Shown in pieces: positions 1 through 64,000 of a stretch of 64,000 nt of DNA (positions are counted from its first letter, which is position 1; every line of letters starts with the position of its first letter). Source of the stretch: Salinisphaera sp. Q1T1-3 (GTDB taxonomy: Bacteria > Pseudomonadota > Gammaproteobacteria > Nevskiales > Salinisphaeraceae). The translations under genes were made by a program, and so were the position numbers. Under the pieces are notes generated by a model that saw nothing but the letters and a program-made list of their open reading frames with translations, had not been told where the DNA came from and did not search any database. The stretch lies in NCBI RefSeq assembly GCF_003602005.1, contig NZ_QZWD01000001.1, positions 208,641 to 272,640 on the forward strand. The letters are read 5' to 3'.

Positions 1-151
1 CCTGACTGACGTAACCAAAAACGAAAGCCACAACCAACCAATAACACTCCAGGCCAAGACGAAGGCCTCCACCCAAGCGTAATCGTTTTAACGGCGCTCC
101 CATTGTCACAACGCATCGTGTTCGCTCGGCAAATTCACGATCAGAAAACAT
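1..151 (-). CDS. Unrecognised small ORF, 3' end outside window
   Basis: An ATG-started frame runs leftward and is still open at the window edge (50 residues visible). It begins MFSDREFAERTRC, carries a basic stretch (KRLRLGGGLRLG) and ends in a hydrophobic run (YWLVVAFVFGYVSQ) that could be a membrane segment. It starts 7 bases after the stop of the ORF at 159-335, so the two could form one transcript. GC is lower than in the flanking zinc island. No family is recognised and no clear ribosome-binding site is seen; it may be a remnant of a foreign gene. Confidence 0.3.
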   Translation of the reverse strand, partial: MFSDREFAERTRCVVTMGAPLKRLRLGGGLRLGLECYWLVVAFVFGYVSQ

Positions 152-158
152 AGCGAGT

Positions 159-335
159 CTAACGGCTGGTGTCTGACGCCTTGAGCGCGGTCGAAAACTT
201 TGAACAGACCTTCGCGAAATCACGCAGCCACTCTGGCCCATACTGAACGCGACCGCCCTCGTCCATGAACGTCATCTCAAGCGCTATGGGCTTTTTTTCA
301 AACGGATACGATGACTTGTCACCTCCAAAGACCAA
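159..335 (-). CDS. Unrecognised 58-residue ORF
   Basis: The frame is open from a TAG at 348-350; TTG at 335 is the earliest start, and later ATGs would leave only 38-41 residues. The translation looks protein-like (PIALEMTFMDEGG, QYGPEWLRDFAKV), with mixed AT/GC third positions unlike the strongly GC3-biased neighbours. It lies downstream of folE2 on the same strand and just upstream of another small ORF. No family is recognised. It may be a real small gene, or the C-terminal remnant of a longer one whose 5' part has been lost. Confidence 0.3.
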   Translation of the reverse strand: MVFGGDKSSYPFEKKPIALEMTFMDEGGRVQYGPEWLRDFAKVCSKFSTALKASDTSR

Positions 336-482
336 ACAAACGCCGCCCTAAATTGTGACCGCTCTATGCAGGGCCGGATCCGGGATTGGATAACCTAATA
401 CGCTATTATCTCTCGCCCATGGCGTTTTGAATCCAGAATTTCGAATTGAGACGTCTTTTTACCGTGAAAAATTTCAATTTAT

Positions 483-1314
483 CTACTTTTCTCGTTCGAT
501 CAGCGCATAGGCCGAGTGATTGTGAATGGACTCGAAGTTTTCGGAGGCAACGCGGAAATATCGAAAACGCTCATCCGTTTCCAGCCGGCTTGCGATGTCA
601 CGAACCACGTCCTCGACGAATTTCGGATTCTCGTAGGCGCGTTCGGTCACCGCTTTTTCATCGGCGCGCTTGAGCACACCGAACAGCTCGCTGGAGCTTT
701 CGGCTTCGGCGATCTCGATCAGCTCCTCGGTCCAGAAAGATGCTTGTCGCCCTCACCCGGATCGTGACCAATGAACGCTGATTGTGAGCGCCGTACGCGG
801 AGATATTCTTCGAGCACGGACACAGCGTGCTCACCGGCACCCTAACCTCGACAGACATGTCGGTGTGCCCGGCGACCCGGTCGCCGATGAAGGTGACTTT
901 GTAATCCATGACGCCTTTTTGCCCGGTTACCGGTGCATACTTGTCGATGAGGTACGGGAAGGCGATTTCGACGTGGGCATTGTCGGATTCGAGCCGCTCG
1001 GTGATCTCGATGAGCATCGTCTTGAACGATGTCGGCGTGATCTGATGCTCATGCGCGTTCAGAATGGCCACGAAACGCGACATGTGGGTGCCCTTCAACT
1101 CACGTGGCAGGTTCACGTGCATGCCGAACGTCGCCACCATGGACTGATGACCGCCGCCGCGCTGGGCGACCGTGACCGGATGCTGGATATCGCGGATACC
1201 CACTCTGTCGATGGCCAGACCGCGCGTATCCGGGCGCTTCTGGACATCTGGCATGGCGTGCGGAGTCTGTCCCGAGGGGGGCGTTTCGGTGATTTCTTCT
1301 ACTGCCATTGTCAT
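483..1314 (-). pseudogene. folE2: GTP cyclohydrolase FolE2 (type IB), broken by a one-base frameshift
   Basis: FolE2 converts GTP to dihydroneopterin triphosphate, the first step of folate synthesis, without the zinc required by FolE. Two overlapping leftward frames together give a full-length family member. The first runs MTMAVEEI to [13 protein letters not shown] and includes STLCPCSKNIS with the conserved active-site Cys. The second runs from [13 protein letters not shown] to [17 protein letters not shown]. They join if one A is removed from the AAA run at 736-738, so the lesion is a single inserted base. The rest is well conserved, implying a recent mutation or a sequencing error. It follows dksA2 by 48 bases in a unit headed by a Zur box. 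Confidence 0.9.
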
Positions 1315-1362
1315 CGCCTGTGAGTGTTCGCTGTCGTGGTCATCGTGGATCGCATCCGAGCG

Positions 1363-1770
1363 TCATCCGGGGGCGTGAAAAATGCGTTCACGCGTTTCGG
1401 CGTCGGTTTTGACGTCGGCACAGGTGGTTGCCGTCGGCCGGGCCAGCAGTCGCGCGATGCCGATCGGTTCGCCCGAGATTTCGCACCAGCCGTAATCGCC
1501 CCGGCGTATATCGCGCAACGACGCATCGATCTTCTCGCGGAGTTTGGCTTCTCGATCGCGCAGGCGCAGATCCAGCCATCGTGATTCCTCGATCAGCGCC
1601 CGATCGCCTGGATCGGCGATCGTGCCGCTATCGTTGAGCCGTTCTCGGATATCGCGCTCTCGCTCCAGTACTTCTCCGCGAAGCGACAGCAATAACGCAC
1701 GAAAGAATCGTTGCTGTGCTTCGTTCATGTACTCGGAATGCGGCATGGCGCGGATTTCGTCTTCGGTCAT
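1363..1770 (-). CDS. dksA2: DksA2-like zinc-independent RNA polymerase regulator
   Basis: 135 residues of the DksA/TraR family, which bind the RNA polymerase secondary channel and act with ppGpp. The N-terminal half is a long helical hairpin; the C-terminal half is the zinc-finger region. Canonical DksA has four Cys ligands, but here only two remain (YGWCEISGEPIGIARLL and TTCADVK). This is the reduced pattern of DksA2 paralogues, which work without zinc. It is the first gene of the dksA2-folE2 unit and lies about 90 bases from a Zur palindrome, so it should be made when zinc is scarce. Confidence 0.87.
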   Translation of the reverse strand: MTEDEIRAMPHSEYMNEAQQRFFRALLLSLRGEVLERERDIRERLNDSGTIADPGDRALIEESRWLDLRLRDREAKLREKIDASLRDIRRGDYGWCEISGEPIGIARLLARPTATTCADVKTDAETRERIFHAPG

Positions 1771-1856
1771 GGGCCGATACCTATTGATGTACGGGCATGC
1801 CAGCCAACGCCCGCGGTCTGGAGGCTCAGGCGCATCGCTGATGTGCTTGATGCTCG

Positions 1857-1882
1857 ATATAGTATGTTATAACATAATAATT
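1857..1882. promoter_or_regulatory. Zur box between dksA2-folE2 and the zinc ABC transporter
   Basis: A 14-bp perfect palindrome, TATGTTATAACATA, occupies 1863-1876 and is embedded in an AT-rich stretch of an otherwise GC-rich sequence. It matches the GTTATA-type core of gammaproteobacterial Zur operators. It lies between the leftward dksA2 and the rightward transporter genes, so one operator could control both directions. A zur gene and a second such site lie 3-4 kb away. Confidence 0.85.
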
Positions 1883-2093
1883 TCAATGGTCAGCCATGAC
1901 GCGAACTGCCGTTTGCACGGCCCGTAGCGTGTCTTTTGTTTATCCGTCGGCCCGCCCTTTGATGACCGCCGCCTCCGGACGATGTCCAGAGGCGGTCATG
2001 TCGAGGCCATGTCAGTCCCCGTTTGCATCCGCGTTCACGCGACCCTGTGATTGCCTTGAACGTCCGCGAGCGGCCCATTGTTCGAGATCAGTT

Positions 2094-2219
2094 ATGTCCA
2101 ATATCCGCCGCCTGACCCGATCGACTCTCGCGCGCGGCGCCTGGTTCAGAGTCTGTGCTGTACTGCTGATTGTCATGCCCCTATGGAGTGCGGTGGTCTG
2201 GGCGGTCTCGTTGCCATGA
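2094..2219 (+). CDS. Possible small hydrophobic protein coupled to znuC
   Basis: 41 residues: a basic N-terminus (MSNIRRLTRSTLARG) followed by one hydrophobic segment (VCAVLLIVMPLWSAVVWAVS). Its stop overlaps the znuC start in an ATGA arrangement, as in translationally coupled genes. The frame also extends upstream to an ATG at 1896, but that part is not protein-like. No family is recognised. It may be a leader peptide or membrane micro-protein of the zinc transporter operon, or chance. Confidence 0.3.
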   Translation: MSNIRRLTRSTLARGAWFRVCAVLLIVMPLWSAVVWAVSLP

Positions 2220-2968
2220 GTGAAACCGCCGTCACGTTGCACCAGGTGACCGTTGCCTACGACGGCCAGCCGGCTCTGGAGCGGGTGTCCTGCGAGATCC
2301 CGCGGGGGCAGCTCACCGCGATCGCGGGCCCGAACGGCGCCGGCAAATCCACGCTACTCAAGGCGCTGACCGGCGAACAGCGTTTGAGCGGCGGCACAAT
2401 CGACTGGCACGGGTTGGATCGTCGCGATATCGGCTATCTTCCCCAAGCCGCCGCAATCGATCGCCAGTTCCCGCTCACCGTAGCCGATATGGTCAGCCTG
2501 GGCACCTGGCGGGAAACAGGTGCCTTTCGCGGGATCGCCACCGCCTCGGCTTCGCGCGCGGCCGAGGCCTTGTCCACCGTCGGCCTTTCCGGATTCGAAC
2601 GTCGTCCCATCGGGGTCTTATCGGCCGGACAGTTCCAGCGCGTGCTGTTCGCGCGTCTGCTGGTCCAGGCCGCCCCCGTCATCCTCCTGGACGAACCCTT
2701 TACCGCGATCGATGCCCGGACTGTGCGGGATCTGTTGGCCATCATTCACCGCTGGCATGCCGAAGGCCGCACGGTCGTGGCGGTTCTGCACGATTTCGAC
2801 CAGATTCGGGCGCATTTCGACAACACGTTGCTTCTGTCTCGCCAAGTGGTCCACTGGGGGCGGAGCAGGATCGCCCTGTCGGCAGACAATCAGCGTCGTG
2901 CGCGCGAATGGGCCGAGGACCGGGACGAAGACAGCATCGTCGATATCCCGGCACGGCAAACGGTTTGA
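2216..2968 (+). CDS. znuC: Zinc ABC transporter, ATP-binding protein (ZnuC/AztA type)
   Basis: 250 residues; drives metal import through the membrane partner encoded next. The Walker A motif is GPNGAGKST (near residue 37), the ABC signature region is VLSAGQFQRVLFARLL and Walker B is VILLDEPFTAID, followed by the switch His (VLHDFDQI). The start was placed at 2216 because the longer frame upstream lacks ABC sequence and this ATG opens the usual N-terminal strand (TLHQVTVAYDG). Its stop overlaps the permease start (TGATG). The nearby Zur box suggests repression by zinc. Confidence 0.88.
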   Translation: MSETAVTLHQVTVAYDGQPALERVSCEIPRGQLTAIAGPNGAGKSTLLKALTGEQRLSGGTIDWHGLDRRDIGYLPQAAAIDRQFPLTVADMVSLGTWRETGAFRGIATASASRAAEALSTVGLSGFERRPIGVLSAGQFQRVLFARLLVQAAPVILLDEPFTAIDARTVRDLLAIIHRWHAEGRTVVAVLHDFDQIRAHFDNTLLLSRQVVHWGRSRIALSADNQRRAREWAEDRDEDSIVDIPARQTV

Positions 2969-3840
2969 TGACGGCCTATACATGGCTCGTCGAGCCGTTC
3001 GTGCAGTACGGGTTCATGCGGCGCGCGCTGGTTGCATCCGTTGCCCTGGCGGTGAGCACCTGCCCGATCGGGGCATTGCTCGTGCTGCGCCGCATGACCT
3101 TGATGGGGCATGCCCTGTCCCACGCCGTGCTGCCCGGTGCCGCGATCGGATTTCTGATCGCCGGCTCCCTGTCGTTACCGCTGATGGGAATCGGCGGGCT
3201 CGTCGTCGGGCTGGCGATCGTGCTGCTGTCGGGCTGGATCAGTCAGACCACCACACTCAAGGAGGACACCAGCTTCGCCACGTTCTATCTGACATCGCTG
3301 GCGTTCGGTGTGCTGATCGTCTCTCTGTGGGGGTCGAATATCGACCTGCTGCATATCCTGTTCGGCACGATACTGGCGATCAACGCCTCAGCGCTCTATA
3401 CGGTCGGCGGGATTGCCACCGTCACCCTCGTGGGGCTGGCGCTGATCTATCGGCCGCTTGTCGTGGAGTGTTTCGACCCGGGCTTTCTACGGGTTGTCAA
3501 CGGGCGAGGCGGCACCTACCACCTGCTTTTCCTGCTGCTCGTGGTCGTCAATCTGGTGGCCGGTTTCCAGACGCTCGGCACGCTCATGGCCGTCGGCATG
3601 ATGACGATACCGGCCGCCACCGCCCAGCTGTGGTCGCGCACTCTGCCCGCCATGATGACGATCGCCGCCGTGCTCGGCATGGTTTCCAGCTGGATCGGGC
3701 TGCTCTTGTCGTACTACGTCAACGTCGCCTCCGGGCCGACGATCATTCTCACCGCAAGCGCGATGTTCTGTGTTTCGCTGCTCGTTCACCCGGCCGGAAT
3801 CGCCACGCGTCGGCGCCACCGCGCCACCGCAGCCGGCTGA
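2968..3840 (+). CDS. znuB: Zinc ABC transporter, permease (ZnuB/AztB type)
   Basis: 290 residues, almost entirely hydrophobic with about eight membrane segments, of the ABC-3 family of zinc/manganese permeases. Family landmarks include LLVLRRMTLMGHALSHAVLPGAA near the N-terminus and GTLMAVGMMTIPAATAQL in the coupling region. The start is set by the TGATG overlap with the ATPase gene; the longer frame upstream is antisense-like. It forms the channel used by the binding protein encoded 1 base downstream. Confidence 0.88.
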   Translation: MTAYTWLVEPFVQYGFMRRALVASVALAVSTCPIGALLVLRRMTLMGHALSHAVLPGAAIGFLIAGSLSLPLMGIGGLVVGLAIVLLSGWISQTTTLKEDTSFATFYLTSLAFGVLIVSLWGSNIDLLHILFGTILAINASALYTVGGIATVTLVGLALIYRPLVVECFDPGFLRVVNGRGGTYHLLFLLLVVVNLVAGFQTLGTLMAVGMMTIPAATAQLWSRTLPAMMTIAAVLGMVSSWIGLLLSYYVNVASGPTIILTASAMFCVSLLVHPAGIATRRRHRATAAG

Positions 3841-3841
3841 C

Positions 3842-4783
3842 ATGGCTGATATTTCTCGAGTTTCGCGCATGCTGGAACGCCGTTTCGTCATCGCGCTGAT
3901 AATCGCGCTTGGGCTGGCCGGCTACGGTGGCACGGCAGCGGCTCGTACCGTGGATGCGGTGGCAAGCTTTACCGTACTTGCCGACGTCGTGAAGCAGGTC
4001 GGCGGGGACCATGTCGATGTCAAGAGCCTCGTCCCGCCCAACGGCGATCCGCATACCTATGCGCCAACACCACAGGACTCGAAAGCCCTGCAACGCTCGG
4101 ACGTGGCGTTCGTCAGCGGCGACGGCCTCGAGACGTGGTTCTCGCGCCTGGCGGCGGCGGCCGCCGGTGGCAAGTCACCGGTCGTGGTCTCGAAGGGGAT
4201 TGTCACCCATCAACTGGCCGAGAACGGCCATGAAATCACCGCCCCTCATGTCTGGAACAGCGTCGAGAATGTTCGTATCTGGGTCAGGAACATCAGGAAT
4301 GCACTGATCCGGGTCGATCCGGATCATGCCGACACGTTTCGGGCCAATGCCGCGCGTTATGACAACAAGCTCCAGGCGCTGAATGCCGAGATCCACGCCG
4401 CGCTCGCCCCGATCCCGCGCGACCAACGCAAGGTGCTCACCGACCACGACGCATTCGGCTACTACGGCCGCGAATACCACGTCACTTTCCTCGCCCCGGT
4501 CGGACTATCGACCGCCAGCGAACCCTCGGCCCAGACCGTGGCCCGCCTGATCGACCAGATCAGAAAAGACCATATCCAGACTTATTTCATCGAGAATTCC
4601 AACAACTCACGACTGGTCGAGGAAATCGGCCCTGCCACCGGCGCCCGCCCCGGTGGCGCGCTCTACCCGGAAGCGTTATCGGACGAAGACGGCCCGGCGC
4701 CGACGTACATCGCGATGATGCGACACAACACCCAACTGATCGTCGATGCGCTGCGCGAATCTCGGGGCGACGCAGCGTCGTGA
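3842..4783 (+). CDS. znuA: Zinc/manganese ABC transporter, periplasmic binding protein
   Basis: 313 residues of the cluster A-I metal-binding proteins. A signal peptide is visible (RRFVIALIIALGLAGYGGTAAA); ATG at 3869 is an alternative start. Metal-site residues typical of the family are present: His in NGDPHTYAPTPQD, His in APHVWNS, and acidic/His residues in LTDHDAFGYYGREY and YFIENSNN. It lacks the His/Asp-rich loop of enterobacterial ZnuA. Its C-terminus (GGALYPEALSDEDGPAPTY) resembles the AztC/SitA-like branch, so zinc is supported mainly by context (Zur box, zur next door). Manganese specificity cannot be excluded. Confidence 0.8.
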   Translation: MADISRVSRMLERRFVIALIIALGLAGYGGTAAARTVDAVASFTVLADVVKQVGGDHVDVKSLVPPNGDPHTYAPTPQDSKALQRSDVAFVSGDGLETWFSRLAAAAAGGKSPVVVSKGIVTHQLAENGHEITAPHVWNSVENVRIWVRNIRNALIRVDPDHADTFRANAARYDNKLQALNAEIHAALAPIPRDQRKVLTDHDAFGYYGREYHVTFLAPVGLSTASEPSAQTVARLIDQIRKDHIQTYFIENSNNSRLVEEIGPATGARPGGALYPEALSDEDGPAPTYIAMMRHNTQLIVDALRESRGDAAS

Positions 4784-4978
4784 GTTCGGCCCGGGCCTCG
4801 GCAATGCCGAACGACTAAAGATTGTTCATCGGCCCATTGTGTTGGCCGGGGCGGCGCCTGCGGCAAGACAAACGGATCCACGGTTCGCGATACCGGGCAC
4901 GCCCGACGTGTCGCCGAGGCGTTCGCATACACGGGCTCGGCCTGCCGCGTCCCTGATTCGGTCTGCTGGATCGGGCGC

Positions 4979-5431
4979 TCAGATTGGAGTCGGCGGCGAA
5001 TCTTGTTGTTTTTGACAGGCCTGACAGACGCCACGGATCTCGATCGAAGAGTGCGCCGCAGCGAATGCCGTGGCGCGGGCGGCCTCGTGGATGGACCGAT
5101 CCAGCGTCGGACTCGTCATCTCTTGTACGGCGCCACATGAGTCGCAAATGGTGAATGTCTTGACGCCGCGATGATCCGTGTGTGGACAACTGCATACGAC
5201 GAATGCATTCACGCTGTCCAATCGATGCACCAGGCCGCGCGCGACCAGCCTGTCCAGTGCCCGATAGATCTGCGACGGAAATCGCAGCCCGTCGTCGCGT
5301 ACCGCTGCCAGCACCTGATACGCCGTCAACGGTTCGCCGGCCGCGATCAACGCGTTCATCACTCGTGTCAGGTGATGTGTGCCGCGTTTTTTCGATTTCG
5401 TTGCTTTCATGGTGGCCACCGAGGAATACAT
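4979..5431 (-). CDS. zur: Zinc uptake regulator Zur (Fur family)
   Basis: 150 residues: an N-terminal winged helix (LTRVMNALIAAGEPLTAYQVLAAVRD, FPSQIYRALDRLVARGLVHRL) and a C-terminal dimerisation and metal domain. The CDSCG and CQAC pairs form the structural zinc site, and CSCPHTDH and HSSIEIRG supply further His ligands. This matches Zur better than Fur. ATG at 5410 is an alternative start. It converges on the zinc-binding-protein gene and faces a perfect Zur palindrome about 310 bases upstream, so autoregulation is possible. Confidence 0.87.
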   Translation of the reverse strand: MYSSVATMKATKSKKRGTHHLTRVMNALIAAGEPLTAYQVLAAVRDDGLRFPSQIYRALDRLVARGLVHRLDSVNAFVVCSCPHTDHRGVKTFTICDSCGAVQEMTSPTLDRSIHEAARATAFAAAHSSIEIRGVCQACQKQQDSPPTPI

Positions 5432-5744
5432 GACGACGCTCCGGCGACGCCCCGGCTGATCCGACAGCGGATCAACACGTCAGCCGTGTCGAGGCGCGGG
5501 TTCTGTCAGACGCTCGGTTGGTTTGCGTCATCGGCCGGCACCCTAGCTCGTCGGTCGAGCAAGCCGCACCAACGCGTGGCTGGTATGTCGCTCGGCGACG
5601 CAGCCCGGCATCTGCGGGGCCATGCGTGCCAACAAGCATCGGCGTCTCGCCTCGGTCAATGACGATACGACCGCTTGCGAGAGACACAGCACGCGTTCGT
5701 GTTGTTTCAAGGAAGCGCGAAGCGAGCCAACTCTGTTAGTAAAA

Positions 5745-5760
5745 TTATGTTATAACATAA
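5745..5760. promoter_or_regulatory. Second Zur box, perfect 16-bp palindrome
   Basis: TTATGTTATAACATAA is a perfect inverted repeat with the same core as the site at 1863-1876. It sits between the leftward zur and the rightward TonB receptor. The receptor start is about 600 bases away, so either the receptor mRNA has a long leader or an unrecognised gene lies between. Confidence 0.87.
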
Positions 5761-6362
5761 CTTATATCATCGAAAACATCACCCTCAGTGTCGGGCGTTG
5801 CGGACTCCCCTCCGCTCTCGATGAATTTGTCAGAACAAGGATCCATGAAACCGACGACTATCTGTTCGCCCAGCACCGGCCTTCGTCGCTCGAGGTCGCC
5901 AGCCGTACGCCGTTCCGCCGGCCGGATCGACGATGTGTTTGCCCTGTATGCACCGAACACGATCCTTGTGCTGACAATTTCGGACGAGATTCGCGCCACG
6001 ATGACGAAGGCGGCACTGATGCGTCGAGCCCGGTCGTGATCGGCGGGCACCATACGTGCGCCTCGGACACCGAGACACGACAAGACACGATCGCGGCGCG
6101 GTTGCTGTTTACTTCGCGCCCATCCAGGGCGGCTGGCTGATGACCGGCCACCAAGCCCCGGCTGGCTGCCGGCATTTGAGTCGTGCGTGTCCGCCGCGAT
6201 GGCATCCGGACGCGTATCGATCGTCTGGTTTTCATGCCCGGCGCGGCCACTCGTCGCAGGACGCCGTCGAGCGTTACGTTCGCACGCCGACGATGCGCGC
6301 GGCGATACATCGCCCGCAATGATTCAACACGCTGCCGTCCAACGATATATCTGCGATTGAAA
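5761..6362 (+). other. 600-bp stretch without a recognised gene, upstream of the TonB receptor
   Basis: After the Zur palindrome no frame matches a known family. A 64-residue frame (5845-6039, MKPTTICSPSTGLRR) has an AGGA-like site before its ATG, but its composition looks like out-of-frame translation. Frames on the other strand are equally unconvincing. Zinc-independent ribosomal protein paralogues, often found in such islands, were looked for and not seen. It may be a long 5' leader or a decayed gene. Confidence 0.4.
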
Positions 6363-8438
6363 ATGCTCGGAAAAACCCGCTTTGCGTTGCTCGGTGCCAC
6401 GCTTTTTGCGCTTTCCCATCCGGTGCTGGCAGCGGACGCGACGACCGACCAGACCGAGATCAACGAGCCGCGTGACGCCGACACCTCGCCGACGAGGACC
6501 GAGACCGAGGCGGCACCGGTTCCCGCGGCCCCAAATACGAGTGGCGCTGATACGGTGCCGACGTCGGTACTCTCGGACGTGCAGGTCGAGGGATCGGGCA
6601 TCGAGCAGACCCTGCCCGCGGAGCTGTCGGCCTACGGCGCGGAACGGCAGGTCATCGATCGACAGCAACTCGACGACACCGGCATGACCGATGTGGCCCA
6701 GGCGCTGGAACGCCTGGCGCCCGGCCTGTTCCTGGCGCCCAGAGGCGGCCGCGGCAGCTATTTCAATGCCTCGCTCGACGGCTCTCGCACCCAGGACATT
6801 CTCTGGCTGGTCGACGGCGTACGCATCAACAACCGTCTGTATGGCGGCACCACCCCGCTGGACTCGATCACCACCGAGATGATCGATTACATCGAGGTGC
6901 TGCGGGGCGGCCAAGGCCTGTTCTATGGCACACAAGCCGTCGCCGGCGTGATCAATATCGTGTTGCGCGATCCGAGCCCGAACAATGCCGGGCAACTGCG
7001 TCTCGGTACCGGCACGTTTCATGATCGACGCGCTGCCGGGCATTATAGCGGCCCGAGCCCGGCCGGGCGCTGGCTGGTATTCGGTGCCTACGACGAATCG
7101 GAAGGGTTCGATCCCTATCCCCGTTCGGCCTATCACGGCAATGGCCGGCCGCGCGATACCGGATTCAAGCGTCGTTCGGTAGGCGGCAAATATCACGCCG
7201 CGCCGGCGAAGGATAACGCGCTGGACCTGCTGCTGATCTACAACAACGTGGTCGTCGACCAGCCGCGCACGATCAACAATTTCAAGGCATTCAACGATCG
7301 CGACGAGGTCATCGCCTCGGCCAAGTGGGACCAGCGGTTATCGTCGCATTTCGGCTATTACGGCAAGGCCTACTGGCATTCCTGGTGGAGCGACTGGACA
7401 CAGATCGGGCGCAACGACGATGGCTCACGCCACGTGGTCGACGATGCCCAGAGCTGGGGCTACAACGATTACGGTCTGAACCTCACCGGTCGCTACAACG
7501 TGCACAACGGCAGCCAGCTATTGTTCGGTTACGACCTGCAGGCCTATTCGGGCCACGATTATGTCGTCCAGATCGCCGATCGAAGCGAGACCGTCCATGC
7601 CGGTTTCATCCAGTTCCGGCCGGTACTGCCCTTCTCTGCGTCGACCGACCTCGCAATCGGGGCACGCTACAACTATTCCGAATTCGGCGGCGCCCATACG
7701 ATCTGGAATGCGAGCATGGCCCAGCCTGTCGGGCGAGACGTGCAGGTCAAGGCTTCGGTCGGCACCAATTTTCTGCTGCCCACGGCCTATCAGCTGTTTG
7801 CCGTCGACCCGCGCTATGCCGAGGGCAATCCCGGCCTCAAGCCCGAGCGAAGCCTGAATACACGTCTGGCACTGATCGGCAATATCGGCGCCAACGTCCA
7901 GTGGACGCTGGGCGGTTTCTATCGTCGTATTGACGACCTGATCACCCCGATCGACGGCCGCTTTACCAACGGTGAATCGGGCGCGCGAGTTCGCGGCGGC
8001 CAGGCCATACTCACTATCGGTGGCGAGACCGGCTGGCATGTCGATGGCAGTGCGACTTACGCCGACTCCGAATCGCTGGATGGCGGTGGGCAAGTCGACG
8101 GCATCCCGGTCTGGATCGCCAAGACAAGTGTTGCCTGGGACGCCCTTGACGAGCGACACGGCGGCCGGCTATCGGCCCGCTACGCCGGTGACGAAACCCA
8201 AAGACTCGCCAACTTCGGCCAACAGTCGGTCGGCGATTATACGATCGTCGATGCCAGCGCCTACCAGCGCTTCGGCGATCACGGCCAGCATCGGGTCACC
8301 TTGCGCGTCGAGAACCTCACCGATCGACGCTATGCCACCGACGTGGCGCAGGATGTGGACGCCGATGGCCGGGCCTATCGCTACGACACACTCGGCGTAC
8401 CGCGCAACGCGCAGCTGTCCTATACCTACAGTTTTTAA
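6363..8438 (+). CDS. TonB-dependent outer-membrane receptor, probably for zinc
   Basis: 691 residues. It starts with a signal peptide (MLGKTRFALLGATLFALSHPVLA). A TonB-box-like stretch (SDVQVEG) precedes a plug domain (RQVIDRQQLDDTGMTDVAQALERLAPG, then DILWLVDGVRINNRL and IEVLRGGQGLFYGTQAVAGVINIV). A 22-strand-type barrel ends in an aromatic C-terminus (YTYSF). The start at 6363 puts the signal peptide first; the frame upstream has no recognisable sequence. The neighbouring Zur box and zinc transporter suggest a ZnuD-like zinc or zincophore receptor; the substrate itself cannot be read from sequence. Confidence 0.85.
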   Translation: MLGKTRFALLGATLFALSHPVLAADATTDQTEINEPRDADTSPTRTETEAAPVPAAPNTSGADTVPTSVLSDVQVEGSGIEQTLPAELSAYGAERQVIDRQQLDDTGMTDVAQALERLAPGLFLAPRGGRGSYFNASLDGSRTQDILWLVDGVRINNRLYGGTTPLDSITTEMIDYIEVLRGGQGLFYGTQAVAGVINIVLRDPSPNNAGQLRLGTGTFHDRRAAGHYSGPSPAGRWLVFGAYDESEGFDPYPRSAYHGNGRPRDTGFKRRSVGGKYHAAPAKDNALDLLLIYNNVVVDQPRTINNFKAFNDRDEVIASAKWDQRLSSHFGYYGKAYWHSWWSDWTQIGRNDDGSRHVVDDAQSWGYNDYGLNLTGRYNVHNGSQLLFGYDLQAYSGHDYVVQIADRSETVHAGFIQFRPVLPFSASTDLAIGARYNYSEFGGAHTIWNASMAQPVGRDVQVKASVGTNFLLPTAYQLFAVDPRYAEGNPGLKPERSLNTRLALIGNIGANVQWTLGGFYRRIDDLITPIDGRFTNGESGARVRGGQAILTIGGETGWHVDGSATYADSESLDGGGQVDGIPVWIAKTSVAWDALDERHGGRLSARYAGDETQRLANFGQQSVGDYTIVDASAYQRFGDHGQHRVTLRVENLTDRRYATDVAQDVDADGRAYRYDTLGVPRNAQLSYTYSF

Positions 8439-8450
8439 GGCCTGTTGATG
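8439..8450 (+). repeat. Possible 12-bp relic of the GGCCTGTTGATG element
   Basis: GGCCTGTTGATG directly follows TTAA at the receptor stop codon and is identical to the first 12 bases of the MITE-like family seen at 14540. TTAA fits the YTAR target. Only the tip remains, so chance cannot be excluded. Confidence 0.35.
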
Positions 8451-8585
8451 CGCCAGACAAACATAGCCGGACGCCGACCGGGCGACGCGCTACTGACTGC
8501 CGCGGCCGCCATCACCTCCATCCATGCCGCAGCAGCGGGCACGATAGTGCGCGTTCCGCGGCCCGATGGCCGCTCGCGATCATGA
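8448..8585 (+). CDS. Possible 45-residue exported peptide coupled to the PepSY gene
   Basis: A short frame (MRQTNIAGRRPGDALLTAAA, continuing with an Ala-rich stretch) looks like a weak signal peptide. Its stop overlaps the next start (ATGA), suggesting coupling. Its ATG may come from the repeat relic. No family is recognised. Confidence 0.25.
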   Translation: MRQTNIAGRRPGDALLTAAAAITSIHAAAAGTIVRVPRPDGRSRS

Positions 8586-10090
8586 CCGTCAAGAAGCGAC
8601 TTCAGCGGATCACCACCCCAGTGCATCGCTACCTGGGTATCGGCCTCGCCCTGGTGATGCTGGCCTGGTTCGTCTCCGGCATCGTGATGGTGTTCGTGGG
8701 CTACCCGACCTACGACACCGAGGCGCGACGCGCGGATCATCAGGATCTGGACCCGAGTGTCATCGACGTCACGGCCGCACAGGCCGCGCGCGTCGCCGGG
8801 CTGCCCAAACCCCCGACGGCGATGCGCATCGATCGGGCCGATGGCCGCACACGCATCCGGGTACGGCATGGTGATGGCGCCTGGTACGGCATGGACCCGG
8901 TCAACGAAAAGCCGCTTTGCTGTCTCGACGCCCGCGCGGCCCGACAACGCGCAAGACAGGCCAGCGGCGCCGCGCCGGTCGCGGCCACGTTGTTACACCG
9001 GCCCGACCAATGGACCTTCGCCTCGCGGCTTGCCGCCGATCGCCCTCTCTGGCGGGTCCGCGTGGCCGACGGCCATGCCAGCGACCTATATTTTGCCGCA
9101 CGCACCGGCGAACTGGTGCATAGCACAACCGCAAGAGCGCGTGCCTGGGGCTGGGCCGGCCCGGTGATCCACTGGGTCTATTTCACCGAGCTGCGCCGCG
9201 CGGCCGGCCTCTGGCGCTGGGGTGTGATCAGCCTGGCCGTCATCGGCCTGGTCCTGTGCCTGAGCGGCCTGCTGCTCGGCGTGCTGAACTGGCGCGCGCG
9301 GCGCCGTCGCCGACCCGGCCAGGGCGCCAGCCCCTATCGCGGCCTGCATCGCTGGCATCACTACACCGGGCTCACCTTCGGCGCCTTCATCCTGACCTGG
9401 TTGTTGAGCGGGATATTCTCGCTCGATCCCCTGTTCTGGGCCGATCAGCCACTCTTCGACGACGGGCCGAGCACATGGATCGCACAACGCCATGCCCCGG
9501 ACCCGACGATTCCATCGCCGGCGAGCCTGGCGACATCCATCACCTGGCCGGCCCATATCCGACAGATCCGCCTGCAGGCCATCGGCGGCGTGACCGGCTA
9601 TCGCGTCACCGATGCCAACGGTCGCTCTTACTGGATCGCGCCCGGTCGTACGGCTGCCGTGACGCAACTCGGGACCGAGCGCGTGCGCTCCCTGCTGGCC
9701 CGGCGCCAGGGCCATCCGCTCGTCGACCTGACACGGCTGACGCACTACGACGCGTATTATCAACCCAGCCGAACGGATCGACTCGATGGCCATCGACCGC
9801 CGTTGCCGGTCTATCGGGCACGTTATGACGACGGCGTGCTTCTCTATTTCGACCCCGCCCGGGCACGCGTGGTCACCGCACTCGATGCCGGCCGTCGTGT
9901 CTGGCGCTGGCTGTATACCGGGCTCCACGATTTTGATCTGCCGCCGCTCCAACCGGGCAGCCTCGTCTGGTACGGACTGATTCTGAGCGCACTGGCTGGC
10001 GGAACGATCGTCTGTCTGATCAGCATCGGGATCGCGATGAGCGGCCTGCGACGGCACAGACGCCGGTCGAGACGTCGGCGAACGATCTGA
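8582..10090 (+). CDS. PepSY-associated membrane protein
   Basis: 502 residues. TM1 is at about residues 17-40 (LGIGLALVMLAWFVSGIVMV). A large periplasmic part with PepSY-like character follows, then TM2 and TM3 (about 218-241 and 262-283), a second PepSY-like periplasmic segment and TM4 (about 460-487). Membrane-proximal His residues (PVHRYLG, HRWHHYTG, GLHDFD) could bind haem, as in related siderophore or metal reductases next to TonB receptors. Its position after the receptor suggests one operon and a role in releasing imported metal or its carrier; the reaction is an inference. Confidence 0.75.
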   Translation: MTVKKRLQRITTPVHRYLGIGLALVMLAWFVSGIVMVFVGYPTYDTEARRADHQDLDPSVIDVTAAQAARVAGLPKPPTAMRIDRADGRTRIRVRHGDGAWYGMDPVNEKPLCCLDARAARQRARQASGAAPVAATLLHRPDQWTFASRLAADRPLWRVRVADGHASDLYFAARTGELVHSTTARARAWGWAGPVIHWVYFTELRRAAGLWRWGVISLAVIGLVLCLSGLLLGVLNWRARRRRRPGQGASPYRGLHRWHHYTGLTFGAFILTWLLSGIFSLDPLFWADQPLFDDGPSTWIAQRHAPDPTIPSPASLATSITWPAHIRQIRLQAIGGVTGYRVTDANGRSYWIAPGRTAAVTQLGTERVRSLLARRQGHPLVDLTRLTHYDAYYQPSRTDRLDGHRPPLPVYRARYDDGVLLYFDPARARVVTALDAGRRVWRWLYTGLHDFDLPPLQPGSLVWYGLILSALAGGTIVCLISIGIAMSGLRRHRRRSRRRRTI

Positions 10091-10386
10091 TGTCGCGCCC
10101 TATTTTCGCCGCTGCCGGCCATCGCACAGGCCTGCGTTCTGCACCAGAGCGCGGGCTCGTCGCGATGCAATCGTCGCCGCACTTTCTTCCAGCGATATGG
10201 ATCCCGACCAAAGTCTAGAGCCCTCGCGCCATTGGCAACGGTAGACTTCTGAGCGATCGTTTTTGAATATAACGATCGATTTCGCTTGCGTATCACTCGC
10301 CGGGGAGACCCGGTCGTCACTCGACGGCCGGGGGCATGTGAACCGACACGCAAGCAGTCGCGATTAACCGCTACAAGGGGAGAAAA

Positions 10387-12918
10387 ATGAAGATACGTCA
10401 TGCCTTATCGGCATCGGCTCTTGGCGTCACTGCGCTGATGGTCGCCGGCTGTGATGACTCCGACAACGACGTGGATACCGGATCATCGGATTCGAGCACC
10501 CCGTCCTCGCTCGTCTCCCGGATGAGCACGGCCGACAAGATCGCCATGCTCCACGGCACGACCGACCCCGAAGGACTGGCCGGCGCCGGTTATCTGGCCG
10601 GCGTACCGCGGCTCGGCATCCCGCCGCTGCGGCTGACCGACGGCCCGCTTGGCGTTCGCACCACGGAGCCGGCCACGGCGATGCCGGCACCGATCGGTCT
10701 CGCTTCGACGTTCGATCCGTCGATCGCCACGCGTTACGGCGAGGTCATCGGCGTCGAGGGGAAATCGCATCGTCAGGACGTGCTGCTGTCGCCGATGACC
10801 AACATCGTGCGCACGCCGCTGGCCGGCCGCAACTTCGAAACGCTCGGCGAAGACCCGTATCTCGCATCGCGCATGGTCACCGGCGAAATCGAGGGGATCC
10901 AGCGCCAGGGTCTGATGGCGACGGTCAAGCATTACGTGGCCAATAACCAGGAACGCGACCGCATGAGCATCGATGCCAATGTCGGCCAGCGCGCGTTGCG
11001 CGAGATTTATCTGCCGGCGTTCAAGGCGGCCGTCGATGCCGACGTGGCCTCGATCATGTGTGCCTACAATCGTCTCAACGGCAATTACAACTGCGAAAAT
11101 GACGAGACCCTGAACACCATTCTGCGCGACGAATGGGGTTACCAGGGTTTCGTGATGTCCGACTGGTATGCGACCCACAGCACCGAGGACTCGATCCGGG
11201 CCGGTCTCGACATGGAGATGCCCAACGACACGTACTACGGCGACGCGCTGCGCAACGCCGTGAACGACGGCACCGTGGACGAGGGTCTGCTGAATCGTTC
11301 CGTCGAGCGCATTCTTGGCCAGATGTCCCGCTTCGGTCTGCTCGGTCACGATCGGAACGACGATACGGATGTGGATACAGAGGCCAATGCCCAGATCTCG
11401 CGCGATACCGCCGAAGCCGGTTCCGTACTGCTGCGCAACGAAAACGCGACCCTGCCCTGGAACGCCGATCAGCTTGGCACCGTAGCCGTGATCGGCCCCA
11501 CCGCAGAACGCCTGCTGTTCGGCGGCGGCGGCAGTTCGGCGGTCAATCCACTGGAAACCGTCAGCCCGCTCGACGCGCTGCGACGCGCACTCGGGGACAA
11601 TGCCGACATCCGTTACGCACCGGGCATCAGCCTCGATGGGGACCCGGTCCCGGCCTCGGCGCTGCGCGCTGGCAACGGGGGCGATTCCAACGGTCTTCAG
11701 GCCATGAGCGAGGGCGGGACCCAACGCGTGGATCAGACCGTCGATTTCGTTGGCGACGATGCGCTGACCGCCGGTTCGCAATGGACCTGGACCGGCCGGC
11801 TCGTTGCGCCGGAAAGCGGTGATTATCGTCTGCTCATCCAGACCGCGGGCGGTGCCGGTACCGTGACGCTCGACGGTGAGGAGATCGCGACCACGGGCGG
11901 CCTGTTCTCGAACCGTGTGCTGCAATCCGCGGACGGGCTCAGCGTGGCTTCACAGATCGTGTCTCTTGAGGCCGGTAGCGTGCACGAACTCGAAATCACC
12001 GGGGAAGCCGGCGCACAGATCGGCGTGACCGAAGGCGACCCGGACTCGAAACTGCAGATCCGCTTCGCCTGGGTTTCTCCCGAGATCCGTCGCCAGACGC
12101 TGGCCGATGCGCGAACCCTCGCGAGTCAGGCCGATCATGTCGTGGTGTTCGGTTTCAACGAGGGCAGCGAGGGCGAGGATCGCGACACGCTGGACCTGCC
12201 GCTGTTCCAGAACGACATGATCAATGCCGTGACGGAGGCCGCCGACGATCCCGTGGTCGTGCTCAATACCGATGGCCCGGTGACCATGCCCTGGCTCGAT
12301 CAGTCGGGCGCCGTCCTGGAAACGTGGTATCCGGGACAGGAAGGCGGCCTGGCAATCGCTGCGATGTTGCTTGGCGATGCCACGCCCGGCGGGCGCCTGC
12401 CGGTGACGTTCCCGACCTCGCTCGACGATTCGCCGACGGCCTCGGATCGTCGGTATCCGGGCGTGGATGGCGTCGTGCACTATGACGAAGGCGTTCTTGT
12501 CGGCTATCGCTGGTACGACTACTACGATGTCGCCCCCCTTTTCGCCTTCGGCTACGGCCTGACCTACGGCAACGTCACCTATTCGGGCGCGCAGTTGACC
12601 CACGGCGACAGCGGCTATGTGGTGCGTGTCACGGCACGTAACGATGGCGACCACGCGGCGGTTGCGGTGCCGCAGGTCTATGTCGGGGCCGCCTCTGGCA
12701 CGCCGGTTGTCGTTGCACCGAAACAGCTTGCCGGCTTTGCCCGCGCCACGCTCGAACCCGGCGACTCACAGGAGATCGAGATCCCGGTGACGGATCAAGT
12801 GCTGCGCTACTGGTCGGAAGACGACAACGACTGGACGCCTGCCGCCGGCCAGCACGACGTCTATCTCGGTCAGTCCATCGATCAGGTCTCGGTCATCGGC
12901 CAGATTTCGGTCGACTGA
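10387..12918 (+). CDS. GH3 beta-glucosidase-like lipoprotein with PA14 domain
   Basis: 843 residues. A lipoprotein signal ends in LMVAGC (Cys22) followed by Asp at +2, which in E. coli retains lipoproteins on the inner membrane. The GH3 N-domain has the substrate-binding KHYVANNQE stretch and the catalytic nucleophile Asp of VMSDWYATHS (about residue 259). A PA14 carbohydrate-binding insertion follows (about 450-560, WTWTGRLVAPESGDYRLLIQT). The GH3 C-domain and a fibronectin-III-like tail close the protein. It should release glucose or similar sugars from beta-glycosides in the periplasm. AAGGGGAG precedes the ATG. It stands alone between the zinc island and the motility locus. Confidence 0.88.
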   Translation: MKIRHALSASALGVTALMVAGCDDSDNDVDTGSSDSSTPSSLVSRMSTADKIAMLHGTTDPEGLAGAGYLAGVPRLGIPPLRLTDGPLGVRTTEPATAMPAPIGLASTFDPSIATRYGEVIGVEGKSHRQDVLLSPMTNIVRTPLAGRNFETLGEDPYLASRMVTGEIEGIQRQGLMATVKHYVANNQERDRMSIDANVGQRALREIYLPAFKAAVDADVASIMCAYNRLNGNYNCENDETLNTILRDEWGYQGFVMSDWYATHSTEDSIRAGLDMEMPNDTYYGDALRNAVNDGTVDEGLLNRSVERILGQMSRFGLLGHDRNDDTDVDTEANAQISRDTAEAGSVLLRNENATLPWNADQLGTVAVIGPTAERLLFGGGGSSAVNPLETVSPLDALRRALGDNADIRYAPGISLDGDPVPASALRAGNGGDSNGLQAMSEGGTQRVDQTVDFVGDDALTAGSQWTWTGRLVAPESGDYRLLIQTAGGAGTVTLDGEEIATTGGLFSNRVLQSADGLSVASQIVSLEAGSVHELEITGEAGAQIGVTEGDPDSKLQIRFAWVSPEIRRQTLADARTLASQADHVVVFGFNEGSEGEDRDTLDLPLFQNDMINAVTEAADDPVVVLNTDGPVTMPWLDQSGAVLETWYPGQEGGLAIAAMLLGDATPGGRLPVTFPTSLDDSPTASDRRYPGVDGVVHYDEGVLVGYRWYDYYDVAPLFAFGYGLTYGNVTYSGAQLTHGDSGYVVRVTARNDGDHAAVAVPQVYVGAASGTPVVVAPKQLAGFARATLEPGDSQEIEIPVTDQVLRYWSEDDNDWTPAAGQHDVYLGQSIDQVSVIGQISVD

Positions 12919-13248
12919 CGGTTCTGCGATCCGGCACGCGCTGTCGCAAGGCATCGCGTGCCGTGGCTCAACGGGTCCGGGCATGTCTGCCCGGGCCGCG
13001 AACGGCCTGTAATGCATGGCCCGTTCGCTGGCCTGCCCTCGCCGCGGGCACGGCCAATGCCAGCGCTGCCGACATTGATCCGGCACGGCGCCGCCTTTTC
13101 TTACAGGTATTTCAATCATGGCGGGCTGCCAGACCGACGCGGCGCGGGGTTTTCCGAGGACGCCATCCGGTCGATCGATAATGCGCGGTATCTCAGAGCC
13201 AACCACGGCGTCACCGATCCCGCGTACGGCGAATTGTCACGACGACCG
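12919..13248 (+). other. Intergenic region with hairpins after the GH3 gene
   Basis: No gene is supported. Two inverted repeats lie just downstream of the stop: GGCACGCG/CGCGTGCC (12933-12940 with 12955-12962) and a 10-bp stem with loop TGTC (12974-12983 with 12988-12997, one mismatch). Neither is followed by a T-tract, so they could stop transcription only weakly or help protect the mRNA end. Confidence 0.45.
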
Positions 13249-13276
13249 TCAAGTTCGGTCCGATCGATGCCGTTAT
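13249..13276 (+). promoter_or_regulatory. Possible sigma-28 promoter of the EAL-HDOD gene
   Basis: TCAAGTTC (13249-13256) and GCCGTTAT (13269-13276) resemble FliA -35 and -10 elements; the -10 is identical to that before flgM. The spacer is 12 bases instead of the 11 seen at the other sites. It lies 32 bases before the ATG. Confidence 0.5.
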
Positions 13277-13308
13277 AGCGTTAGACGACCGAGTGAAACA
13301 GGCGCTTC

Positions 13309-14262
13309 ATGGATCATCCGTCGACCGACTCTCTCCTCTACGCCCGTCAACGGATCTTCGACCGCGATCTGCAGCCGGGCGGTGAGGAGCTGCTTTATCG
13401 TGAGTGGACGTTTCCCAACCGCGCGCCCGACCAGTTCGACCCGGAACGAGCGACAAGCCGGGTCCTGGTCAATGCGTTCCTGCGAGATCCGGCCCCGACC
13501 TTCGGTGCGTCCTGCCCGGCTTTCGTGAATTTCACAGCGCTCACTCTGGCTCGGGATCTGCCGTTCCCGCCCGATCGGCTTGTCGTGGAAGTCCTCGAGT
13601 CGGTCCACGTCGATAGCACGGTTATCGAACAGGTGCAGCGGCTCAAGGCCCAGGGTTTTCGTATCGGGCTCGACGATTACACACGCCCCGATGCCGACCA
13701 CCCGCTCATAGAGCAGGCCGACATCATCAAGCTGGAATGTCCGGCCTTCACGCCAGCCGGGCTTCGTCACGTTATCGCCTGTTTGAGACGACGTCGGCCC
13801 GACATCCAGATTCTCGTGGAGAAAATCGAGACCGCAACCGAACTCCGGCATGCACTCGACGCCGGCTGCGATCTGCTTCAGGGGTACCGTCTGCACAAGC
13901 CGGAACCAGTGGTGGCCGCCTGCGAAGGCGACGTCACCCAGGCCGACATCGACGCCGTCCGAACGGCGATACGCGACGATGCGCATCGTCGCCTGCGCCG
14001 CCTGCTTCGTCATCGCCCGTCGCTGGCTGCACACTTCGCCCGACTGGCCTGGCATCGCGACGATTCACAGCCCGCATATCGACCGCGTTGTCGACGCACA
14101 CTGGAAATGCTCGGTACGACCGTGCTGTCACAATTACTGGATTTTCTGGAAGCCGCACAACCGGCACGCTGCGTGACGCGCATGCACGGCGTCAGACAGG
14201 CGAAGTCCCGGTCGTCCGTGAGTGTCGCGATATCGACACGAACGATCGATGCCGGCTGTTAG
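13309..14262 (+). CDS. Degenerate EAL-HDOD signalling protein, C-terminally shortened
   Basis: 317 residues of the YuxH/CdgJ type. The N-terminal EAL-like domain starts with RQRIFDRDLQPGGEELLYRE, where the EAL signature is lost (EELL). It retains LVVEVLESV, FRIGLDDY, ILVEKIET and LLQGYRLHKPEP in positions of the EAL fold. Key metal ligands are missing, so c-di-GMP hydrolysis is unlikely. The HDOD part begins near residue 220 (LRRLLRHRPSLAAHFARLAW) but stops early; relatives are about 400 residues. The last 35 residues look non-native, and a mobile element begins at the base after the stop codon. Relatives such as Vibrio CdgJ affect motility, which fits the adjacent flagellar genes. Confidence 0.75.
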   Translation: MDHPSTDSLLYARQRIFDRDLQPGGEELLYREWTFPNRAPDQFDPERATSRVLVNAFLRDPAPTFGASCPAFVNFTALTLARDLPFPPDRLVVEVLESVHVDSTVIEQVQRLKAQGFRIGLDDYTRPDADHPLIEQADIIKLECPAFTPAGLRHVIACLRRRRPDIQILVEKIETATELRHALDAGCDLLQGYRLHKPEPVVAACEGDVTQADIDAVRTAIRDDAHRRLRRLLRHRPSLAAHFARLAWHRDDSQPAYRPRCRRTLEMLGTTVLSQLLDFLEAAQPARCVTRMHGVRQAKSRSSVSVAISTRTIDAGC

Positions 14263-14535
14263 GGAACCTCTGATCTATTCATCCACGGTCGCGTTTGAGT
14301 CCCCAAAGGCCACGATACAAGGCGCATGGCGCCGCGTCATAGCCACTCTATGATCCTGCCATGCAACGCCGTAGCGCGGCCTTTTGGGCCAAACCGCTTG
14401 GCGGCCGGGCTTTTGCGCGCGGCTGAGCGGCGTTGCCGCTCGCTCATTTGCATTCAGCAAACGGCGCTCGCGGCGTCTTGTCAGACGCGCGCAAAAGACA
14501 CCGGCGCGACCGTGGATGAATAGATCAGAGGTTCC
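14263..14535. mobile_element. MITE-like element A, 31-bp perfect terminal inverted repeats
   Basis: Positions 14263-14293 and 14505-14535 are perfect inverted repeats (ends GGAACCTCTGATCTATTC). No transposase frame exists in the 273 bp, so it is non-autonomous. It is flanked by TTAG on the left and TTGG on the right, close to the YTAR targets of IS5-family elements. The left TTAG contains the stop codon of the EAL-HDOD gene. Confidence 0.85.
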
Positions 14536-14539
14536 TTGG

Positions 14540-14811
14540 GGCCTGTTGATGTTTCGTGCGAGTCCGCGCCCAGTGCGCCCTGAAACTGACGATAGGCGGC
14601 AAGACGAGGCGTCGTGCGCGCGGTGCAGCCATTCTGCACCCGCGGGCGACAACGCTGGATTGCCGTCCTGTTCTTGATTTTGGGGCGCTTGTCCCTTCGG
14701 GTTGAGCCGCCCATGAAAAATCGACGATGGGCGCCCGGCGGCGTTGCGAGCCTTGCCGGACACATTGTGGTCTCTCGACGAAAAGGCGCTCGCACGAAAC
14801 CTCAACAGGCC
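14540..14811. mobile_element. MITE-like element B, copy 1
   Basis: 272 bp with ends GGCCTGTTGATG and the inverted CTCAACAGGCC; the inverted match extends over about 23 bases with one mismatch (ending at CGTGCGAG inside). It is flanked by TTGG and CTAA. It is related throughout to copies at 32731-33011 and 57348-57477 (shared internal AAGACGAGGCGT, GATTTTGGGGCGCTTGTCCC). No coding frame. It abuts element A and lies between the EAL-HDOD gene and fliA. Confidence 0.85.
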
Positions 14812-14863
14812 CTAAGACGAGGGTGTCCGCTGCACCGGAGGTGTCGAGTCAACGGTCGCCGAA

Positions 14864-15577
14864 TCAGCGATAGGCCGGCAATGCCTTGCGGAGTCGTGCG
14901 ACAGCCTGACTGTGCAGCTGGCAGACGCGCGACTCGGTCACGCCCAGCACGACCCCGATCTCCTTCAGGTTGAGATCCTCCTGATAATACAGACCGAGCA
15001 ACATGCGTTCGCGCTCGGGCAGACCGTCGATCGCCGTCATCAGATCCTCGCGGCGCGCGTTGGCGAAGGTCGCGGCAAACGGATCCCCACCGGCATCGAC
15101 CGATGCGGCCGGTCGGCTCGGTTCGCTTTCCGGCGTGCCCTCTTCCTGATAACTCAGAATCAGGCCGTTGTTCACATCGTTGAGCAAAGCGTGATAGTCC
15201 TCGGTCGACAGCCCGAGCTCGGCCGCGATTTCACGCTCGCGAGGCGCGCGCCCGAGCCGATGTTCGAGATGCTCGATCGCCGTGGCAAGCTCACGCGCGC
15301 CACGACGCACGCTGCGCGGCAACCAGTCGCGGCTTCGCAGCTCGTCGATCATCGCACCGTGGACACGCTGCGAGGCATAGGTGGCAAAGGTCGCCCCCTG
15401 CCCGGTCTCGAAGCGCTCGAGCGCGTCCAGCAGGCCGACCGTGCCCGCCTGGATCAGATCGTCCAGATCCACGCTCGGTGGCAGACGCACCTGCAAAGCC
15501 AGTGCATGCCGACGAATCATCGGCATATAGCCTTCAATGGTCTGAGTGCGTTCCATTCGGCCGGCAGCAGTGTACAT
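14864..15577 (-). CDS. fliA: Flagellar sigma factor FliA (sigma-28)
   Basis: 237 residues, the usual FliA length. It directs RNA polymerase to late flagellar promoters and is held by FlgM until the hook is complete. Region 2 is LQVRLPPSVDLDDLIQAGTVGLLDALERF with ATYASQRVHGAMIDELR; region 3 includes LGRAPREREIAAELGL; region 4 is LPERERMLLGLYYQEDLNLKEIG with the helix-turn-helix LGVTESRVCQLHSQA. The start at 15577 aligns MYTAAGRM with the E. coli N-terminus; ATG at 15637 is possible. It diverges from fliC, its main target. Confidence 0.93.
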   Translation of the reverse strand: MYTAAGRMERTQTIEGYMPMIRRHALALQVRLPPSVDLDDLIQAGTVGLLDALERFETGQGATFATYASQRVHGAMIDELRSRDWLPRSVRRGARELATAIEHLEHRLGRAPREREIAAELGLSTEDYHALLNDVNNGLILSYQEEGTPESEPSRPAASVDAGGDPFAATFANARREDLMTAIDGLPERERMLLGLYYQEDLNLKEIGVVLGVTESRVCQLHSQAVARLRKALPAYR

Positions 15578-15721
15578 AGCGCAGTCGTCGACAAGCGCGA
15601 ACGAGCTATCGCCCGCGCGATTGGGAGAATCCGTCATGCAGTCTGCGGGAAAGGCGGCCCAACGCATCACGCGAATAACCCGTGTTTTCGTCGACTGATC
15701 GAACGATTGCCGAAGCGGCCC

Positions 15722-15748
15722 TAAAGTTTGTCGGCGAGCCGACGATAA
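15722..15748 (+). promoter_or_regulatory. Sigma-28 promoter of fliC
   Basis: TAAAGTTT (15722-15729), an 11-base spacer and GACGATAA (15741-15748), one base from the FliA consensus, 80 bases before the flagellin ATG. Confidence 0.92.
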
Positions 15749-15828
15749 AACTCCAGCGGCGGGGAAAACGGCCGCGACAACGGGTCAAGATCCCGTCACT
15801 ACCACTACGCATTGAGAGGCATCTCGAC

Positions 15829-16887
15829 ATGGCATTCACCGTCAACACCAATACGCTGTCGCTGAGCGCGCAGAACAATCTGCGTCAGTCGCAGGACAAA
15901 CTCAACACCGCGATCGAGCGTCTGTCCTCGGGCAGCAAGATCAACTCGGCCAAGGATGACGCCGCCGGCCAGGCGATCGCCAACCGCATGAGCAGTCAGA
16001 TCAGCGGTCTGCAGCAGGCTTCCTCGAATGCCAACGACGGAATCTCCCTGGCACAGACGACCGAAGGCGCGCTTGATCAGGTCAACGACAACCTGCAGCG
16101 TGTGCGTTCGCTGACGGTCCAGGCGCAGAACGGCACCAACTCGCAGTCCGACCTGCAGTCGATCCAGGACGAGATCGGCCAGCGTCTCGGTGAAATCGAC
16201 CGGATCTCCGAGCAGACGTCCTTCAACGGCACCAACGTGCTCGACGGCTCGAAAGGCAACATCAAAATCCAGGTCGGCTCCCAGGACGGCCAGCAGATCG
16301 ACATCAAACTGTCGAACACGGACTCCGATTCGCTGGGTCTGGGCAGCTTCAACGTGTCCGGGACCACATCGGTCGAGGCCGACACGAGCGGCCTGAATGG
16401 CGATCAGTCGCTGGTCTCTTACAACGACGCCGATGGCAACACGGCCTACGCCGTGGCCGACACGAGCGGTACCGACACCTCTTACAATGCCGCCAACATC
16501 AACGCGGAAACCGGCGAGGTGACTGTCGGCGACGCGTTGACCGGCGACGATGCCCCGACGAACACCACCGCTGTGGCCAACGGCGACAGCGTGAACGTGG
16601 CAACGGAAGCCACGCCCGACCCGCTGGCACAGCTGGACTCGGCGATCGGCCAGATCGACGACTTCCGCAGCAATCTCGGTGCTGTTCAGAACCGCCTCGA
16701 CTCGGCGATCAACAACATCAGCTCCACGACCACGAACCTGAGCTCGGCCCGGTCGCGTATCGAGGACACCGACTACGCCAGCGAAGTCTCGTCCATGTCC
16801 AAGGCTCAAATCCTGCAGCAGGCCGGCACCTCGGTCCTCGCCCAGGCCAACCAGTCCAACCAGGGCGTCCTGTCGCTGCTGCGTTAA
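15829..16887 (+). CDS. fliC: Flagellin FliC
   Basis: 352 residues, forming the flagellar filament. The conserved N-terminal D0/D1 region begins [18 protein letters not shown] and includes [20 protein letters not shown]. The C-terminal D1/D0 ends [20 protein letters not shown] with Leu-Leu-Arg last. The central part (about 170-265) is short, variable and rich in Asp, Thr, Ser and Gly, so the surface domain is small. GAGAGGC precedes the ATG. It is transcribed from a clear sigma-28 promoter, followed by a strong terminator, and is the only flagellin in the window. Confidence 0.95.
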
Positions 16888-16911
16888 TCTCAGACGCGCG
16901 CCGACATCGGC

Positions 16912-16942
16912 AAGGGCATCGCTGACGCGATGCCCTTTTTTT
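16912..16942 (+). terminator. Rho-independent terminator of fliC
   Basis: An 11-bp perfect stem AAGGGCATCGC/GCGATGCCCTT (16912-16922 with 16927-16937), loop TGAC, followed by a run of T to 16942. It ends the flagellin transcript before convergent fliE. Confidence 0.93.
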
Positions 16943-16961
16943 GTGAACCGGCCGCGGCGTA

Positions 16962-17285
16962 TCACACCTGCATGTTCATGATGTCCTGATAGGCACTGAC
17001 CACACGATTGCGCACCTGAATACCCATGTTGGTCGCGACATCGGCCTTGGCCATATTGACCATGACATCGTTGAGCCCGACGCCGGGCTGACCACTTTCA
17101 TAAGCACGGCCACTCTCCACGGCCTGTGTCTTGAGCGCATCGATACGATCGATCGAGTGCGTCAAAGCCTCGGCAAAATTCGGCGTACCGCCCGCACTCT
17201 GCGCGGCACTCGCATCTGTCTGCCCTGCCTGGCCTGCAGCGGCCTGCAACTGTTGCAGCAATCCGCTCATCGCGCTTGTATCCAT
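16962..17285 (-). CDS. fliE: Flagellar hook-basal body protein FliE
   Basis: 107 residues. FliE links the MS ring to the rod and is among the first exported components. The family C-terminus is clear (VGLNDVMVNMAKADVATNMG, QVRNRVVSAYQDIMNMQV), as is NFAEALTHSIDRIDALK in the middle. The N-terminus is Gln/Ala-rich. It is transcribed away from fliF, as in enterobacteria; the 277-bp gap should hold divergent class-II promoters, though no FlhDC box could be assigned by eye. Confidence 0.93.
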   Translation of the reverse strand: MDTSAMSGLLQQLQAAAGQAGQTDASAAQSAGGTPNFAEALTHSIDRIDALKTQAVESGRAYESGQPGVGLNDVMVNMAKADVATNMGIQVRNRVVSAYQDIMNMQV

Positions 17286-17562
17286 ACTGCTGTCCCCCTG
17301 ATCGGCGAAAAGATCGGCACGAGCCCTCGTCCGTGTATCGGACGAAAGACTCGACTACGCGCGAGGCTAGCGCACCCGCCATGACGGGTATGCAATCAAA
17401 TAACGCCCGAAACGCAGGCTATTCACCGCTTAGAAAACGCGCACCTGCGGAATAATCTGCACCGGGCCGTAGTGGCAGGCATGCGTGAGCGTGTGTCTTG
17501 TCGTCGGCGACGAGGATTCAGGCGATACGTCACCGCGACGATCGCACGACGGGGGGAAACGG

Positions 17563-19335
17563 ATGAGCAGCGCCGAAGCCCAAGCTTCGACGGCAGGCGG
17601 CATGGCCGACGCACTGGCACGCCTGCGTGCGTCGCCGCGTCTGGCGTTGATCATCGGCGTGGCAGCGGCCGTGGCGATACTCGCCGCGCTGCTGTTCTGG
17701 ACGCGCTCGCCTGACTATGCGGTTCTGTATTCCGGTCTCGCGGACCGGGACGGCGGCGCGGTCCTCGCGCGCCTGGACCAAATGCAAGTGCCCTACAAGC
17801 TTTCCGGCGGGGGCAGCACGATCATGGTCCCGCGGTCTCGTGTCGATCACCTGCGTCTGCAGATGGCCGGCGACGGCCTGCCGAAAAGCGGCGGCGTGGG
17901 TTTCGAATTGATGGACAATCAACCCTTCGGTGTCAGCGAGTTCGCCGAAAAGGTGAACTACCAGCGGGCACTCGAGGGTGAGCTGGCGCGCTCGATCGAA
18001 ACCATCGACGAAGTCACCGGCGCACGCGTTCAGCTGGCCATGCCGAAATCCAGCGTATTCGTGCGCGATCGCAAGCAACCCAAGGCCTCGGTCGTGCTGG
18101 ATCTATACTCCGGTCGGGCGTTGACAAAGGGGCAAGTGACCGCGATCCAAAACCTTGTGGCCAGCGCCGTGCCGGGGCTTCCGGTCGACGCGGTCACCGT
18201 CGTGAATGGCCGCGGCCATTTGCTGTCGCGCGGCGATACCGACCAAAACGACGCCGATGGCACGCGACTGGCCTATGCCGCTCAGGTCGAAAAAACCTAT
18301 CAGCAACGTATCCAGGATCTGCTCGCGCCGATCGTGGGCGCAGACAATGTCCGCACACAGGTCACCGCTGATCTGGACTTCTCGCGGCGTGAACGCACCA
18401 GCGAGAATTACACCCCCAACAACGGCGACAAGCCCGCCGCGATCCGCAGCCGGCAGACGAACCAGAAAGCCGACTCCGGCAAACAAGACGGCGGCATCCC
18501 CGGCGCGCTGAGCAATCAGCCGACACCGAATGCGCCCTCACCGATCAACAACCCGGCGACACAGGACAACAACGGGGCCGCCAATGCGTCCCCCGGCGCG
18601 GCCGCCGGCAATGAGAACACGCCAGACGATACATCCAACGGCGCGTTGCAATCCGACGGTGCGCTCGGACTGAACAGTGGCGGCAATATCTCGTCGTCGC
18701 GCAGCAACACCACCAATTACGAGCTCGATCGCACCATCGCCCACGTCAAGAACGCAGTCGGCCAGGTACAACGCGTCTCTGTCGCCGTGGTGATCAACGA
18801 AAACGCGATCGGTACTCCGGGCACCGACGACAACCCGGGCAAGACCGGCCTGTCGCCGGATCGCATGGCCCAGATCCGGCGCCTCGTCCGGGGCGCGGTC
18901 GGATATACCGAGTCACGCGGCGACTCCGTGGACGTCATTCAGATGCCGTTTTCCGATGCCTCGCCCGGACCGACGATTCCGGCGGCTGCGTGGTGGCGCG
19001 ATCCCGCCCTCCAGGCGCTCGCGATCCAGACACTCAAGTATCTGCTCCTGGCGATCGTTGCGTGGCTGCTCTGGCGCCGTCTGATTCGGCCGCTGGCTCA
19101 GCGCAGCGGCCTGCTCGGCGATACGGCGCCCGTTGCCGGCACGAGCGCGGCTGCAACGACGCCGGCCCCCGAGTCCGCCGACCCACAGGCCGAAAGCGAT
19201 GCCGCCGCGCGCGCGCTGCGGTCCCAGCGGCGGGCGCGTCACAACGATGCGATCAAGGATGCACAAGAGGCGGCCCGGCAGGACCCACGCATGGTCGCCA
19301 TGATCGTCAAGGACTGGATGAAAGAAGATGTCTAG
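17563..19335 (+). CDS. fliF: Flagellar MS-ring protein FliF
   Basis: 590 residues; forms the membrane ring on which the motor is built. TM1 is near residues 27-47 ([20 protein letters not shown]), followed by the YscJ/FliF ring-building domains ([34 protein letters not shown]). A long Asn/Gly/Pro-rich periplasmic loop follows (about 285-395). TM2 is near 490-507 ([15 protein letters not shown]), and the cytoplasmic tail binds FliG. The start at 17563 follows GGGGGAAACGG; the frame upstream is not FliF-like. First gene of the fliF-R operon; its end overlaps fliG by 8 bases. Confidence 0.95.
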
Positions 19336-20332
19336 CGCAGAGAGTGGACGTAGCGGCCTCGATCGCAGCGCCATCCTCATGATGGCCATGGACGACGACA
19401 CCGCGGCCGAAGTGTTCAAGCACCTTTCCAACCGCGATGCCCAGCAGCTCGGCGTGCGCATGGCGGCACTGCGCAATATATCGAACGAGCAGATCGAGGA
19501 GGTCCTGCAGGAATTCTCGGATGAGCTCGACCAGTACGGGGCCATTAACATCAACGGCAGCGATCACATCCGTTCGGTGCTGGTCAAAGCCATGGGCGAG
19601 GAACGCGCGGCGAGCCTGCTCGAGGATATCTTCGAGACCAGTGAAGGCTCGGGCATCGATGCGCTGAACATGATGGAGGCCAACGTGGTCGCGGAAATGA
19701 TCCGGGACGAGCATCCCCAGATCATCGCCACCATCATCGTCCATCTCGACCGCAATCAGGCCGCCGATGTCCTGCTCTGTTTCGACGATCGGTTGCGCAA
19801 TGACGTGATTCTGCGGGTCGCGACGTTCTCCGGTGTGCAGCCGGCCGCACTGGCCGAGTTGACCGAAGTGCTCGGCAGCCTGCTCGACGGACAGAATCTC
19901 AAGCGAAGCAAGATGGGCGGTGTCTCGACCGCCGCCGAGATTCTCAACCTGCTCAACGCCTCGAACGAAGAAGCCGCGCTCGCCAGCGTGCGTGCACACG
20001 ATGAGGGTCTGGCCCAACGCATCATCGACGAGATGTTCGTCTTCGAGGATCTCGAGAAGGCCGACAATCGCACGATGCAAAGGATCCTCACCGAACTGGA
20101 CAACGATACGCTCGCCGTTGCCCTGAAGGGCACCAGCGACGCGTTGTTTGCCCGTTTCACCGCCAACATGGCGACCCGTGCGGCCGATCTCCTGCGTGAG
20201 GACATGGAAATGCGCGGCCCGGTCCGTCTGTCGCAGGTCGAAACCGAGCGCAAACGCATTCTCGATACCGTGCGCCGTCTGGCCGATACCGGTGAGATCG
20301 CTCTGGGCGGTGACGACGACGAATATGTCTGA
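19328..20332 (+). CDS. fliG: Flagellar motor switch protein FliG
   Basis: 334 residues. It forms the upper switch ring and transmits torque from MotA. The EHPQ motif ([15 protein letters not shown]) marks the middle domain. The C-terminal domain carries the charged torque helix region ([41 protein letters not shown]). Length is normal. It overlaps fliF and fliH by 8 bases each, indicating tight coupling. Confidence 0.96.
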
Positions 20333-21029
20333 CCGCGCGCACGATGACGACTGGCGACCCTGGCGCATGGCGCCCCTGGAACGGCGTGTCGGCCCTCGCG
20401 AACCCGACCCGGTGCCAAGCGGCGGATCCGAGGACACGTCGCCGCGAACCCGGCGGCGCGAGGACCAGATCAGCATGGCGCTGTTCGAGCTCGCCAAGGA
20501 AGAGGCCGAGCAGAAAGGCCACGAAGCCGGCTACGACGCTGGGTACCAGGCGGGCTATGCTGCCGGGGAAGCCCAGATCCGGGCCGAGCAACAGGCCCAT
20601 CTCGATGCCGAGACCGCCACCCGGCTGGCATCGATCGACCGACTGGTTTCTGCCTTCGGCGACGCTGCGGCCGCGCTCGATGAGCGCCTCGGCCGTCAGG
20701 TCGTGGCGCTGGCGATCGAGACCGGCCGTCATCTGGCGGGACGCGCCCTCGAGATTCAGCCGGAGCACATCCTCGACGACGTGCAGGAACTGATCGAGAA
20801 CCATCCCGGGCTGACCGGCTCGCCCACGTTGTTCGTCGCTGCCGACGAACTCGCGCTTGTCGAGCATCATCTCGGCCAGAGCATTCTCGAGGCCGGCTGG
20901 CGACTGCGAGGCGATGTCGCGCTGGCCGCCGGCGATTGTCGCATCGAGGATGACGAACGCGAGATCGACAGTAGCGATGCCGATCGCTGGAATCGCCTGC
21001 GCCAGGCCGTCGGTCACGAGGAGCACTGA
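20325..21029 (+). CDS. fliH: Flagellar export regulator FliH
   Basis: 234 residues. FliH holds and restrains the export ATPase FliI at the base of the motor. The middle region has the Gly-x3-Gly repeats typical of FliH ([20 protein letters not shown]), then a coiled coil and a V-ATPase subunit E-like C-terminal domain ([22 protein letters not shown]). The start at 20325 lies inside the end of fliG; TGATG joins its stop to fliI. Confidence 0.92.
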
Positions 21030-22420
21030 TGACGATTACGGCTGACACACTGCTGGCCGGCTGGGATCGGGGCCTTCTGACGGCACGCGATCGCGTGATC
21101 GACAGCCCGCGCGTTCGCGAGCGCGGCCGTCTCGTGCGGGCCAGCGGGCTGGTGCTGGAAATCGTCGGCCTGCGTCTGCCACTCGGCGCACATTGCTGGA
21201 TCGAGCAGATCGATGGCCGCGATCATGCCGAGGCCGAAGTGGTCGGTTTCTCAGGCCGCTCTCTCCTGCTCATGCCCTTCGCCGAAACCACCGGACTGAT
21301 CCCGGGAGCTCGCGTCTGGCCCGTGCTTGGCCCGCCCGGAAGCCGGACCGGGGCCGCCAAGTCCATGCCCGTCGGCCCGGCTCTGCTGGGCCGCGTGCTG
21401 GACGCCCGGGGCCGGCCGCTCGACGGCGGGCCATTGCCGAGCGATGCCGATCATGCCGCCCTGGCCGGCGCATCGATCAATCCGCTCGAAAGAGCGCCGA
21501 TTCGCAACGTGCTGGATACCGGCATCCGTGCGATCAATGCCCTGCTCACGGTCGGGCGCGGCCAGCGACTCGGCCTGTTTGCCGGCTCCGGCGTGGGCAA
21601 AAGCGTGCTGCTCGGCATGATGGCCCGCTTCACGGCCGCGGATGTGATCGTGGTGGGCCTGATCGGTGAACGCGGACGCGAGGTCAAGGACTTCATCGAC
21701 AATATCCTCGGTGAAGCCGGTCTGGCCCGTGCCGTGGTGGTTGCCGCGCCGGCCGATACATCGCCGCTACTGCGGCTCCAGGGGGCCGATTACGCCACCC
21801 GCATCGCCGAGGATTTTCGCGATCGCGGTCAGGACGTTCTTCTGATCATGGACTCGTTGACCCGTTATGCCATGGCACAGCGCGAGATCGCTCTGGCCAT
21901 CGGTGAACCGCCGGCAACCAAGGGTTATCCGCCGTCCGTGTTCGCGCGCCTGCCGACACTTGTCGAGCGTGCCGGCAACGGCCGCAACGGCGGTGGCTCG
22001 ATCACGGCCTTCTACACCGTCCTCACCGAGGGCGACGATCAGCAGGACCCGATCGCCGATGCCGCGCGCGCCATTCTCGACGGGCATTTCGTGCTGTCCA
22101 GACAGCTCGCCGAAGCCGGTCACTACCCCGCCATCGACATCGAAGCTTCAATAAGCCGCGCAATGACAGCGCTTATCGACGCAACACAGCTCTCGCGCGT
22201 GCAGTACTTTAAACGCATGTTCTCGCGCTACGAGCGCAGCCGTGACCTGATCGCCGTGGGGGCTTATGCGGCGGGCAGCGATCCGACACTCGACGAAGCC
22301 ATCGCTTTGCACCCGCAGATGGAATCATTCCTGCAGCAGGGCATGAGCGAGCGCAGTGATCACCACGATGCCGCCGCCGGTCTGGCCGCTCTCGTCGCCG
22401 GCAACGAGGCCACTTCATGA
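21029..22420 (+). CDS. fliI: Flagellum-specific export ATPase FliI
   Basis: 463 residues, homologous to F1-ATPase beta. It unfolds and delivers export substrates to the FlhA/FlhB gate. The Walker A motif is [16 protein letters not shown], Walker B is [18 protein letters not shown], and the family signature [18 protein letters not shown] is intact. The start overlaps the fliH stop, and its last 4 bases overlap fliJ (ATGA). Confidence 0.97.
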
Positions 22421-22857
22421 ATCAATCATCGCTCGACGCCCTGATCGAAATCGCGACCGAGAAACGCGACAGTGCAGCCGCGGCGCTCGGCGAACTGCAG
22501 ACGGCGCGTTCAAAAAGCCAGGCCCAGCTCGATGCCCTGGTGCGTTATCGGGCCGAATACGGGCATCGCCTGGCCGAGGCCATGGCCGATGGCCTGTCCA
22601 TGCATCGCCTGGAAAACGACCAGCGTTTCCTGGCCGCGCTTGATGCAGCCATAGCCCAGCAGCAGGACATCGTCGCCTCCAACGAGCATCGACTGGTCGA
22701 TGGTCGACACCAGTGGCAGGACCGGCAGCGTCGATTGAAATCGTTCGATACCTTGGCTGAGCGGGGGCGACGCCACCAGGCCCAGCGCGAGGCACGGCGC
22801 GAACAACAGGACAACGACGAGGCGGCCGGACGCGCCTCGCGATGTGTTCATCTCTGA
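22417..22857 (+). CDS. fliJ: Flagellar export protein FliJ
   Basis: 146 residues, nearly all charged alpha-helix forming a long antiparallel coiled coil ([40 protein letters not shown]). FliJ sits in the centre of the FliI hexamer and escorts chaperones to FlhA. Identification rests on coiled-coil character, size and position between fliI and fliK. Confidence 0.88.
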
Positions 22858-22877
22858 CGCAACCGAGCGAGCAGATC

Positions 22878-24320
22878 ATGGCGATCAATCCGGCACTGAC
22901 AACGGCCCCTGCGCGCAATGCGTCGCCGAAAACCACGACATCGGACAAGCCGTCGAGCGCGGGAGAGGCGGATTTCTCGCACACGCTGGCAAACTCGAGA
23001 AAGACACGCGATTCAGCCCCCGGCACATCCGGGGACCGCAAGAGCGAGACCGCCGGCAAGCCGGGTGAACGGGCGGTATCGCGGCTCCATGCCGACCGCG
23101 GTACGAACCCGCCCGCCGATGCGTCGACCCGTGCCGCGCCGTCCGCGACCGGATCCACCGATCGCGACGTCGATGCCTCGGCCCACATCCGTCGTCGATA
23201 CATCAGCGGACCATCGGAGCACAACGCCGCGAGTCGCCAATTCGACGAGGGACGTGCCGCGGCCACCGCGTCGCGATCAACCGTGCCGGATCCCGGCGAG
23301 CTGGCCGCGACGACGCCTGCGCACCCGGACACGGCAGCCCAAGGCCGCATCAACGCAGCAGATAAGGCCCTGCGCGATGACGATCGCAAGCCCCACGTCG
23401 AACGCTCGCGCGAAGATTCACCGGAGCCCCATCAGCCGCCGGGCCCGATCGCTGCGCTGATCCAGGCGCCACTGATGCCGACAGCGCGCGCGGCGTCGAC
23501 GGACACAGCACCGACGGATGCCGTTCGGTCGAGCGGCGATCATGCGAAACAAGAGAGTCTGCGCGCACGCTGGCAACAGCTGATCCAGCTCGACGGCCGC
23601 CGCCCCACGACCGGCCAGGCGCTCGATGCGGGCCACGCCTCGAATCAACGCGATACGCTGGCAGCGATGCTCGATGCCGTGAGCGCCGGCAATGGCCGTA
23701 ATCCCGCTGCCACGTCCGACGATGCTGGGCCTCAGACGCGCCTCGGTATCCTGCAGGCGCATCACGCCCATAGCGACAGTGCCGGCAACGGGCCGTTGTT
23801 CAGCGCGAGCACACCGGCCCAGCCCGCCGTGACCGGACCCGGCGCGTCGCTCGCGTCAACGACGACCATTATCGGGGCCCCGATCGCCAGCGACGACTGG
23901 AACCAGGCGCTCGGCCAGCAAACGTTGCGTCTCGCCGGTCAGGGCGGGCAACAACAGGCCCAAATCCAGCTTCACCCCCGTGAACTCGGACCGCTCAGCA
24001 TCTCGGTCACAGTCAACGATCATCAACAGGCCCAGATTCATCTGGCGAGCGCGCATGCCCACGTGCGCGATGCAGTGGAAGCAGCCCTGCCCCAGCTGCG
24101 TCAATCGCTCGCCGCCGGTGGCCTTTCCCTGGGGCAGGCGTCGGTGGGTGATCAGAACAGCCAGCCGGCCTTTGCCGGCGGCGACGATTCACGCCATGCG
24201 CACCGTGGGACCCACGACGGCGATGTCACCGTGGTCAGCGATGCCACGCGTGACGCGGCCGAGCCCGTCCCGCATGCCGCGATGCCGTCAACACGCGGCG
24301 GCATCGATATCTTCGCTTGA
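22878..24320 (+). CDS. fliK: Flagellar hook-length control protein FliK
   Basis: 480 residues. FliK measures the hook and switches export specificity through FlhB. The long N-terminal part is of low complexity (Ala, Thr, Asp, Arg, Pro), as expected for a ruler. The conserved Flg_hook domain is at about residues 345-435 (LGQQTLRLAGQGGQQQAQIQ, LHPRELGPLSISVTVND, VRDAVEAALPQLRQSLAAGG). ATG at 22842, inside fliJ, would add 12 residues. A second FliK-like protein is encoded at 59283-60314. Confidence 0.9.
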   Translation: MAINPALTTAPARNASPKTTTSDKPSSAGEADFSHTLANSRKTRDSAPGTSGDRKSETAGKPGERAVSRLHADRGTNPPADASTRAAPSATGSTDRDVDASAHIRRRYISGPSEHNAASRQFDEGRAAATASRSTVPDPGELAATTPAHPDTAAQGRINAADKALRDDDRKPHVERSREDSPEPHQPPGPIAALIQAPLMPTARAASTDTAPTDAVRSSGDHAKQESLRARWQQLIQLDGRRPTTGQALDAGHASNQRDTLAAMLDAVSAGNGRNPAATSDDAGPQTRLGILQAHHAHSDSAGNGPLFSASTPAQPAVTGPGASLASTTTIIGAPIASDDWNQALGQQTLRLAGQGGQQQAQIQLHPRELGPLSISVTVNDHQQAQIHLASAHAHVRDAVEAALPQLRQSLAAGGLSLGQASVGDQNSQPAFAGGDDSRHAHRGTHDGDVTVVSDATRDAAEPVPHAAMPSTRGGIDIFA

Positions 24321-24367
24321 GTGCCCCGTCGCGGATAGTAATCGACCTCTCTTCAACCGACCGTTCC

Positions 24368-24850
24368 ATGACCCGATCCGATCCATTGCCTTATCTGCAG
24401 CATCAGCGCGGCGCAGCCCGTACGTTTCTACTGGTCGGTATTGCCATGCTGGTCCTGTTGCTCGCTGCTGGCGGCGCCGCGGCGTTCTATTTCATGCACG
24501 GCACGGACGAGAACGCCAAGCCGGCCGATGTCCCGCCGCCGGAGCCCACGTTCGTCACCGTCGACCCGATGACCGTCAACATCTCCGGCGATGCCCGGGT
24601 GCTCTATATCGGCCTGTCGCTCAACGTGGCCGACGCACAAACGGCCAAGACGCTCGAGTCGCACATGCCCGAGGTTCGCAACCGCATGCTGATCACCCTA
24701 AGCGATCAATCGGCCGACCGGATGACCACGGCCGAGGGCAAGCGCAAGATCGCCGGGACACTGCGCGAGACCCTGCGCAAGCCCTATAACGACGGGGGCA
24801 AGCCGATGGCGATCAACAACGTTCTGTTCACTCATTTCATCGTTCAGTAA
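24368..24850 (+). CDS. fliL: Flagellar basal body-associated protein FliL
   Basis: 160 residues: a short cytoplasmic tail, one TM helix (TFLLVGIAMLVLLLAAGGAA), and a periplasmic domain (FVTVDPMTVNISGDARVLYI) ending RKPYNDGGKPMAINNVLFTH, typical of FliL. It surrounds MotB and supports stator function. ATG 24368 is preferred over the TTG at 24317, which overlaps the fliK stop. fliM starts 2 bases after it. Confidence 0.92.
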   Translation: MTRSDPLPYLQHQRGAARTFLLVGIAMLVLLLAAGGAAAFYFMHGTDENAKPADVPPPEPTFVTVDPMTVNISGDARVLYIGLSLNVADAQTAKTLESHMPEVRNRMLITLSDQSADRMTTAEGKRKIAGTLRETLRKPYNDGGKPMAINNVLFTHFIVQ

Positions 24851-24852
24851 CC

Positions 24853-25866
24853 ATGGCTGACGACGACATGCTCTCGCAGGCCGAGATCGACTCGTTGCTC
24901 AAGGGTGTGAGCGGCGACGACGAGCCGGTCGCCGAGGAGAAAACAGCGACAGGCAAGCGGATCCGGGCATTCGATCCGGCCACGCAACAACGCGTGGTGC
25001 GTGGCCGATTGCACACGCTCGACATCATCAACGAGCGTTTCGCACGCGATTTCCGTATGTCGTTGTTCAATCTGATCCGGCGTAATGCGGACATCACGGT
25101 CGACTCGGTCCGAATCCAGCCCTACAGCGAATTCACCCGTAATCTGCCGGTCCCGGCCAACATCAACCTGTTCTCGATGAAACCGTTGCGCGGCAACGCC
25201 TTGATGGTTTTCCCGCCCAATATGGTGTTTCTCGTCGTCGACAGCCTGTTCGGGGGCGATGGCCGGTTTCTCACGCGCTCCGAGGGCCGGGAATTCACGC
25301 ACACCGAACAGCGCATCATCAGCCGACTGCTCAAGCTGGCCATGGACAGCTATGACCAGGGATGGCGCAGCGTCTATCCGCTCGAGCTGGAATTCCAGCG
25401 GGCCGAGATGCAGGTACGTTTTGCCAACATCACGACCTCACCGAAGGAACTGGTCGTGAACACGACGTTTCATCTCGAGGTCGGTTCGTTCGGTGCCGAT
25501 TTCAACATCTGTATCCCGTACGCGATGATCGAGCCGATCCGGGAGGTTCTGAGCAACACCGCGCTGCAGAAAGCCGACCCGGACGAACAGAACGCCCGTG
25601 CCCGCCGTCTTGCCGGTGAAGTCGAGCGTAGCCACGTGCCGCTTAACGCGGAATTCACCACCGTCGAGTCGACCATCGGCGAGCTCAGTCGACTGGCCGT
25701 CGGCGATGTTCTGCCGATCGACCTGCCCGACCACGTCACCGCGCGCGTCGACGGCGTTTCGGTGTTCAAGGCCGTGTTCGGCCGCCTCAACGGACGCAAG
25801 GCGCTACGGGTCGCCCAGATGATCGACCACGCCTCGACGCCCACGTCTCAGGACCACCAGCCATGA
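24853..25866 (+). CDS. fliM: Flagellar motor switch protein FliM
   Basis: 337 residues, middle of the C-ring. The extreme N-terminus (DDMLSQAEIDSLLKGV) is the CheY-phosphate docking motif. The CheC-like middle domain includes GRLHTLDIINERFARDFRMS and FSMKPLRGNALMVFPPN. The FliN-like C-terminal domain ends the protein. It ends in a 4-base overlap with fliN. The intact CheY motif fits the CheA/CheY/CheZ set encoded downstream. Confidence 0.97.
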   Translation: MADDDMLSQAEIDSLLKGVSGDDEPVAEEKTATGKRIRAFDPATQQRVVRGRLHTLDIINERFARDFRMSLFNLIRRNADITVDSVRIQPYSEFTRNLPVPANINLFSMKPLRGNALMVFPPNMVFLVVDSLFGGDGRFLTRSEGREFTHTEQRIISRLLKLAMDSYDQGWRSVYPLELEFQRAEMQVRFANITTSPKELVVNTTFHLEVGSFGADFNICIPYAMIEPIREVLSNTALQKADPDEQNARARRLAGEVERSHVPLNAEFTTVESTIGELSRLAVGDVLPIDLPDHVTARVDGVSVFKAVFGRLNGRKALRVAQMIDHASTPTSQDHQP

Positions 25867-26354
25867 CCGATTCCCCGAAAGACGATACGCAAAACCAGAC
25901 CGGAACCGACGATGCCTGGGCCGAAGCGCTAGCCGAACAGGCTGCCGCAGAAAGCGGCGGCGCTGCGGATGATTGGGCCGAAGCCATGGCGGAACAGCAA
26001 TCCGCCACCGCACCACAGGCCGAGGCCACACCGCGTAACGCCGGCGACGACGTGTTCCGACCACTGACCGGCGAGGCCGGCGAAAGCACGCCGCGTGACC
26101 TGGAAATGATCATGGAGATCCCGGTCACCCTGTCGGTCGAGCTGGGCTCGACTCGCCTGACGATCCGCGAGCTCCTGGATCTGGCGAAGGGCTCCATCGT
26201 CGAGCTGGACGGCCTTGCCGGAGAGCCGATGGATATCCTGGTCAACGGCTATCTCGTCGCGCAGGGCGAAGTCGTGGTAGTCGAGGACAAGTACGGCATC
26301 CGAATCACCGACATCGTCGATCGCGCCGAGCGCATTGGCAAGCTCAATCGATGA
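25863..26354 (+). CDS. fliN: Flagellar motor switch protein FliN
   Basis: 163 residues. The SpoA domain occupies the last 80 residues (MIMEIPVTLSVELGSTRLTI, LLDLAKGSIVELDGLAGEPM, VVVEDKYGIRITDIVDRAER). The N-terminal extension has an acidic/Ala repeat-like part (DDAWAEALAEQAAAESGG, then ADDWAEAMAEQQSA), two imperfect copies of one motif, as in many longer FliN proteins. It forms the bottom of the C-ring and docks FliH. Confidence 0.95.
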   Translation: MTDSPKDDTQNQTGTDDAWAEALAEQAAAESGGAADDWAEAMAEQQSATAPQAEATPRNAGDDVFRPLTGEAGESTPRDLEMIMEIPVTLSVELGSTRLTIRELLDLAKGSIVELDGLAGEPMDILVNGYLVAQGEVVVVEDKYGIRITDIVDRAERIGKLNR

Positions 26355-26872
26355 GCGAGACAACGCCGGCACCCGGTGCCGCGGAAACCGATACGGGCGG
26401 CGCCATCCCGCCGGCCTGGTTCGTCGCCGGCAATGCGATGTCCGATCGAAAGCCCACCGGAACGGCCACAGCCACGACCGCGCCCACGACACCGGCGCAG
26501 ACCGGTACCGATCTGCCCTCGCATCTGATCGGGCGGACATCGATCGGCCTACTCGCGGTCATCGGGATCATCCTGATCTGTGCATGGGCACTCAAACGAC
26601 TGGGCTTTCAGCGCGACCAGCGTCGCCAGTCCCTGCCGATCGTGGCCTCTCGCAGTCTCGGCCAGCGCGAGCGGGTCGTCGTGGTCGCGCTCGAGGATGA
26701 GTGGCTGGTGCTCGGTGTGACACCGCAGAACATCACAGCCCTGCATCGCCGACCGGCCCCGACCGAAACTGCCGTCACGACGCCCTCACCGCAGGCCACC
26801 ACGACCGAGCGATCGGCTTTCGGTCAGGCGCTTGCCGACAGTCTCGCGCGCTTTACCGGTCGGCGCTCGTGA
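26351..26872 (+). CDS. fliO: Flagellar biosynthetic protein FliO
   Basis: 173 residues. A Thr/Ala/Pro-rich N-terminal part precedes a single TM helix ([22 protein letters not shown]). The conserved cytoplasmic segment is [20 protein letters not shown] with [14 protein letters not shown]. FliO assists assembly of the FliP ring. The TM helix starts unusually late (about residue 60). It overlaps fliN by 4 bases and joins fliP by TGATG. Confidence 0.9.
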
Positions 26873-27624
26873 TGAAATATATTCGCGCCACGCTGTTGAC
26901 CTGCGGTCTGTTGATCGTCGAGACGGCCTCGGCACAGTCGGGTGGCAGCAGCAGCCTGCCGGGCGTGGTCAGCCAACCGCTCGCCGGCGGCGGTACCGAG
27001 TGGAATGTATCCGTTCAGACGCTCGTGCTGTTTACCGCGCTGGCGTTTCTCCCGGCCGTGCTCCTGCTGATGACAGGCTTCACCCGGATCATCATCGTAT
27101 TGAGCCTGCTGCGCAGTGCGCTGGGCACGCCGACCGCGCCGCCCAACCAGGTGTTGCTCGGCCTGGCGCTCTTTCTGACCTTCTTCGTGATGTCGCCCGT
27201 TTTCCATCAGGTCTACGACGTGGCCTACGAGCCGCTATCCAACGACGACATCACGTTCCAGCAAGCCCTGCAGCGCGGCGCCGTGCCGATGCGCGATTTC
27301 ATGCTGCGCCAGACCCGCGAACCGGATATTGCGATGTTCGCCAATCTGGGTAACGTCGGCGCCATCCAGACACCGCAGGACACCCCGATGCGCGTCCTGT
27401 TGCCGGCTTTCGTGACCAGCGAACTCAAGACGGCCTTCCAGATCGGTTTTACGATCTTCATACCATTTCTGGTGATCGATCTCGTGGTCGCCAGTGTGCT
27501 CATGTCGCTGGGCATGATGATGGTCCCGCCCGCGACCATTTCGCTGCCCTTCAAGCTGATGCTGTTCGTGCTGGTCGACGGCTGGACGCTATTGATCGGC
27601 TCACTGGCGCAGAGTTTTTCCTGA
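26872..27624 (+). CDS. fliP: Flagellar export gate protein FliP
   Basis: 250 residues with a signal peptide ([21 protein letters not shown]). Four membrane segments follow, with family signatures [40 protein letters not shown] and [20 protein letters not shown]. It forms the pentameric core of the export gate with FliQ and FliR. The start at 26872 gives the signal peptide; the longer frame upstream lies inside fliO. Confidence 0.96.
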
Positions 27625-27658
27625 TGCAGCCGCCACCACGCCCCCGGGGAGACGTTGC

Positions 27659-27928
27659 ATGACGCCACAAACCGTCATGGACCTGGCATATCAGGGTATG
27701 AAACTGACGCTCCTGATCGCCGGCCCATTGCTCGGCACAGCGTTGCTGGTCGGCCTGCTGGTCAGCCTGTTTCAGGCGGCCACGCAGATCAACGAGATGA
27801 CGCTGTCGTTCATCCCGAAAATCCTGGCGGTCTTCGTCGTGCTGATCATCGCCGGGCCGTGGCTGATCGGGGAACTGATCGACTTCACCCGTCATCTGTT
27901 CCTCAATATTCCCAACTTCGTTCAATAA
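27659..27928 (+). CDS. fliQ: Flagellar export gate protein FliQ
   Basis: 89 residues, the standard length, with two TM helices (LLIAGPLLGTALLVGLLVSL and ILAVFVVLIIAGPWLIGELI) and the conserved FQAATQINEMTLSFIPK between them. GGGGAGA lies upstream of the ATG. Encoded between fliP and fliR. Confidence 0.96.
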   Translation: MTPQTVMDLAYQGMKLTLLIAGPLLGTALLVGLLVSLFQAATQINEMTLSFIPKILAVFVVLIIAGPWLIGELIDFTRHLFLNIPNFVQ

Positions 27929-28014
27929 CGCGCCTCGATGTCGTACACACGTTGTCATCGCAGACGCCGACCGGCCGTTGCCGATCGCCCCCAGGGGCCG
28001 CCCGGACCACGCCT

Positions 28015-28824
28015 GTGATCGATTTCACGAGCGGCCAGCTGGTCGGCTGGGTGATGTCTATCTTCTGGCCTTTTGTCCGGCTGTTGGCGTTCGTGTCCAC
28101 GGCCCCACTCTTTGGCGAAAACATGGTCCCGCGCCGAATCAAGATCGCGCTTGCCGCTCTGCTGGCGTTTGTTATCGCCCCCACGCTCGGCCCGATCCCC
28201 GATGTGCCGCCCCTCTCGATCGCCGGCGTATGGCTCGTCGTCCAGCAGGTGATGATCGGCGCTGCCCTTGGACTCGTGATGCGACTGGCATTCGGCGTCG
28301 TCCAATCCACCGGCGAATTCATCGGTATGCAGATGGGCCTCGGCTTCGCCTCGTTCTATTCCGCGGCACTCGGGGCAAACACGATGGTCCTGGGCCAGTT
28401 GTTGAATACGTTCGCGATGCTGCTGTTTCTCGCTTTCAACGGCCACCTGATCCTGCTCGACATCCTGGCCCGTAGTTTCACGTTGCTGCCGATCGGTGTC
28501 GATGAGTTGCACGGCGACGGATGGTGGCTGGCCGCACGTACCGGCGGCATCCTTTTTACCGCCGGTGTCAGTCTCGCGCTGCCGCTGATCGCAACGCTGC
28601 TGACGATCAACATGGCCATGGGCATCCTCAATCGCGCATCGCCGCAGCTGTCGATCTTTTCGATTGGCTTCCCCATGACGTTGCTGGCCGGCCTCGTCGT
28701 GATCACGTTTCTGATTCCCGACCTGGGTGCGTTTCTTCATCGGCTGTTCGATACGTTGTTCGAACGCATGCTGAGTGTCGTCGGAGCGCTGGCCGGCCGG
28801 TCAACGCCGGACGCCCTACCATGA
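28015..28824 (+). CDS. fliR: Flagellar export gate protein FliR
   Basis: 269 residues from a GTG start. The sequence from there (MIDFTSGQLVGWVMSIFWPF, then RLLAFVSTAPLFGE) matches the family N-terminus, while the frame before it is the shadow of fliQ. Six TM segments follow, with VPRRIKIALAALLAFVIAPT and FIGMQMGLGFASFYSA. No good ribosome-binding site is visible near the GTG. Last gene of the fliF-R operon; flhB is not fused or adjacent but lies at 47.2-48.4 kb. Confidence 0.92.
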   Translation: MIDFTSGQLVGWVMSIFWPFVRLLAFVSTAPLFGENMVPRRIKIALAALLAFVIAPTLGPIPDVPPLSIAGVWLVVQQVMIGAALGLVMRLAFGVVQSTGEFIGMQMGLGFASFYSAALGANTMVLGQLLNTFAMLLFLAFNGHLILLDILARSFTLLPIGVDELHGDGWWLAARTGGILFTAGVSLALPLIATLLTINMAMGILNRASPQLSIFSIGFPMTLLAGLVVITFLIPDLGAFLHRLFDTLFERMLSVVGALAGRSTPDALP

Positions 28825-28886
28825 TCGACCGCGATCACAAGGAAAGGCGATGTCACGGCACCATCGACGCGACCGTGTCATACGAC

Positions 28887-28913
28887 TCAAGTTTTTCGAT
28901 TGATCGCCGTTAA
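28887..28913 (+). promoter_or_regulatory. Sigma-28 promoter of flgKL
   Basis: TCAAGTTT (28887-28894), 11-base spacer, GCCGTTAA (28906-28913), 52 bases before the flgK ATG. One mismatch in each element against the FliA consensus. Confidence 0.9.
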
Positions 28914-28965
28914 CCCTCGGGTAGGCGTTCTTCAGTCCCGACGCGACGACAGGAGTATTCCGGGC

Positions 28966-30594
28966 ATGTCCAATCTCTTCCAAATCGGCCTGTCCGGTCT
29001 CGGTGCCGCACGCGCGGGATTGAATACGACCGGCAATAACATGAGTAACGTCAACACGGTCGGTTATACACGGCGCACGACCACGCTGGCGGAAACCGCG
29101 GGTTCCGGTCAGGGCAACGGCGTGACCGTCACCGGCATTCAGCGTCATTACGCACAGTTCCTCACAAGCCAACTCAATAGCGCACAGTCCACGGCCGCCG
29201 CCACGTCCAGCCATCTCGATCAGATGTCGCAGATCGACAATCTGCTGTCCGACAGCGATGCCGGGGTCGGGCCGCGAATGCAGGATTTCTTCGACAGCCT
29301 CGCGGGCCTCGCCGGCTCACCGTCAGACGCCTCGGCACGGAACGCGGTTCTCGGCGCGGCCGACAACATGGCGGGCCGTTTCCGTTCGTTCGCCGGCACG
29401 CTCTCCGATATGGGCAAGGCGGTCGACAAGCAGCTGAACAGTGCGGTCGCGCAGGTCAACACCAACGCGAGCGAGATCGCGCGTTTGAACGACAAGATCG
29501 CCACGACCCAGTCCCGGACAGGCCAGCCGCCGAACAATCTTCTCGACCAGCGGGATCAACTGGTGACCCAGACCGCCAAACTGGTCGATGTCGATGTCAC
29601 CCAGAACGACAACGGCAGCTACAACCTCGCCGTGGGCGGTCAAGCGATCGTCGATTCCACCGGCAGCCACGCGCTGCGGATCGCCAAAGGCGAGCAGGAT
29701 CCCACACAACCCCGCCTGTTCTATACCGGCGCCGACGGGGTCGATCGTGAAATACCCAACGACCGCGTTGCTGGCGGCGAAATCGGTGGTCTGCTGTCCT
29801 TCGCCACCGATTCGCTCGACCCGATTCAGGCCAAGCTTGACCAGACCGCCCATGATCTGGCCGTCGCCGTAAACGCCCAACACGAAGCCGGCACCGACCT
29901 TGCGGGCAACCCGGGCCAGGCCTTGTTCAACATCAACGGGCCGAGTGTCTACGCGGGTCAGCGCAATACCGGTAACGCCTCGCTCACGGCCACCTTCGAC
30001 CCGCAGCAGACCTCGGCCGTGACCGCCGACCAATATCGCGTGACCTACGACGACGACAGTGGTTATCGAGTCACGCGGGCCGGCGATGGCAGTACCGTCG
30101 AAGCTTCATTCGACCCGGACACGAACACGCTCGCCTTCGGCGGGCTGGATGTCACGGTCTCGGGCACCCCTGATGATGGCGACGCTTTCAGCGTGCGTCC
30201 GCTGGACGGCGCAGCTGCGGCATTCTCGGTGGCGGTTTCGGATCCGGCGCACCTGGCTGCCGGCCAGGGCAACGGCAAGGGTGATAACACCAATGCCAGC
30301 GCCCTGGCCGACCTGCAACAGGCCGACACGGTCGAGGGCAACCGCAGTTTCGCCGACAATTACTCACAGCTGGTCGGTGACATCGGCAATCGGACCCAGG
30401 CCCTCCAGGTCAACGCCGATTCACAGAGCGCGATCACCGACGAACTGACTCAGGCACAACAATCCGTAGCCGGGGTCAATCTCGAGGAAGAGAACGTCAA
30501 TCTCATGTATTACCAACAGATGTATCAAGCCAACGCCCGTGTCATCCAGACGGCCTCGAACGTCTTCGACACGATTCTGGGTTTGGGAAACTGA
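28966..30594 (+). CDS. flgK: Hook-filament junction protein FlgK (HAP1)
   Basis: 542 residues; first junction protein between hook and filament. The N-terminus has the rod/hook-family motif (SNLFQIGLSGLGAARAGLNT, NNMSNVNTVGYTRR), and the C-terminus ends NLMYYQQMYQANARVIQTAS and FDTILGLGN. AGGAG precedes the ATG. The longer frame upstream is not FlgK-like. It is followed by flgL after 10 bases. Confidence 0.95.
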   Translation: MSNLFQIGLSGLGAARAGLNTTGNNMSNVNTVGYTRRTTTLAETAGSGQGNGVTVTGIQRHYAQFLTSQLNSAQSTAAATSSHLDQMSQIDNLLSDSDAGVGPRMQDFFDSLAGLAGSPSDASARNAVLGAADNMAGRFRSFAGTLSDMGKAVDKQLNSAVAQVNTNASEIARLNDKIATTQSRTGQPPNNLLDQRDQLVTQTAKLVDVDVTQNDNGSYNLAVGGQAIVDSTGSHALRIAKGEQDPTQPRLFYTGADGVDREIPNDRVAGGEIGGLLSFATDSLDPIQAKLDQTAHDLAVAVNAQHEAGTDLAGNPGQALFNINGPSVYAGQRNTGNASLTATFDPQQTSAVTADQYRVTYDDDSGYRVTRAGDGSTVEASFDPDTNTLAFGGLDVTVSGTPDDGDAFSVRPLDGAAAAFSVAVSDPAHLAAGQGNGKGDNTNASALADLQQADTVEGNRSFADNYSQLVGDIGNRTQALQVNADSQSAITDELTQAQQSVAGVNLEEENVNLMYYQQMYQANARVIQTASNVFDTILGLGN

Positions 30595-30604
30595 GAGATT
30601 AGCC

Positions 30605-31819
30605 ATGCGTCTTAGCACCAATACGATTTACGCGCAGAGCACCCAGTCGATCCTTGATCAGCAGACGCGCCTGTCCCAGATCAGCGAGAAGCTGGCAACC
30701 GGCAACCGGATCAACAAACCCTCGGACGATCCGCGCGGCGCAGCGCAACTGCTGGACACGCAACAGACCCGTCAGATGCATGCCCAGTACGCGGCCACCC
30801 GATCGACCGCAGAAACCCATCTGTCCTCGGAAGAGAATCAGCTCAACCAGGTGACCAAGGCACTTGATTCGGCTAAGCAGGCACTTGTCCAGGCCGGCAA
30901 CGGCACCTTGAGCGACGGCGACCGCGAATCGGTGGCCAACCGCCTCGATGGCGTCTACCAGCAAATGCTGGCCGCCGCTAATGCCCGCGACGGCAACGGG
31001 GACTATATCTTCGCCGGTTTCAAGTCGGACGTGACGCCATTCAGCGGCGATCGGGGCAACCTCACCTATCAAGGCGACGAGGGCCAACGCCAGCTCCAGG
31101 TCGACAGCTCGCGCCAGATGGCCGTCAACGATTCCGGCTCGGCTGTGTTTACCAGCACGACCGCAACGAGTGCCTATGTGGCGACGGCCGGGGACAATGC
31201 CGGCAGCACGACGTATGCCGCCCTGGACGTCACCGACGCCAACGCTGCCGACTACGGTCACGACTTCGAGCTGCGTTTCCAGGGCAGTGGCAGCGATGTC
31301 ACGTACAGCGTCATTGACAAGACGAGCGGCCAGACACGCGTATCCGGACAGGCCTATCAGCCCGGTCAGACGGTCGCCCTCGGCGATGGGCTCCAGACCA
31401 CGATCAAGGGCGATCCGGCCGACGGCGACAGCTACACCTTCGCCAAGGACGCGCCCGCCGATAACAATATCCTGAACGCTCTGTCACGCGCAGTCGATAC
31501 GCTCCGCCAGCCGGCCGACAGCGAAACCGACCGTGCCCGGCTCAGCAACACCGTGAACCGGACGATGCGTCAGGTCGATAATGCCTTCGACAACGTGCTG
31601 TCCGTGCGGTCCAATCTGGGCCTGCGGCTCAACGCCCTCGATACCCTGGATGACGCGGGCGATACACAGAAAGTGACCGACGAATCCCGCATCAAGGATA
31701 TTCGAGATGCCGACATGGTCTCGACCATCTCGGATTTATCGCTTGCGAAGGTTGCACTTTCTGCCGCACAACAGGCGTTCATGAGCGTGCAACAGGCCTC
31801 GATGTTCAATCGCGGCTAG
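30605..31819 (+). CDS. flgL: Hook-filament junction protein FlgL (HAP3)
   Basis: 404 residues, flagellin-like at both ends: MRLSTNTIYAQSTQSILDQQ and LATGNRINKPSDDPRGAAQL at the N-terminus, and VSTISDLSLAKVALSAAQQA at the C-terminus. It connects FlgK to the filament. The stop TAG lies within CTAG and is followed directly by GGCCTGT, the tip of repeat family B. Confidence 0.95.
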   Translation: MRLSTNTIYAQSTQSILDQQTRLSQISEKLATGNRINKPSDDPRGAAQLLDTQQTRQMHAQYAATRSTAETHLSSEENQLNQVTKALDSAKQALVQAGNGTLSDGDRESVANRLDGVYQQMLAAANARDGNGDYIFAGFKSDVTPFSGDRGNLTYQGDEGQRQLQVDSSRQMAVNDSGSAVFTSTTATSAYVATAGDNAGSTTYAALDVTDANAADYGHDFELRFQGSGSDVTYSVIDKTSGQTRVSGQAYQPGQTVALGDGLQTTIKGDPADGDSYTFAKDAPADNNILNALSRAVDTLRQPADSETDRARLSNTVNRTMRQVDNAFDNVLSVRSNLGLRLNALDTLDDAGDTQKVTDESRIKDIRDADMVSTISDLSLAKVALSAAQQAFMSVQQASMFNRG

Positions 31820-32726
31820 GGCCTGTCTCGAAACAAGGCTCGGCATACGACGTCGGATCCCGGATTCACCCGCCCGGGGGCTTGCGCACGCCAGGATATG
31901 GCGCCGCAGCGGCGATCATCGTCGTGCGAGCTGCTTTGGCGTCCCATAAGCGCGACCGCGGCATCGCCGGGCGACGTCCGTCACGCGGGTAACCCCGGCG
32001 CGCGGGGATTGCTCCGTCAATCAACGTGCCAAGCTCAATATCACGATGCCCACCACGCGCATGGCCGAGGAACACACCGCGCGGTCGATGCGATCACTCG
32101 TAGACCCAATCGGGCGCAGTCTGGTGTATTAGCTACAAGCGATGAACGACATCGCATGGCACCCGTCGATATGTGTGCGGACGCGCTCGTTTTCTGCAAA
32201 GCCGATCCGATACCCATGTCGTAAAAGTCCGCGCCAACGGGTTCCTGAAATGGGCTATCAGCGGCGAGACGAGGCATCGCGCGTTTGACGTGTCGCTCTC
32301 TGTAGCGGCGTGATGGCGCACTGGATGACTTCGTGCTTTCGATTTCGCGGCGCCTGTGCCGAAGCGTTGAGCCATGAATCGTGCCCTACCGCGGCGCGAG
32401 TCGCGGCTGCGCCCTGCCCCGATCGCGACCGGCAACGCCTCGGACACCATGATCAACCGTCATGCATGCTCCGATGCGCCGGACGAAACCCCGGACATGC
32501 TGCCAATCCAGCGCACTTGGGCGGACGGGACGCCTGATATCAGACCCGACGCCTCGTCTCGTCGCCAGTCGGTCTCGAGACACGCGCGGCCGATTCGGGC
32601 GACACCTCGAAAGAGGCTCTCGACATGTCTGTCCGCATGCGGCGCACAAAAAGGGCCGTCGCGCTGATACGCGCAAGCGGCCCGACAAGCGACGGCCGCC
32701 GGCTCCCCGGCGGTGCGCGGTACTGG
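31820..32726. repeat. Gene-free repeat-rich island between flgL and the chemoreceptor
   Basis: About 900 bp with no convincing coding frame on either strand. It starts with GGCCTGT right after the flgL stop and contains degenerate pieces of repeat family B, such as GCGAGACGAGGCATCGCGCG near 32256 and an inverted piece near 32550. It also has a hairpin, GGCCG...CGGCC, near 32657-32685. It looks like a nest of decayed mobile elements between two convergent genes. Confidence 0.55.
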
Positions 32727-32730
32727 CTAG

Positions 32731-33011
32731 GATTTCGTGCGAGTCCGCGCCAAGCGCGCCCTGCAATTGACGATGGGCGGCAAGACGAGGCGTAGTGCGC
32801 ACCGTGCCGTTATTTGCACCAGCGGGCTACAACGCTGTATTGCCGTCGTGTTTTTGATTTTGGGGCGCTTGTCCCGAAGTGTTGGGCCACAAATCCCGCC
32901 CTGCGGCGTGGCGAGCCTGAATCGTGGCACGCCACGATCGGCGACTCGCGCCTTGCCGGACACACTGCGGCCTCTCAACGAAAAGGCGCTCGAACGAAAC
33001 CTCAACAGGCC
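32731..33011. mobile_element. MITE-like element B, copy 2
   Basis: 281 bp flanked by CTAG on both sides (32727-32730 and 33012-33015), a 4-base target duplication. The left end lacks about 10 bases of the tip (starts GATTTCGTGCGAG); the right end is intact (CTCAACAGGCC). It is clearly related to copy 1 at 14540-14811. The right CTAG contains the stop codon of the chemoreceptor gene. No coding frame. Confidence 0.87.
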
Positions 33012-34727
33012 CTAGAACGACGTCCAGTTATCGTCGTCGTCGCTTTCTTCCGGCACGGCCTCTTCACGGGCCGGTGTCTTACGCTGCGGCGCCGTGGGCT
33101 TGGTGGTAGTGGTCGCGCCATGCGACTGTTTGGGCGCCGTGGCCGCCGCGGGCACACTCGACTGCATCACAGCCTCGCCGGCTGCGATCCGGAAGAAGGC
33201 CACCTGTGTCTTGAGCGCGCGTGCCTGCTCTTCCAGCGAGCGGCTGGCTGCCGCAGATTCCTCGACCAGAGACGCGTTCTCCTGCGTCATGCTGTCCATC
33301 TGGCTCACGGCCGTATTGACCTGTGTGATGCCTTCGGCCTGTTCCTTGCTGGCCGAGGCCATTTCCGAGACCAGATCGCTGACCTTGGTCACCGACTCGA
33401 CAATCTCCTCGAGTGTCGTGCCCGACCGCGCGACCTCCTGCGAACCATCAGCCACCTTGGCGGTGCTGTCCTCGACGAGTTCCTTGATGTCCTTGGCTGC
33501 CGCCGCGCTGCGACTGGCCAGATTACGCACCTCGGTCGCCACCACGGCAAAGCCGCGGCCCTGCTCGCCGGCGCGAGCGGCCTCCACCGAGGCATTGAGC
33601 GCCAGGAGATTGGTCTGGAAGGCGATATCATCGATAAGGCCGACGATGTCGCTGATCTTGCGGCTCGACGCGCTGATCTCGTCCATCGCCGTCACGGCAC
33701 GGCCGACGACTTCACCGCCGAGACGTGCCTGTCGTCGAACGTCCTGCGAGAGCTGATCGGCCTGGGCGGCGTTATCGGCATTCTGTTTCACCGTGGAGGT
33801 CATCTGCTCCATGGAAGCCGCGGTCTGTTCGAGGCTGGCGGCCTGTTCCTGCGTTCGGGTACTGAGCTCGTCGTTGCCGCTGGCGATCTGGCCGGCGCCG
33901 ACACCGACCGACTCGGAGCTGTCGCGCACTTGACGCACCACGTCCGTCAGCCGGGACTGCATGTTCGACAGTGCTGCCAGCATCGCCCCGAATTCGTCCT
34001 TGAACGGATTGTCGATCTCGTTATCCAGCCGACCCTCGCTGATGGCCCCGACCACCGACCGGGCACGCGCCAGCGGAATGGTGATCATCCGCGCCAGCCA
34101 GATCGTGGTGGCGAATGTCAGCAACAGCACGATGCCGAGCAACACCATGACGAACAGCTCCTTGCGGTGCGCGCTTGTCAAAGCGGCCGCGTGCGCGGCC
34201 TCGGCCTGGGAAACCTGCGCATCTGCCAGATCATGCAAGTTGTTGCGAAGCGTTTCGAACGGCGAGGCGATACGCGACAGGTATAAAGTGTTGGCCTGCT
34301 CGTAGTTGCCCGACTGGGCCGCGCTGATGAAACGTTCCATCATCGAGGCGAACTCGTGATAGTTGTCGATCGCCTGGCGCGCTTCCAGCTTCTCCGACTC
34401 TGCCCGAATCTTGCCGGGATAATATTGGCCGAAGTTTGTCTCGATCTTCGGGTTCGCTTGTTCAAAGAACGACGCCAGGTCGCGGACGGCATCGTCATCG
34501 CGGTTCTTCAGTAATCGCAACGCCTTGGACTGAGTCTGGCCGAGCAGTGTATTGACGGCGGTCAGATAACGGAGCCCGAGCACGTTCTTCGAGAACATCC
34601 GATCCTCGGCCGCACTCGATTGCTTGAGTGCGACGACGGATGTCACGCCAAGAATGATCACGAGGATCAGGATGACACCAAAGCCCAACCCCATTTTGGC
34701 TTTGACGGTTCTGAAGAAATCCAGCAT
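33012..34727 (-). CDS. Methyl-accepting chemotaxis protein
   Basis: 571 residues. TM1 is near residues 12-33 (GLGFGVILILVIILGVTSVV). A roughly 150-residue periplasmic four-helix ligand domain follows, with TM2 near 192-215 (FVMVLLGIVLLLTFATTIWL). HAMP, methylation helices and the kinase-control tip come next (IDDIAFQTNLLALNASVEAA, EQGRGFAVVATEVRNL). The C-terminus ends NWTSF, a likely CheR/CheB docking pentapeptide like E. coli NWETF. The start at 34727 puts TM1 first. A sigma-28 promoter lies 132 bases upstream. It is the only receptor in the window; the ligand is unknown. Confidence 0.94.
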   Translation of the reverse strand: MLDFFRTVKAKMGLGFGVILILVIILGVTSVVALKQSSAAEDRMFSKNVLGLRYLTAVNTLLGQTQSKALRLLKNRDDDAVRDLASFFEQANPKIETNFGQYYPGKIRAESEKLEARQAIDNYHEFASMMERFISAAQSGNYEQANTLYLSRIASPFETLRNNLHDLADAQVSQAEAAHAAALTSAHRKELFVMVLLGIVLLLTFATTIWLARMITIPLARARSVVGAISEGRLDNEIDNPFKDEFGAMLAALSNMQSRLTDVVRQVRDSSESVGVGAGQIASGNDELSTRTQEQAASLEQTAASMEQMTSTVKQNADNAAQADQLSQDVRRQARLGGEVVGRAVTAMDEISASSRKISDIVGLIDDIAFQTNLLALNASVEAARAGEQGRGFAVVATEVRNLASRSAAAAKDIKELVEDSTAKVADGSQEVARSGTTLEEIVESVTKVSDLVSEMASASKEQAEGITQVNTAVSQMDSMTQENASLVEESAAASRSLEEQARALKTQVAFFRIAAGEAVMQSSVPAAATAPKQSHGATTTTKPTAPQRKTPAREEAVPEESDDDDNWTSF

Positions 34728-34859
34728 TGGAAAGACCTGATAAGCGCGTTGAAAAGAGACCGACGCCGACAACCTCTGGGTGGTCGCAGGCGACACTCGA
34801 CGCGGCAACGCACGGCAGGTGGGCGACGCCATCAGACCGACGATCCGCGCGGTCCTGTT

Positions 34860-34886
34860 CTATCGGCCGATGCGCCATCAACTTGA
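34860..34886 (-). promoter_or_regulatory. Sigma-28 promoter of the chemoreceptor gene
   Basis: Reading leftward: TCAAGTTG (34886-34879), 11-base spacer, GCCGATAG (34867-34860). The -10 differs from the FliA consensus at one base. Confidence 0.87.
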
Positions 34887-35081
34887 GCGGCACGTAATGG
34901 GCGGATCCGGCGGGCAGTCGGCCATACGGGTACGTACCGCGTCGGATCCGACCGATGCGAATCGCCAACCGTTCGCGACGCGATCACCGCATGCCGTGGC
35001 TGCTGGTATCGGGCATGCACGCTGGCGTGCTGCGCGCTTTGCGGGTGCCTCGGCAAGCCGGACCGAGGCGGGCTGACCCGA

Positions 35082-36161
35082 CTATGTCAGCGGATTGCCG
35101 GTGGCTGACATGTCCACGATCGGGCCATGACTGTCGGAGAATAGACCGGGCGTGTGGCTTGCCGGCAAGGATTTCATCACCGAAACCAGCTTGTCGGCGT
35201 ACGCCGGATCGGTCGCATAACCGCCGTCCTGGAGCGCCCGGGCCGCGGCATCGGGCGTCGCTGCTTCACGTGCGGCGGCGTAGCGCGGCGAGTCGTTGAT
35301 CAGCCGCGCATAGTCGGAAAACGCCTGATCGTAGGAATCATAGACGCGGAAACCGGCGCGGGTGGCCTGTTTCGTGCCGTCCGTGTATTCGTGCGTCGTG
35401 ACTTGTGCCGTCGCGCCGTCCCAGCCGGTGGACTTGATGTTGAAGACATTGAAACTCGGTTGGCCCGAGTCGGTCGTGATCTCGTGCCGACCCCAGCCGG
35501 TCTCGAGCGCCGCCTGTGCCAGGATCAATTGGGGCGACAGCCCGGTTCGGCCGGCCGCCATGCGGGCCGGACCGCCCAGCTGATCGACGAACGCCCGCAC
35601 CTTGGGCGACAACGCGTTGTCGAATACGTCGCGGACATCGTCGAGAGCGAACAGCGGCTCGGCCGGGCTCTGAGACATGCCCACCACGGGTGCGGTCTCG
35701 TGGCCGGTCATTGATGCGTGGTTCTGTCCACTGGCCGCGCGCTGAGCCTCGATCGCCGCCAGGGACTCCGACGGCGCCAGCGCGCGGGGCTTGGCTTCGG
35801 GCACGCCGCTCGCATTGGCCAGATCCGTCTCGCGCGGCGCGGACGCGGACGTCGCCCCCGCGCCGCCCAGTTGTTTCTCGAGCATCGTGGCCAGTCCGAT
35901 GCCCCGCTGGGCCAGGGTCTGCGACCACTGTGCATCCATCATGTCCTGATACTGCTTGCTCGCCGACGAGTCGCCCAGCAGATGGGACAGCGGAATGGCC
36001 TTGCGCATGTTCGACAGCATCTGCTTGATGAACATGGCCTCGAACTGCTTGGCCGCTTCATGCCGGCCGGCATCCGGCTTGTGTGCCGCGGTGTACTTGA
36101 GCTTGTCCAGGCCGCTGACGTCGTAGGCCATCGCGCCACCGTTGGCAATATCGCCGGCCAT
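35082..36161 (-). CDS. flgJ: Rod-capping peptidoglycan hydrolase FlgJ
   Basis: 359 residues. The N-terminal rod-scaffold domain includes AAKQFEAMFIKQMLSNMRKA and LAQRGIGLATMLEKQLGG. An Ala/Pro-rich linker (about 100-190) leads to a C-terminal GH73 glucosaminidase domain with the catalytic Glu in LAQAALETGWGRHEI. It opens the peptidoglycan for the rod. The start overlaps the flgI stop (TGATG). Last gene of the flgB-J run. Confidence 0.95.
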   Translation of the reverse strand: MAGDIANGGAMAYDVSGLDKLKYTAAHKPDAGRHEAAKQFEAMFIKQMLSNMRKAIPLSHLLGDSSASKQYQDMMDAQWSQTLAQRGIGLATMLEKQLGGAGATSASAPRETDLANASGVPEAKPRALAPSESLAAIEAQRAASGQNHASMTGHETAPVVGMSQSPAEPLFALDDVRDVFDNALSPKVRAFVDQLGGPARMAAGRTGLSPQLILAQAALETGWGRHEITTDSGQPSFNVFNIKSTGWDGATAQVTTHEYTDGTKQATRAGFRVYDSYDQAFSDYARLINDSPRYAAAREAATPDAAARALQDGGYATDPAYADKLVSVMKSLPASHTPGLFSDSHGPIVDMSATGNPLT

Positions 36162-37282
36162 CAGATCACCTCCAGATCGGCATTGAGCGCGCCGGCTGCC
36201 TTGAGTGCTTCGAGAATCGCCATCAGATCGACTGGCGTGGCACCGAGCCGGTTCAAGGCATCGATGACCTGCCGCAAGGATGTGCTCTGCGGCACGTAAT
36301 TGAGCGAGCCGTCGTCCTGCTGCACGTTGATGTCGGCATTCGGCACCACGGCGGTCTGGCCGCCGGAAAGCGCATTGGGCTGCGAAACGATCGGGTTGGA
36401 GTCGATCGTCACCGACAGGCTGCCGTGCGCCACGGCGGCCTCGTCGAGCGTGACGCGCCCATTCATGACCACGGAGCCGGTCCGCGAATTGACGATCACG
36501 CGAGGCCGCGGCGTGCCTTGTTGTACGCGGATATCCTGGATCGCGGCGATGAAAGCCACTGTCGAGTCGATGCCCGAAGGCACGGCGATCGATATCAGAC
36601 GTGAATTGTGCGCGGTCGCGATCCGCTGGCCGAAGCGGTCGTTCACGGCATTCATCGCCCGTGTGGCGGTCGCGAAATCGGCGTGCTTGAGTTCGAGATC
36701 GAGCGTGCCTTTATCGGCAAGCTTCGATTCGACCTTGCGCTCGACGACCGCGCCCTCGGGGATCCGTCCGGCCGCGGTCTGGTTCACCTGCACGCTCGAC
36801 CCGGCGGCCTGCACACTCAGCCCCGGCGCCAGCACACTACCCTGCGCCAGCGCGTAGATATTGCCGTCGGCCCCCTTGAGCGGTGTCATCAGCAACGTGC
36901 CACCGGTCAGCGAATCGGCCGTGCCGATCGACGACACGGTTACGTCGATGTTCTGGCCGGTGGCCGCGAACGCCGGCAGGTCGGCAGTGACCATGACCGC
37001 TGCCACGTTCTTGAGCTGCATGTTCGTGCCACCGGCCACGGTCACGCCGAGCTGGGTGAGCATGTTGCGGATGGACTGGCCGGTGAACGGCGTCTGTGTG
37101 GTCTGGTCGCCCGTATTGTTCAGCCCCACGACCAGCCCGTAACCCACCAACGGGTTGGAGCGCACGCCGTCGAACGTCGCGATATCGCCGAGCCGCTGTG
37201 CGCTGGCACAGACATTGATGCCCATGACCAGACACACGCTGGCCAATGCGAACGCGACAGCGCGAATGAACCCCCATTTCAT
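36161..37282 (-). CDS. flgI: Flagellar P-ring protein FlgI
   Basis: 373 residues with a signal peptide (MKWGFIRAVAFALASVCLVM, cleavage after CASA). The mature protein begins QRLGDIATFDGVRSNPLVGY, the hallmark of FlgI, and ends in PVDLMAILEALKAAGALNAD. It forms the ring in the peptidoglycan layer. ATG at 37282 is preceded by AGAGGG; the longer frame is not needed. Confidence 0.96.
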   Translation of the reverse strand: MKWGFIRAVAFALASVCLVMGINVCASAQRLGDIATFDGVRSNPLVGYGLVVGLNNTGDQTTQTPFTGQSIRNMLTQLGVTVAGGTNMQLKNVAAVMVTADLPAFAATGQNIDVTVSSIGTADSLTGGTLLMTPLKGADGNIYALAQGSVLAPGLSVQAAGSSVQVNQTAAGRIPEGAVVERKVESKLADKGTLDLELKHADFATATRAMNAVNDRFGQRIATAHNSRLISIAVPSGIDSTVAFIAAIQDIRVQQGTPRPRVIVNSRTGSVVMNGRVTLDEAAVAHGSLSVTIDSNPIVSQPNALSGGQTAVVPNADINVQQDDGSLNYVPQSTSLRQVIDALNRLGATPVDLMAILEALKAAGALNADLEVI

Positions 37283-37296
37283 GACGACCCTCTTGC

Positions 37297-37962
37297 CTAG
37301 AACGGCGAAATATTGAGCAATGCGCGCTGCAACCATCCCATGTGCTGCGCTTCATCGATGTAACCGTCGCCGTAATACTCAAGCCGCGCATTGGCGACCT
37401 GGGACGACGTGACGGTGCTGTTGGCGCCGATCGTGCGTGGATTCACCACCCCGGAGAACAACAAGAATTCCGTCCCCTGATTGATGCCGATGCGTTTCTC
37501 GCCGGCCACCTGCAGATTGCCGTTGGGCAACACCTGCATGACGGTCACCGTAATCCGACCGGTGAACGTGTTCGATGCGTTGGCATCTCCCGAGCCCTGG
37601 AAATCATTCGTGCCGGAAATGTCGGTATCCTGTCGGCTGAGCCAGTTGCCGATCGCCGCCGGCACGGCCGTCGGGTTGAAGCCGACCGACCCCTGGCGAC
37701 TGGCGTTGGCGGCCGAGGATTTCGTCGCCGACAGATCCTCGTTGAGCACGATCGTCAGAATATCGCCGACCTGACGCGGACGACGATCCTCGAACAACGG
37801 CTTGTTGTAGGCCGCCTGGAAGATCGAGCCATTGCTTTCCTGGCGTGGCGGCGGCTGCGGCTGCGCGGTCGTCGGCCCGGTGACGATGTCGTGACGTGGC
37901 AGCTGTGCACATCCGCCCAGCAACGAGACGACCGCGCCGGCCAGGAGCAGACCGCGTGCCAT
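37297..37962 (-). CDS. flgH: Flagellar L-ring lipoprotein FlgH
   Basis: 221 residues from this ATG: a lipoprotein signal ([18 protein letters not shown]) followed by the L-ring domain ([57 protein letters not shown]). It forms the outer-membrane bushing. A TTG at 38010, immediately against the flgG stop, would add 16 residues and is a plausible alternative start; no strong ribosome-binding site decides. Confidence 0.93.
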
Positions 37963-38010
37963 GGCCGGCCCGCGCCGGGCCACACTTGTCCAGAATGCCC
38001 GCACGATCAA

Positions 38011-38793
38011 TCAGAGCTGCGACAGACGCTGCAGCATCTGGTCCGACGTTTCCACGGCCTTGGAGTTGATCTCGTAGGCGCGCTGGGTCGCGATCATGTC
38101 CACCATTTCCTCGACGACGTTGACGTTCGAGGTCTCCACGTACTTCTGGCGCAACAGCCCGGCCCCGTTGATGCCCGGCGGATTGTCGTTGCGCGGACCC
38201 GAGGCCGTGGTCTCCTTGTAGAGATTGTTGCCGATGCTCTGCAGACCGGCCGGATTGATGAACGTCGACAACTGCATCTGGCCGATTTCGTTGTTCTCGG
38301 CGCTGCCCGGCTGGGTCACGGACACGGTGCCGTCCTGGGCAACGCTGATCGACAGCGCGTTCTGCGGCACGGTGATGCCCGGCTCGACCGGAAAGCCCGA
38401 CGCCGTGACAAGCTGACCGTTCCGATCGAGCTGGAAGCTGCCGTCTCGCGTATAGGAGGTCGTGCCGTCGGGCATCTGCACGGCAAAGAACCCCTTGCCT
38501 TCGATGGCAACATCCTTGGAATTACCGGTTTGCTCCAGACTGCCCTGGGTATGCAGACGCTCGTTGGCCATGGCCTGCACCCCGGAGCCGATCTGCAGAC
38601 CGGACGGCAGATTCGTCTGCACCGACGATGAGGCGCCCGGCTGACGAACATCCTGATAGAGCAGATCCTGAAAGACCGGCCGCGATCGTTTGAAACCGTT
38701 CGTGGATACGTTGGCCAGATTGTTGGAGATCGTATCCAGTTTGGTCTGCTGGCTTTCCAGGCCCGTCTTGGCGATCCAGAGCGATCGAATCAT
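38011..38793 (-). CDS. flgG: Distal rod protein FlgG
   Basis: 260 residues, the typical length. N-terminal rod motif [41 protein letters not shown]-terminal motif [20 protein letters not shown] and [16 protein letters not shown]. It builds the distal rod through the P and L rings. Preceded by flgF with a 71-base gap. Confidence 0.97.
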
Positions 38794-38864
38794 GTTTTCC
38801 CCCGTTTGAACGACCGCGAAAAGCGATCGAAGGACTACCGAGACCGGCAGCCGTGCTGTGCGGT

Positions 38865-39620
38865 TTAGGTGACGTCGAGCAGCCGGTTGGCTGCACGGGC
38901 GTTGTCGTCGGCGGACGAGAGCATTTTCATCTGCATCTCGAACTGGCGTGCATCGCCGATCATGCTGACCATCGTTTCCGTGGGCGAGACATTGCTCGAC
39001 TCCAGCGCACCGGAAACTAGCCGCACGGTGCCATCGAACGGCGCCGGGCCATCGTCCGGCGTACCCGGCGCGCCGCGCTGGAACAGCCCGTCACCCCGGC
39101 GATGCATGCCGTTGTCGCCCGCCCCGACCAGTTTGAGCTGGCCGACGTCTGTCATCGTGTTCGGCTCTTCGCCGCCACCCAGCGCCGAGATGGTGCCGTC
39201 GGCCGCGATCGATACAGTGGCATTCAGTGGCAACACGATCGGCTGACCGTTGCGGGACAGCACCGGCCGCCCTGCACTGCGCAACATGCCCGTGGCATCC
39301 ATCTGCAGATTGCCGTTGCGGGTGTAGGCCTCGGATCCGTCGTCGGCCTGCACCGACAGCCAGCCGGCCCCGTCCACGGCCACATCCAGCGAACGGCCGG
39401 TGTGTTCGATCCCGCCCTGCGACAGATCGGCCTGGGGTGTGGTCTGCGCGGTGATCGCACGCGTGGCCAACCCGCCGCCGTTGACCGGGACCGCCCGGTA
39501 CGCCGACAACTCGGCCTTGAAGCCGGTGGTCGAGGCATTCGCCAGGTTGTTGGCCACGACCGATTGCCGGTCCAGAATCTGGCTCGCGCCGGAAAGCGCG
39601 GTATAGATCAGACGATCCAT
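38865..39620 (-). CDS. flgF: Proximal rod protein FlgF
   Basis: 251 residues. The N-terminus ([40 protein letters not shown]) and C-terminus ([20 protein letters not shown]) have the rod-family motifs. [20 protein letters not shown] is typical of FlgF. Encoded between flgE and flgG. Confidence 0.95.
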
Positions 39621-39646
39621 GATGGCGTCCTAGTGGCGCGCGCCGA

Positions 39647-41086
39647 TCAGCGCAGGTTGACCGCGGTCTGCAGAACCTGGTCTTGCGTCTTGATGGTCTG
39701 CGCATTGGCCTGGTAGTTGCGTTGCGAGACGATCATGTCGACGAGCTGTTGCGACAGATCCACGTTCGAGGACTCCAGCGTGCCGCCGCGCAGATCACCG
39801 AACTGGCCGCTGCCGGCCACACCCAGAGCCGGCTGGCCGGATTCGGCGGTTTCGGTCCAGGCGTTGCCGGAAACCGGCTGCAACCCGTTCTCGTTGCGAA
39901 AGCTGGCCAGTGCGACCTGTGCCAGGTTCACGGACTGACCGTTGTCGTAGCTGCCCGTCACCATGCCGTTGTCCTGAACGGTGACACCGGTCAACGCGCC
40001 GGAGGCGTAGCCGTCCTGCGACGGGTTGCCGGCCGAGAACGACTGCGCGGTCTGGGTCGAGCCGGCGAAATCGAAGCTGAAATCGATCGGCGCGGAACCG
40101 TTTCGCGCATTCAGGCTGTAGGCGACCCGCGAATCCGACAGGCCCTCGGCCTTGTTCGGCGTGGTCGCGTTCTGCAGGTTCCCGGCGCTGTCGAAGTTCA
40201 GCGTCGTGACCGGCAGCGACTGTGTGTAGGTCACCGTGCCGCCGGTATAGGGGCCGTTGCCGTTGTTGGTGGCACCGCTGACACGCGCGGTGTAATCCGT
40301 GCCGTCGATGGTCACCGCGTACGTGCCACTGGAGGCGGATTGCAGCTGCGCGACCGTGGCTGCGTCGAGATCACCGGCAGCATCGCCATTGGCCGGCACC
40401 TGGGAGGGTAGCGTGGCATCACTGCCCAGCGGCATCTGGCTGTTGACCTGCCACTGGTTCTCGCCGATCTTCGTGAAATACATGTTCACGCTGTGCGCGT
40501 TGCCCAGCGAGTCGTAGACCGTGTTCGGCGTGGACCAGTCGTAGGTGGTCGCATCCGTGGCATTGAAGTTATCGCCCGACTTGATCTCGGTGCCCGCGTT
40601 CAGCGCAGCCGGCAAGGACGCCAGACTGGTCGCCCGCGCATTCAGGCCCTCGTTGGGCAGCTGAATCACCTGCGGCGTACCGCCGGCATTGACCGTCGCA
40701 GACGCATTCGGGTCGTTGAAATTCGACACGTTGTAGCCCGTCAGCAACGCACCGCTGCTGTTGGCCAGCGTGCCATTGCGGGTCTGCTGGAACTGGCCGT
40801 CACGCGAGTACTGCGTGGTGCCGTTGTTCGACAGCCGGAAGAAACCGCCGCCATCGATCGCCACATCGAGATTCCGATCGGTGGTCGACAACGAGCCGGT
40901 CGCGAAATTCTGTGAAATGCCGGCCACCGAAACGCCGAGACCGGTTCGTGCATTGGCGTAGATATCGGCGAACTGCGTGCTCGACGACTTGTAGCCGGTC
41001 GTCTGCGAGTTGGCGATGTTGTTGCCGATGTTGTCGAGATCGGCCGAAGCAGCCTTCAGGCCGCTGATACCCTGCGTGAATCCCAT
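39647..41086 (-). CDS. flgE: Flagellar hook protein FlgE
   Basis: 479 residues forming the hook. Terminal motifs are MGFTQGISGLKAASADLDNI with NNIANSQTTGYKSSSTQFAD, and SSNVDLSQQLVDMIVSQRNY with NAQTIKTQDQVLQTAVNLR. It is longer than E. coli FlgE (402), with extra sequence in the central surface domains. flgD lies 158 bases upstream, a larger gap than elsewhere in the operon. Confidence 0.96.
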   Translation of the reverse strand: MGFTQGISGLKAASADLDNIGNNIANSQTTGYKSSSTQFADIYANARTGLGVSVAGISQNFATGSLSTTDRNLDVAIDGGGFFRLSNNGTTQYSRDGQFQQTRNGTLANSSGALLTGYNVSNFNDPNASATVNAGGTPQVIQLPNEGLNARATSLASLPAALNAGTEIKSGDNFNATDATTYDWSTPNTVYDSLGNAHSVNMYFTKIGENQWQVNSQMPLGSDATLPSQVPANGDAAGDLDAATVAQLQSASSGTYAVTIDGTDYTARVSGATNNGNGPYTGGTVTYTQSLPVTTLNFDSAGNLQNATTPNKAEGLSDSRVAYSLNARNGSAPIDFSFDFAGSTQTAQSFSAGNPSQDGYASGALTGVTVQDNGMVTGSYDNGQSVNLAQVALASFRNENGLQPVSGNAWTETAESGQPALGVAGSGQFGDLRGGTLESSNVDLSQQLVDMIVSQRNYQANAQTIKTQDQVLQTAVNLR

Positions 41087-41243
41087 GTCCCCACCCTCGT
41101 GTCTGTAGATGCAAAGCGTGCCCAGTATCGGGCGCGTCGCGTGTTTTCAATCATGCGAACAGCGGTTGTTTCGCGCGCTTTTTCGTGCGAAGAACACGCC
41201 GGTTCGTGCCGACGGTCGCCCGCAGTCATTTGAGATGCCCTCG

Positions 41244-41963
41244 TCAGAGGATCTGATACACGTCGTCGAGCGCGATCAGGCCGCTCGGCCCGAGATCGAG
41301 CTGCGGGCCGGACTGTCCGGCGACCACACCATTGACATACCCGGTTTCCAGCGGCCTTGCCTTGATGGCCTCGCCCTGGCTGTCGATAGCTGTGATGTTC
41401 ACCTTGTAGCGGCCCGGATCGACTTTCGCATCGCTCGGGTCCTTGCCGTCCCATGAAAAGGACTGCACCCCGGCCGGCTGGTTGGCGTAATCCGACTTGT
41501 GGACCACGTTGCCGGCATCGTCGGTGATCGTGATCGACATTTCCGCGGCGTTCTTGGGCAGGTCGACGCCGAACGCGGTCGCCGTGCCGTCATCGCCAAC
41601 CTTGACACCCTGACCGGGCACGAGCACCTGGTGGCCGATCAAAGCGCTGGCCTGCAGCTGCTGCGACTTGTCGATCTGCCCGTTGATCTGATTGAGCGTG
41701 TCGTTGAGATCGTTGATACCGGTGACGGTATTGATCTGCGCAATCTGCGACGTGACCTTGGAATTGTCCGTCGGATTCAACGGATCCTGATTCTTCATCT
41801 GGGCGACGAGCAGCGTCAGGAATCGGTTGCTCAGATCCTGGGTGCGCTGTCCGGCCGACGTCGATGTCGAGTCGCTGCGCGTATGGGGTGTCCGTGATGC
41901 GGCATCGGCCGCAGCCTTCGAGCCGGGGCTCGAATACAGAGAGGTCAGGGAATCGGCTGGCAT
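41244..41963 (-). CDS. flgD: Hook-capping protein FlgD
   Basis: 239 residues. The N-terminal part has FLTLLVAQMKNQDPLNPTDN with SKVTSQIAQINTVTGINDLN, the FlgD signature. The C-terminal Ig/FN3-like domain includes VVHKSDYANQPAGVQSFSWD. It caps the growing hook. It follows flgC by 12 bases. Confidence 0.96.
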   Translation of the reverse strand: MPADSLTSLYSSPGSKAAADAASRTPHTRSDSTSTSAGQRTQDLSNRFLTLLVAQMKNQDPLNPTDNSKVTSQIAQINTVTGINDLNDTLNQINGQIDKSQQLQASALIGHQVLVPGQGVKVGDDGTATAFGVDLPKNAAEMSITITDDAGNVVHKSDYANQPAGVQSFSWDGKDPSDAKVDPGRYKVNITAIDSQGEAIKARPLETGYVNGVVAGQSGPQLDLGPSGLIALDDVYQIL

Positions 41964-41975
41964 GGCGATGAGCTC

Positions 41976-42380
41976 CTACTCCCCGAGAGTGAGCGTGCGC
42001 AGCGCCAGATCCTTGGCGGTGCTGAGCACGTTCACGTTAGCTTCGTAGGATCGCGCCGACGAGATCATGTTGACCATCTCGTCGGTGGGATTGACGTTGG
42101 GCATCTGGACGTAGCCCTGCGCGTTGGCCAATGGACTGTCCGGACGGTACTCCTGACGAAACGGCGCCGGATTCTCGCGCACGCCGGCCACGGCAACACC
42201 GCCCACTTGCGAACCCGCGGCCGATGCCACCTGAAACTCGACTTCCTTGCCACGATAAGGCTCGCCGTTCGGGCCGGCGACGCTGTCGGCGTTGGCCATG
42301 TTGCTGGCCGCGACATTCATCCGCTGGGATTGCGCGGTCAGCGCCGAACCGGCGATGCCGAAAATATTGTTGACTGCCAT
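41976..42380 (-). CDS. flgC: Proximal rod protein FlgC
   Basis: 134 residues, standard length. N-terminus [20 protein letters not shown] with [21 protein letters not shown]-terminus [40 protein letters not shown]. Second gene of the flgB-J run. Confidence 0.96.
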
Positions 42381-42407
42381 GAATTCCCCCTTCGATTACG
42401 ATCGCTC

Positions 42408-42848
42408 TCAGCGACTCGGCTCCATCGCGGCCTTGAGACCCTTGATCTGGCTGCCGAGGATCTGCAGATCGGCTCGGTAGTGCACGGCGTTGTCCATGTA
42501 CTGGACACGTTCGGTGTTCATATCGACCGTGTTGCCGTCCAGGCTGGGCTGATCCGGATTGCGGTAGGCGAGATCGACACCGGCCGCACCGGATGTCGAC
42601 GGCGCCTGCCCCGCGATATGGCCGCGCTCGGTAGTGGCCAGCGCCAGTCCGGCGCCGGATCCGACCTGCGAGCCGGTCTGGCTGGCTTCCATGGCCGCAT
42701 CGAGCGACGAGGCGAAGTCGAAGTCCCGCGCCTTGTAGCCGGGGGTATCGCTGTTGGCGATGTTCGAGGCCAGCACTTTCTGACGCTCCGCGCGCAGATT
42801 CAGTGCCTGGCTGTAGAAACCCAGCGATTCAGTGAGACGGTCGATCAT
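42408..42848 (-). CDS. flgB: Proximal rod protein FlgB
   Basis: 146 residues. The N-terminus (IDRLTESLGFYSQALNLRAE, VLASNIANSDTPGYKARDFD) and C-terminus (MDNAVHYRADLQILGSQIKG) match FlgB. It heads the leftward flgBCDEFGHIJ run and diverges from flgA across 130 bases, where class-II promoters are expected; no sigma-54 site was found. Confidence 0.95.
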   Translation of the reverse strand: MIDRLTESLGFYSQALNLRAERQKVLASNIANSDTPGYKARDFDFASSLDAAMEASQTGSQVGSGAGLALATTERGHIAGQAPSTSGAAGVDLAYRNPDQPSLDGNTVDMNTERVQYMDNAVHYRADLQILGSQIKGLKAAMEPSR

Positions 42849-42978
42849 CGTATTCCCTCGTGCCGACGACAGCGCTTACTCTAAGGCGGCGCGTGCCGTG
42901 GTGATCGCGTGATAAGCCTCCCGGTTTGTGCGCTAATCCCGCGATGAGCCATCCCGGATCACGCACTAGACTTGCGCC

Positions 42979-43686
42979 ATGTCGAAGAATCGAAGGACCG
43001 TGCGCGGTGTTGGGCTGGTCGCACTCGCCCTGGGCTCGATGCTGGCCGCACCGTTGGCCGCACAGGCCGGCGACCACGAGGCCCTGTCCAGCCGCATTCA
43101 GGATTTCCTGCACGCCGAAAACGCCGGCGTCGGGGATCATGTGACCGTGGACATCAACACCCCACTGGCCAATCTGAAGGGCTGCCGCGACGCGCAGCCT
43201 TTTCTTCCCGGGCGGGCTAACCGGACCACGGGCCGCATCACCGTGGGCCTGCATTGCAGCGGCGGTGGCGAGGAGACGCGCTATGTCCAGGCCGATGTCC
43301 GCGTTTTCGGCACTTATTATGTCGCCAGCCGTGATATCCAGACGGGGCGTACTCTGGAGGCCGGCGATCTGACCCCCCGGGACGGCGACATCACCCGCAA
43401 TCTGGACCGTCTGCCCGCCAATGAAAAAGCCATCATCGGCCAGCAGGCAAGGCGACGGATCGGGGAATCCCAGGCCATCGTGGCCAACATGCTCACGGCT
43501 CCCGACCTGATCCGACGCGGCGAACGCGTCAAGATCGTGTCTCGCGGGCCGGGGTTTTCGATCACCACGCGCGGACGCGCACTCGACAATGCCGCCGCCG
43601 GCACCAGCCTGCGGGTTCGCACCGACAACGGCACGGTGATTTCCGGCATCCCGCGGAGCGCCGGCGTGGTCGTCATTTCGCCCTGA
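42979..43686 (+). CDS. flgA: P-ring assembly chaperone FlgA
   Basis: 235 residues. A signal peptide is visible (VGLVALALGSMLAAPLAAQA). The C-terminal SAF domain includes RDIQTGRTLEAGDLTPRDGD, IGQQARRRIGESQAIVANML and GEAVKIVSRGPG-like sequence (RGERVKIVSRGPGFSI). It helps FlgI form the P ring in the periplasm. It diverges from flgB and precedes flgMN by about 230 bases. Confidence 0.94.
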   Translation: MSKNRRTVRGVGLVALALGSMLAAPLAAQAGDHEALSSRIQDFLHAENAGVGDHVTVDINTPLANLKGCRDAQPFLPGRANRTTGRITVGLHCSGGGEETRYVQADVRVFGTYYVASRDIQTGRTLEAGDLTPRDGDITRNLDRLPANEKAIIGQQARRRIGESQAIVANMLTAPDLIRRGERVKIVSRGPGFSITTRGRALDNAAAGTSLRVRTDNGTVISGIPRSAGVVVISP

Positions 43687-43832
43687 CTCGCAGTGTCGGG
43701 TGTATCGTCCGAGCTGGCCGCGAGCAGGTGGGCTTCTTCCCGCAGCGGCAGCACGGCCGCCTCACAGGGTCGGCCGCAATGGATCGAGATGGATGATTCC
43801 ACTCCAATCGCGTTGAATTGCGACATCGTGAC

Positions 43833-43859
43833 TTAAGTTTCATCGCGCCCAGCCGTTAT
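43833..43859 (+). promoter_or_regulatory. Sigma-28 promoter of flgMN
   Basis: TTAAGTTT (43833-43840), 11-base spacer, GCCGTTAT (43852-43859), 53 bases before the flgM ATG. It would give the class-III flgM expression known from enterobacteria. Confidence 0.85.
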
Positions 43860-43912
43860 CATCGACAGTCACATGCCGACTGGCCCTTTCGGCCAAGGAA
43901 ACCGACGTTCCC

Positions 43913-44200
43913 ATGGACCCGATCAACAATAACTCCGTCCATCGCATCACCCCCGGCACCGGCCTGGATTCGACGGCCACCACACGGCGCGCGGATTCCG
44001 TGCGATCGGACACGCCGAACCCGAGCAGCGATGCCAGTCATCTGAATCGGCTTTCGACCGGCGATACCAGTCAGGATATCGATACGGCGCGCGTGGCCGA
44101 GATTCGTCAAGGCATCGCCGACGGTACACTGACCTTCGACAGCGGGCGTATTGCCGACGGCCTCATCGCCAGCGCGCGTGAACTGGCCGGCGACGACTGA
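43913..44200 (+). CDS. flgM: Anti-sigma-28 factor FlgM
   Basis: 95 residues. The N-terminal half is disordered in composition (NNNSVHRITPGTGLDSTATT). The C-terminal FliA-binding helices are DIDTARVAEIRQGIADGTLT and SGRIADGLIASARELAGDD. It blocks FliA until secreted through the finished hook. It has its own sigma-28 promoter and is followed by flgN after 6 bases. Confidence 0.93.
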   Translation: MDPINNNSVHRITPGTGLDSTATTRRADSVRSDTPNPSSDASHLNRLSTGDTSQDIDTARVAEIRQGIADGTLTFDSGRIADGLIASARELAGDD

Positions 44201-44206
44201 TCCGCG

Positions 44207-44671
44207 ATGACGCTCGCCGCCGATTACGCCGCGCACCTCACACGCCAGGATATCGCCGTCCAGGCTTTTCTCGACGTGCTCGAGCGCGAGCGGGTCGCAC
44301 TGGCAGCACGGCCCGTGGTCTACGCGGCACTCGCCGAAGCCACCGAGGCCAAGACACAACAGATTGCTGCCCTCGAAACCATGGAACGTGAGCGCGGTCA
44401 TCTGATTGCGGCCGCTCTCAAGGCCGACGAACAGGTCAGTGATGCCGACATGGCAGCGCGGCTGGGGTGCAGCGAACTCTGGGCCGACTTGAGCGAACGC
44501 GTGGCCCGTGCCCGAAACCAGAACGCCATCAATGGCATGGCGATACAGAATCGTCTCGACTACACCGAGACACGTCTTGCCTTCGTTCGCCGCAATGTGT
44601 CCGGCTCACTTTATGCACCGGATGGCCGTCGACAGGCCGGCGGCACCGGGCGCTCGCTAGGCGGCGCGTAA
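44207..44671 (+). CDS. flgN: Export chaperone FlgN for FlgK and FlgL
   Basis: 154 residues, helical. The N-terminal coiled region is FLDVLERERVALAARPVVYA with LAEATEAKTQQIAALETMER. The C-terminal part, LDYTETRLAFVRRNVSGSLY with APDGR, is typical of FlgN (LYAPDG/LYGPDG motif). It is co-transcribed with flgM and converges on flhE. Confidence 0.92.
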   Translation: MTLAADYAAHLTRQDIAVQAFLDVLERERVALAARPVVYAALAEATEAKTQQIAALETMERERGHLIAAALKADEQVSDADMAARLGCSELWADLSERVARARNQNAINGMAIQNRLDYTETRLAFVRRNVSGSLYAPDGRRQAGGTGRSLGGA

Positions 44672-44711
44672 ACAGCGCGTCATGACCCGGCCGACGCAGC
44701 CGGGCAAGCAA

Positions 44712-45128
44712 TTACTGAAAATCAACGACGAGCTGGATATGTCCGGCCCGAAGCACCGGGGATATCGGCCCTGTGCCCGGCGCGGCCAGCACCAGCCGAA
44801 AAGGCGTCGCCACTGCAAGGCCTGCGAACGCCTCCGATGTGCCGCGCGCCTTGCTTGCATCGATACAGCGTCCGGCTGCACACAAGCGCGCCGAGAGTCG
44901 CGGGCCGGGTCGATCGTAGCCATACGTCCAGTGCACCCGGTGTATGCCGTCGCCGGCGATCGGTGTGGTCGGCCTTGGCTTGAGCACCGGCGAGACATAG
45001 CGCTGGCCGTGATACCGCAGCGTCGGCAGTGCCGCTTCGGCAACCCAGCTGCCCGCCGCGGTCGCCGCAACCGGCGCGGCCAGGCCAATCGTGGCTACCG
45101 CCACCTGCCACGCTGCCAACCGGCTCAT
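44712..45128 (-). CDS. flhE: Flagellar protein FlhE
   Basis: 138 residues with a signal peptide (VAVATIGLAAPVAATAAG). The mature part matches enterobacterial FlhE over its characteristic segment: LSARLCAAGRCIDASKARGT with SEAFAGLAVATPFRLVLAAP, ending in GPISPVLRAGHIQLVVDF. The Cys pair of the family is present. FlhE is periplasmic and is reported to regulate proton flow through the export gate. The start overlaps the flhA stop by 4 bases, so gene order is flhB-flhA-flhE as in E. coli and Salmonella. Confidence 0.85.
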   Translation of the reverse strand: MSRLAAWQVAVATIGLAAPVAATAAGSWVAEAALPTLRYHGQRYVSPVLKPRPTTPIAGDGIHRVHWTYGYDRPGPRLSARLCAAGRCIDASKARGTSEAFAGLAVATPFRLVLAAPGTGPISPVLRAGHIQLVVDFQ

Positions 45129-47212
45129 CCGCCCTGGCCGATCAGACGCGCCACCCGCAAGCGCCGGTCATCGGGAATTTCCGCCTGCGAGAGCACCACC
45201 AGCGAATCGATGCTGCGACGCAGGAACCGCGCCAGCAGCGGCCGGAGGTCGTGCTTGACCACGAGCACGGGTGATACACCGCTGTCGGCCTGCGCACGTG
45301 CGGCCTGCTCGGTCTGATCGATCAGCGTCTGAGCCAGACCCGGCTCGATGCCGCCCCCGTTGCTGAGTGCCTGTGAGAGCATCTGCTCCAGTCGGGCGTC
45401 GAGACCGATGACATCGATCTGCTTGTCCGCGCCGAACCACGATTCGACGATCGCCGCGCCGAGTGCCACACGCACGGCCGCGGTCAGCGCATCGCTGTCG
45501 GTGGTGTGGGCGCCGTGCACGGCCAGCGTGTCCAGAATCCGTCGCATGTCGCGGATCGAGACCTGCTCCGCGAGCAGATTTTCGAGAATCACGGTCAGGG
45601 TCGCCAACGGAATCGGTTTCGGAACGACCTCGTCGACCAGATCGGGATAATCCTTCTTCACGCGTTCGAGCAGCTGACTGACCTCGGTCCGGCCGAGCAT
45701 CGCGGCCGCGTTCGTCGACAACAGATGATTGATATGCGTGGTCACCACTGTCGCGGCGTCGACGACCGTGAAACCGCGAGCCTCGGCGCTGTCGCGCTTG
45801 TCCGGCTCGATCCAGGTTGCCGGCAGGCCGAAGGCCGGATCCTGGCCGGCTCGGCCTTCCAGTTCACCAACGGCTCCGCCCGGATCGATCGCCAGGAACT
45901 GACCGACATAGGCTTCTCCCCGACCGATCTCGACACCGTTGAGCGTGACCCGATAATCATGGGGCGCAAAATCCAGATTGTCGCGAATATGCACGACAGG
46001 CGGCAGGAATCCGACCTCGGCCGCGAATTTCTTGCGAATGCCACGAATCCGTCGCAACAGCTCGCCATCCTGCGCCGCGTCGACCAGGCCGATCAGGCGG
46101 TAGCCGACCTCGAGGCCGAGCGGGTCCACGAGCTGCACATCATCCCAGCTCGCCTCCTCGGCCGCGGCACTGGCTGAAGCGGCTGGAACAGCTTCGCTGG
46201 TCTGTGACTCACGGGCCCGTGCTTCGCGGTGCAGCCACCAGCCAATGCCGGCCAGCGCGGCCGTGAACAGGAGAAACATCATGTTCGGCATGCCGGGCAC
46301 CAGGCCCAGCAGCCCCAGTACGCCGGCCGCCAGAAACATGACTTTCGGGTTGTTGAACAGCTGTCCGATGAGCTGCTGGCCGACATCCTGCTCGCTGGCC
46401 ACTCGTGAGACCGTCACGCCGGCGGCGGTGGAAATCACCAGGGCCGGGACCTGGGCGACGAGACCGTCGCCGATGGTCAGAATCGTATAGGTCTTGGCCG
46501 CACCGGACATGCTCATGCCGTGCTGGGCGATGCCGACGATCAGCCCACCGATGAGGTTGATCCCCATGATCAGAATGCCGGCGATGGCATCGCCACGCAC
46601 GAATTTACTGGCCCCGTCCATTGAGCCATAGAAATCGGCCTCCATGGCCGTTTCCTCGCGTCGCGACTTCGCGGTCTTTTCGTCGATCAGACCGGCATTG
46701 AGATCGGCATCGATAGCCATCTGCTTGCCGGGCAATGCGTCGAGCGTGAAGCGTGCGCCCACCTCCGCGATACGCCCGGCCCCCTTGGTGATCACCATGA
46801 AATTGATCACGATCAGGATCAGAAACACGATCAGGCCGACCGCGAGATTGCCGCCGACCAGGAACTCGCCGAACGATTCAATCACCTGTCCGGCGGCCCC
46901 GGCGCCCTCGTGGCCGTTCATCAGCACCACACGGGTCGAAGCCACGTTGAGCGACAGCCGCAGCAGCGTGGCGAACAACAAAACCGCCGGAAACGCCAGG
47001 AAATCCAGCGGTTTCGTGGTGAACATCGATACCAGCAACACCATCACCGACAGTGCGATGTTGAAAGTGAACAGCACGTCGAGGACGAACGGCGGCAGCG
47101 GCAGGATCATCATCGCCATGATCATGATGATCAGCAGCGGCCCGGCGAGCATCTTGTAGGGGCCGGGCTGGTCCAGGCCGCTGCGGCCGAGCCAGGCAGT
47201 CAAGGTATTCAT
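45125..47212 (-). CDS. flhA: Flagellar export gate protein FlhA
   Basis: 695 residues. Eight TM helices fill the N-terminal half, with the FHIPEP-type signature region (SLNVASTRVVLMNGHEGAGA, KGAGRIAEVGARFTLDALPG, KQMAIDADLNAGLIDEKTAK). The large cytoplasmic C-terminal domain, the docking platform for chaperones, includes RDMRRILDTLAVHGAHTTDS. It carries the proton-driven export step. 4-base overlaps join it to flhB and flhE. Confidence 0.97.
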   Translation of the reverse strand: MNTLTAWLGRSGLDQPGPYKMLAGPLLIIMIMAMMILPLPPFVLDVLFTFNIALSVMVLLVSMFTTKPLDFLAFPAVLLFATLLRLSLNVASTRVVLMNGHEGAGAAGQVIESFGEFLVGGNLAVGLIVFLILIVINFMVITKGAGRIAEVGARFTLDALPGKQMAIDADLNAGLIDEKTAKSRREETAMEADFYGSMDGASKFVRGDAIAGILIMGINLIGGLIVGIAQHGMSMSGAAKTYTILTIGDGLVAQVPALVISTAAGVTVSRVASEQDVGQQLIGQLFNNPKVMFLAAGVLGLLGLVPGMPNMMFLLFTAALAGIGWWLHREARARESQTSEAVPAASASAAAEEASWDDVQLVDPLGLEVGYRLIGLVDAAQDGELLRRIRGIRKKFAAEVGFLPPVVHIRDNLDFAPHDYRVTLNGVEIGRGEAYVGQFLAIDPGGAVGELEGRAGQDPAFGLPATWIEPDKRDSAEARGFTVVDAATVVTTHINHLLSTNAAAMLGRTEVSQLLERVKKDYPDLVDEVVPKPIPLATLTVILENLLAEQVSIRDMRRILDTLAVHGAHTTDSDALTAAVRVALGAAIVESWFGADKQIDVIGLDARLEQMLSQALSNGGGIEPGLAQTLIDQTEQAARAQADSGVSPVLVVKHDLRPLLARFLRRSIDSLVVLSQAEIPDDRRLRVARLIGQGG

Positions 47213-48360
47213 GAGGAGCTGTCGTCTCCGGCAGGCACCGCCAGTTCGGGCGGCACATCGATATGGTCGGGAACGGCCGGCGCGGCGTCGCCTTCGCGGC
47301 TGGCCCGATCAAGCTGATACACCCAGGCCAGGACTTCGGCCACCGCGCCGTAGAGTGCCGCCGGGATCTCGGCGTCGAGATCGGCGTGCCGATACAACGC
47401 GCGCGCCAGTGGCGGTGCCGCCAGGCGAGGAATGTGATGTTCAGCCGCCCTTTCGCGAATACGCGTGGCGACCTCATCCGCGCCCTTGGCCACGACGCGC
47501 GGGGCGCCCATTCGATCCCCGTCGTAGGCCAGTGCCACCGCGTAGGTACTCGGGTTGGTGACGACCACATCGGCCTCCGGCACCGCCGCCATCATGCGCT
47601 GTCGTGCCATGCGCTGCTGCTGCTCGCGAACACGTGCCTTGATCTGCGGGTCGCCCTCGTTCTCTTTGTTCTCGTCCTTGATCTCCTTGAGGCTCATGCG
47701 CAGCTTTTTCTGGTGGTTCCAGAGTTGGAACGGCACGTCGATGCCCACCACCACCACAAATACCAGCACCATCAGCGCACAGCAGAAGATGACCAGGCGC
47801 AGGGCATGCACGATCGCAGTCGCCGGATCCGCACCGGCCAGATCCAGCAGTTCACCGATATGAACGTAGACGAACCCGGCAGCCACGGAGCCGATCAACA
47901 CCGACTTGGCTACGGCCTTGGCCAGTTCCGCAACGGCATTGGCCGAAAAGACGCGCCCCAGCCCCTTGATCGCATTGAGCCGGTTGACGTCGAACTTCAG
48001 CGACTTGGCCGAGATCAGCCACCCACCGAGCAGATTAGGCGCAACGATTGCGACGACCACCAGCACGACGAATAACGGCGCGATCCCACGGGCGACCGCA
48101 AAGAACTGTGCCACCACATGCGACATCATGCGCGCCGGGTCATGTGCAATGGCTGGACTGAAGCCGAGCCCGGAGCGCCCGACGGTCATCACCGAGTCGA
48201 TCAGCCAGCCGGAGGTCAACCAGAGTCCGGCGAGACCGGTGGCCAGCAGCAAAAACGTGGTCAGCTCGCGCGAACGGGCGACCTGCCCTTCCTCACGCGC
48301 CTTTTCCAGGCGCTGCGGTGTCGGGTCTTCTGTCTTTTCCTCGTCGCTGCCCTCGGCCAT
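47209..48360 (-). CDS. flhB: Flagellar export switch protein FlhB, unusual cleavage motif
   Basis: 383 residues. Charged N-terminus (EEKTEDPTPQRLEKAREEGQ), four TM helices, and a cytoplasmic domain with MSLKEIKDENKENEGDPQIK leading to VVVTNPSTYAVALAYDGDRM. FlhB cleaves itself between Asn and Pro of a nearly invariant NPTH; here the motif is NPST. Asn-Pro is kept, but Thr becomes Ser and His becomes Thr. The family APRVVAKG motif follows. It switches export from hook to filament proteins with FliK. A separate FlhB C-terminal homologue is at 58978-59286. Confidence 0.96.
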   Translation of the reverse strand: MAEGSDEEKTEDPTPQRLEKAREEGQVARSRELTTFLLLATGLAGLWLTSGWLIDSVMTVGRSGLGFSPAIAHDPARMMSHVVAQFFAVARGIAPLFVVLVVVAIVAPNLLGGWLISAKSLKFDVNRLNAIKGLGRVFSANAVAELAKAVAKSVLIGSVAAGFVYVHIGELLDLAGADPATAIVHALRLVIFCCALMVLVFVVVVGIDVPFQLWNHQKKLRMSLKEIKDENKENEGDPQIKARVREQQQRMARQRMMAAVPEADVVVTNPSTYAVALAYDGDRMGAPRVVAKGADEVATRIRERAAEHHIPRLAAPPLARALYRHADLDAEIPAALYGAVAEVLAWVYQLDRASREGDAAPAVPDHIDVPPELAVPAGDDSSS

Positions 48361-48728
48361 CTCGAACGCCCCCTCAACCCGGCGCGATTATGCCGAGACA
48401 CAGGGATGCGACGAACCGCGAACTGCGTTCGCTAATGCGCGCTTATCGACCGATGTCGTACCACGCGACCGCCGTGGCAGGCCCGAGACGGCCGAATCCG
48501 GCTCGGGCGTGTCGTCCGAAGATCGACAGCCCGCCCCAGCGGCACACCGATCGCCGCGAGCACGACGTGGTATGCGCCACGTGAAAGAACAATCACGCCG
48601 GATTGCCGCCGCCTGGCTGTAGGCCCCTCATAGTGGCGCCCGGCCGCGACACCATGGCGCGTTGCAGGTCTTGCCTGAAGCTGCCGGCCGGGCAATGCGG
48701 CTATCCATCTATCTCCTGACGACGGGCT
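48361..48728 (-). other. Intergenic region upstream of flhB
   Basis: 368 bp between the flhB start and the cheZ stop. It should hold the flhBAE promoter (class II, FlhDC type in relatives) and the end of the che operon. No sigma-28 match, terminator with T-tract or convincing gene is visible. Confidence 0.5.
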
Positions 48729-49400
48729 CTAGAAACCAAGCTCGTCGAGCAGATCGTCCACCTGGGCCTGGTTGGTAACCACGTCGGTCTTCTCCGTGAC
48801 GTTGATCTGAGGCCCGTTCAGCAGGCCCGACTCGTCGTCGGCCTGGTCCGCATCACGCCGATCACGGTATTCGGCGGCTTCGGGCATGTGTTCGATCAAC
48901 ACTTCCACGAGCTGGCTTTCGATGCGACGGATCACCCCGACCAGCTTGCCAACCACCTGACCGGTCAGATCCTGGAAATCCTGCGCCATCATGATTTCAT
49001 GGAGTTGCGCATTGATTTCGCGGGTCTGTGCCGGCAGCTGTTGCAGATAGCTGCGCGTATCGGCAACGAGCTCGCGGGCGTCGGACAAATCCTCGGGCGC
49101 CTCGAACCAACGGTCCCAGCGTGCTGACAGGGCCTGGGCGTCCTCGGACAGGCTGGCCTGAACCGGTTTCGCGACCTCAATCGCGGCTAGCGCCCGCTCG
49201 GCAGCGGCTTCGGTGGTTTCGGCGATATAGGCCAGCCGGTCACGCGCATCCGGGATCGCGCGGGCAGCCTGCTCGACCTCCTTGTCCAGTCCCAGCTCAC
49301 ACATGCTGTCCCGCAGTGCACGGGTCAGTTGACCGATGCGATCGATCAATTCGCCGTTCTGCGTCTCAGCGGATGTCGTCGGGCGATCGTTGTCGCTCAT
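48729..49400 (-). CDS. cheZ: Chemotaxis phosphatase CheZ
   Basis: 223 residues. The long helical hairpin includes LHEIMMAQDFQDLTGQVVGK with the catalytic Gln, and the extreme C-terminus QVDDLLDELGF is the CheY-binding helix. It dephosphorylates CheY-P. Last gene of the mot-che operon, 28 bases after cheY. Confidence 0.96.
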   Translation of the reverse strand: MSDNDRPTTSAETQNGELIDRIGQLTRALRDSMCELGLDKEVEQAARAIPDARDRLAYIAETTEAAAERALAAIEVAKPVQASLSEDAQALSARWDRWFEAPEDLSDARELVADTRSYLQQLPAQTREINAQLHEIMMAQDFQDLTGQVVGKLVGVIRRIESQLVEVLIEHMPEAAEYRDRRDADQADDESGLLNGPQINVTEKTDVVTNQAQVDDLLDELGF

Positions 49401-49428
49401 GGCTGTCTCTCGAGGCCGAAAATGGAAA

Positions 49429-49818
49429 TCACAGGCCGTGTTTTTCGAAAATCTTGTTCATCTTCTCTTCGAGCGTGGCAGCCGTGAACGGTTTGACGAC
49501 ATAGCCACTGGCACCGGCCTGGGCGGCGGCCACGATATTCTCCTTCTTGGCCTCGGCGGTGACCATCAGTACCGGCAGATGCTTGAGCGCATCATCGGCA
49601 CGAATCCGTTTGAGCATTTCCAGGCCATCCAGGTTCGGCATGTTCCAGTCCGAGACCACGAACTGGAACGTGCCGCCGCCGAGCTTGTTCAGTGCTTCGG
49701 CGCCGTCCTCGGCTTCTTCGATGTTGTGATAGCCCAGCTCCTTGAGCAGGTTGCGCACGATGCGGCGCATGGTCGAGAAATCGTCGACCACCAGAATTTG
49801 CAGATCGGCCGTGGCCAT
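49429..49818 (-). CDS. cheY: Chemotaxis response regulator CheY
   Basis: 129 residues, a single receiver domain with Asp57 ([12 protein letters not shown]) as phosphorylation site. The acidic pair is in [15 protein letters not shown], Thr in [12 protein letters not shown], and Lys in [15 protein letters not shown]. It binds the N-terminus of FliM to reverse the motor. Confidence 0.97.
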
Positions 49819-49866
49819 TTCAGTCTCCGTCGAACAACAGTTGATCGTATATATCGGCCGGGCGGT

Positions 49867-50922
49867 TCAAATCCGTATGGCACGCCCGGCCTCGGCGGCC
49901 ACGGACAGCGCCTTGGGCCCGATTTCGTCGATGCCGAGCTCATGGCTGGCGCCGCCACGGGCGACCGCCTCGGCCGGCATGCCATAGACCACCGACGTCG
50001 CCCGGTCCTGCGCGATCGTCACCGCGCCGGCGGTGCGCATGGCCACCATGCCATCGGCGCCGTCATCGCCCATGCCGGTCAGCAATATGCCAATCGCATT
50101 GCCCCCCGCACATTCGGCCACCGAGTGGAACAGCACGTCGACCGCCGGCCGGTGACGATTGACCGGTGGACTCGAGACCAGCGCGATCACGTAGTTGGCG
50201 CCGCTGCGCGCGATGCGCATGTGGGTCGCCCCGCCCGGCGCAATGTAGGCGTGCCCGGGCAGCACACGCTGACCGTCGCAGGCTTCGGTAACCGTCAAGG
50301 CACACAGCGAATCGAGACGACGGGCGAAGGAGTCCGTAAAACCGGCCGGCATGTGCTGGGTGATCACGATCGCCGGCGCATTGGCCGGCATCGGCACCAG
50401 CAGCCGGCGCAGCGCTTCCGTACCGCCGGTCGAGGCACCGATGGCGAGCAGTTTTTCGCTGGAAGTCGTCACGGCCTGCAGTCGGGCCGGCGTGGCCTGG
50501 CGTGTGCGTGCCGTCGGGCGGGCACGGGCCGCGATCCGAAGCTTGTCCACGATGTCGGCACCGGCCTGGGCGAGGCCATCTCGGATGTTGACCTTCGGCT
50601 TGGCCACGAAATCGATCGCCCCGAGTTCGAGTGCCTGGAGCGTCGCCTCGGAGCCGCGTTCGGTCAGCGACGAGACCATGACCACCGGCATCGGCCGCAG
50701 ACGCATCAACTTTTCGAGAAAATCCAGCCCATCCATGCGCGGCATCTCGACATCGAGTGTCAGCACGTCTGGATTGTGGCGCTTGATCAATTCCCGTGCG
50801 GCATAGGGATCGGGCGCGGTGGCCACCATCGTCATGTCGGGCTCGGCGTCGACGATCGCGCTCAGCAGACGGCGCATCAGGGCCGAATCGTCGACGGCCA
50901 GTACCTTGATCGGTTCACTCAT
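49867..50922 (-). CDS. cheB: Chemoreceptor methylesterase CheB
   Basis: 351 residues: an N-terminal receiver ([17 protein letters not shown], Asp in [16 protein letters not shown]) and a C-terminal methylesterase with the Ser-His-Asp triad in [21 protein letters not shown] and [13 protein letters not shown]. It removes methyl groups from receptors and deamidates Gln. It overlaps cheD by 4 bases. Confidence 0.97.
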
Positions 50923-51500
50923 GTCGTTGCTCCCGAAACGGTTTCTGAAACGGCCCTGGCCAGATGTCGTTCGCGGGCAGCAAGCTCGGACGTCACGCCT
51001 CGCAGACAGCGCACCCGGGCGATTCCGGTGCCAGCGTGATACTGAAGCTGGCGCGGCCAGACGCCGCCGAGATCCTCGGCCCGGATCGGGATGCGCGCCT
51101 CGGCGAGAAACGTCCGTGCGAATTCGGCGTTCAACGCCCCGATCCGGGCATGGCGCATGTCGGTCAGTACATTGGCGCCGCCGAATATCTTGGCTTCCAG
51201 GCCGGCCTGTCGCGCACCGCGCGCCAGCAACGCATCAACGAGTCGCTGGGTCGCATGACGGCCGTAGACCATGCTTTGCGCCGCGTCGTCGACGGTCGTA
51301 TCGGGCAGCATGAAATGATTCATGCCGGCCATGCCCGTGCCCGAATCGCGCAGGCAAACCGCCACACAGGAACCCAGCACCGTAGTCAGGACGAATGGCT
51401 GATCAGTGACGTAATACTCTTTCGGCAACAGCTTGATGTGCGTTTCGCCGTGTTCGCCGACGTATTGACGGCTCGCCAGATCGATATCGACTGCTGTCAT
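50919..51500 (-). CDS. cheD: Chemoreceptor glutamine deamidase CheD
   Basis: 193 residues. Catalytic Cys in [20 protein letters not shown] and His in GMNHFMLPD are present, as are KIFGGANVL and [13 protein letters not shown]. CheD deamidates receptor Gln residues. The gene lies between cheR and cheB with 4-base overlaps. The position of the usual GRK motif reads WPRQLQYH, a modest deviation. Confidence 0.93.
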
Positions 51501-52360
51501 CGCGGCCCGCCTCGCAGCCGATAGACCGTTTGTCCGCGCAGGACGAACGGGTTGTCGAAATAGCTGAAATTCTCCGAGTGGCCGGCAAACAGCAGACCGT
51601 CCGGCTTGAGATGATCCGCGAACCGTTGGAGCACTCGCTGCTGCGTCGGTTTGTCGAAATAGATCATGAGATTGCGACAGAAGATGGCGTCGTACGGGCC
51701 ACGCAGTGGCCAGTGATCACTGACCAGATTGAGCGGCGCGAATCGGACCCGCGGCCGCAGCTCGGGTGCAATGCGTGCCAGACCGGCCCGCGCACTCGTA
51801 CCGCGCAGGAAGAACCGCTTGCGGCGTTGGTCGCTAAGCTTGTTCACCGCCGCCAACGGGTAGATGCCGGCCCGGGCCACGGCCAGCGCCCGGGTGTCGA
51901 TGTCCGTGGCCAGGATCTCGCCCTGCCCGGCGGCGGTGCCGAGCGTCTCGGCAAGCGTCATCGCGATCGACCAAGGCTCTTCGCCGGTCGAGGCTGCACA
52001 GCACCAGACCGAGACCGGACGGCTGCAGCGTGCGACATGCTCGGCCAGAAGCGGGAAATGATGGGCCTCCCGAAAGAACGACGTGAGATTGGTCGTGAGC
52101 GCATTGACGAAATGCTCCCACTCCGGATGCGCTGCATCCTGCTCGAGCGGCGCCAGATAATCGGCAAAACGCTGACGCCCCGCCAGGCGCACGCGACGTG
52201 CCAGGCGGCTGTAGGCCATTTCCTGCTTGCGCTCGGACAGCGCGATGCCGGCGCGCTCGCCGATCATACGCTGCAGCCGCCGGAAATCCTCCACCGTGAA
52301 CGCGAGGTCGCGGCCCGCGGATGTCGCTTCGGTTTCGTCGGCCTCGATGACGTGGGGCAT
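51497..52360 (-). CDS. cheR: Chemoreceptor methyltransferase CheR
   Basis: 287 residues. The helical N-domain contains FVNALTTNLTSFFREAHHFP. The SAM-binding domain has VWCCAASTGEEPWSIAMTLA, ILATDIDTRALAVARAGIYP and YDAIFCRNLMIYFDKPTQQR. It methylates receptor Glu residues using S-adenosylmethionine and probably docks on the NWTSF tail of the receptor encoded here. Confidence 0.96.
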   Translation of the reverse strand: MPHVIEADETEATSAGRDLAFTVEDFRRLQRMIGERAGIALSERKQEMAYSRLARRVRLAGRQRFADYLAPLEQDAAHPEWEHFVNALTTNLTSFFREAHHFPLLAEHVARCSRPVSVWCCAASTGEEPWSIAMTLAETLGTAAGQGEILATDIDTRALAVARAGIYPLAAVNKLSDQRRKRFFLRGTSARAGLARIAPELRPRVRFAPLNLVSDHWPLRGPYDAIFCRNLMIYFDKPTQQRVLQRFADHLKPDGLLFAGHSENFSYFDNPFVLRGQTVYRLRGGPR

Positions 52361-52387
52361 GCTCGATTACCGTAATCGCCGCCCGCT

Positions 52388-52879
52388 CTAAGCGGTTTCG
52401 GACTCGATCGAATCGACCAGCGCCATTTCGCGGCTGGTCATCATGGCGTCGGCGTCGATCAGGATGAGCATCCGATCCTCCAGGCTGGCCAGACCCTGTA
52501 GATACGCTGTATCAACCTGGGCACCGAACTCCGGCGCCGGCCGGATCTGATCGCTCGACAGCGACGTCACGTCGCTGACCGAATCGACCACCATACCCAC
52601 GATGCGCTCACCGATGTTCAGAACGATCACCACTGTATGGGCGGTGTAATCGGCCTCGGCCAAGGCGAACTTCACACGCAGATCGACGATCGGTACGATC
52701 GCGCCGCGCAGATTCGTCACCCCCTTGATGAAGGCCGGCACATTGGCGATACGGGTGATGTTCGAGTACCCGCGGATCTCCTGCACCTTCAGGATATCCA
52801 CGGCGTACTCCTCACCGCCCAGCGTGAACACCAGGACTTCGCGTGTATCGGCTTCGGTCGCGGCAATCGGATCAGTCAT
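52388..52879 (-). CDS. cheW: Chemotaxis coupling protein CheW
   Basis: 163 residues forming the SH3-like coupling fold ([60 protein letters not shown]). It links receptors to CheA. Its start overlaps the cheA end by 8 bases. Confidence 0.96.
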
Positions 52880-55157
52880 GGACAGGACTCTCCAGGGTCT
52901 CGTGAGTGGTCGTCGCGCGAGACGGCGACAGCGGCGCCGGGCGCGTCATGGCGGTGGTGCGGGCGAGCGCCGTCGCATCGAGAATGAGGGCGACGCTACC
53001 GTCGCCGAGGATCGTGGCCGCGGACACGCCCGCAACCTTTCTGAAATGGGTTTCCAGATTCTTGACGACGACCTGCTGCTGACCGAGGAGTTCGTCGACG
53101 AACAGGGCAAAACGCCGCGACTCGCTGGTCACGACGACCACGATGCCGCGATCCAGCTCGGTCTGCGCATCCGGGATATCGAACACGCGATGCAGTTCGA
53201 TGAGCCGCAGGTATTCGCCACGCACTTCGATGACGTGGCCGTCGGCGGCAACGGTGCGCACATCCGAAGGCGCAACGCGCATGGATTCCAAGATCGCGCC
53301 GAGCGGCAGAATGAAGACCTCGCCGCCGGCTCGGACTGCCATGCCATCCATGATGGCCAGCGTCAGCGGCAGGATCACGCGGACCGTGGTCCCGACACCG
53401 GGCGACGAGCGCAGATCAACATGTCCGCCGAGACGGGTGATGTTGCGCTTGACCACGTCCATGCCCACACCGCGGCCGGACACGTCGCTCACTGCGTCGG
53501 CAGTCGAGAAGCCCGGGGCGAAAATGAGCTGCCAGACTTCGCTGTCAGGCATGTCGTCGGCGATCGACAGGCCGCTGCTCCGTGCCTTCGCGAGAATGCG
53601 TTCGCGGGACAGGCCGGCCCCGTCATCGGCAATCTCGATGACGATGTTACCGCCTTCGTGTCGTGCCGAGAGCGTGAGCTGGCCTGCTTCCGGCTTGCCA
53701 GCGGCCAGACGCGTCGCGGCGTCCTCGATGCCATGATCGAGACTGTTGCGCACCAAGTGCGTCATCGGATCCATGATCCGTTCGATCAGGCCCTTGTCGA
53801 GTTCGGTGGCCCCGCCCAGCGTCTGCAGATTGACGCGCTTGCCGAGTTTGGCCCCCAGATCTCGAATCAAGCGCGGGAACCGATTGAACGCGAAGTCCAT
53901 CGGCACCATGCGCATCGACATCACGGCTTCCTGCAGGTCGCGGGCATTGTGTGCGAGCTGGCTCAGGCCGGCCAGCAGTGCTTCGCCACGTTCGCGTTCC
54001 AGATCACCGGCCGCCCGGTCGAGCATGGACTGCGTGATGACCAACTCGCCCACCAGATTGATGATGTGGTCGATCTTGTCGGTCGGCACGCGGATCGAGG
54101 TCGAATCCGAGCCTCCCGAGTCCTTCGCACCACTCGTACGGGCCGGCGGCGCCGTGGCCGGTGGCGTGCCCGTGCTCGCCTCATCCGATGCCGCATCAGA
54201 CGATCCGGTTGCCACATCGCCGGCTTGTTTGTCGTTGGCCCGATCGACACTGTCGGCCGGCGCCACGGATTCCACCGTCACGCGGGTGACATCCGCCTCG
54301 AAACCGAGCACGGCCACGACGTCCGCAATCGCCAGATCGCTCGTCAGGTCAACCGTCCAGGCCTCACCGTCGACGCGTGGCGCGCCGACATCTCCGAGCG
54401 TTGCAAGCTCGGCGCAGAGACTATTTTGCGTGGCGACGTCCACATCCCGCACCGTGACGCGCAGCATCGGCGCTGGCGGCCTCTCGCCGGCGGTCTCGAT
54501 CACGATCTGATCGGCATCGACGATGAAACACAGCACGGCGATGATGTCATCATCGGCGGCCGTGGTTGTCAGCGAGAGCGCTAGCGCGTCCGTCCTCGGG
54601 GAACGGCGATCAGCGACTGTACCGAACAGCGCCAGCTCCTCGGCCAGCAGATCCGCTTCGCCGTCCTTGATCCCGGTGATCGTGATAGAAAGCCGGCGCG
54701 AATCGTCGCATCTCACCTCGGCCGCGGCATCCGGCGATACATCATCGGACGGGCCGTCGGCCGGCGTGCCTTGCTTGTCGTTTGCAATCCGTTCCAACAC
54801 GTCGCAGACCCGACGCGCCGCCTCGGCGTCGGGCACACCACCTTCCCGGTATGCCTCGACCTGGCCCTTGAGCACATCGCCGGCCTCTAGCAATCGATCG
54901 ACAGCCGACCGATCGAGCCAGACTTCGCCTCGACGCGCCAGGTCGAGGAGATTCTCCATCCGGTGCGTGGTGTTCTGCAACGCGTCGAAACCGAACGTGC
55001 CCGCCCCACCCTTGATCGAATGCGCGGCCCGGAAAATCGCGTTGAGCGCCTCGAGGTCCGGCGCACTCGTGTCCAGCTCGACGAGCAGACGTTCCATCTC
55101 CTCGAGCAGCTCGGTGGCCTCCTCGAAGAAAGTGTCGTAGAAATCGCTGCCGTCCAT
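52872..55157 (-). CDS. cheA: Chemotaxis histidine kinase CheA with two P2-like domains
   Basis: 761 residues against about 650 in E. coli. P1 has phospho-acceptor His46 ([17 protein letters not shown]). Two successive segments resemble the E. coli CheY/CheB-binding P2 domain: about 155-223 ([40 protein letters not shown]) and about 231-297 ([40 protein letters not shown]). A Ser/Thr/Ala linker leads to the dimerisation, ATPase ([29 protein letters not shown]) and CheW-like P5 domains. It autophosphorylates and feeds CheY and CheB. Tandem P2 is unusual. Confidence 0.95.
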
Positions 55158-55208
55158 GCGCGTCTTGTATCTCGTTGTACCGTGCGTCGCTGCGGGCGCG
55201 TGCGCCCG

Positions 55209-56177
55209 CTACCCCTGAATATCGTCCGTCACGCTCGGAACTTTAGGCGCCACCCAGCCCAGAACGGCGCCGGCCGCGGGCATACGCGGCGCGACGTCGG
55301 CTTCCGGCGTGGCACGGGCGGTCGTCGTGGGCGCGGCCTCGCGCGCCGGACCTTCTTCGATGCGGCGCTGAGCCCGATCGTTGAGCAACAGGATGCTGAT
55401 GCGCCGATTAAGCGGCGAATCGGGCTGATCGCCCGCAACATGATCGGTATCCGCAGCACCGATCACCCGCAGCAGTTTGGTGGGCACCATCCCACCGGTG
55501 ACCAGCGCCCGTCGCGCCGCATTCGCTCTATCAGCAGACAATTCCCAGTTGCTGTAGGCCTGTGGGCCGCTCGCATACGGCAGGTCATCGGTATGGCCGG
55601 TGATGGTGATTTTGTTCTTCACGCTCGACAGGGTGCCGGCAAGCCGTTCGAGCAACAGGGCGATATCCGGTTCGAGCCGGGCGCTGCCGCGTTTGAACAT
55701 CGGGCGTCGCCGCGAGTCGAAGATCTGAAGACGTAGACCGTCCGGGACCATCTCGATTCGGACTTGCGAGGACATCCGGCTGAGCTTGGGATCCTGTTCG
55801 ATCTGCGCCTGGATCTCGGCACGCAGACGCGCCAGTCGCCGATCGTCGGCGTGATAGTTCGTCGCCCTCGGCGAGGTCAGCGCAACCTCCCCGTCCGAAT
55901 GGACCGGATCGTCGCCGCCCCCGGGAATCGCACTGTTGCTCGCGGATTGCCGATCACCGCCGGCCAGGGCGACCTTGAGCGGCGTTCGGAAGTACTCGCC
56001 GACGTTTTCAAGCTGGGAGTCGTTCAGCCCGGACAACAGCCACATGACCAGGAAAAAAGCCATCAGCGCCGTCATGAAATCGGCATAGGCGATCTTCCAG
56101 GTGCCGTGGGCGGCATGACGCGTATGGCGCTTACGCCGGATGACGATAGGACGCCGATCGCCGGAGTTATTGCTCAT
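55209..56177 (-). CDS. motB: Flagellar stator protein MotB
   Basis: 322 residues. The single TM helix carries the proton-binding Asp33 (YADFMTALMAFFLVMWLLSG). The plug region follows, then the OmpA-like peptidoglycan-binding domain (ITGHTDDLPYASGPQAYSNW, LSADRANAARRAL, LNRRISILLL). Gene position and sequence match proton-driven MotB of enterobacteria. It overlaps motA by 4 bases. Confidence 0.97.
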   Translation of the reverse strand: MSNNSGDRRPIVIRRKRHTRHAAHGTWKIAYADFMTALMAFFLVMWLLSGLNDSQLENVGEYFRTPLKVALAGGDRQSASNSAIPGGGDDPVHSDGEVALTSPRATNYHADDRRLARLRAEIQAQIEQDPKLSRMSSQVRIEMVPDGLRLQIFDSRRRPMFKRGSARLEPDIALLLERLAGTLSSVKNKITITGHTDDLPYASGPQAYSNWELSADRANAARRALVTGGMVPTKLLRVIGAADTDHVAGDQPDSPLNRRISILLLNDRAQRRIEEGPAREAAPTTTARATPEADVAPRMPAAGAVLGWVAPKVPSVTDDIQG

Positions 56178-57058
56178 GAGGATGTCTGCGCGCCACCGGA
56201 ACCGGAACGCACGTCTCTGACATGGGTCTCGAGTTCGGAGAACGTCGGTCGTTCGGCCGAAAACAATGCCTTGCGCCCGAATTCGATCGCCAACGGCGGC
56301 GCGTAGCCGTTGAGATGCGCCAGCAGGGTGACCTTGATGGTCTGCAACACCTTGACGACATCATCGGTATGGGTCCGCAGACGCGAGGCCAGTGGCGAGA
56401 CGAAACCATAGGCCAGCAGAATGCCCAGAAACGTCCCGACCATGGCATGTGCGATCAGTGGCCCGATGCCGGCCGGCTCCAGCGAGGCATGGCCGAGTGC
56501 GTGCACGACCCCCATCACGGCCGCAACGATACCGAATGCCGGCAACGAGTCCCCCATGGTGGCCAAGCCGTGCGCCGGCACTTCGGCCTCTTGCTGGAAG
56601 GTCTCGATCTCGTGGTCCATCAGTGCCTCGATTTCGAAGGCATCCATGTTGCCGCTGATCATCAGGCGCAGATAATCGCTGATGAAAGCCATGATCAGCG
56701 GGTCGGCCAGCAATTTGGGATAGCTGGCGAACAGGCTGCTGTTCGCCGGATCCTCGATATCAGTCTCCAGCGCCATCGTGCCCTGCTGACGTGCTTTGGC
56801 CATCAACAGATAGAGCAGCGTCATCAGATCGAGACAGGTGGACTTGTTGTAGCGATGTCCGTGCAGCAACTTCGGGAACACCCGAATCATCGCGGAGACG
56901 CCCTTGCCGTTGGTCGAGGCCAGATAGGCCCCGAGGCCGGCCCCGAGGATAATGATCAGCTCCGCAGGCTGATACAGCACGCCCATATAGCCACCGACGA
57001 GCGCGTATCCGCCGAGCACGGAGGCAATGACAACGATAAAGCCGGCTAAGACAAGCAC
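56174..57058 (-). CDS. motA: Flagellar stator protein MotA
   Basis: 294 residues from a GTG start, matching the E. coli length (295) and N-terminus (VLAGFIVVIASVLGGYALVG), with AGAGG spaced correctly before it. An in-frame ATG at 57097 would add 13 residues. Four TM helices are visible. The cytoplasmic loop has the FliG-contact residues (LMAKARQQGTMALETDIEDP) and the end helices include GDSLPAFGIVAAVMGVVHAL. First gene of the mot-che operon, with a sigma-28 promoter 57 bases upstream. Confidence 0.96.
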   Translation of the reverse strand: MLVLAGFIVVIASVLGGYALVGGYMGVLYQPAELIIILGAGLGAYLASTNGKGVSAMIRVFPKLLHGHRYNKSTCLDLMTLLYLLMAKARQQGTMALETDIEDPANSSLFASYPKLLADPLIMAFISDYLRLMISGNMDAFEIEALMDHEIETFQQEAEVPAHGLATMGDSLPAFGIVAAVMGVVHALGHASLEPAGIGPLIAHAMVGTFLGILLAYGFVSPLASRLRTHTDDVVKVLQTIKVTLLAHLNGYAPPLAIEFGRKALFSAERPTFSELETHVRDVRSGSGGAQTSS

Positions 57059-57115
57059 TTGGACACCTCTCGCGATCGCCCGGATCGCGTTGCACAACCA
57101 TGGGAGCTGCAGGGC

Positions 57116-57142
57116 TTAACGGCGCTGGCCGGCAGAACTTGA
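57116..57142 (-). promoter_or_regulatory. Sigma-28 promoter of the motAB-che operon
   Basis: Reading leftward: TCAAGTTC (57142-57135), 11-base spacer, GCCGTTAA (57123-57116). No other promoter-like sequence is obvious within the nine-gene run down to cheZ. Confidence 0.87.
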
Positions 57143-57347
57143 ATAGCGTCCGCGGGACCGAACCGGCTTGTCGCACGCGACATCGACGCGGGCGGAACCG
57201 ACGACTGATCAGCGGTCGGTCAAACGACGACGCGCGAGCCGGCACCCCGTTCGCGGCTCTCGGCTCGGCGATAGCGGTCGATCAGGTGACGCGACGCCCG
57301 ATCGACGGCGCTGCCTTCGCGCGCGCCGATGCCCGTGCATCCCCTAG

Positions 57348-57477
57348 GGCCCGTTGATGTGTCGTGCGAGTCCGCGCCAAGCGCTGTTTTGCGGCAAGAC
57401 GAGGCGTAGTGCGCGCCGTGCCGCCATTCTGCACCAGCGATCTCCAACGCGGCGCTCGAACGAAACGCCAACAGGCT
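57348..57477. mobile_element. MITE-like element B, copy 3 (internally deleted)
   Basis: 130 bp flanked by CTAG on both sides (57344-57347 and 57478-57481). The ends GGCCCGTTGATG and CCAACAGGCT are inverted; the first 90 bases match copies 1 and 2, with a large internal deletion relative to them. The right CTAG contains the flhC stop codon. Confidence 0.87.
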
Positions 57478-58032
57478 CTAGTGCATTGGCTCCGCGGCCG
57501 TCTTGTCGCGTGTCTTCTTCCGAGTCTTGCCGGCACGCGACGGCGGGTTACAGATACCGCAGACGAAATCGTGATCGAGGCTCAGCGCATGGTTGACGAA
57601 ATTGCCCCGGCAGCGCTGACAGCTCGACAACGTCATCATGTCGCTTTCGAAGAACCGCACCAGCATCCAGGCACGCGTTAGCCCGAGGACCGGCTTGCCA
57701 TCCTCACCGAGCGAAACCTGCTCCAGATAGAGCCGATAGGCACTCACAACCGAGCTGATGCGATCCCGGTCGGGATGCCCCAACAATGACAAATATATGT
57801 TGTAAAACAACGACGAATGGATATTCGGTAGCCAGGTCACGTACCAGTCCGTCGAGAACGGCAGCATCCCCTTGGGCGGCGATTCGCCGTGGATCTCCTT
57901 GTAGAGATTGATGAGGCGTCGCCGACTGATCACGGTCTCGGCTCTAAGCACCTGCAGGCGCGCGCCGAGCTGGATCATCTCGATCGCCAAGCTGATCTGT
58001 CGCCCTTCATCGACGACGCTCTTTTCTGCCAT
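57478..58032 (-). CDS. flhC: Flagellar master regulator subunit FlhC
   Basis: 184 residues. With FlhD it forms the activator of class-II flagellar genes. Visible are the DNA-binding N-terminal part (SLAIEMIQLGARLQVLRAET, SRRRLINLYKEIHGESPPKG) and the C-terminal zinc site of four Cys (SSCQRCRGNFVNH and DFVCGIC). The start at 58032 follows GGGGGGGACC; longer frames upstream run into flhD. The stop lies in the CTAG duplication of a mobile element. Confidence 0.95.
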   Translation of the reverse strand: MAEKSVVDEGRQISLAIEMIQLGARLQVLRAETVISRRRLINLYKEIHGESPPKGMLPFSTDWYVTWLPNIHSSLFYNIYLSLLGHPDRDRISSVVSAYRLYLEQVSLGEDGKPVLGLTRAWMLVRFFESDMMTLSSCQRCRGNFVNHALSLDHDFVCGICNPPSRAGKTRKKTRDKTAAEPMH

Positions 58033-58066
58033 ATGGTCCCCCCCGGGAAAACGGCAATAAAACGAA

Positions 58067-58570
58067 TCACTCGTTATTTCGCCCGGCCTCGTGAGGCTCG
58101 GGCGATGTGGTGTTCTCGTGATCGGTGGCACGTCGCGCGGTCTCGCGCCGATCCTCTCCGGATCGACGTTCAGTCTCGCGCCGCTCGACGCCGTTCGGCG
58201 GGCCATCATCCTGAAGTCGCCGATCTCCCTGGCGTCGGTCTTCTCGACGCCGATCGTTGGCAGCCCTTCGTTCGTTGCTACCGAGCAGTATCGCAGCATG
58301 AACCTGACGCATGTCCTCGTTCGCCGTGGCGCGAATCAAGGAATCCAGCTGGTCGGCGTCCTCGAGCGAAAAATGACAGAGCAACTGATTGCAACGGGCC
58401 AGTGACGCGAGTTCGGTGACGCTGACGCTGGTCAGCAGATCGGCCATTTCGTCGTCGATCTTCAGCCGAAACATGGCGGTCTCGCGATCGGCACCGATCA
58501 GACGCTGCATCAGTAACAGATAGGACAGATTGACCTGACGAATGTCCTCAAGCAGTTGTTCTAGTTTCAA
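58067..58570 (-). CDS. flhD: Flagellar master regulator subunit FlhD with charged C-terminal extension
   Basis: 167 residues; E. coli FlhD has about 116. Residues 1-100 are the conserved FlhD fold (LEDIRQVNLSYLLLMQRLIG, RETAMFRLKIDDEMADLLTS, LCHFSLEDADQLDSLIRATA). Residues 100-167 form a highly charged, Arg/Glu/Asp-rich tail with DRRREDRRQGDRR and ERRETERRSGEDRRE. Identity is also supported by flhC 34 bases downstream. The tail may modulate DNA or protein contacts; its role is unknown. Confidence 0.94.
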   Translation of the reverse strand: MKLEQLLEDIRQVNLSYLLLMQRLIGADRETAMFRLKIDDEMADLLTSVSVTELASLARCNQLLCHFSLEDADQLDSLIRATANEDMRQVHAAILLGSNERRAANDRRREDRRQGDRRLQDDGPPNGVERRETERRSGEDRRETARRATDHENTTSPEPHEAGRNNE

Positions 58571-58592
58571 CGATCACCTCGTGCCTTGCATC

Positions 58593-58624
58593 GTGCGATT
58601 GCGACAAAAGACAACCAATCGCAC
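58593..58624. promoter_or_regulatory. Inverted repeat in the flhDC leader
   Basis: GTGCGATTG (58593-58601) and CAATCGCAC (58616-58624) are perfect 9-bp inverted repeats, followed on the + strand by T6. On the flhDC strand the hairpin would sit about 25 bases before the flhD ATG, where it could affect translation or serve as an operator. Read rightward it resembles a terminator, but no rightward gene precedes it. Confidence 0.5.
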
Positions 58625-58977
58625 GTTTTTTACTCGATACCCGAGCAGACCGGGGTCCGTTAATTCTGCAAGGGTAGCCTGGCTTTTTTCAGACAAGCCC
58701 AGATCACGGGCAACACGATGACGATCCGACGTTTCACCGCGCTTACAAAGCGCCGCGTAACGTGCCTAAAACACCTCGTGCCGACACAAGACAGCACGCT
58801 GCGCGCCCTGCCCCCCTCATCAACAGACCCGGTGAACGTGCTGGCGCACACGGGCATCGCGACCTAAGACTAACGTATTACAACGTAGTATCGGCGCATA
58901 ACTTATTGGAACTATTCTCCCGGGGTCAAAACTTCTTCCATGGTACAACCATCGATCGCCACCTAATTGGCTACAAT
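58625..58977 (-). other. AT-rich upstream region of flhDC
   Basis: No gene is supported. The part at about 58860-58985 is markedly AT-rich for this genome and probably holds the flhDC promoter, giving a leader of roughly 300 bases, comparable to the long regulated leader in enterobacteria. Individual promoter elements could not be assigned. Confidence 0.45.
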
Positions 58978-59286
58978 TCAATGGTTCGCCGCCCTATCGA
59001 GCTCGTAAACCCAAGCGAGCAATTCGGCAACGGCAACGTAGAGCGCCGGAGGGATATGCGCGTCCAGGTCGACCTGAGCGAGCAGTCGCACGAGTTCCCG
59101 ATCCGCGTGGACCGGCAGATCGTGAGTTTCGGCCCGTGCGATGATCGCATCGGCGATATCGCCGTATCCCTTGGCAACGACACGAGGCGCGTCGTCGCCG
59201 GTTTCATAACGCAACGCCACCGCATGCCGGCGCGCGGATGCAGACGGCGACTCGTCGGCGACGTGTTCGGGTTCGTCGTCGCTCAT
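58978..59286 (-). CDS. FlhB C-terminal-domain homologue (FlhX-like)
   Basis: 102 residues corresponding to the cytoplasmic part of FlhB after the cleavage site: RRHAVALRYETGDDAPRVVA then KGYGDIADAIIARAETHDLP and VDLDAHIPPALYVAVAELLA, closely parallel to the FlhB tail encoded at 47.2 kb. The membrane part and NPTH are absent. Such proteins can substitute for cleaved FlhB in Helicobacter. It overlaps the FliK-like gene by 4 bases, a common pairing. Confidence 0.9.
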   Translation of the reverse strand: MSDDEPEHVADESPSASARRHAVALRYETGDDAPRVVAKGYGDIADAIIARAETHDLPVHADRELVRLLAQVDLDAHIPPALYVAVAELLAWVYELDRAANH

Positions 59287-60314
59287 GTCGCCGACTCGCT
59301 GATCAGGCGCACCGTGGCCTCACCCAGGCCGGCGTCCCGCAGACGGCGACGAAGCGTCTCGCGGTCCGCGGCGAGCAGGCGCCGGCCGGTATCGGATTCG
59401 GTCCATACGTCGATCTCGACGGCCTCGGTGCCGAGACGCAGCTTCGCCTCGACCAGCCCGAGCCCCGGCATCGTCAAGGACAACGACGTGATCGCCTCAT
59501 GGGCCGTCGTCGGCTCAGGCGTGGCGGCCTCGCCATGGCGCTCCGGCGGCTGCTCGATGGACCAGCGCATGGGCGTGCCGGACCAGGCCTCGCCTTGCCA
59601 TTGGAAGACGTTACCAGCCAGTAACTCGAGCTGCTGACGCACCAGCGGCGCAAGGCGGGGGTCGATCGTTGTGTTGGTCCCGCCGGCATCGCGCGCCGCA
59701 TGCCGGTCGTTGGCCGTCCTTTCACTACCCGACGTCGCGGCCTGCTCAAGGCGCATCTCGGCTTCTCGCATTACGCGCGTGCGGGACATCTCGCCGCGAA
59801 CCAGTGCCGCGAGATGCGACTCATAGAACAGACCGCTGCCCGTGACCTGCTGGGCCAGCATCGTGGCAAGAGCCGTCGGCTGGGGACGCCCAGCACTCAG
59901 AGGGTGTGCCCCATGGACCGGCGTCGACGTGGCGTTATCGCCAATCACGCCGAGCAGTCGGGCCAATGTCCCGCCCGTGCGTGACAAATGCAGACTCACC
60001 GAGCGTGCCCTGCCATCGACCGCTGGCCCGGCGCCCTCACCGGCTTGCTGGCCGGGGACACGAGTCTCATCCGAGGTCGGTATCAACCCGCGATTGCGGC
60101 TCGTCGCTGTTCGCGTCGCGGCCCCACTGTCTGCTGTGCCCGCGCGCGCCTGTGCCTGCTGCTGTTCCGGCAACGCGCCCGAAACCTTACCGTCGATCGC
60201 CCTTATCGCCGACAGGCGAGATTCACCGGCCCGCTCTCCGACACGCGCGAGATCTCCGGCCCGGCCGGATATACGCGATAACAGCGTGTCGAGTACCGGC
60301 GTAATCGTGCCCAA
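59283..60314 (-). CDS. Second FliK-like hook-length control protein
   Basis: 343 residues. The N-terminal two thirds are of low complexity (Ala, Arg, Gly, Thr). The C-terminal 110 residues have a Flg_hook-like pattern (LLAGNVFQWQGEAWSGTPMR, ITSLSLTMPGLGLVEAKLRL, LAADRETLRRRLRDAGLGEA). The pairing with the FlhB-tail gene supports a role in export switching or hook length. Weak similarity only; it is distinct from the canonical fliK at 22.9 kb. Confidence 0.7.
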   Translation of the reverse strand: MGTITPVLDTLLSRISGRAGDLARVGERAGESRLSAIRAIDGKVSGALPEQQQAQARAGTADSGAATRTATSRNRGLIPTSDETRVPGQQAGEGAGPAVDGRARSVSLHLSRTGGTLARLLGVIGDNATSTPVHGAHPLSAGRPQPTALATMLAQQVTGSGLFYESHLAALVRGEMSRTRVMREAEMRLEQAATSGSERTANDRHAARDAGGTNTTIDPRLAPLVRQQLELLAGNVFQWQGEAWSGTPMRWSIEQPPERHGEAATPEPTTAHEAITSLSLTMPGLGLVEAKLRLGTEAVEIDVWTESDTGRRLLAADRETLRRRLRDAGLGEATVRLISESAT

Positions 60315-60566
60315 GATCAGCTGCCCGGACTGAGTGGATAAGCCATGCGCATGACACGTCTCGGGGTGATGGCACGCCAGCGCACACTATCTCCCGTCTC
60401 GTTGCAACACGGCGCTGTAGGCGAACTCGTGCATCCACGCACTCGCGCCTGTCGGTGTGTCGTCCGAGCGGCGCCGATGCGTCGTCGAAGCACGCAAGAT
60501 CGCTCTGACCGGTGCGCGCCTTCAAACGAAGCGCGCACCGGCGGACATACATGGCCTCGACACGGG

Positions 60567-60938
60567 CTAGATCCGCCCATCGGGCTCGTGTGCCTGACTT
60601 TCGTAAGCCCGAGCCACGAACTGACGCTGGCGCGAATCGCCCATCAACGCACTGAGCTCGGTCATGCGCTGGTTCAGGCAATGGCGCACATCGGCTTCCG
60701 CGGCCTGGATTTCCTCGATGAGGATACGCTTGCGATCGCCGGCGTCCTCGGACAGCGTGATCTCCGATTCGGCTTCGGCGAGATCCTCGACCGCACGCAC
60801 ATAAGTGGTCTGCAGCTCGACAAGATGGTCCCATTCACCGGCACGCGCGTATTGCTGCATGACCCGCATATAGCTGCGAATGATCTCGTAACGATCGAGA
60901 ATATCGCCGTTGATATTCGACTCGGCATGTTCGCCCAT
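60567..60938 (-). CDS. fliT: Flagellar chaperone FliT
   Basis: 123 residues, helical (ILDRYEIIRSYMRVMQQYAR, LVELQTTYVRAVEDLAEAES, CLNQRMTELSALMGDSRQ). FliT escorts the filament cap FliD and, in enterobacteria, also inhibits FlhDC. GGGAGGAG precedes the start. Identification rests on fold pattern, size and position after fliS. Confidence 0.85.
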   Translation of the reverse strand: MGEHAESNINGDILDRYEIIRSYMRVMQQYARAGEWDHLVELQTTYVRAVEDLAEAESEITLSEDAGDRKRILIEEIQAAEADVRHCLNQRMTELSALMGDSRQRQFVARAYESQAHEPDGRI

Positions 60939-60952
60939 CACATGCTCCTCCC

Positions 60953-61333
60953 TCACCCGATCTGCTTCCATGCCGAACCGATCTCCTCGAGAAGCCGGGC
61001 GACTTCGGAGATCGCTTCGGCATCGCCGCGCAGATTGGCCTGCATCAGGCGACGAATCATGTAGTCGTAGAGTGCGTCCAGACGTTCGGCCAGCGTGCCG
61101 CCGCGCTCCATGTCGAGCGCAGCGCGCAGGCCTCGTTCAATGATGTCGATGGCTTTGGACAGTGCCGAACCACGACCGCCCACGTCACCGACGGACAGTG
61201 CGTATTCCGCCTTGCGCAACGCGCCCTGGGCACCGTCGAACAGCATGACGATCAATTGATGCGGCGAGGCGCTCATCGCGCCGCTGCTCAGCCCGACGTT
61301 GGCGTAGGCCCGGGCGGCTTGCTGGGTATTCAT
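60953..61333 (-). CDS. fliS: Flagellin chaperone FliS
   Basis: 126 residues. Family motifs are QQAARAYANVGLSSGAMSAS, PHQLIVMLFDGAQGALRKAE and ERLDALYDYMIRRLMQANLR. It binds the C-terminus of flagellin and prevents early polymerisation. Middle gene of fliD-fliS-fliT. Confidence 0.95.
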   Translation of the reverse strand: MNTQQAARAYANVGLSSGAMSASPHQLIVMLFDGAQGALRKAEYALSVGDVGGRGSALSKAIDIIERGLRAALDMERGGTLAERLDALYDYMIRRLMQANLRGDAEAISEVARLLEEIGSAWKQIG

Positions 61334-61372
61334 CGAAGGCTACTCCCGCGAAAGGCGTGTCGGTGCGCTGTC

Positions 61373-62803
61373 TCAGCTCGATGACGAGCCATTGAGCTGA
61401 GACAGCTGGGTTGTCAGATAGGATTGGGTGGAGTTCAGACTGGACATCATCGAGTCGAGCTGAACAAATTGCTTGCGATAGCGTTCGACCGTTGCGTCGA
61501 TCGAATCCCGCATGTTGGCGATACGTTTGTCGACGTCGTCGATACTGCGCTGCAGACCGTCGCGCGCGGTACTCAACAGGCCGTTGTCATCGGTCATGCG
61601 CGCGATCGTCGCGGACAGGCCGCCGGCGATACCGGCGTTCTCGTCGTCGCTGCCGGCATCACCGCCGAACAGCGCCGCCACGCCGTTCGGATTATCGGTC
61701 AGCGCGGCATCGAGCTGGTCTTCGTCCTCGATCTTGAGCGTGCCGTCGGTTTGCAGAGAGATACCAATATCGCCGAGCACGGAGAACGCCCCGCCGGTAG
61801 TCGCCTCCGTGAGGCTGGCATGTAGCTCCGACTCGACCGAGCGCGCGGTGGAATCCCCCAGCAGAACACCGTTACCCGAAGCATCCGCGCCGTTGAATGC
61901 CGTCAGGCTGTCGGCTCTCTTCTGATAACTGTTGTAGGCAGAGACGAAACTCTTGATCGCGCCAAGGATCTGGTCGTTGTCGCGCGTGGTCGTGACACGA
62001 CTGGGCTCGGTCGTTGTCGAGTGCAACGTCAGAGTCACGCCATCGATCGCATTGTCGACGGTGTTGCTGTTACGGGTGACCGATACCCCGTTGACCGTCA
62101 ACTTGGCATCGCGGGCCGCCACGGTCTCGCGCATGCTGCCCTGGCCGCTCTGGCTGTCGTAATCCACGAGATCGGCCAGCGGCGTGCCGGATGCGCCGGC
62201 GGCATCGGTGGCCTTGACCGTGATCTGATTGGCGGTACCGCTGTTATCGGATGACAACACCAGATGGAACGGCGTGTCGCTGCCGTCGTCGATGATCGAT
62301 GCGGAAACACCGGCGCCCGCGCCGTTGATCGCATCTCGGATATCGGTCAGCGAGCTCCCGCCTTTCGGTAGATTGATCTCGGTGGCATCGGCGTCCCCGA
62401 TCGCAATCGAGATCTTGCCACCGCCCCCGATGTCCGCATCCTTGTCGGCCACCGGTTCGCCGACCAGCGACTGGGCGCGGGCAAGCTGGCTGACCGAGAC
62501 ATCATAGCCGCCGGCCACCGCCGCCTGATCAGTCGTTGCCGTGACCGCATCGCCTTCCACCCCGACCTTGGCTGCGTGATACAGATCGGAACCGGCCAGC
62601 TTGTCCGCCGCGTCCTTCAGATTCGTCAGTGAATTGGTGAGCGCGCCGTAGGCGCTGAACTGTGTGTTGAAGCTCGCCTTGCGATTCTGCAGCGGCACCA
62701 GGCGGTTCTGCTCGTTCGCCTTGAGATTGTCCAGCAACGAACTCAGATCGAGCCCGGAGCCGACGCCGAGCGACGACAGCGTGGAAGACGAGATACTGGC
62801 CAT
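61373..62803 (-). CDS. fliD: Filament cap protein FliD (HAP2)
   Basis: 476 residues. N-terminus LSSLGVGSGLDLSSLLDNLK; middle VTATTDQAAVAGGYDVSVSQ; C-terminus VERYRKQFVQLDSMMSSLNS, QSYLTTQLSQLNGSSSS, a typical coiled coil. It caps the filament and inserts flagellin. It heads fliDST and has a sigma-28 promoter 60 bases upstream. Confidence 0.96.
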   Translation of the reverse strand: MASISSSTLSSLGVGSGLDLSSLLDNLKANEQNRLVPLQNRKASFNTQFSAYGALTNSLTNLKDAADKLAGSDLYHAAKVGVEGDAVTATTDQAAVAGGYDVSVSQLARAQSLVGEPVADKDADIGGGGKISIAIGDADATEINLPKGGSSLTDIRDAINGAGAGVSASIIDDGSDTPFHLVLSSDNSGTANQITVKATDAAGASGTPLADLVDYDSQSGQGSMRETVAARDAKLTVNGVSVTRNSNTVDNAIDGVTLTLHSTTTEPSRVTTTRDNDQILGAIKSFVSAYNSYQKRADSLTAFNGADASGNGVLLGDSTARSVESELHASLTEATTGGAFSVLGDIGISLQTDGTLKIEDEDQLDAALTDNPNGVAALFGGDAGSDDENAGIAGGLSATIARMTDDNGLLSTARDGLQRSIDDVDKRIANMRDSIDATVERYRKQFVQLDSMMSSLNSTQSYLTTQLSQLNGSSSS

Positions 62804-62863
62804 GGGTGACGACTCCTTGCCGGAAACGGGCGATCAAACGACGATTCCCATCGGTTGCCATTG

Positions 62864-62890
62864 TTATCGGCACGACGGCCGGCGACTTTA
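62864..62890 (-). promoter_or_regulatory. Sigma-28 promoter of fliDST
   Basis: Reading leftward: TAAAGTCG (62890-62883), 11-base spacer, GCCGATAA (62871-62864), the exact consensus -10. Confidence 0.9.
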
Positions 62891-63075
62891 GCGGGTCTCG
62901 GGATTCGGTCCGCAATCGCGCCAGACTCGCCCCATCGGCTGGTCCCGGTGGGGAGACAGCGCCCGGTACGGACGGCCGCGACACTACATGCAGCTCATGT
63001 CTCAGATCGACGCAGCACGATCATGCGCGCCGGTAACGAACCATTATTGTCCACCGGTACCGACAACGAACCGGA

Positions 63076-63483
63076 TCAGGGCCGATCGGTCGACAAATGT
63101 CGCCCACCCTTGGGCGGACTCTGGCCGGGCGGACAGGATGTCCCGGCACTGGACAGCGTCCGGCCGTGTTCACCGTGACAGACATGTCTGCCGGCGGGCT
63201 CTCCGTCGTAACCCTGCAATCGATAGCTGTCGGGCCGGTAGTTGCCCTGCCAGTGTTCCAGCGAGGGCCGGATATCGATACCGAGCGTGCGGTAGAGATA
63301 TCCGTCCGGCAACGCGCCAGACCCCGGGTGCCAGACCGGTCCATGTGGATCGGAATGCGGGCGATCGACTCGATCGGGGACAGGACTGTCGTGCGCGAGT
63401 GCCACGGACGAGGCCGGACCGGCCGCGGCGAGCACCAGGATCGATCGGCCGAGCAGCCGCGAGAACAGGGGGCGAGTCGTCAT
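63076..63483 (-). CDS. Unrecognised His- and Pro-rich exported protein
   Basis: 135 residues. A signal peptide is clear (SRLLGRSILVLAAAGPASSV, cleavage near ALA-HDS). The mature part is about 105 residues, rich in Pro, Gly, Asp and with about ten His (DRPHSDPHGPVWHPGSGA, GRHVCHGEHGRT), plus two Cys. It also contains DGYLYRTLGIDIRPSLEHWQ. No family is recognised; metal binding is possible. A near-perfect sigma-28 promoter lies immediately upstream, so it may be a late motility gene. ATG 63483 is the only start that gives the signal peptide. Confidence 0.6.
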   Translation of the reverse strand: MTTRPLFSRLLGRSILVLAAAGPASSVALAHDSPVPDRVDRPHSDPHGPVWHPGSGALPDGYLYRTLGIDIRPSLEHWQGNYRPDSYRLQGYDGEPAGRHVCHGEHGRTLSSAGTSCPPGQSPPKGGRHLSTDRP

Positions 63484-63491
63484 GTCGAATG

Positions 63492-63518
63492 TTATCGACC
63501 GTACCGGCCCGCACTTTA
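63492..63518 (-). promoter_or_regulatory. Probable sigma-28 promoter of the exported His-rich protein
   Basis: Reading leftward: TAAAGTGC (63518-63511), 11-base spacer, GTCGATAA (63499-63492). The -10 ends only 8 bases before the ATG, so the transcript would be almost leaderless. Confidence 0.65.
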
Positions 63519-63572
63519 GCCGCTCGAAGTGCCCTTGTCGCTGCCGGTCGGTGCAATCGACCGGCGGAGACG

Positions 63573-64000
63573 TTATAGCGGTGACGAAACATCCGCGGTG
63601 GCGTCGACAAGTCGTTCGAGCTGTGCCCGGCCCCATGGCCATTCACCGTGGCCACTGTCAGCATTGATGTGGCCCGCTCGCCCCGCCGGGATCCGGCAAC
63701 AGCCCCACAGACGCGCCCAGGCTGCCGCAGTCTCTTCAGACAACCAGGGATCGTCCTGGCTGGTAACCAGCACGCTCGGCGCCGACAGCCGAGCGCTCGG
63801 CAGTGCGACGCTGTCATCCGGGAAACGCGCCGGATTGGCGAGTGCGGCCAGAAACAGCCCCCGCACACGCATCGGCCGGCGCGCAGCAGCCGCGACGGCC
63901 GCGAAACAACCGAAGCTATGCGCAACGAGGATCGGCGGCTCGTCGCGCGCGTCGATGCAACGGATGACCGATCGGGTCCAGGCGACCAATTGCGGCCGCT
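63573..64000 (-). CDS. Alpha/beta hydrolase of the RBBP9/YdeN family, 5' end outside window
   Basis: The frame is open at the window edge; about 142 residues are visible. The Ser nucleophile elbow is VAHSFGCFAA, the acid is in SQDDPW and the His in GHINADSGHGEWPWG, which together form the RBBP9-type catalytic triad. These are small serine hydrolases of largely unknown substrate. The missing part should be roughly the first 40 residues. It is on the same strand as the exported protein, 89 bases upstream of it. Confidence 0.8.
   Translation of the reverse strand, partial: RPQLVAWTRSVIRCIDARDEPPILVAHSFGCFAAVAAAARRPMRVRGLFLAALANPARFPDDSVALPSARLSAPSVLVTSQDDPWLSEETAAAWARLWGCCRIPAGRAGHINADSGHGEWPWGRAQLERLVDATADVSSPL

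Follow-up and report, generated by a model that had tools for sequence, protein, structure and literature searches.

The flhB locus

The window, the whole 64,000-nucleotide stretch of Salinisphaera sp. Q1T1-3 DNA analysed here, carries on its reverse strand an FlhB reading frame of 383 amino acids containing ADVVVTNPSTYAVALAY; the forward strand at this position does not code for FlhB. The gene lies within a flagellar gene cluster, with flhA, flg, che, mot, flhDC, fliS and fliD around it on the same strand (Table 1), and its product passes the flagellar model TIGR00328, scoring 285.5 bits with the injectisome model TIGR01404, under the cut-off of 358 for that model. FlhB residues 269 to 273 read N-P-S-T-Y, encoded by AAC CCG AGT ACC TAC, with codons 269 to 272 running from window position 47556 down to 47545. 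The Asn-Pro of the cleavage point (AAC CCG) is present, and the full NPTH autocleavage motif is replaced by NPST, as a first-pass annotation made from the sequence alone had reported; the minus-strand codons bear this out in an intact gene. A pseudogene is not supported, given the intact frame and low dN/dS. Across the 3.87-Mb genome (59 contigs), the FlhB/SctU family is represented by one full-length member, FlhB, and one short member, the FlhX-like protein described below (FlhX), these two being the only family matches, so that a second full FlhB or SctU is likewise not supported.

Table 1. Features of the window discussed in the text, in order of position.
Feature	Position	Strand	Product	Evidence
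Flagellin gene, late export substrate	15682–16887	+	401-aa open frame	PF00669, 158.9 bits; match at contig C11:224481-224894, window 15841–16254
fliK of the fli cluster	22842–24320	+	492 aa	PF02120 (Flg_hook), 70.9 bits
flhA, adjoins flhB	45125–47212	-	695 aa	PF00771; TIGR01398, 893 bits (cut-off 772.1)
flhB, intact	47209–48360	-	383 aa	Translation; PF01312, 407.6 bits; TIGR00328, 384.6 bits (cut-off 349.25)
flhB codons 269–272	47545–47556	-	Asn-Pro-Ser-Thr, replacing Asn-Pro-Thr-His	AAC CCG AGT ACC
flhB codon 130	47971–47973	-	Ala
flhX, FlhX-like free FlhB C-terminal domain (flhB_rel)	58978–59286	-	102 aa	PF01312 profile positions 261–335 only
Second FliK-domain gene	59283–60314	-	343 aa	PF02120 (Flg_hook), 35.9 bits (cut-off 29.8)
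fliD, filament cap, late export substrate, intact	61373–62803	-		NF005955, 413.2 bits (cut-off 387)

The cleavage motif among FlhB homologues

The motif was surveyed in 295 other FlhB/SctU sequences, comprising seven FlhBs of the genus, 79 of 80 named loci and one sequence from genome G014, to which the order contributed 62 and the class 146. The named loci were the best 80 of 505 and hence lean towards close relatives (L019 was omitted, being the same DNA as L008); the order set holds every listed match except G053:C3, and 150 of the class genomes with an FlhB match, which number at least 171, were examined. Five of the 295 sequences, each scoring below 230 bits, are probable SctU proteins, and the His is present in every one of them. 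Asn-Pro is invariant throughout the set (295/295), and the exact NPTH motif occurs in 251, the other 44 having another motif, so the full motif, judged by these homologues, is in practice not a defining feature of FlhB. Residue 271 is variable: T in 254, S in 15, E in nine, D in four, N and V in three each, M, I and Q in two each, and R in one. Residue 272, by contrast with Asn-Pro and its full invariance, departs from His in a handful of sequences, with H in 290, R in three, D in one, Q in one, and T in none. The first-pass claim that the conserved motif has lost its His here thus holds, the residue being nearly invariant, its loss real and the remainder of the gene intact. That 290 of 295 homologues keep His272 indicates that this residue matters for something, and the rarity of Thr272 in the survey (0/295, with 5/295 for any non-His residue) is more than chance.

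The five FlhBs without the His all keep Asn-Pro in an open frame. Their motifs are NPTR in Microbulbifer sp. HZ11 (L027), NPTD in the metagenome bin GSL.Bin27 (L083, a low-coverage contig according to the record title), NPTQ in L300, which is genome G232, and NPVR in two species of one genus, L257 (genome G177) and L225 (genome G283). An earlier, smaller tally had counted four non-His motifs in 258 sequences. The NPVR pair is identical at 334 of 369 FlhB positions, with a dN of 0.047 and a dS of 0.62, and since the motif is common to both species, a His-less FlhB has outlived at least one speciation, under what these rates point to as purifying selection. Loss of the His is, on the evidence of this survey, rare but recurrent in nature. 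When the window FlhB is compared with the residues that more than 90% of the 290 higher-scoring sequences share, it departs at only two sites, P130A and H272T. Codon 130 encodes Ala where 282 of the 290 homologues have Pro, and Val is found there in the relative G012; nothing was made of this rare residue, since G012 also departs from Pro. An apparent cluster of His losses at residues 217, 231, and 272 in the genus alignment was likewise set aside, as the larger set shows wide variation at both 217 and 231, leaving 272 as the only residue that stands out.

Origin of the two substitutions

Of the 14 genus genomes, eight carry FlhB, among them that of the window. The two genomes closest to it, G001 and G010 (the sisters), have FlhBs 82 and 81% identical to that of the window and carry NPSH (AGC CAT and AGC CAC, respectively), the other five FlhB-bearing genomes of the genus having NPTH. 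The most parsimonious reading is that Thr271 changed to Ser before the three lineages split and that His272 changed to Thr on the window's own branch. The first-pass annotation had described two codon changes relative to NPTH; both codons do differ, but T271S is common to G001 and G010, and H272T alone is private, which rules out both codons having changed together in the window genome. Its remark that a single sequencing error would not suffice remains sound, as two bases must change to turn the CAT or CAC of the sisters into ACC. The six genomes of the genus with no FlhB match include four that are at least 97% complete and two that are less than 90% complete, which suggests that flagella have been repeatedly lost or are absent in the genus.

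A probably tolerated variant of the autocleavage loop

Published work describes FlhB as cutting itself between Asn269 and Pro270, with N269A blocking cleavage and filament export and P270A slowing cleavage (PMC7771051; PMC3640470). In HrcU of Xanthomonas campestris pv. vesicatoria, N264A abolishes detectable cleavage and P265A reduces it greatly, and the T266A and H267A mutants show more uncleaved protein, cleavage that is only slightly affected, and partial complementation (PMC3040844). The NPTH motif is often presented, for example in PMC4875606, as conserved across FlhB/YscU proteins, and the FlhB of Shewanella putrefaciens, with NPEH, is reported to be cleaved (PMC7771051). A literature search, outside which most subscription papers lay, found no published test of Thr at position 272, no flagellar His272 mutant, and no report of natural non-His FlhB motifs.

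These systems resemble the window FlhB in different respects. The Salmonella-type NPTH protein (closest solved chain 36hu_K1, E 3.8e-107) aligns over the full length with Asn-Pro kept; the likeness extends, by family match, to the four-helix membrane part and the cytoplasmic domain, with the window gene adjoining flhA, and the difference lies in the two residues that follow Asn-Pro, Ser-Thr rather than Thr-His. NPEH and NPSH proteins share with the window FlhB a residue other than Thr at 271, but they retain His272 where the window has Thr. The surveyed NPTR, NPTD, NPVR, and NPTQ proteins are alike in keeping Asn-Pro without His272, although they have Arg, Asp, or Gln in its place. The HrcU T266A and H267A mutants are changed at the same two motif positions in a homologue, though in an injectisome protein with engineered Ala at single positions, whereas the window FlhB departs at both.

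Taken together, the gene most probably encodes an ordinary, functional flagellar FlhB with a rare natural variant of the autocleavage loop, a reading to which a probability of roughly three in four is given. Because Asn-Pro is kept, cleavage would most likely still take place, whether as fast as usual or more slowly: the protein would still cut itself at Asn269-Pro270 through cyclisation of Asn269, Thr272 in place of His272 would leave the cleavage rate normal or modestly lower it, and FliK would still trigger the switch from hook to filament export. Some cost of losing the His is suggested by its near-invariance and by the HrcU mutants, which are partly defective. A loss harmful enough to need compensation, as the first-pass annotation had implied, is not supported, given the slight effect reported for T266A and H267A in HrcU and the recurrence of His-less FlhBs (5/295). 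H272T is consistent with a known protein carrying a variant that is tolerated, the oddity being real but minor, and the biological effect is probably small.

Natural FlhBs that keep Asn-Pro and have Thr, Arg, Asp, or Gln in place of the His nonetheless offer ready-made tests of the role of this residue, for which the candidates are that it speeds cleavage, that it sets the shape of the cleaved loop for FliK, or that it is dispensable. A 2026 study proposes that the switch requires physical removal of the FlhB domain after cleavage (PMC13344023). Under this model, the rate of cleavage would be relevant and worth measuring in natural His-less FlhBs.

State of the flagellar system

Another explanation is that the flagellar system of this lineage is decaying and that H272T is an early damaging change, leading to polyhooks or poor switching. 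The lack of an FlhB match in six of 14 genus genomes (two of the six being less than 90% complete) and P130A, as a second departure from the >90% consensus, would fit such a course, but the relative G012, which has Val at residue 130, bears motility genes, and the part of the cluster that was examined is intact. No internal stop was found in the 24 flagellar and chemotaxis genes tested in the window, from flgJ to fliD (35082–62803), which are free of frame breaks, and the flagellin gene is intact. Single stops in CheA and MotA of G001 lie at the edges of the aligned segments and are alignment overruns. On the forward strand, a check of the fli cluster covering fliF, G, H, I, J, K, L, M, N, P, and R found all of them (fliE, fliO, fliQ, and flgM lay outside this check), and flgK, a flagellin-domain gene at the flgL position, and flagellin are also present.

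Rates of change point the same way. FlhB is a conserved protein under selection: compared with the sisters, its dN/dS is low, at 0.11 and 0.14, within the range of seven other genes compared with the sisters (0.05–0.15 where obtained, FlhX lacking a usable dS in one of its two comparisons), although such tests average over the time since the split and are compatible with a recent loss of function. With G012 as the outgroup, FlhB has 17 private residues in the window genome versus 11 and six in the sisters, and 22 other cluster genes (without cheD, which has no match in G012) have 284 versus 66 and 102. The private changes of FlhB are not in excess relative to these genes (Fisher p 0.15), so FlhB does not appear to have accelerated on the window branch; faster evolution there is supported by neither the private-change nor the dN/dS test. 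Decay of the system is thus considered unlikely.

An error of sequencing or assembly behind the ACC codon, or a variant confined to one strain, is very unlikely: the observation does rest on one genome, with no second genome of the species in the collections searched, but two adjacent bases differ with the frame intact, in an assembly of 59 contigs that is 99.97% complete and on a contig of 489,868 bases.

FlhX and the second FliK-domain protein

FlhX is a short protein covering the FlhB C-terminal domain alone. Its score of 90.7 bits lies below the curated cut-off of 117.35 for TIGR00789, still its top-scoring NCBIfam model, and all 42 genomes sampled from the class fall below this cut-off too. 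It resembles flhB_rel of TIGR00789 and, by citation, Helicobacter pylori HP1575 in being short and consisting only of the C-terminal domain that follows the cleavage loop in FlhB; the FlhX of the window lineage differs in that its gene stands beside a FliK-domain gene and in its score below the cut-off.

The first-pass annotation had proposed that the free domain might compensate for NPST. In its strongest form, this idea would have FlhB cleaving inefficiently and FlhX taking over in trans, as a 'spare part' in the manner of HP1575. FlhX is indeed present in the window, and a trans role of the free FlhB C-terminal domain in H. pylori is cited in the discussion of PMC3040844, but the distribution of FlhX argues against this. 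Within the genus, FlhX accompanies FlhB in all eight genomes that have the latter, including the five with NPTH, and in the class sample, a second TIGR00789 match beside FlhB is found in 33 of the 42 genomes, including 31 of the 39 with His272. Among the five other genomes with a non-His FlhB, a clear FlhX is found in G177 and G283, G450 has a weak second match of 25.7 bits, and the search found none in G232, with NPTQ, or in G451. NPST is not common in the lineage without FlhX, having been observed in the window alone, where FlhX is present. FlhX does not, on this distribution, track the loss of the His, and it shows just two private changes in 82 sites. A takeover by FlhX is hence most improbable, and FlhX as a response to NPST is rejected; it would instead be a separate, older, lineage-wide component, not a repair for the loss of the His. 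By analogy with HP1575, a trans role of FlhX is possible in general and would not be specific to the NPST variant.

Just as improbable is a slow-cleaving switch, in which the Ser-Thr loop would delay release of the C-terminal domain, the cleavage rate would partly set the time or the length of hook growth, and FlhX with its partner FliK-domain protein would supply a second, cleavage-free C-terminal domain. The gene for this partner, separate from the fliK of the fli cluster, overlaps with its end the start of flhX by four bases, and its product, at 48.6 and 47.0% identity to the sisters, ranks with the least conserved proteins encoded in the cluster.
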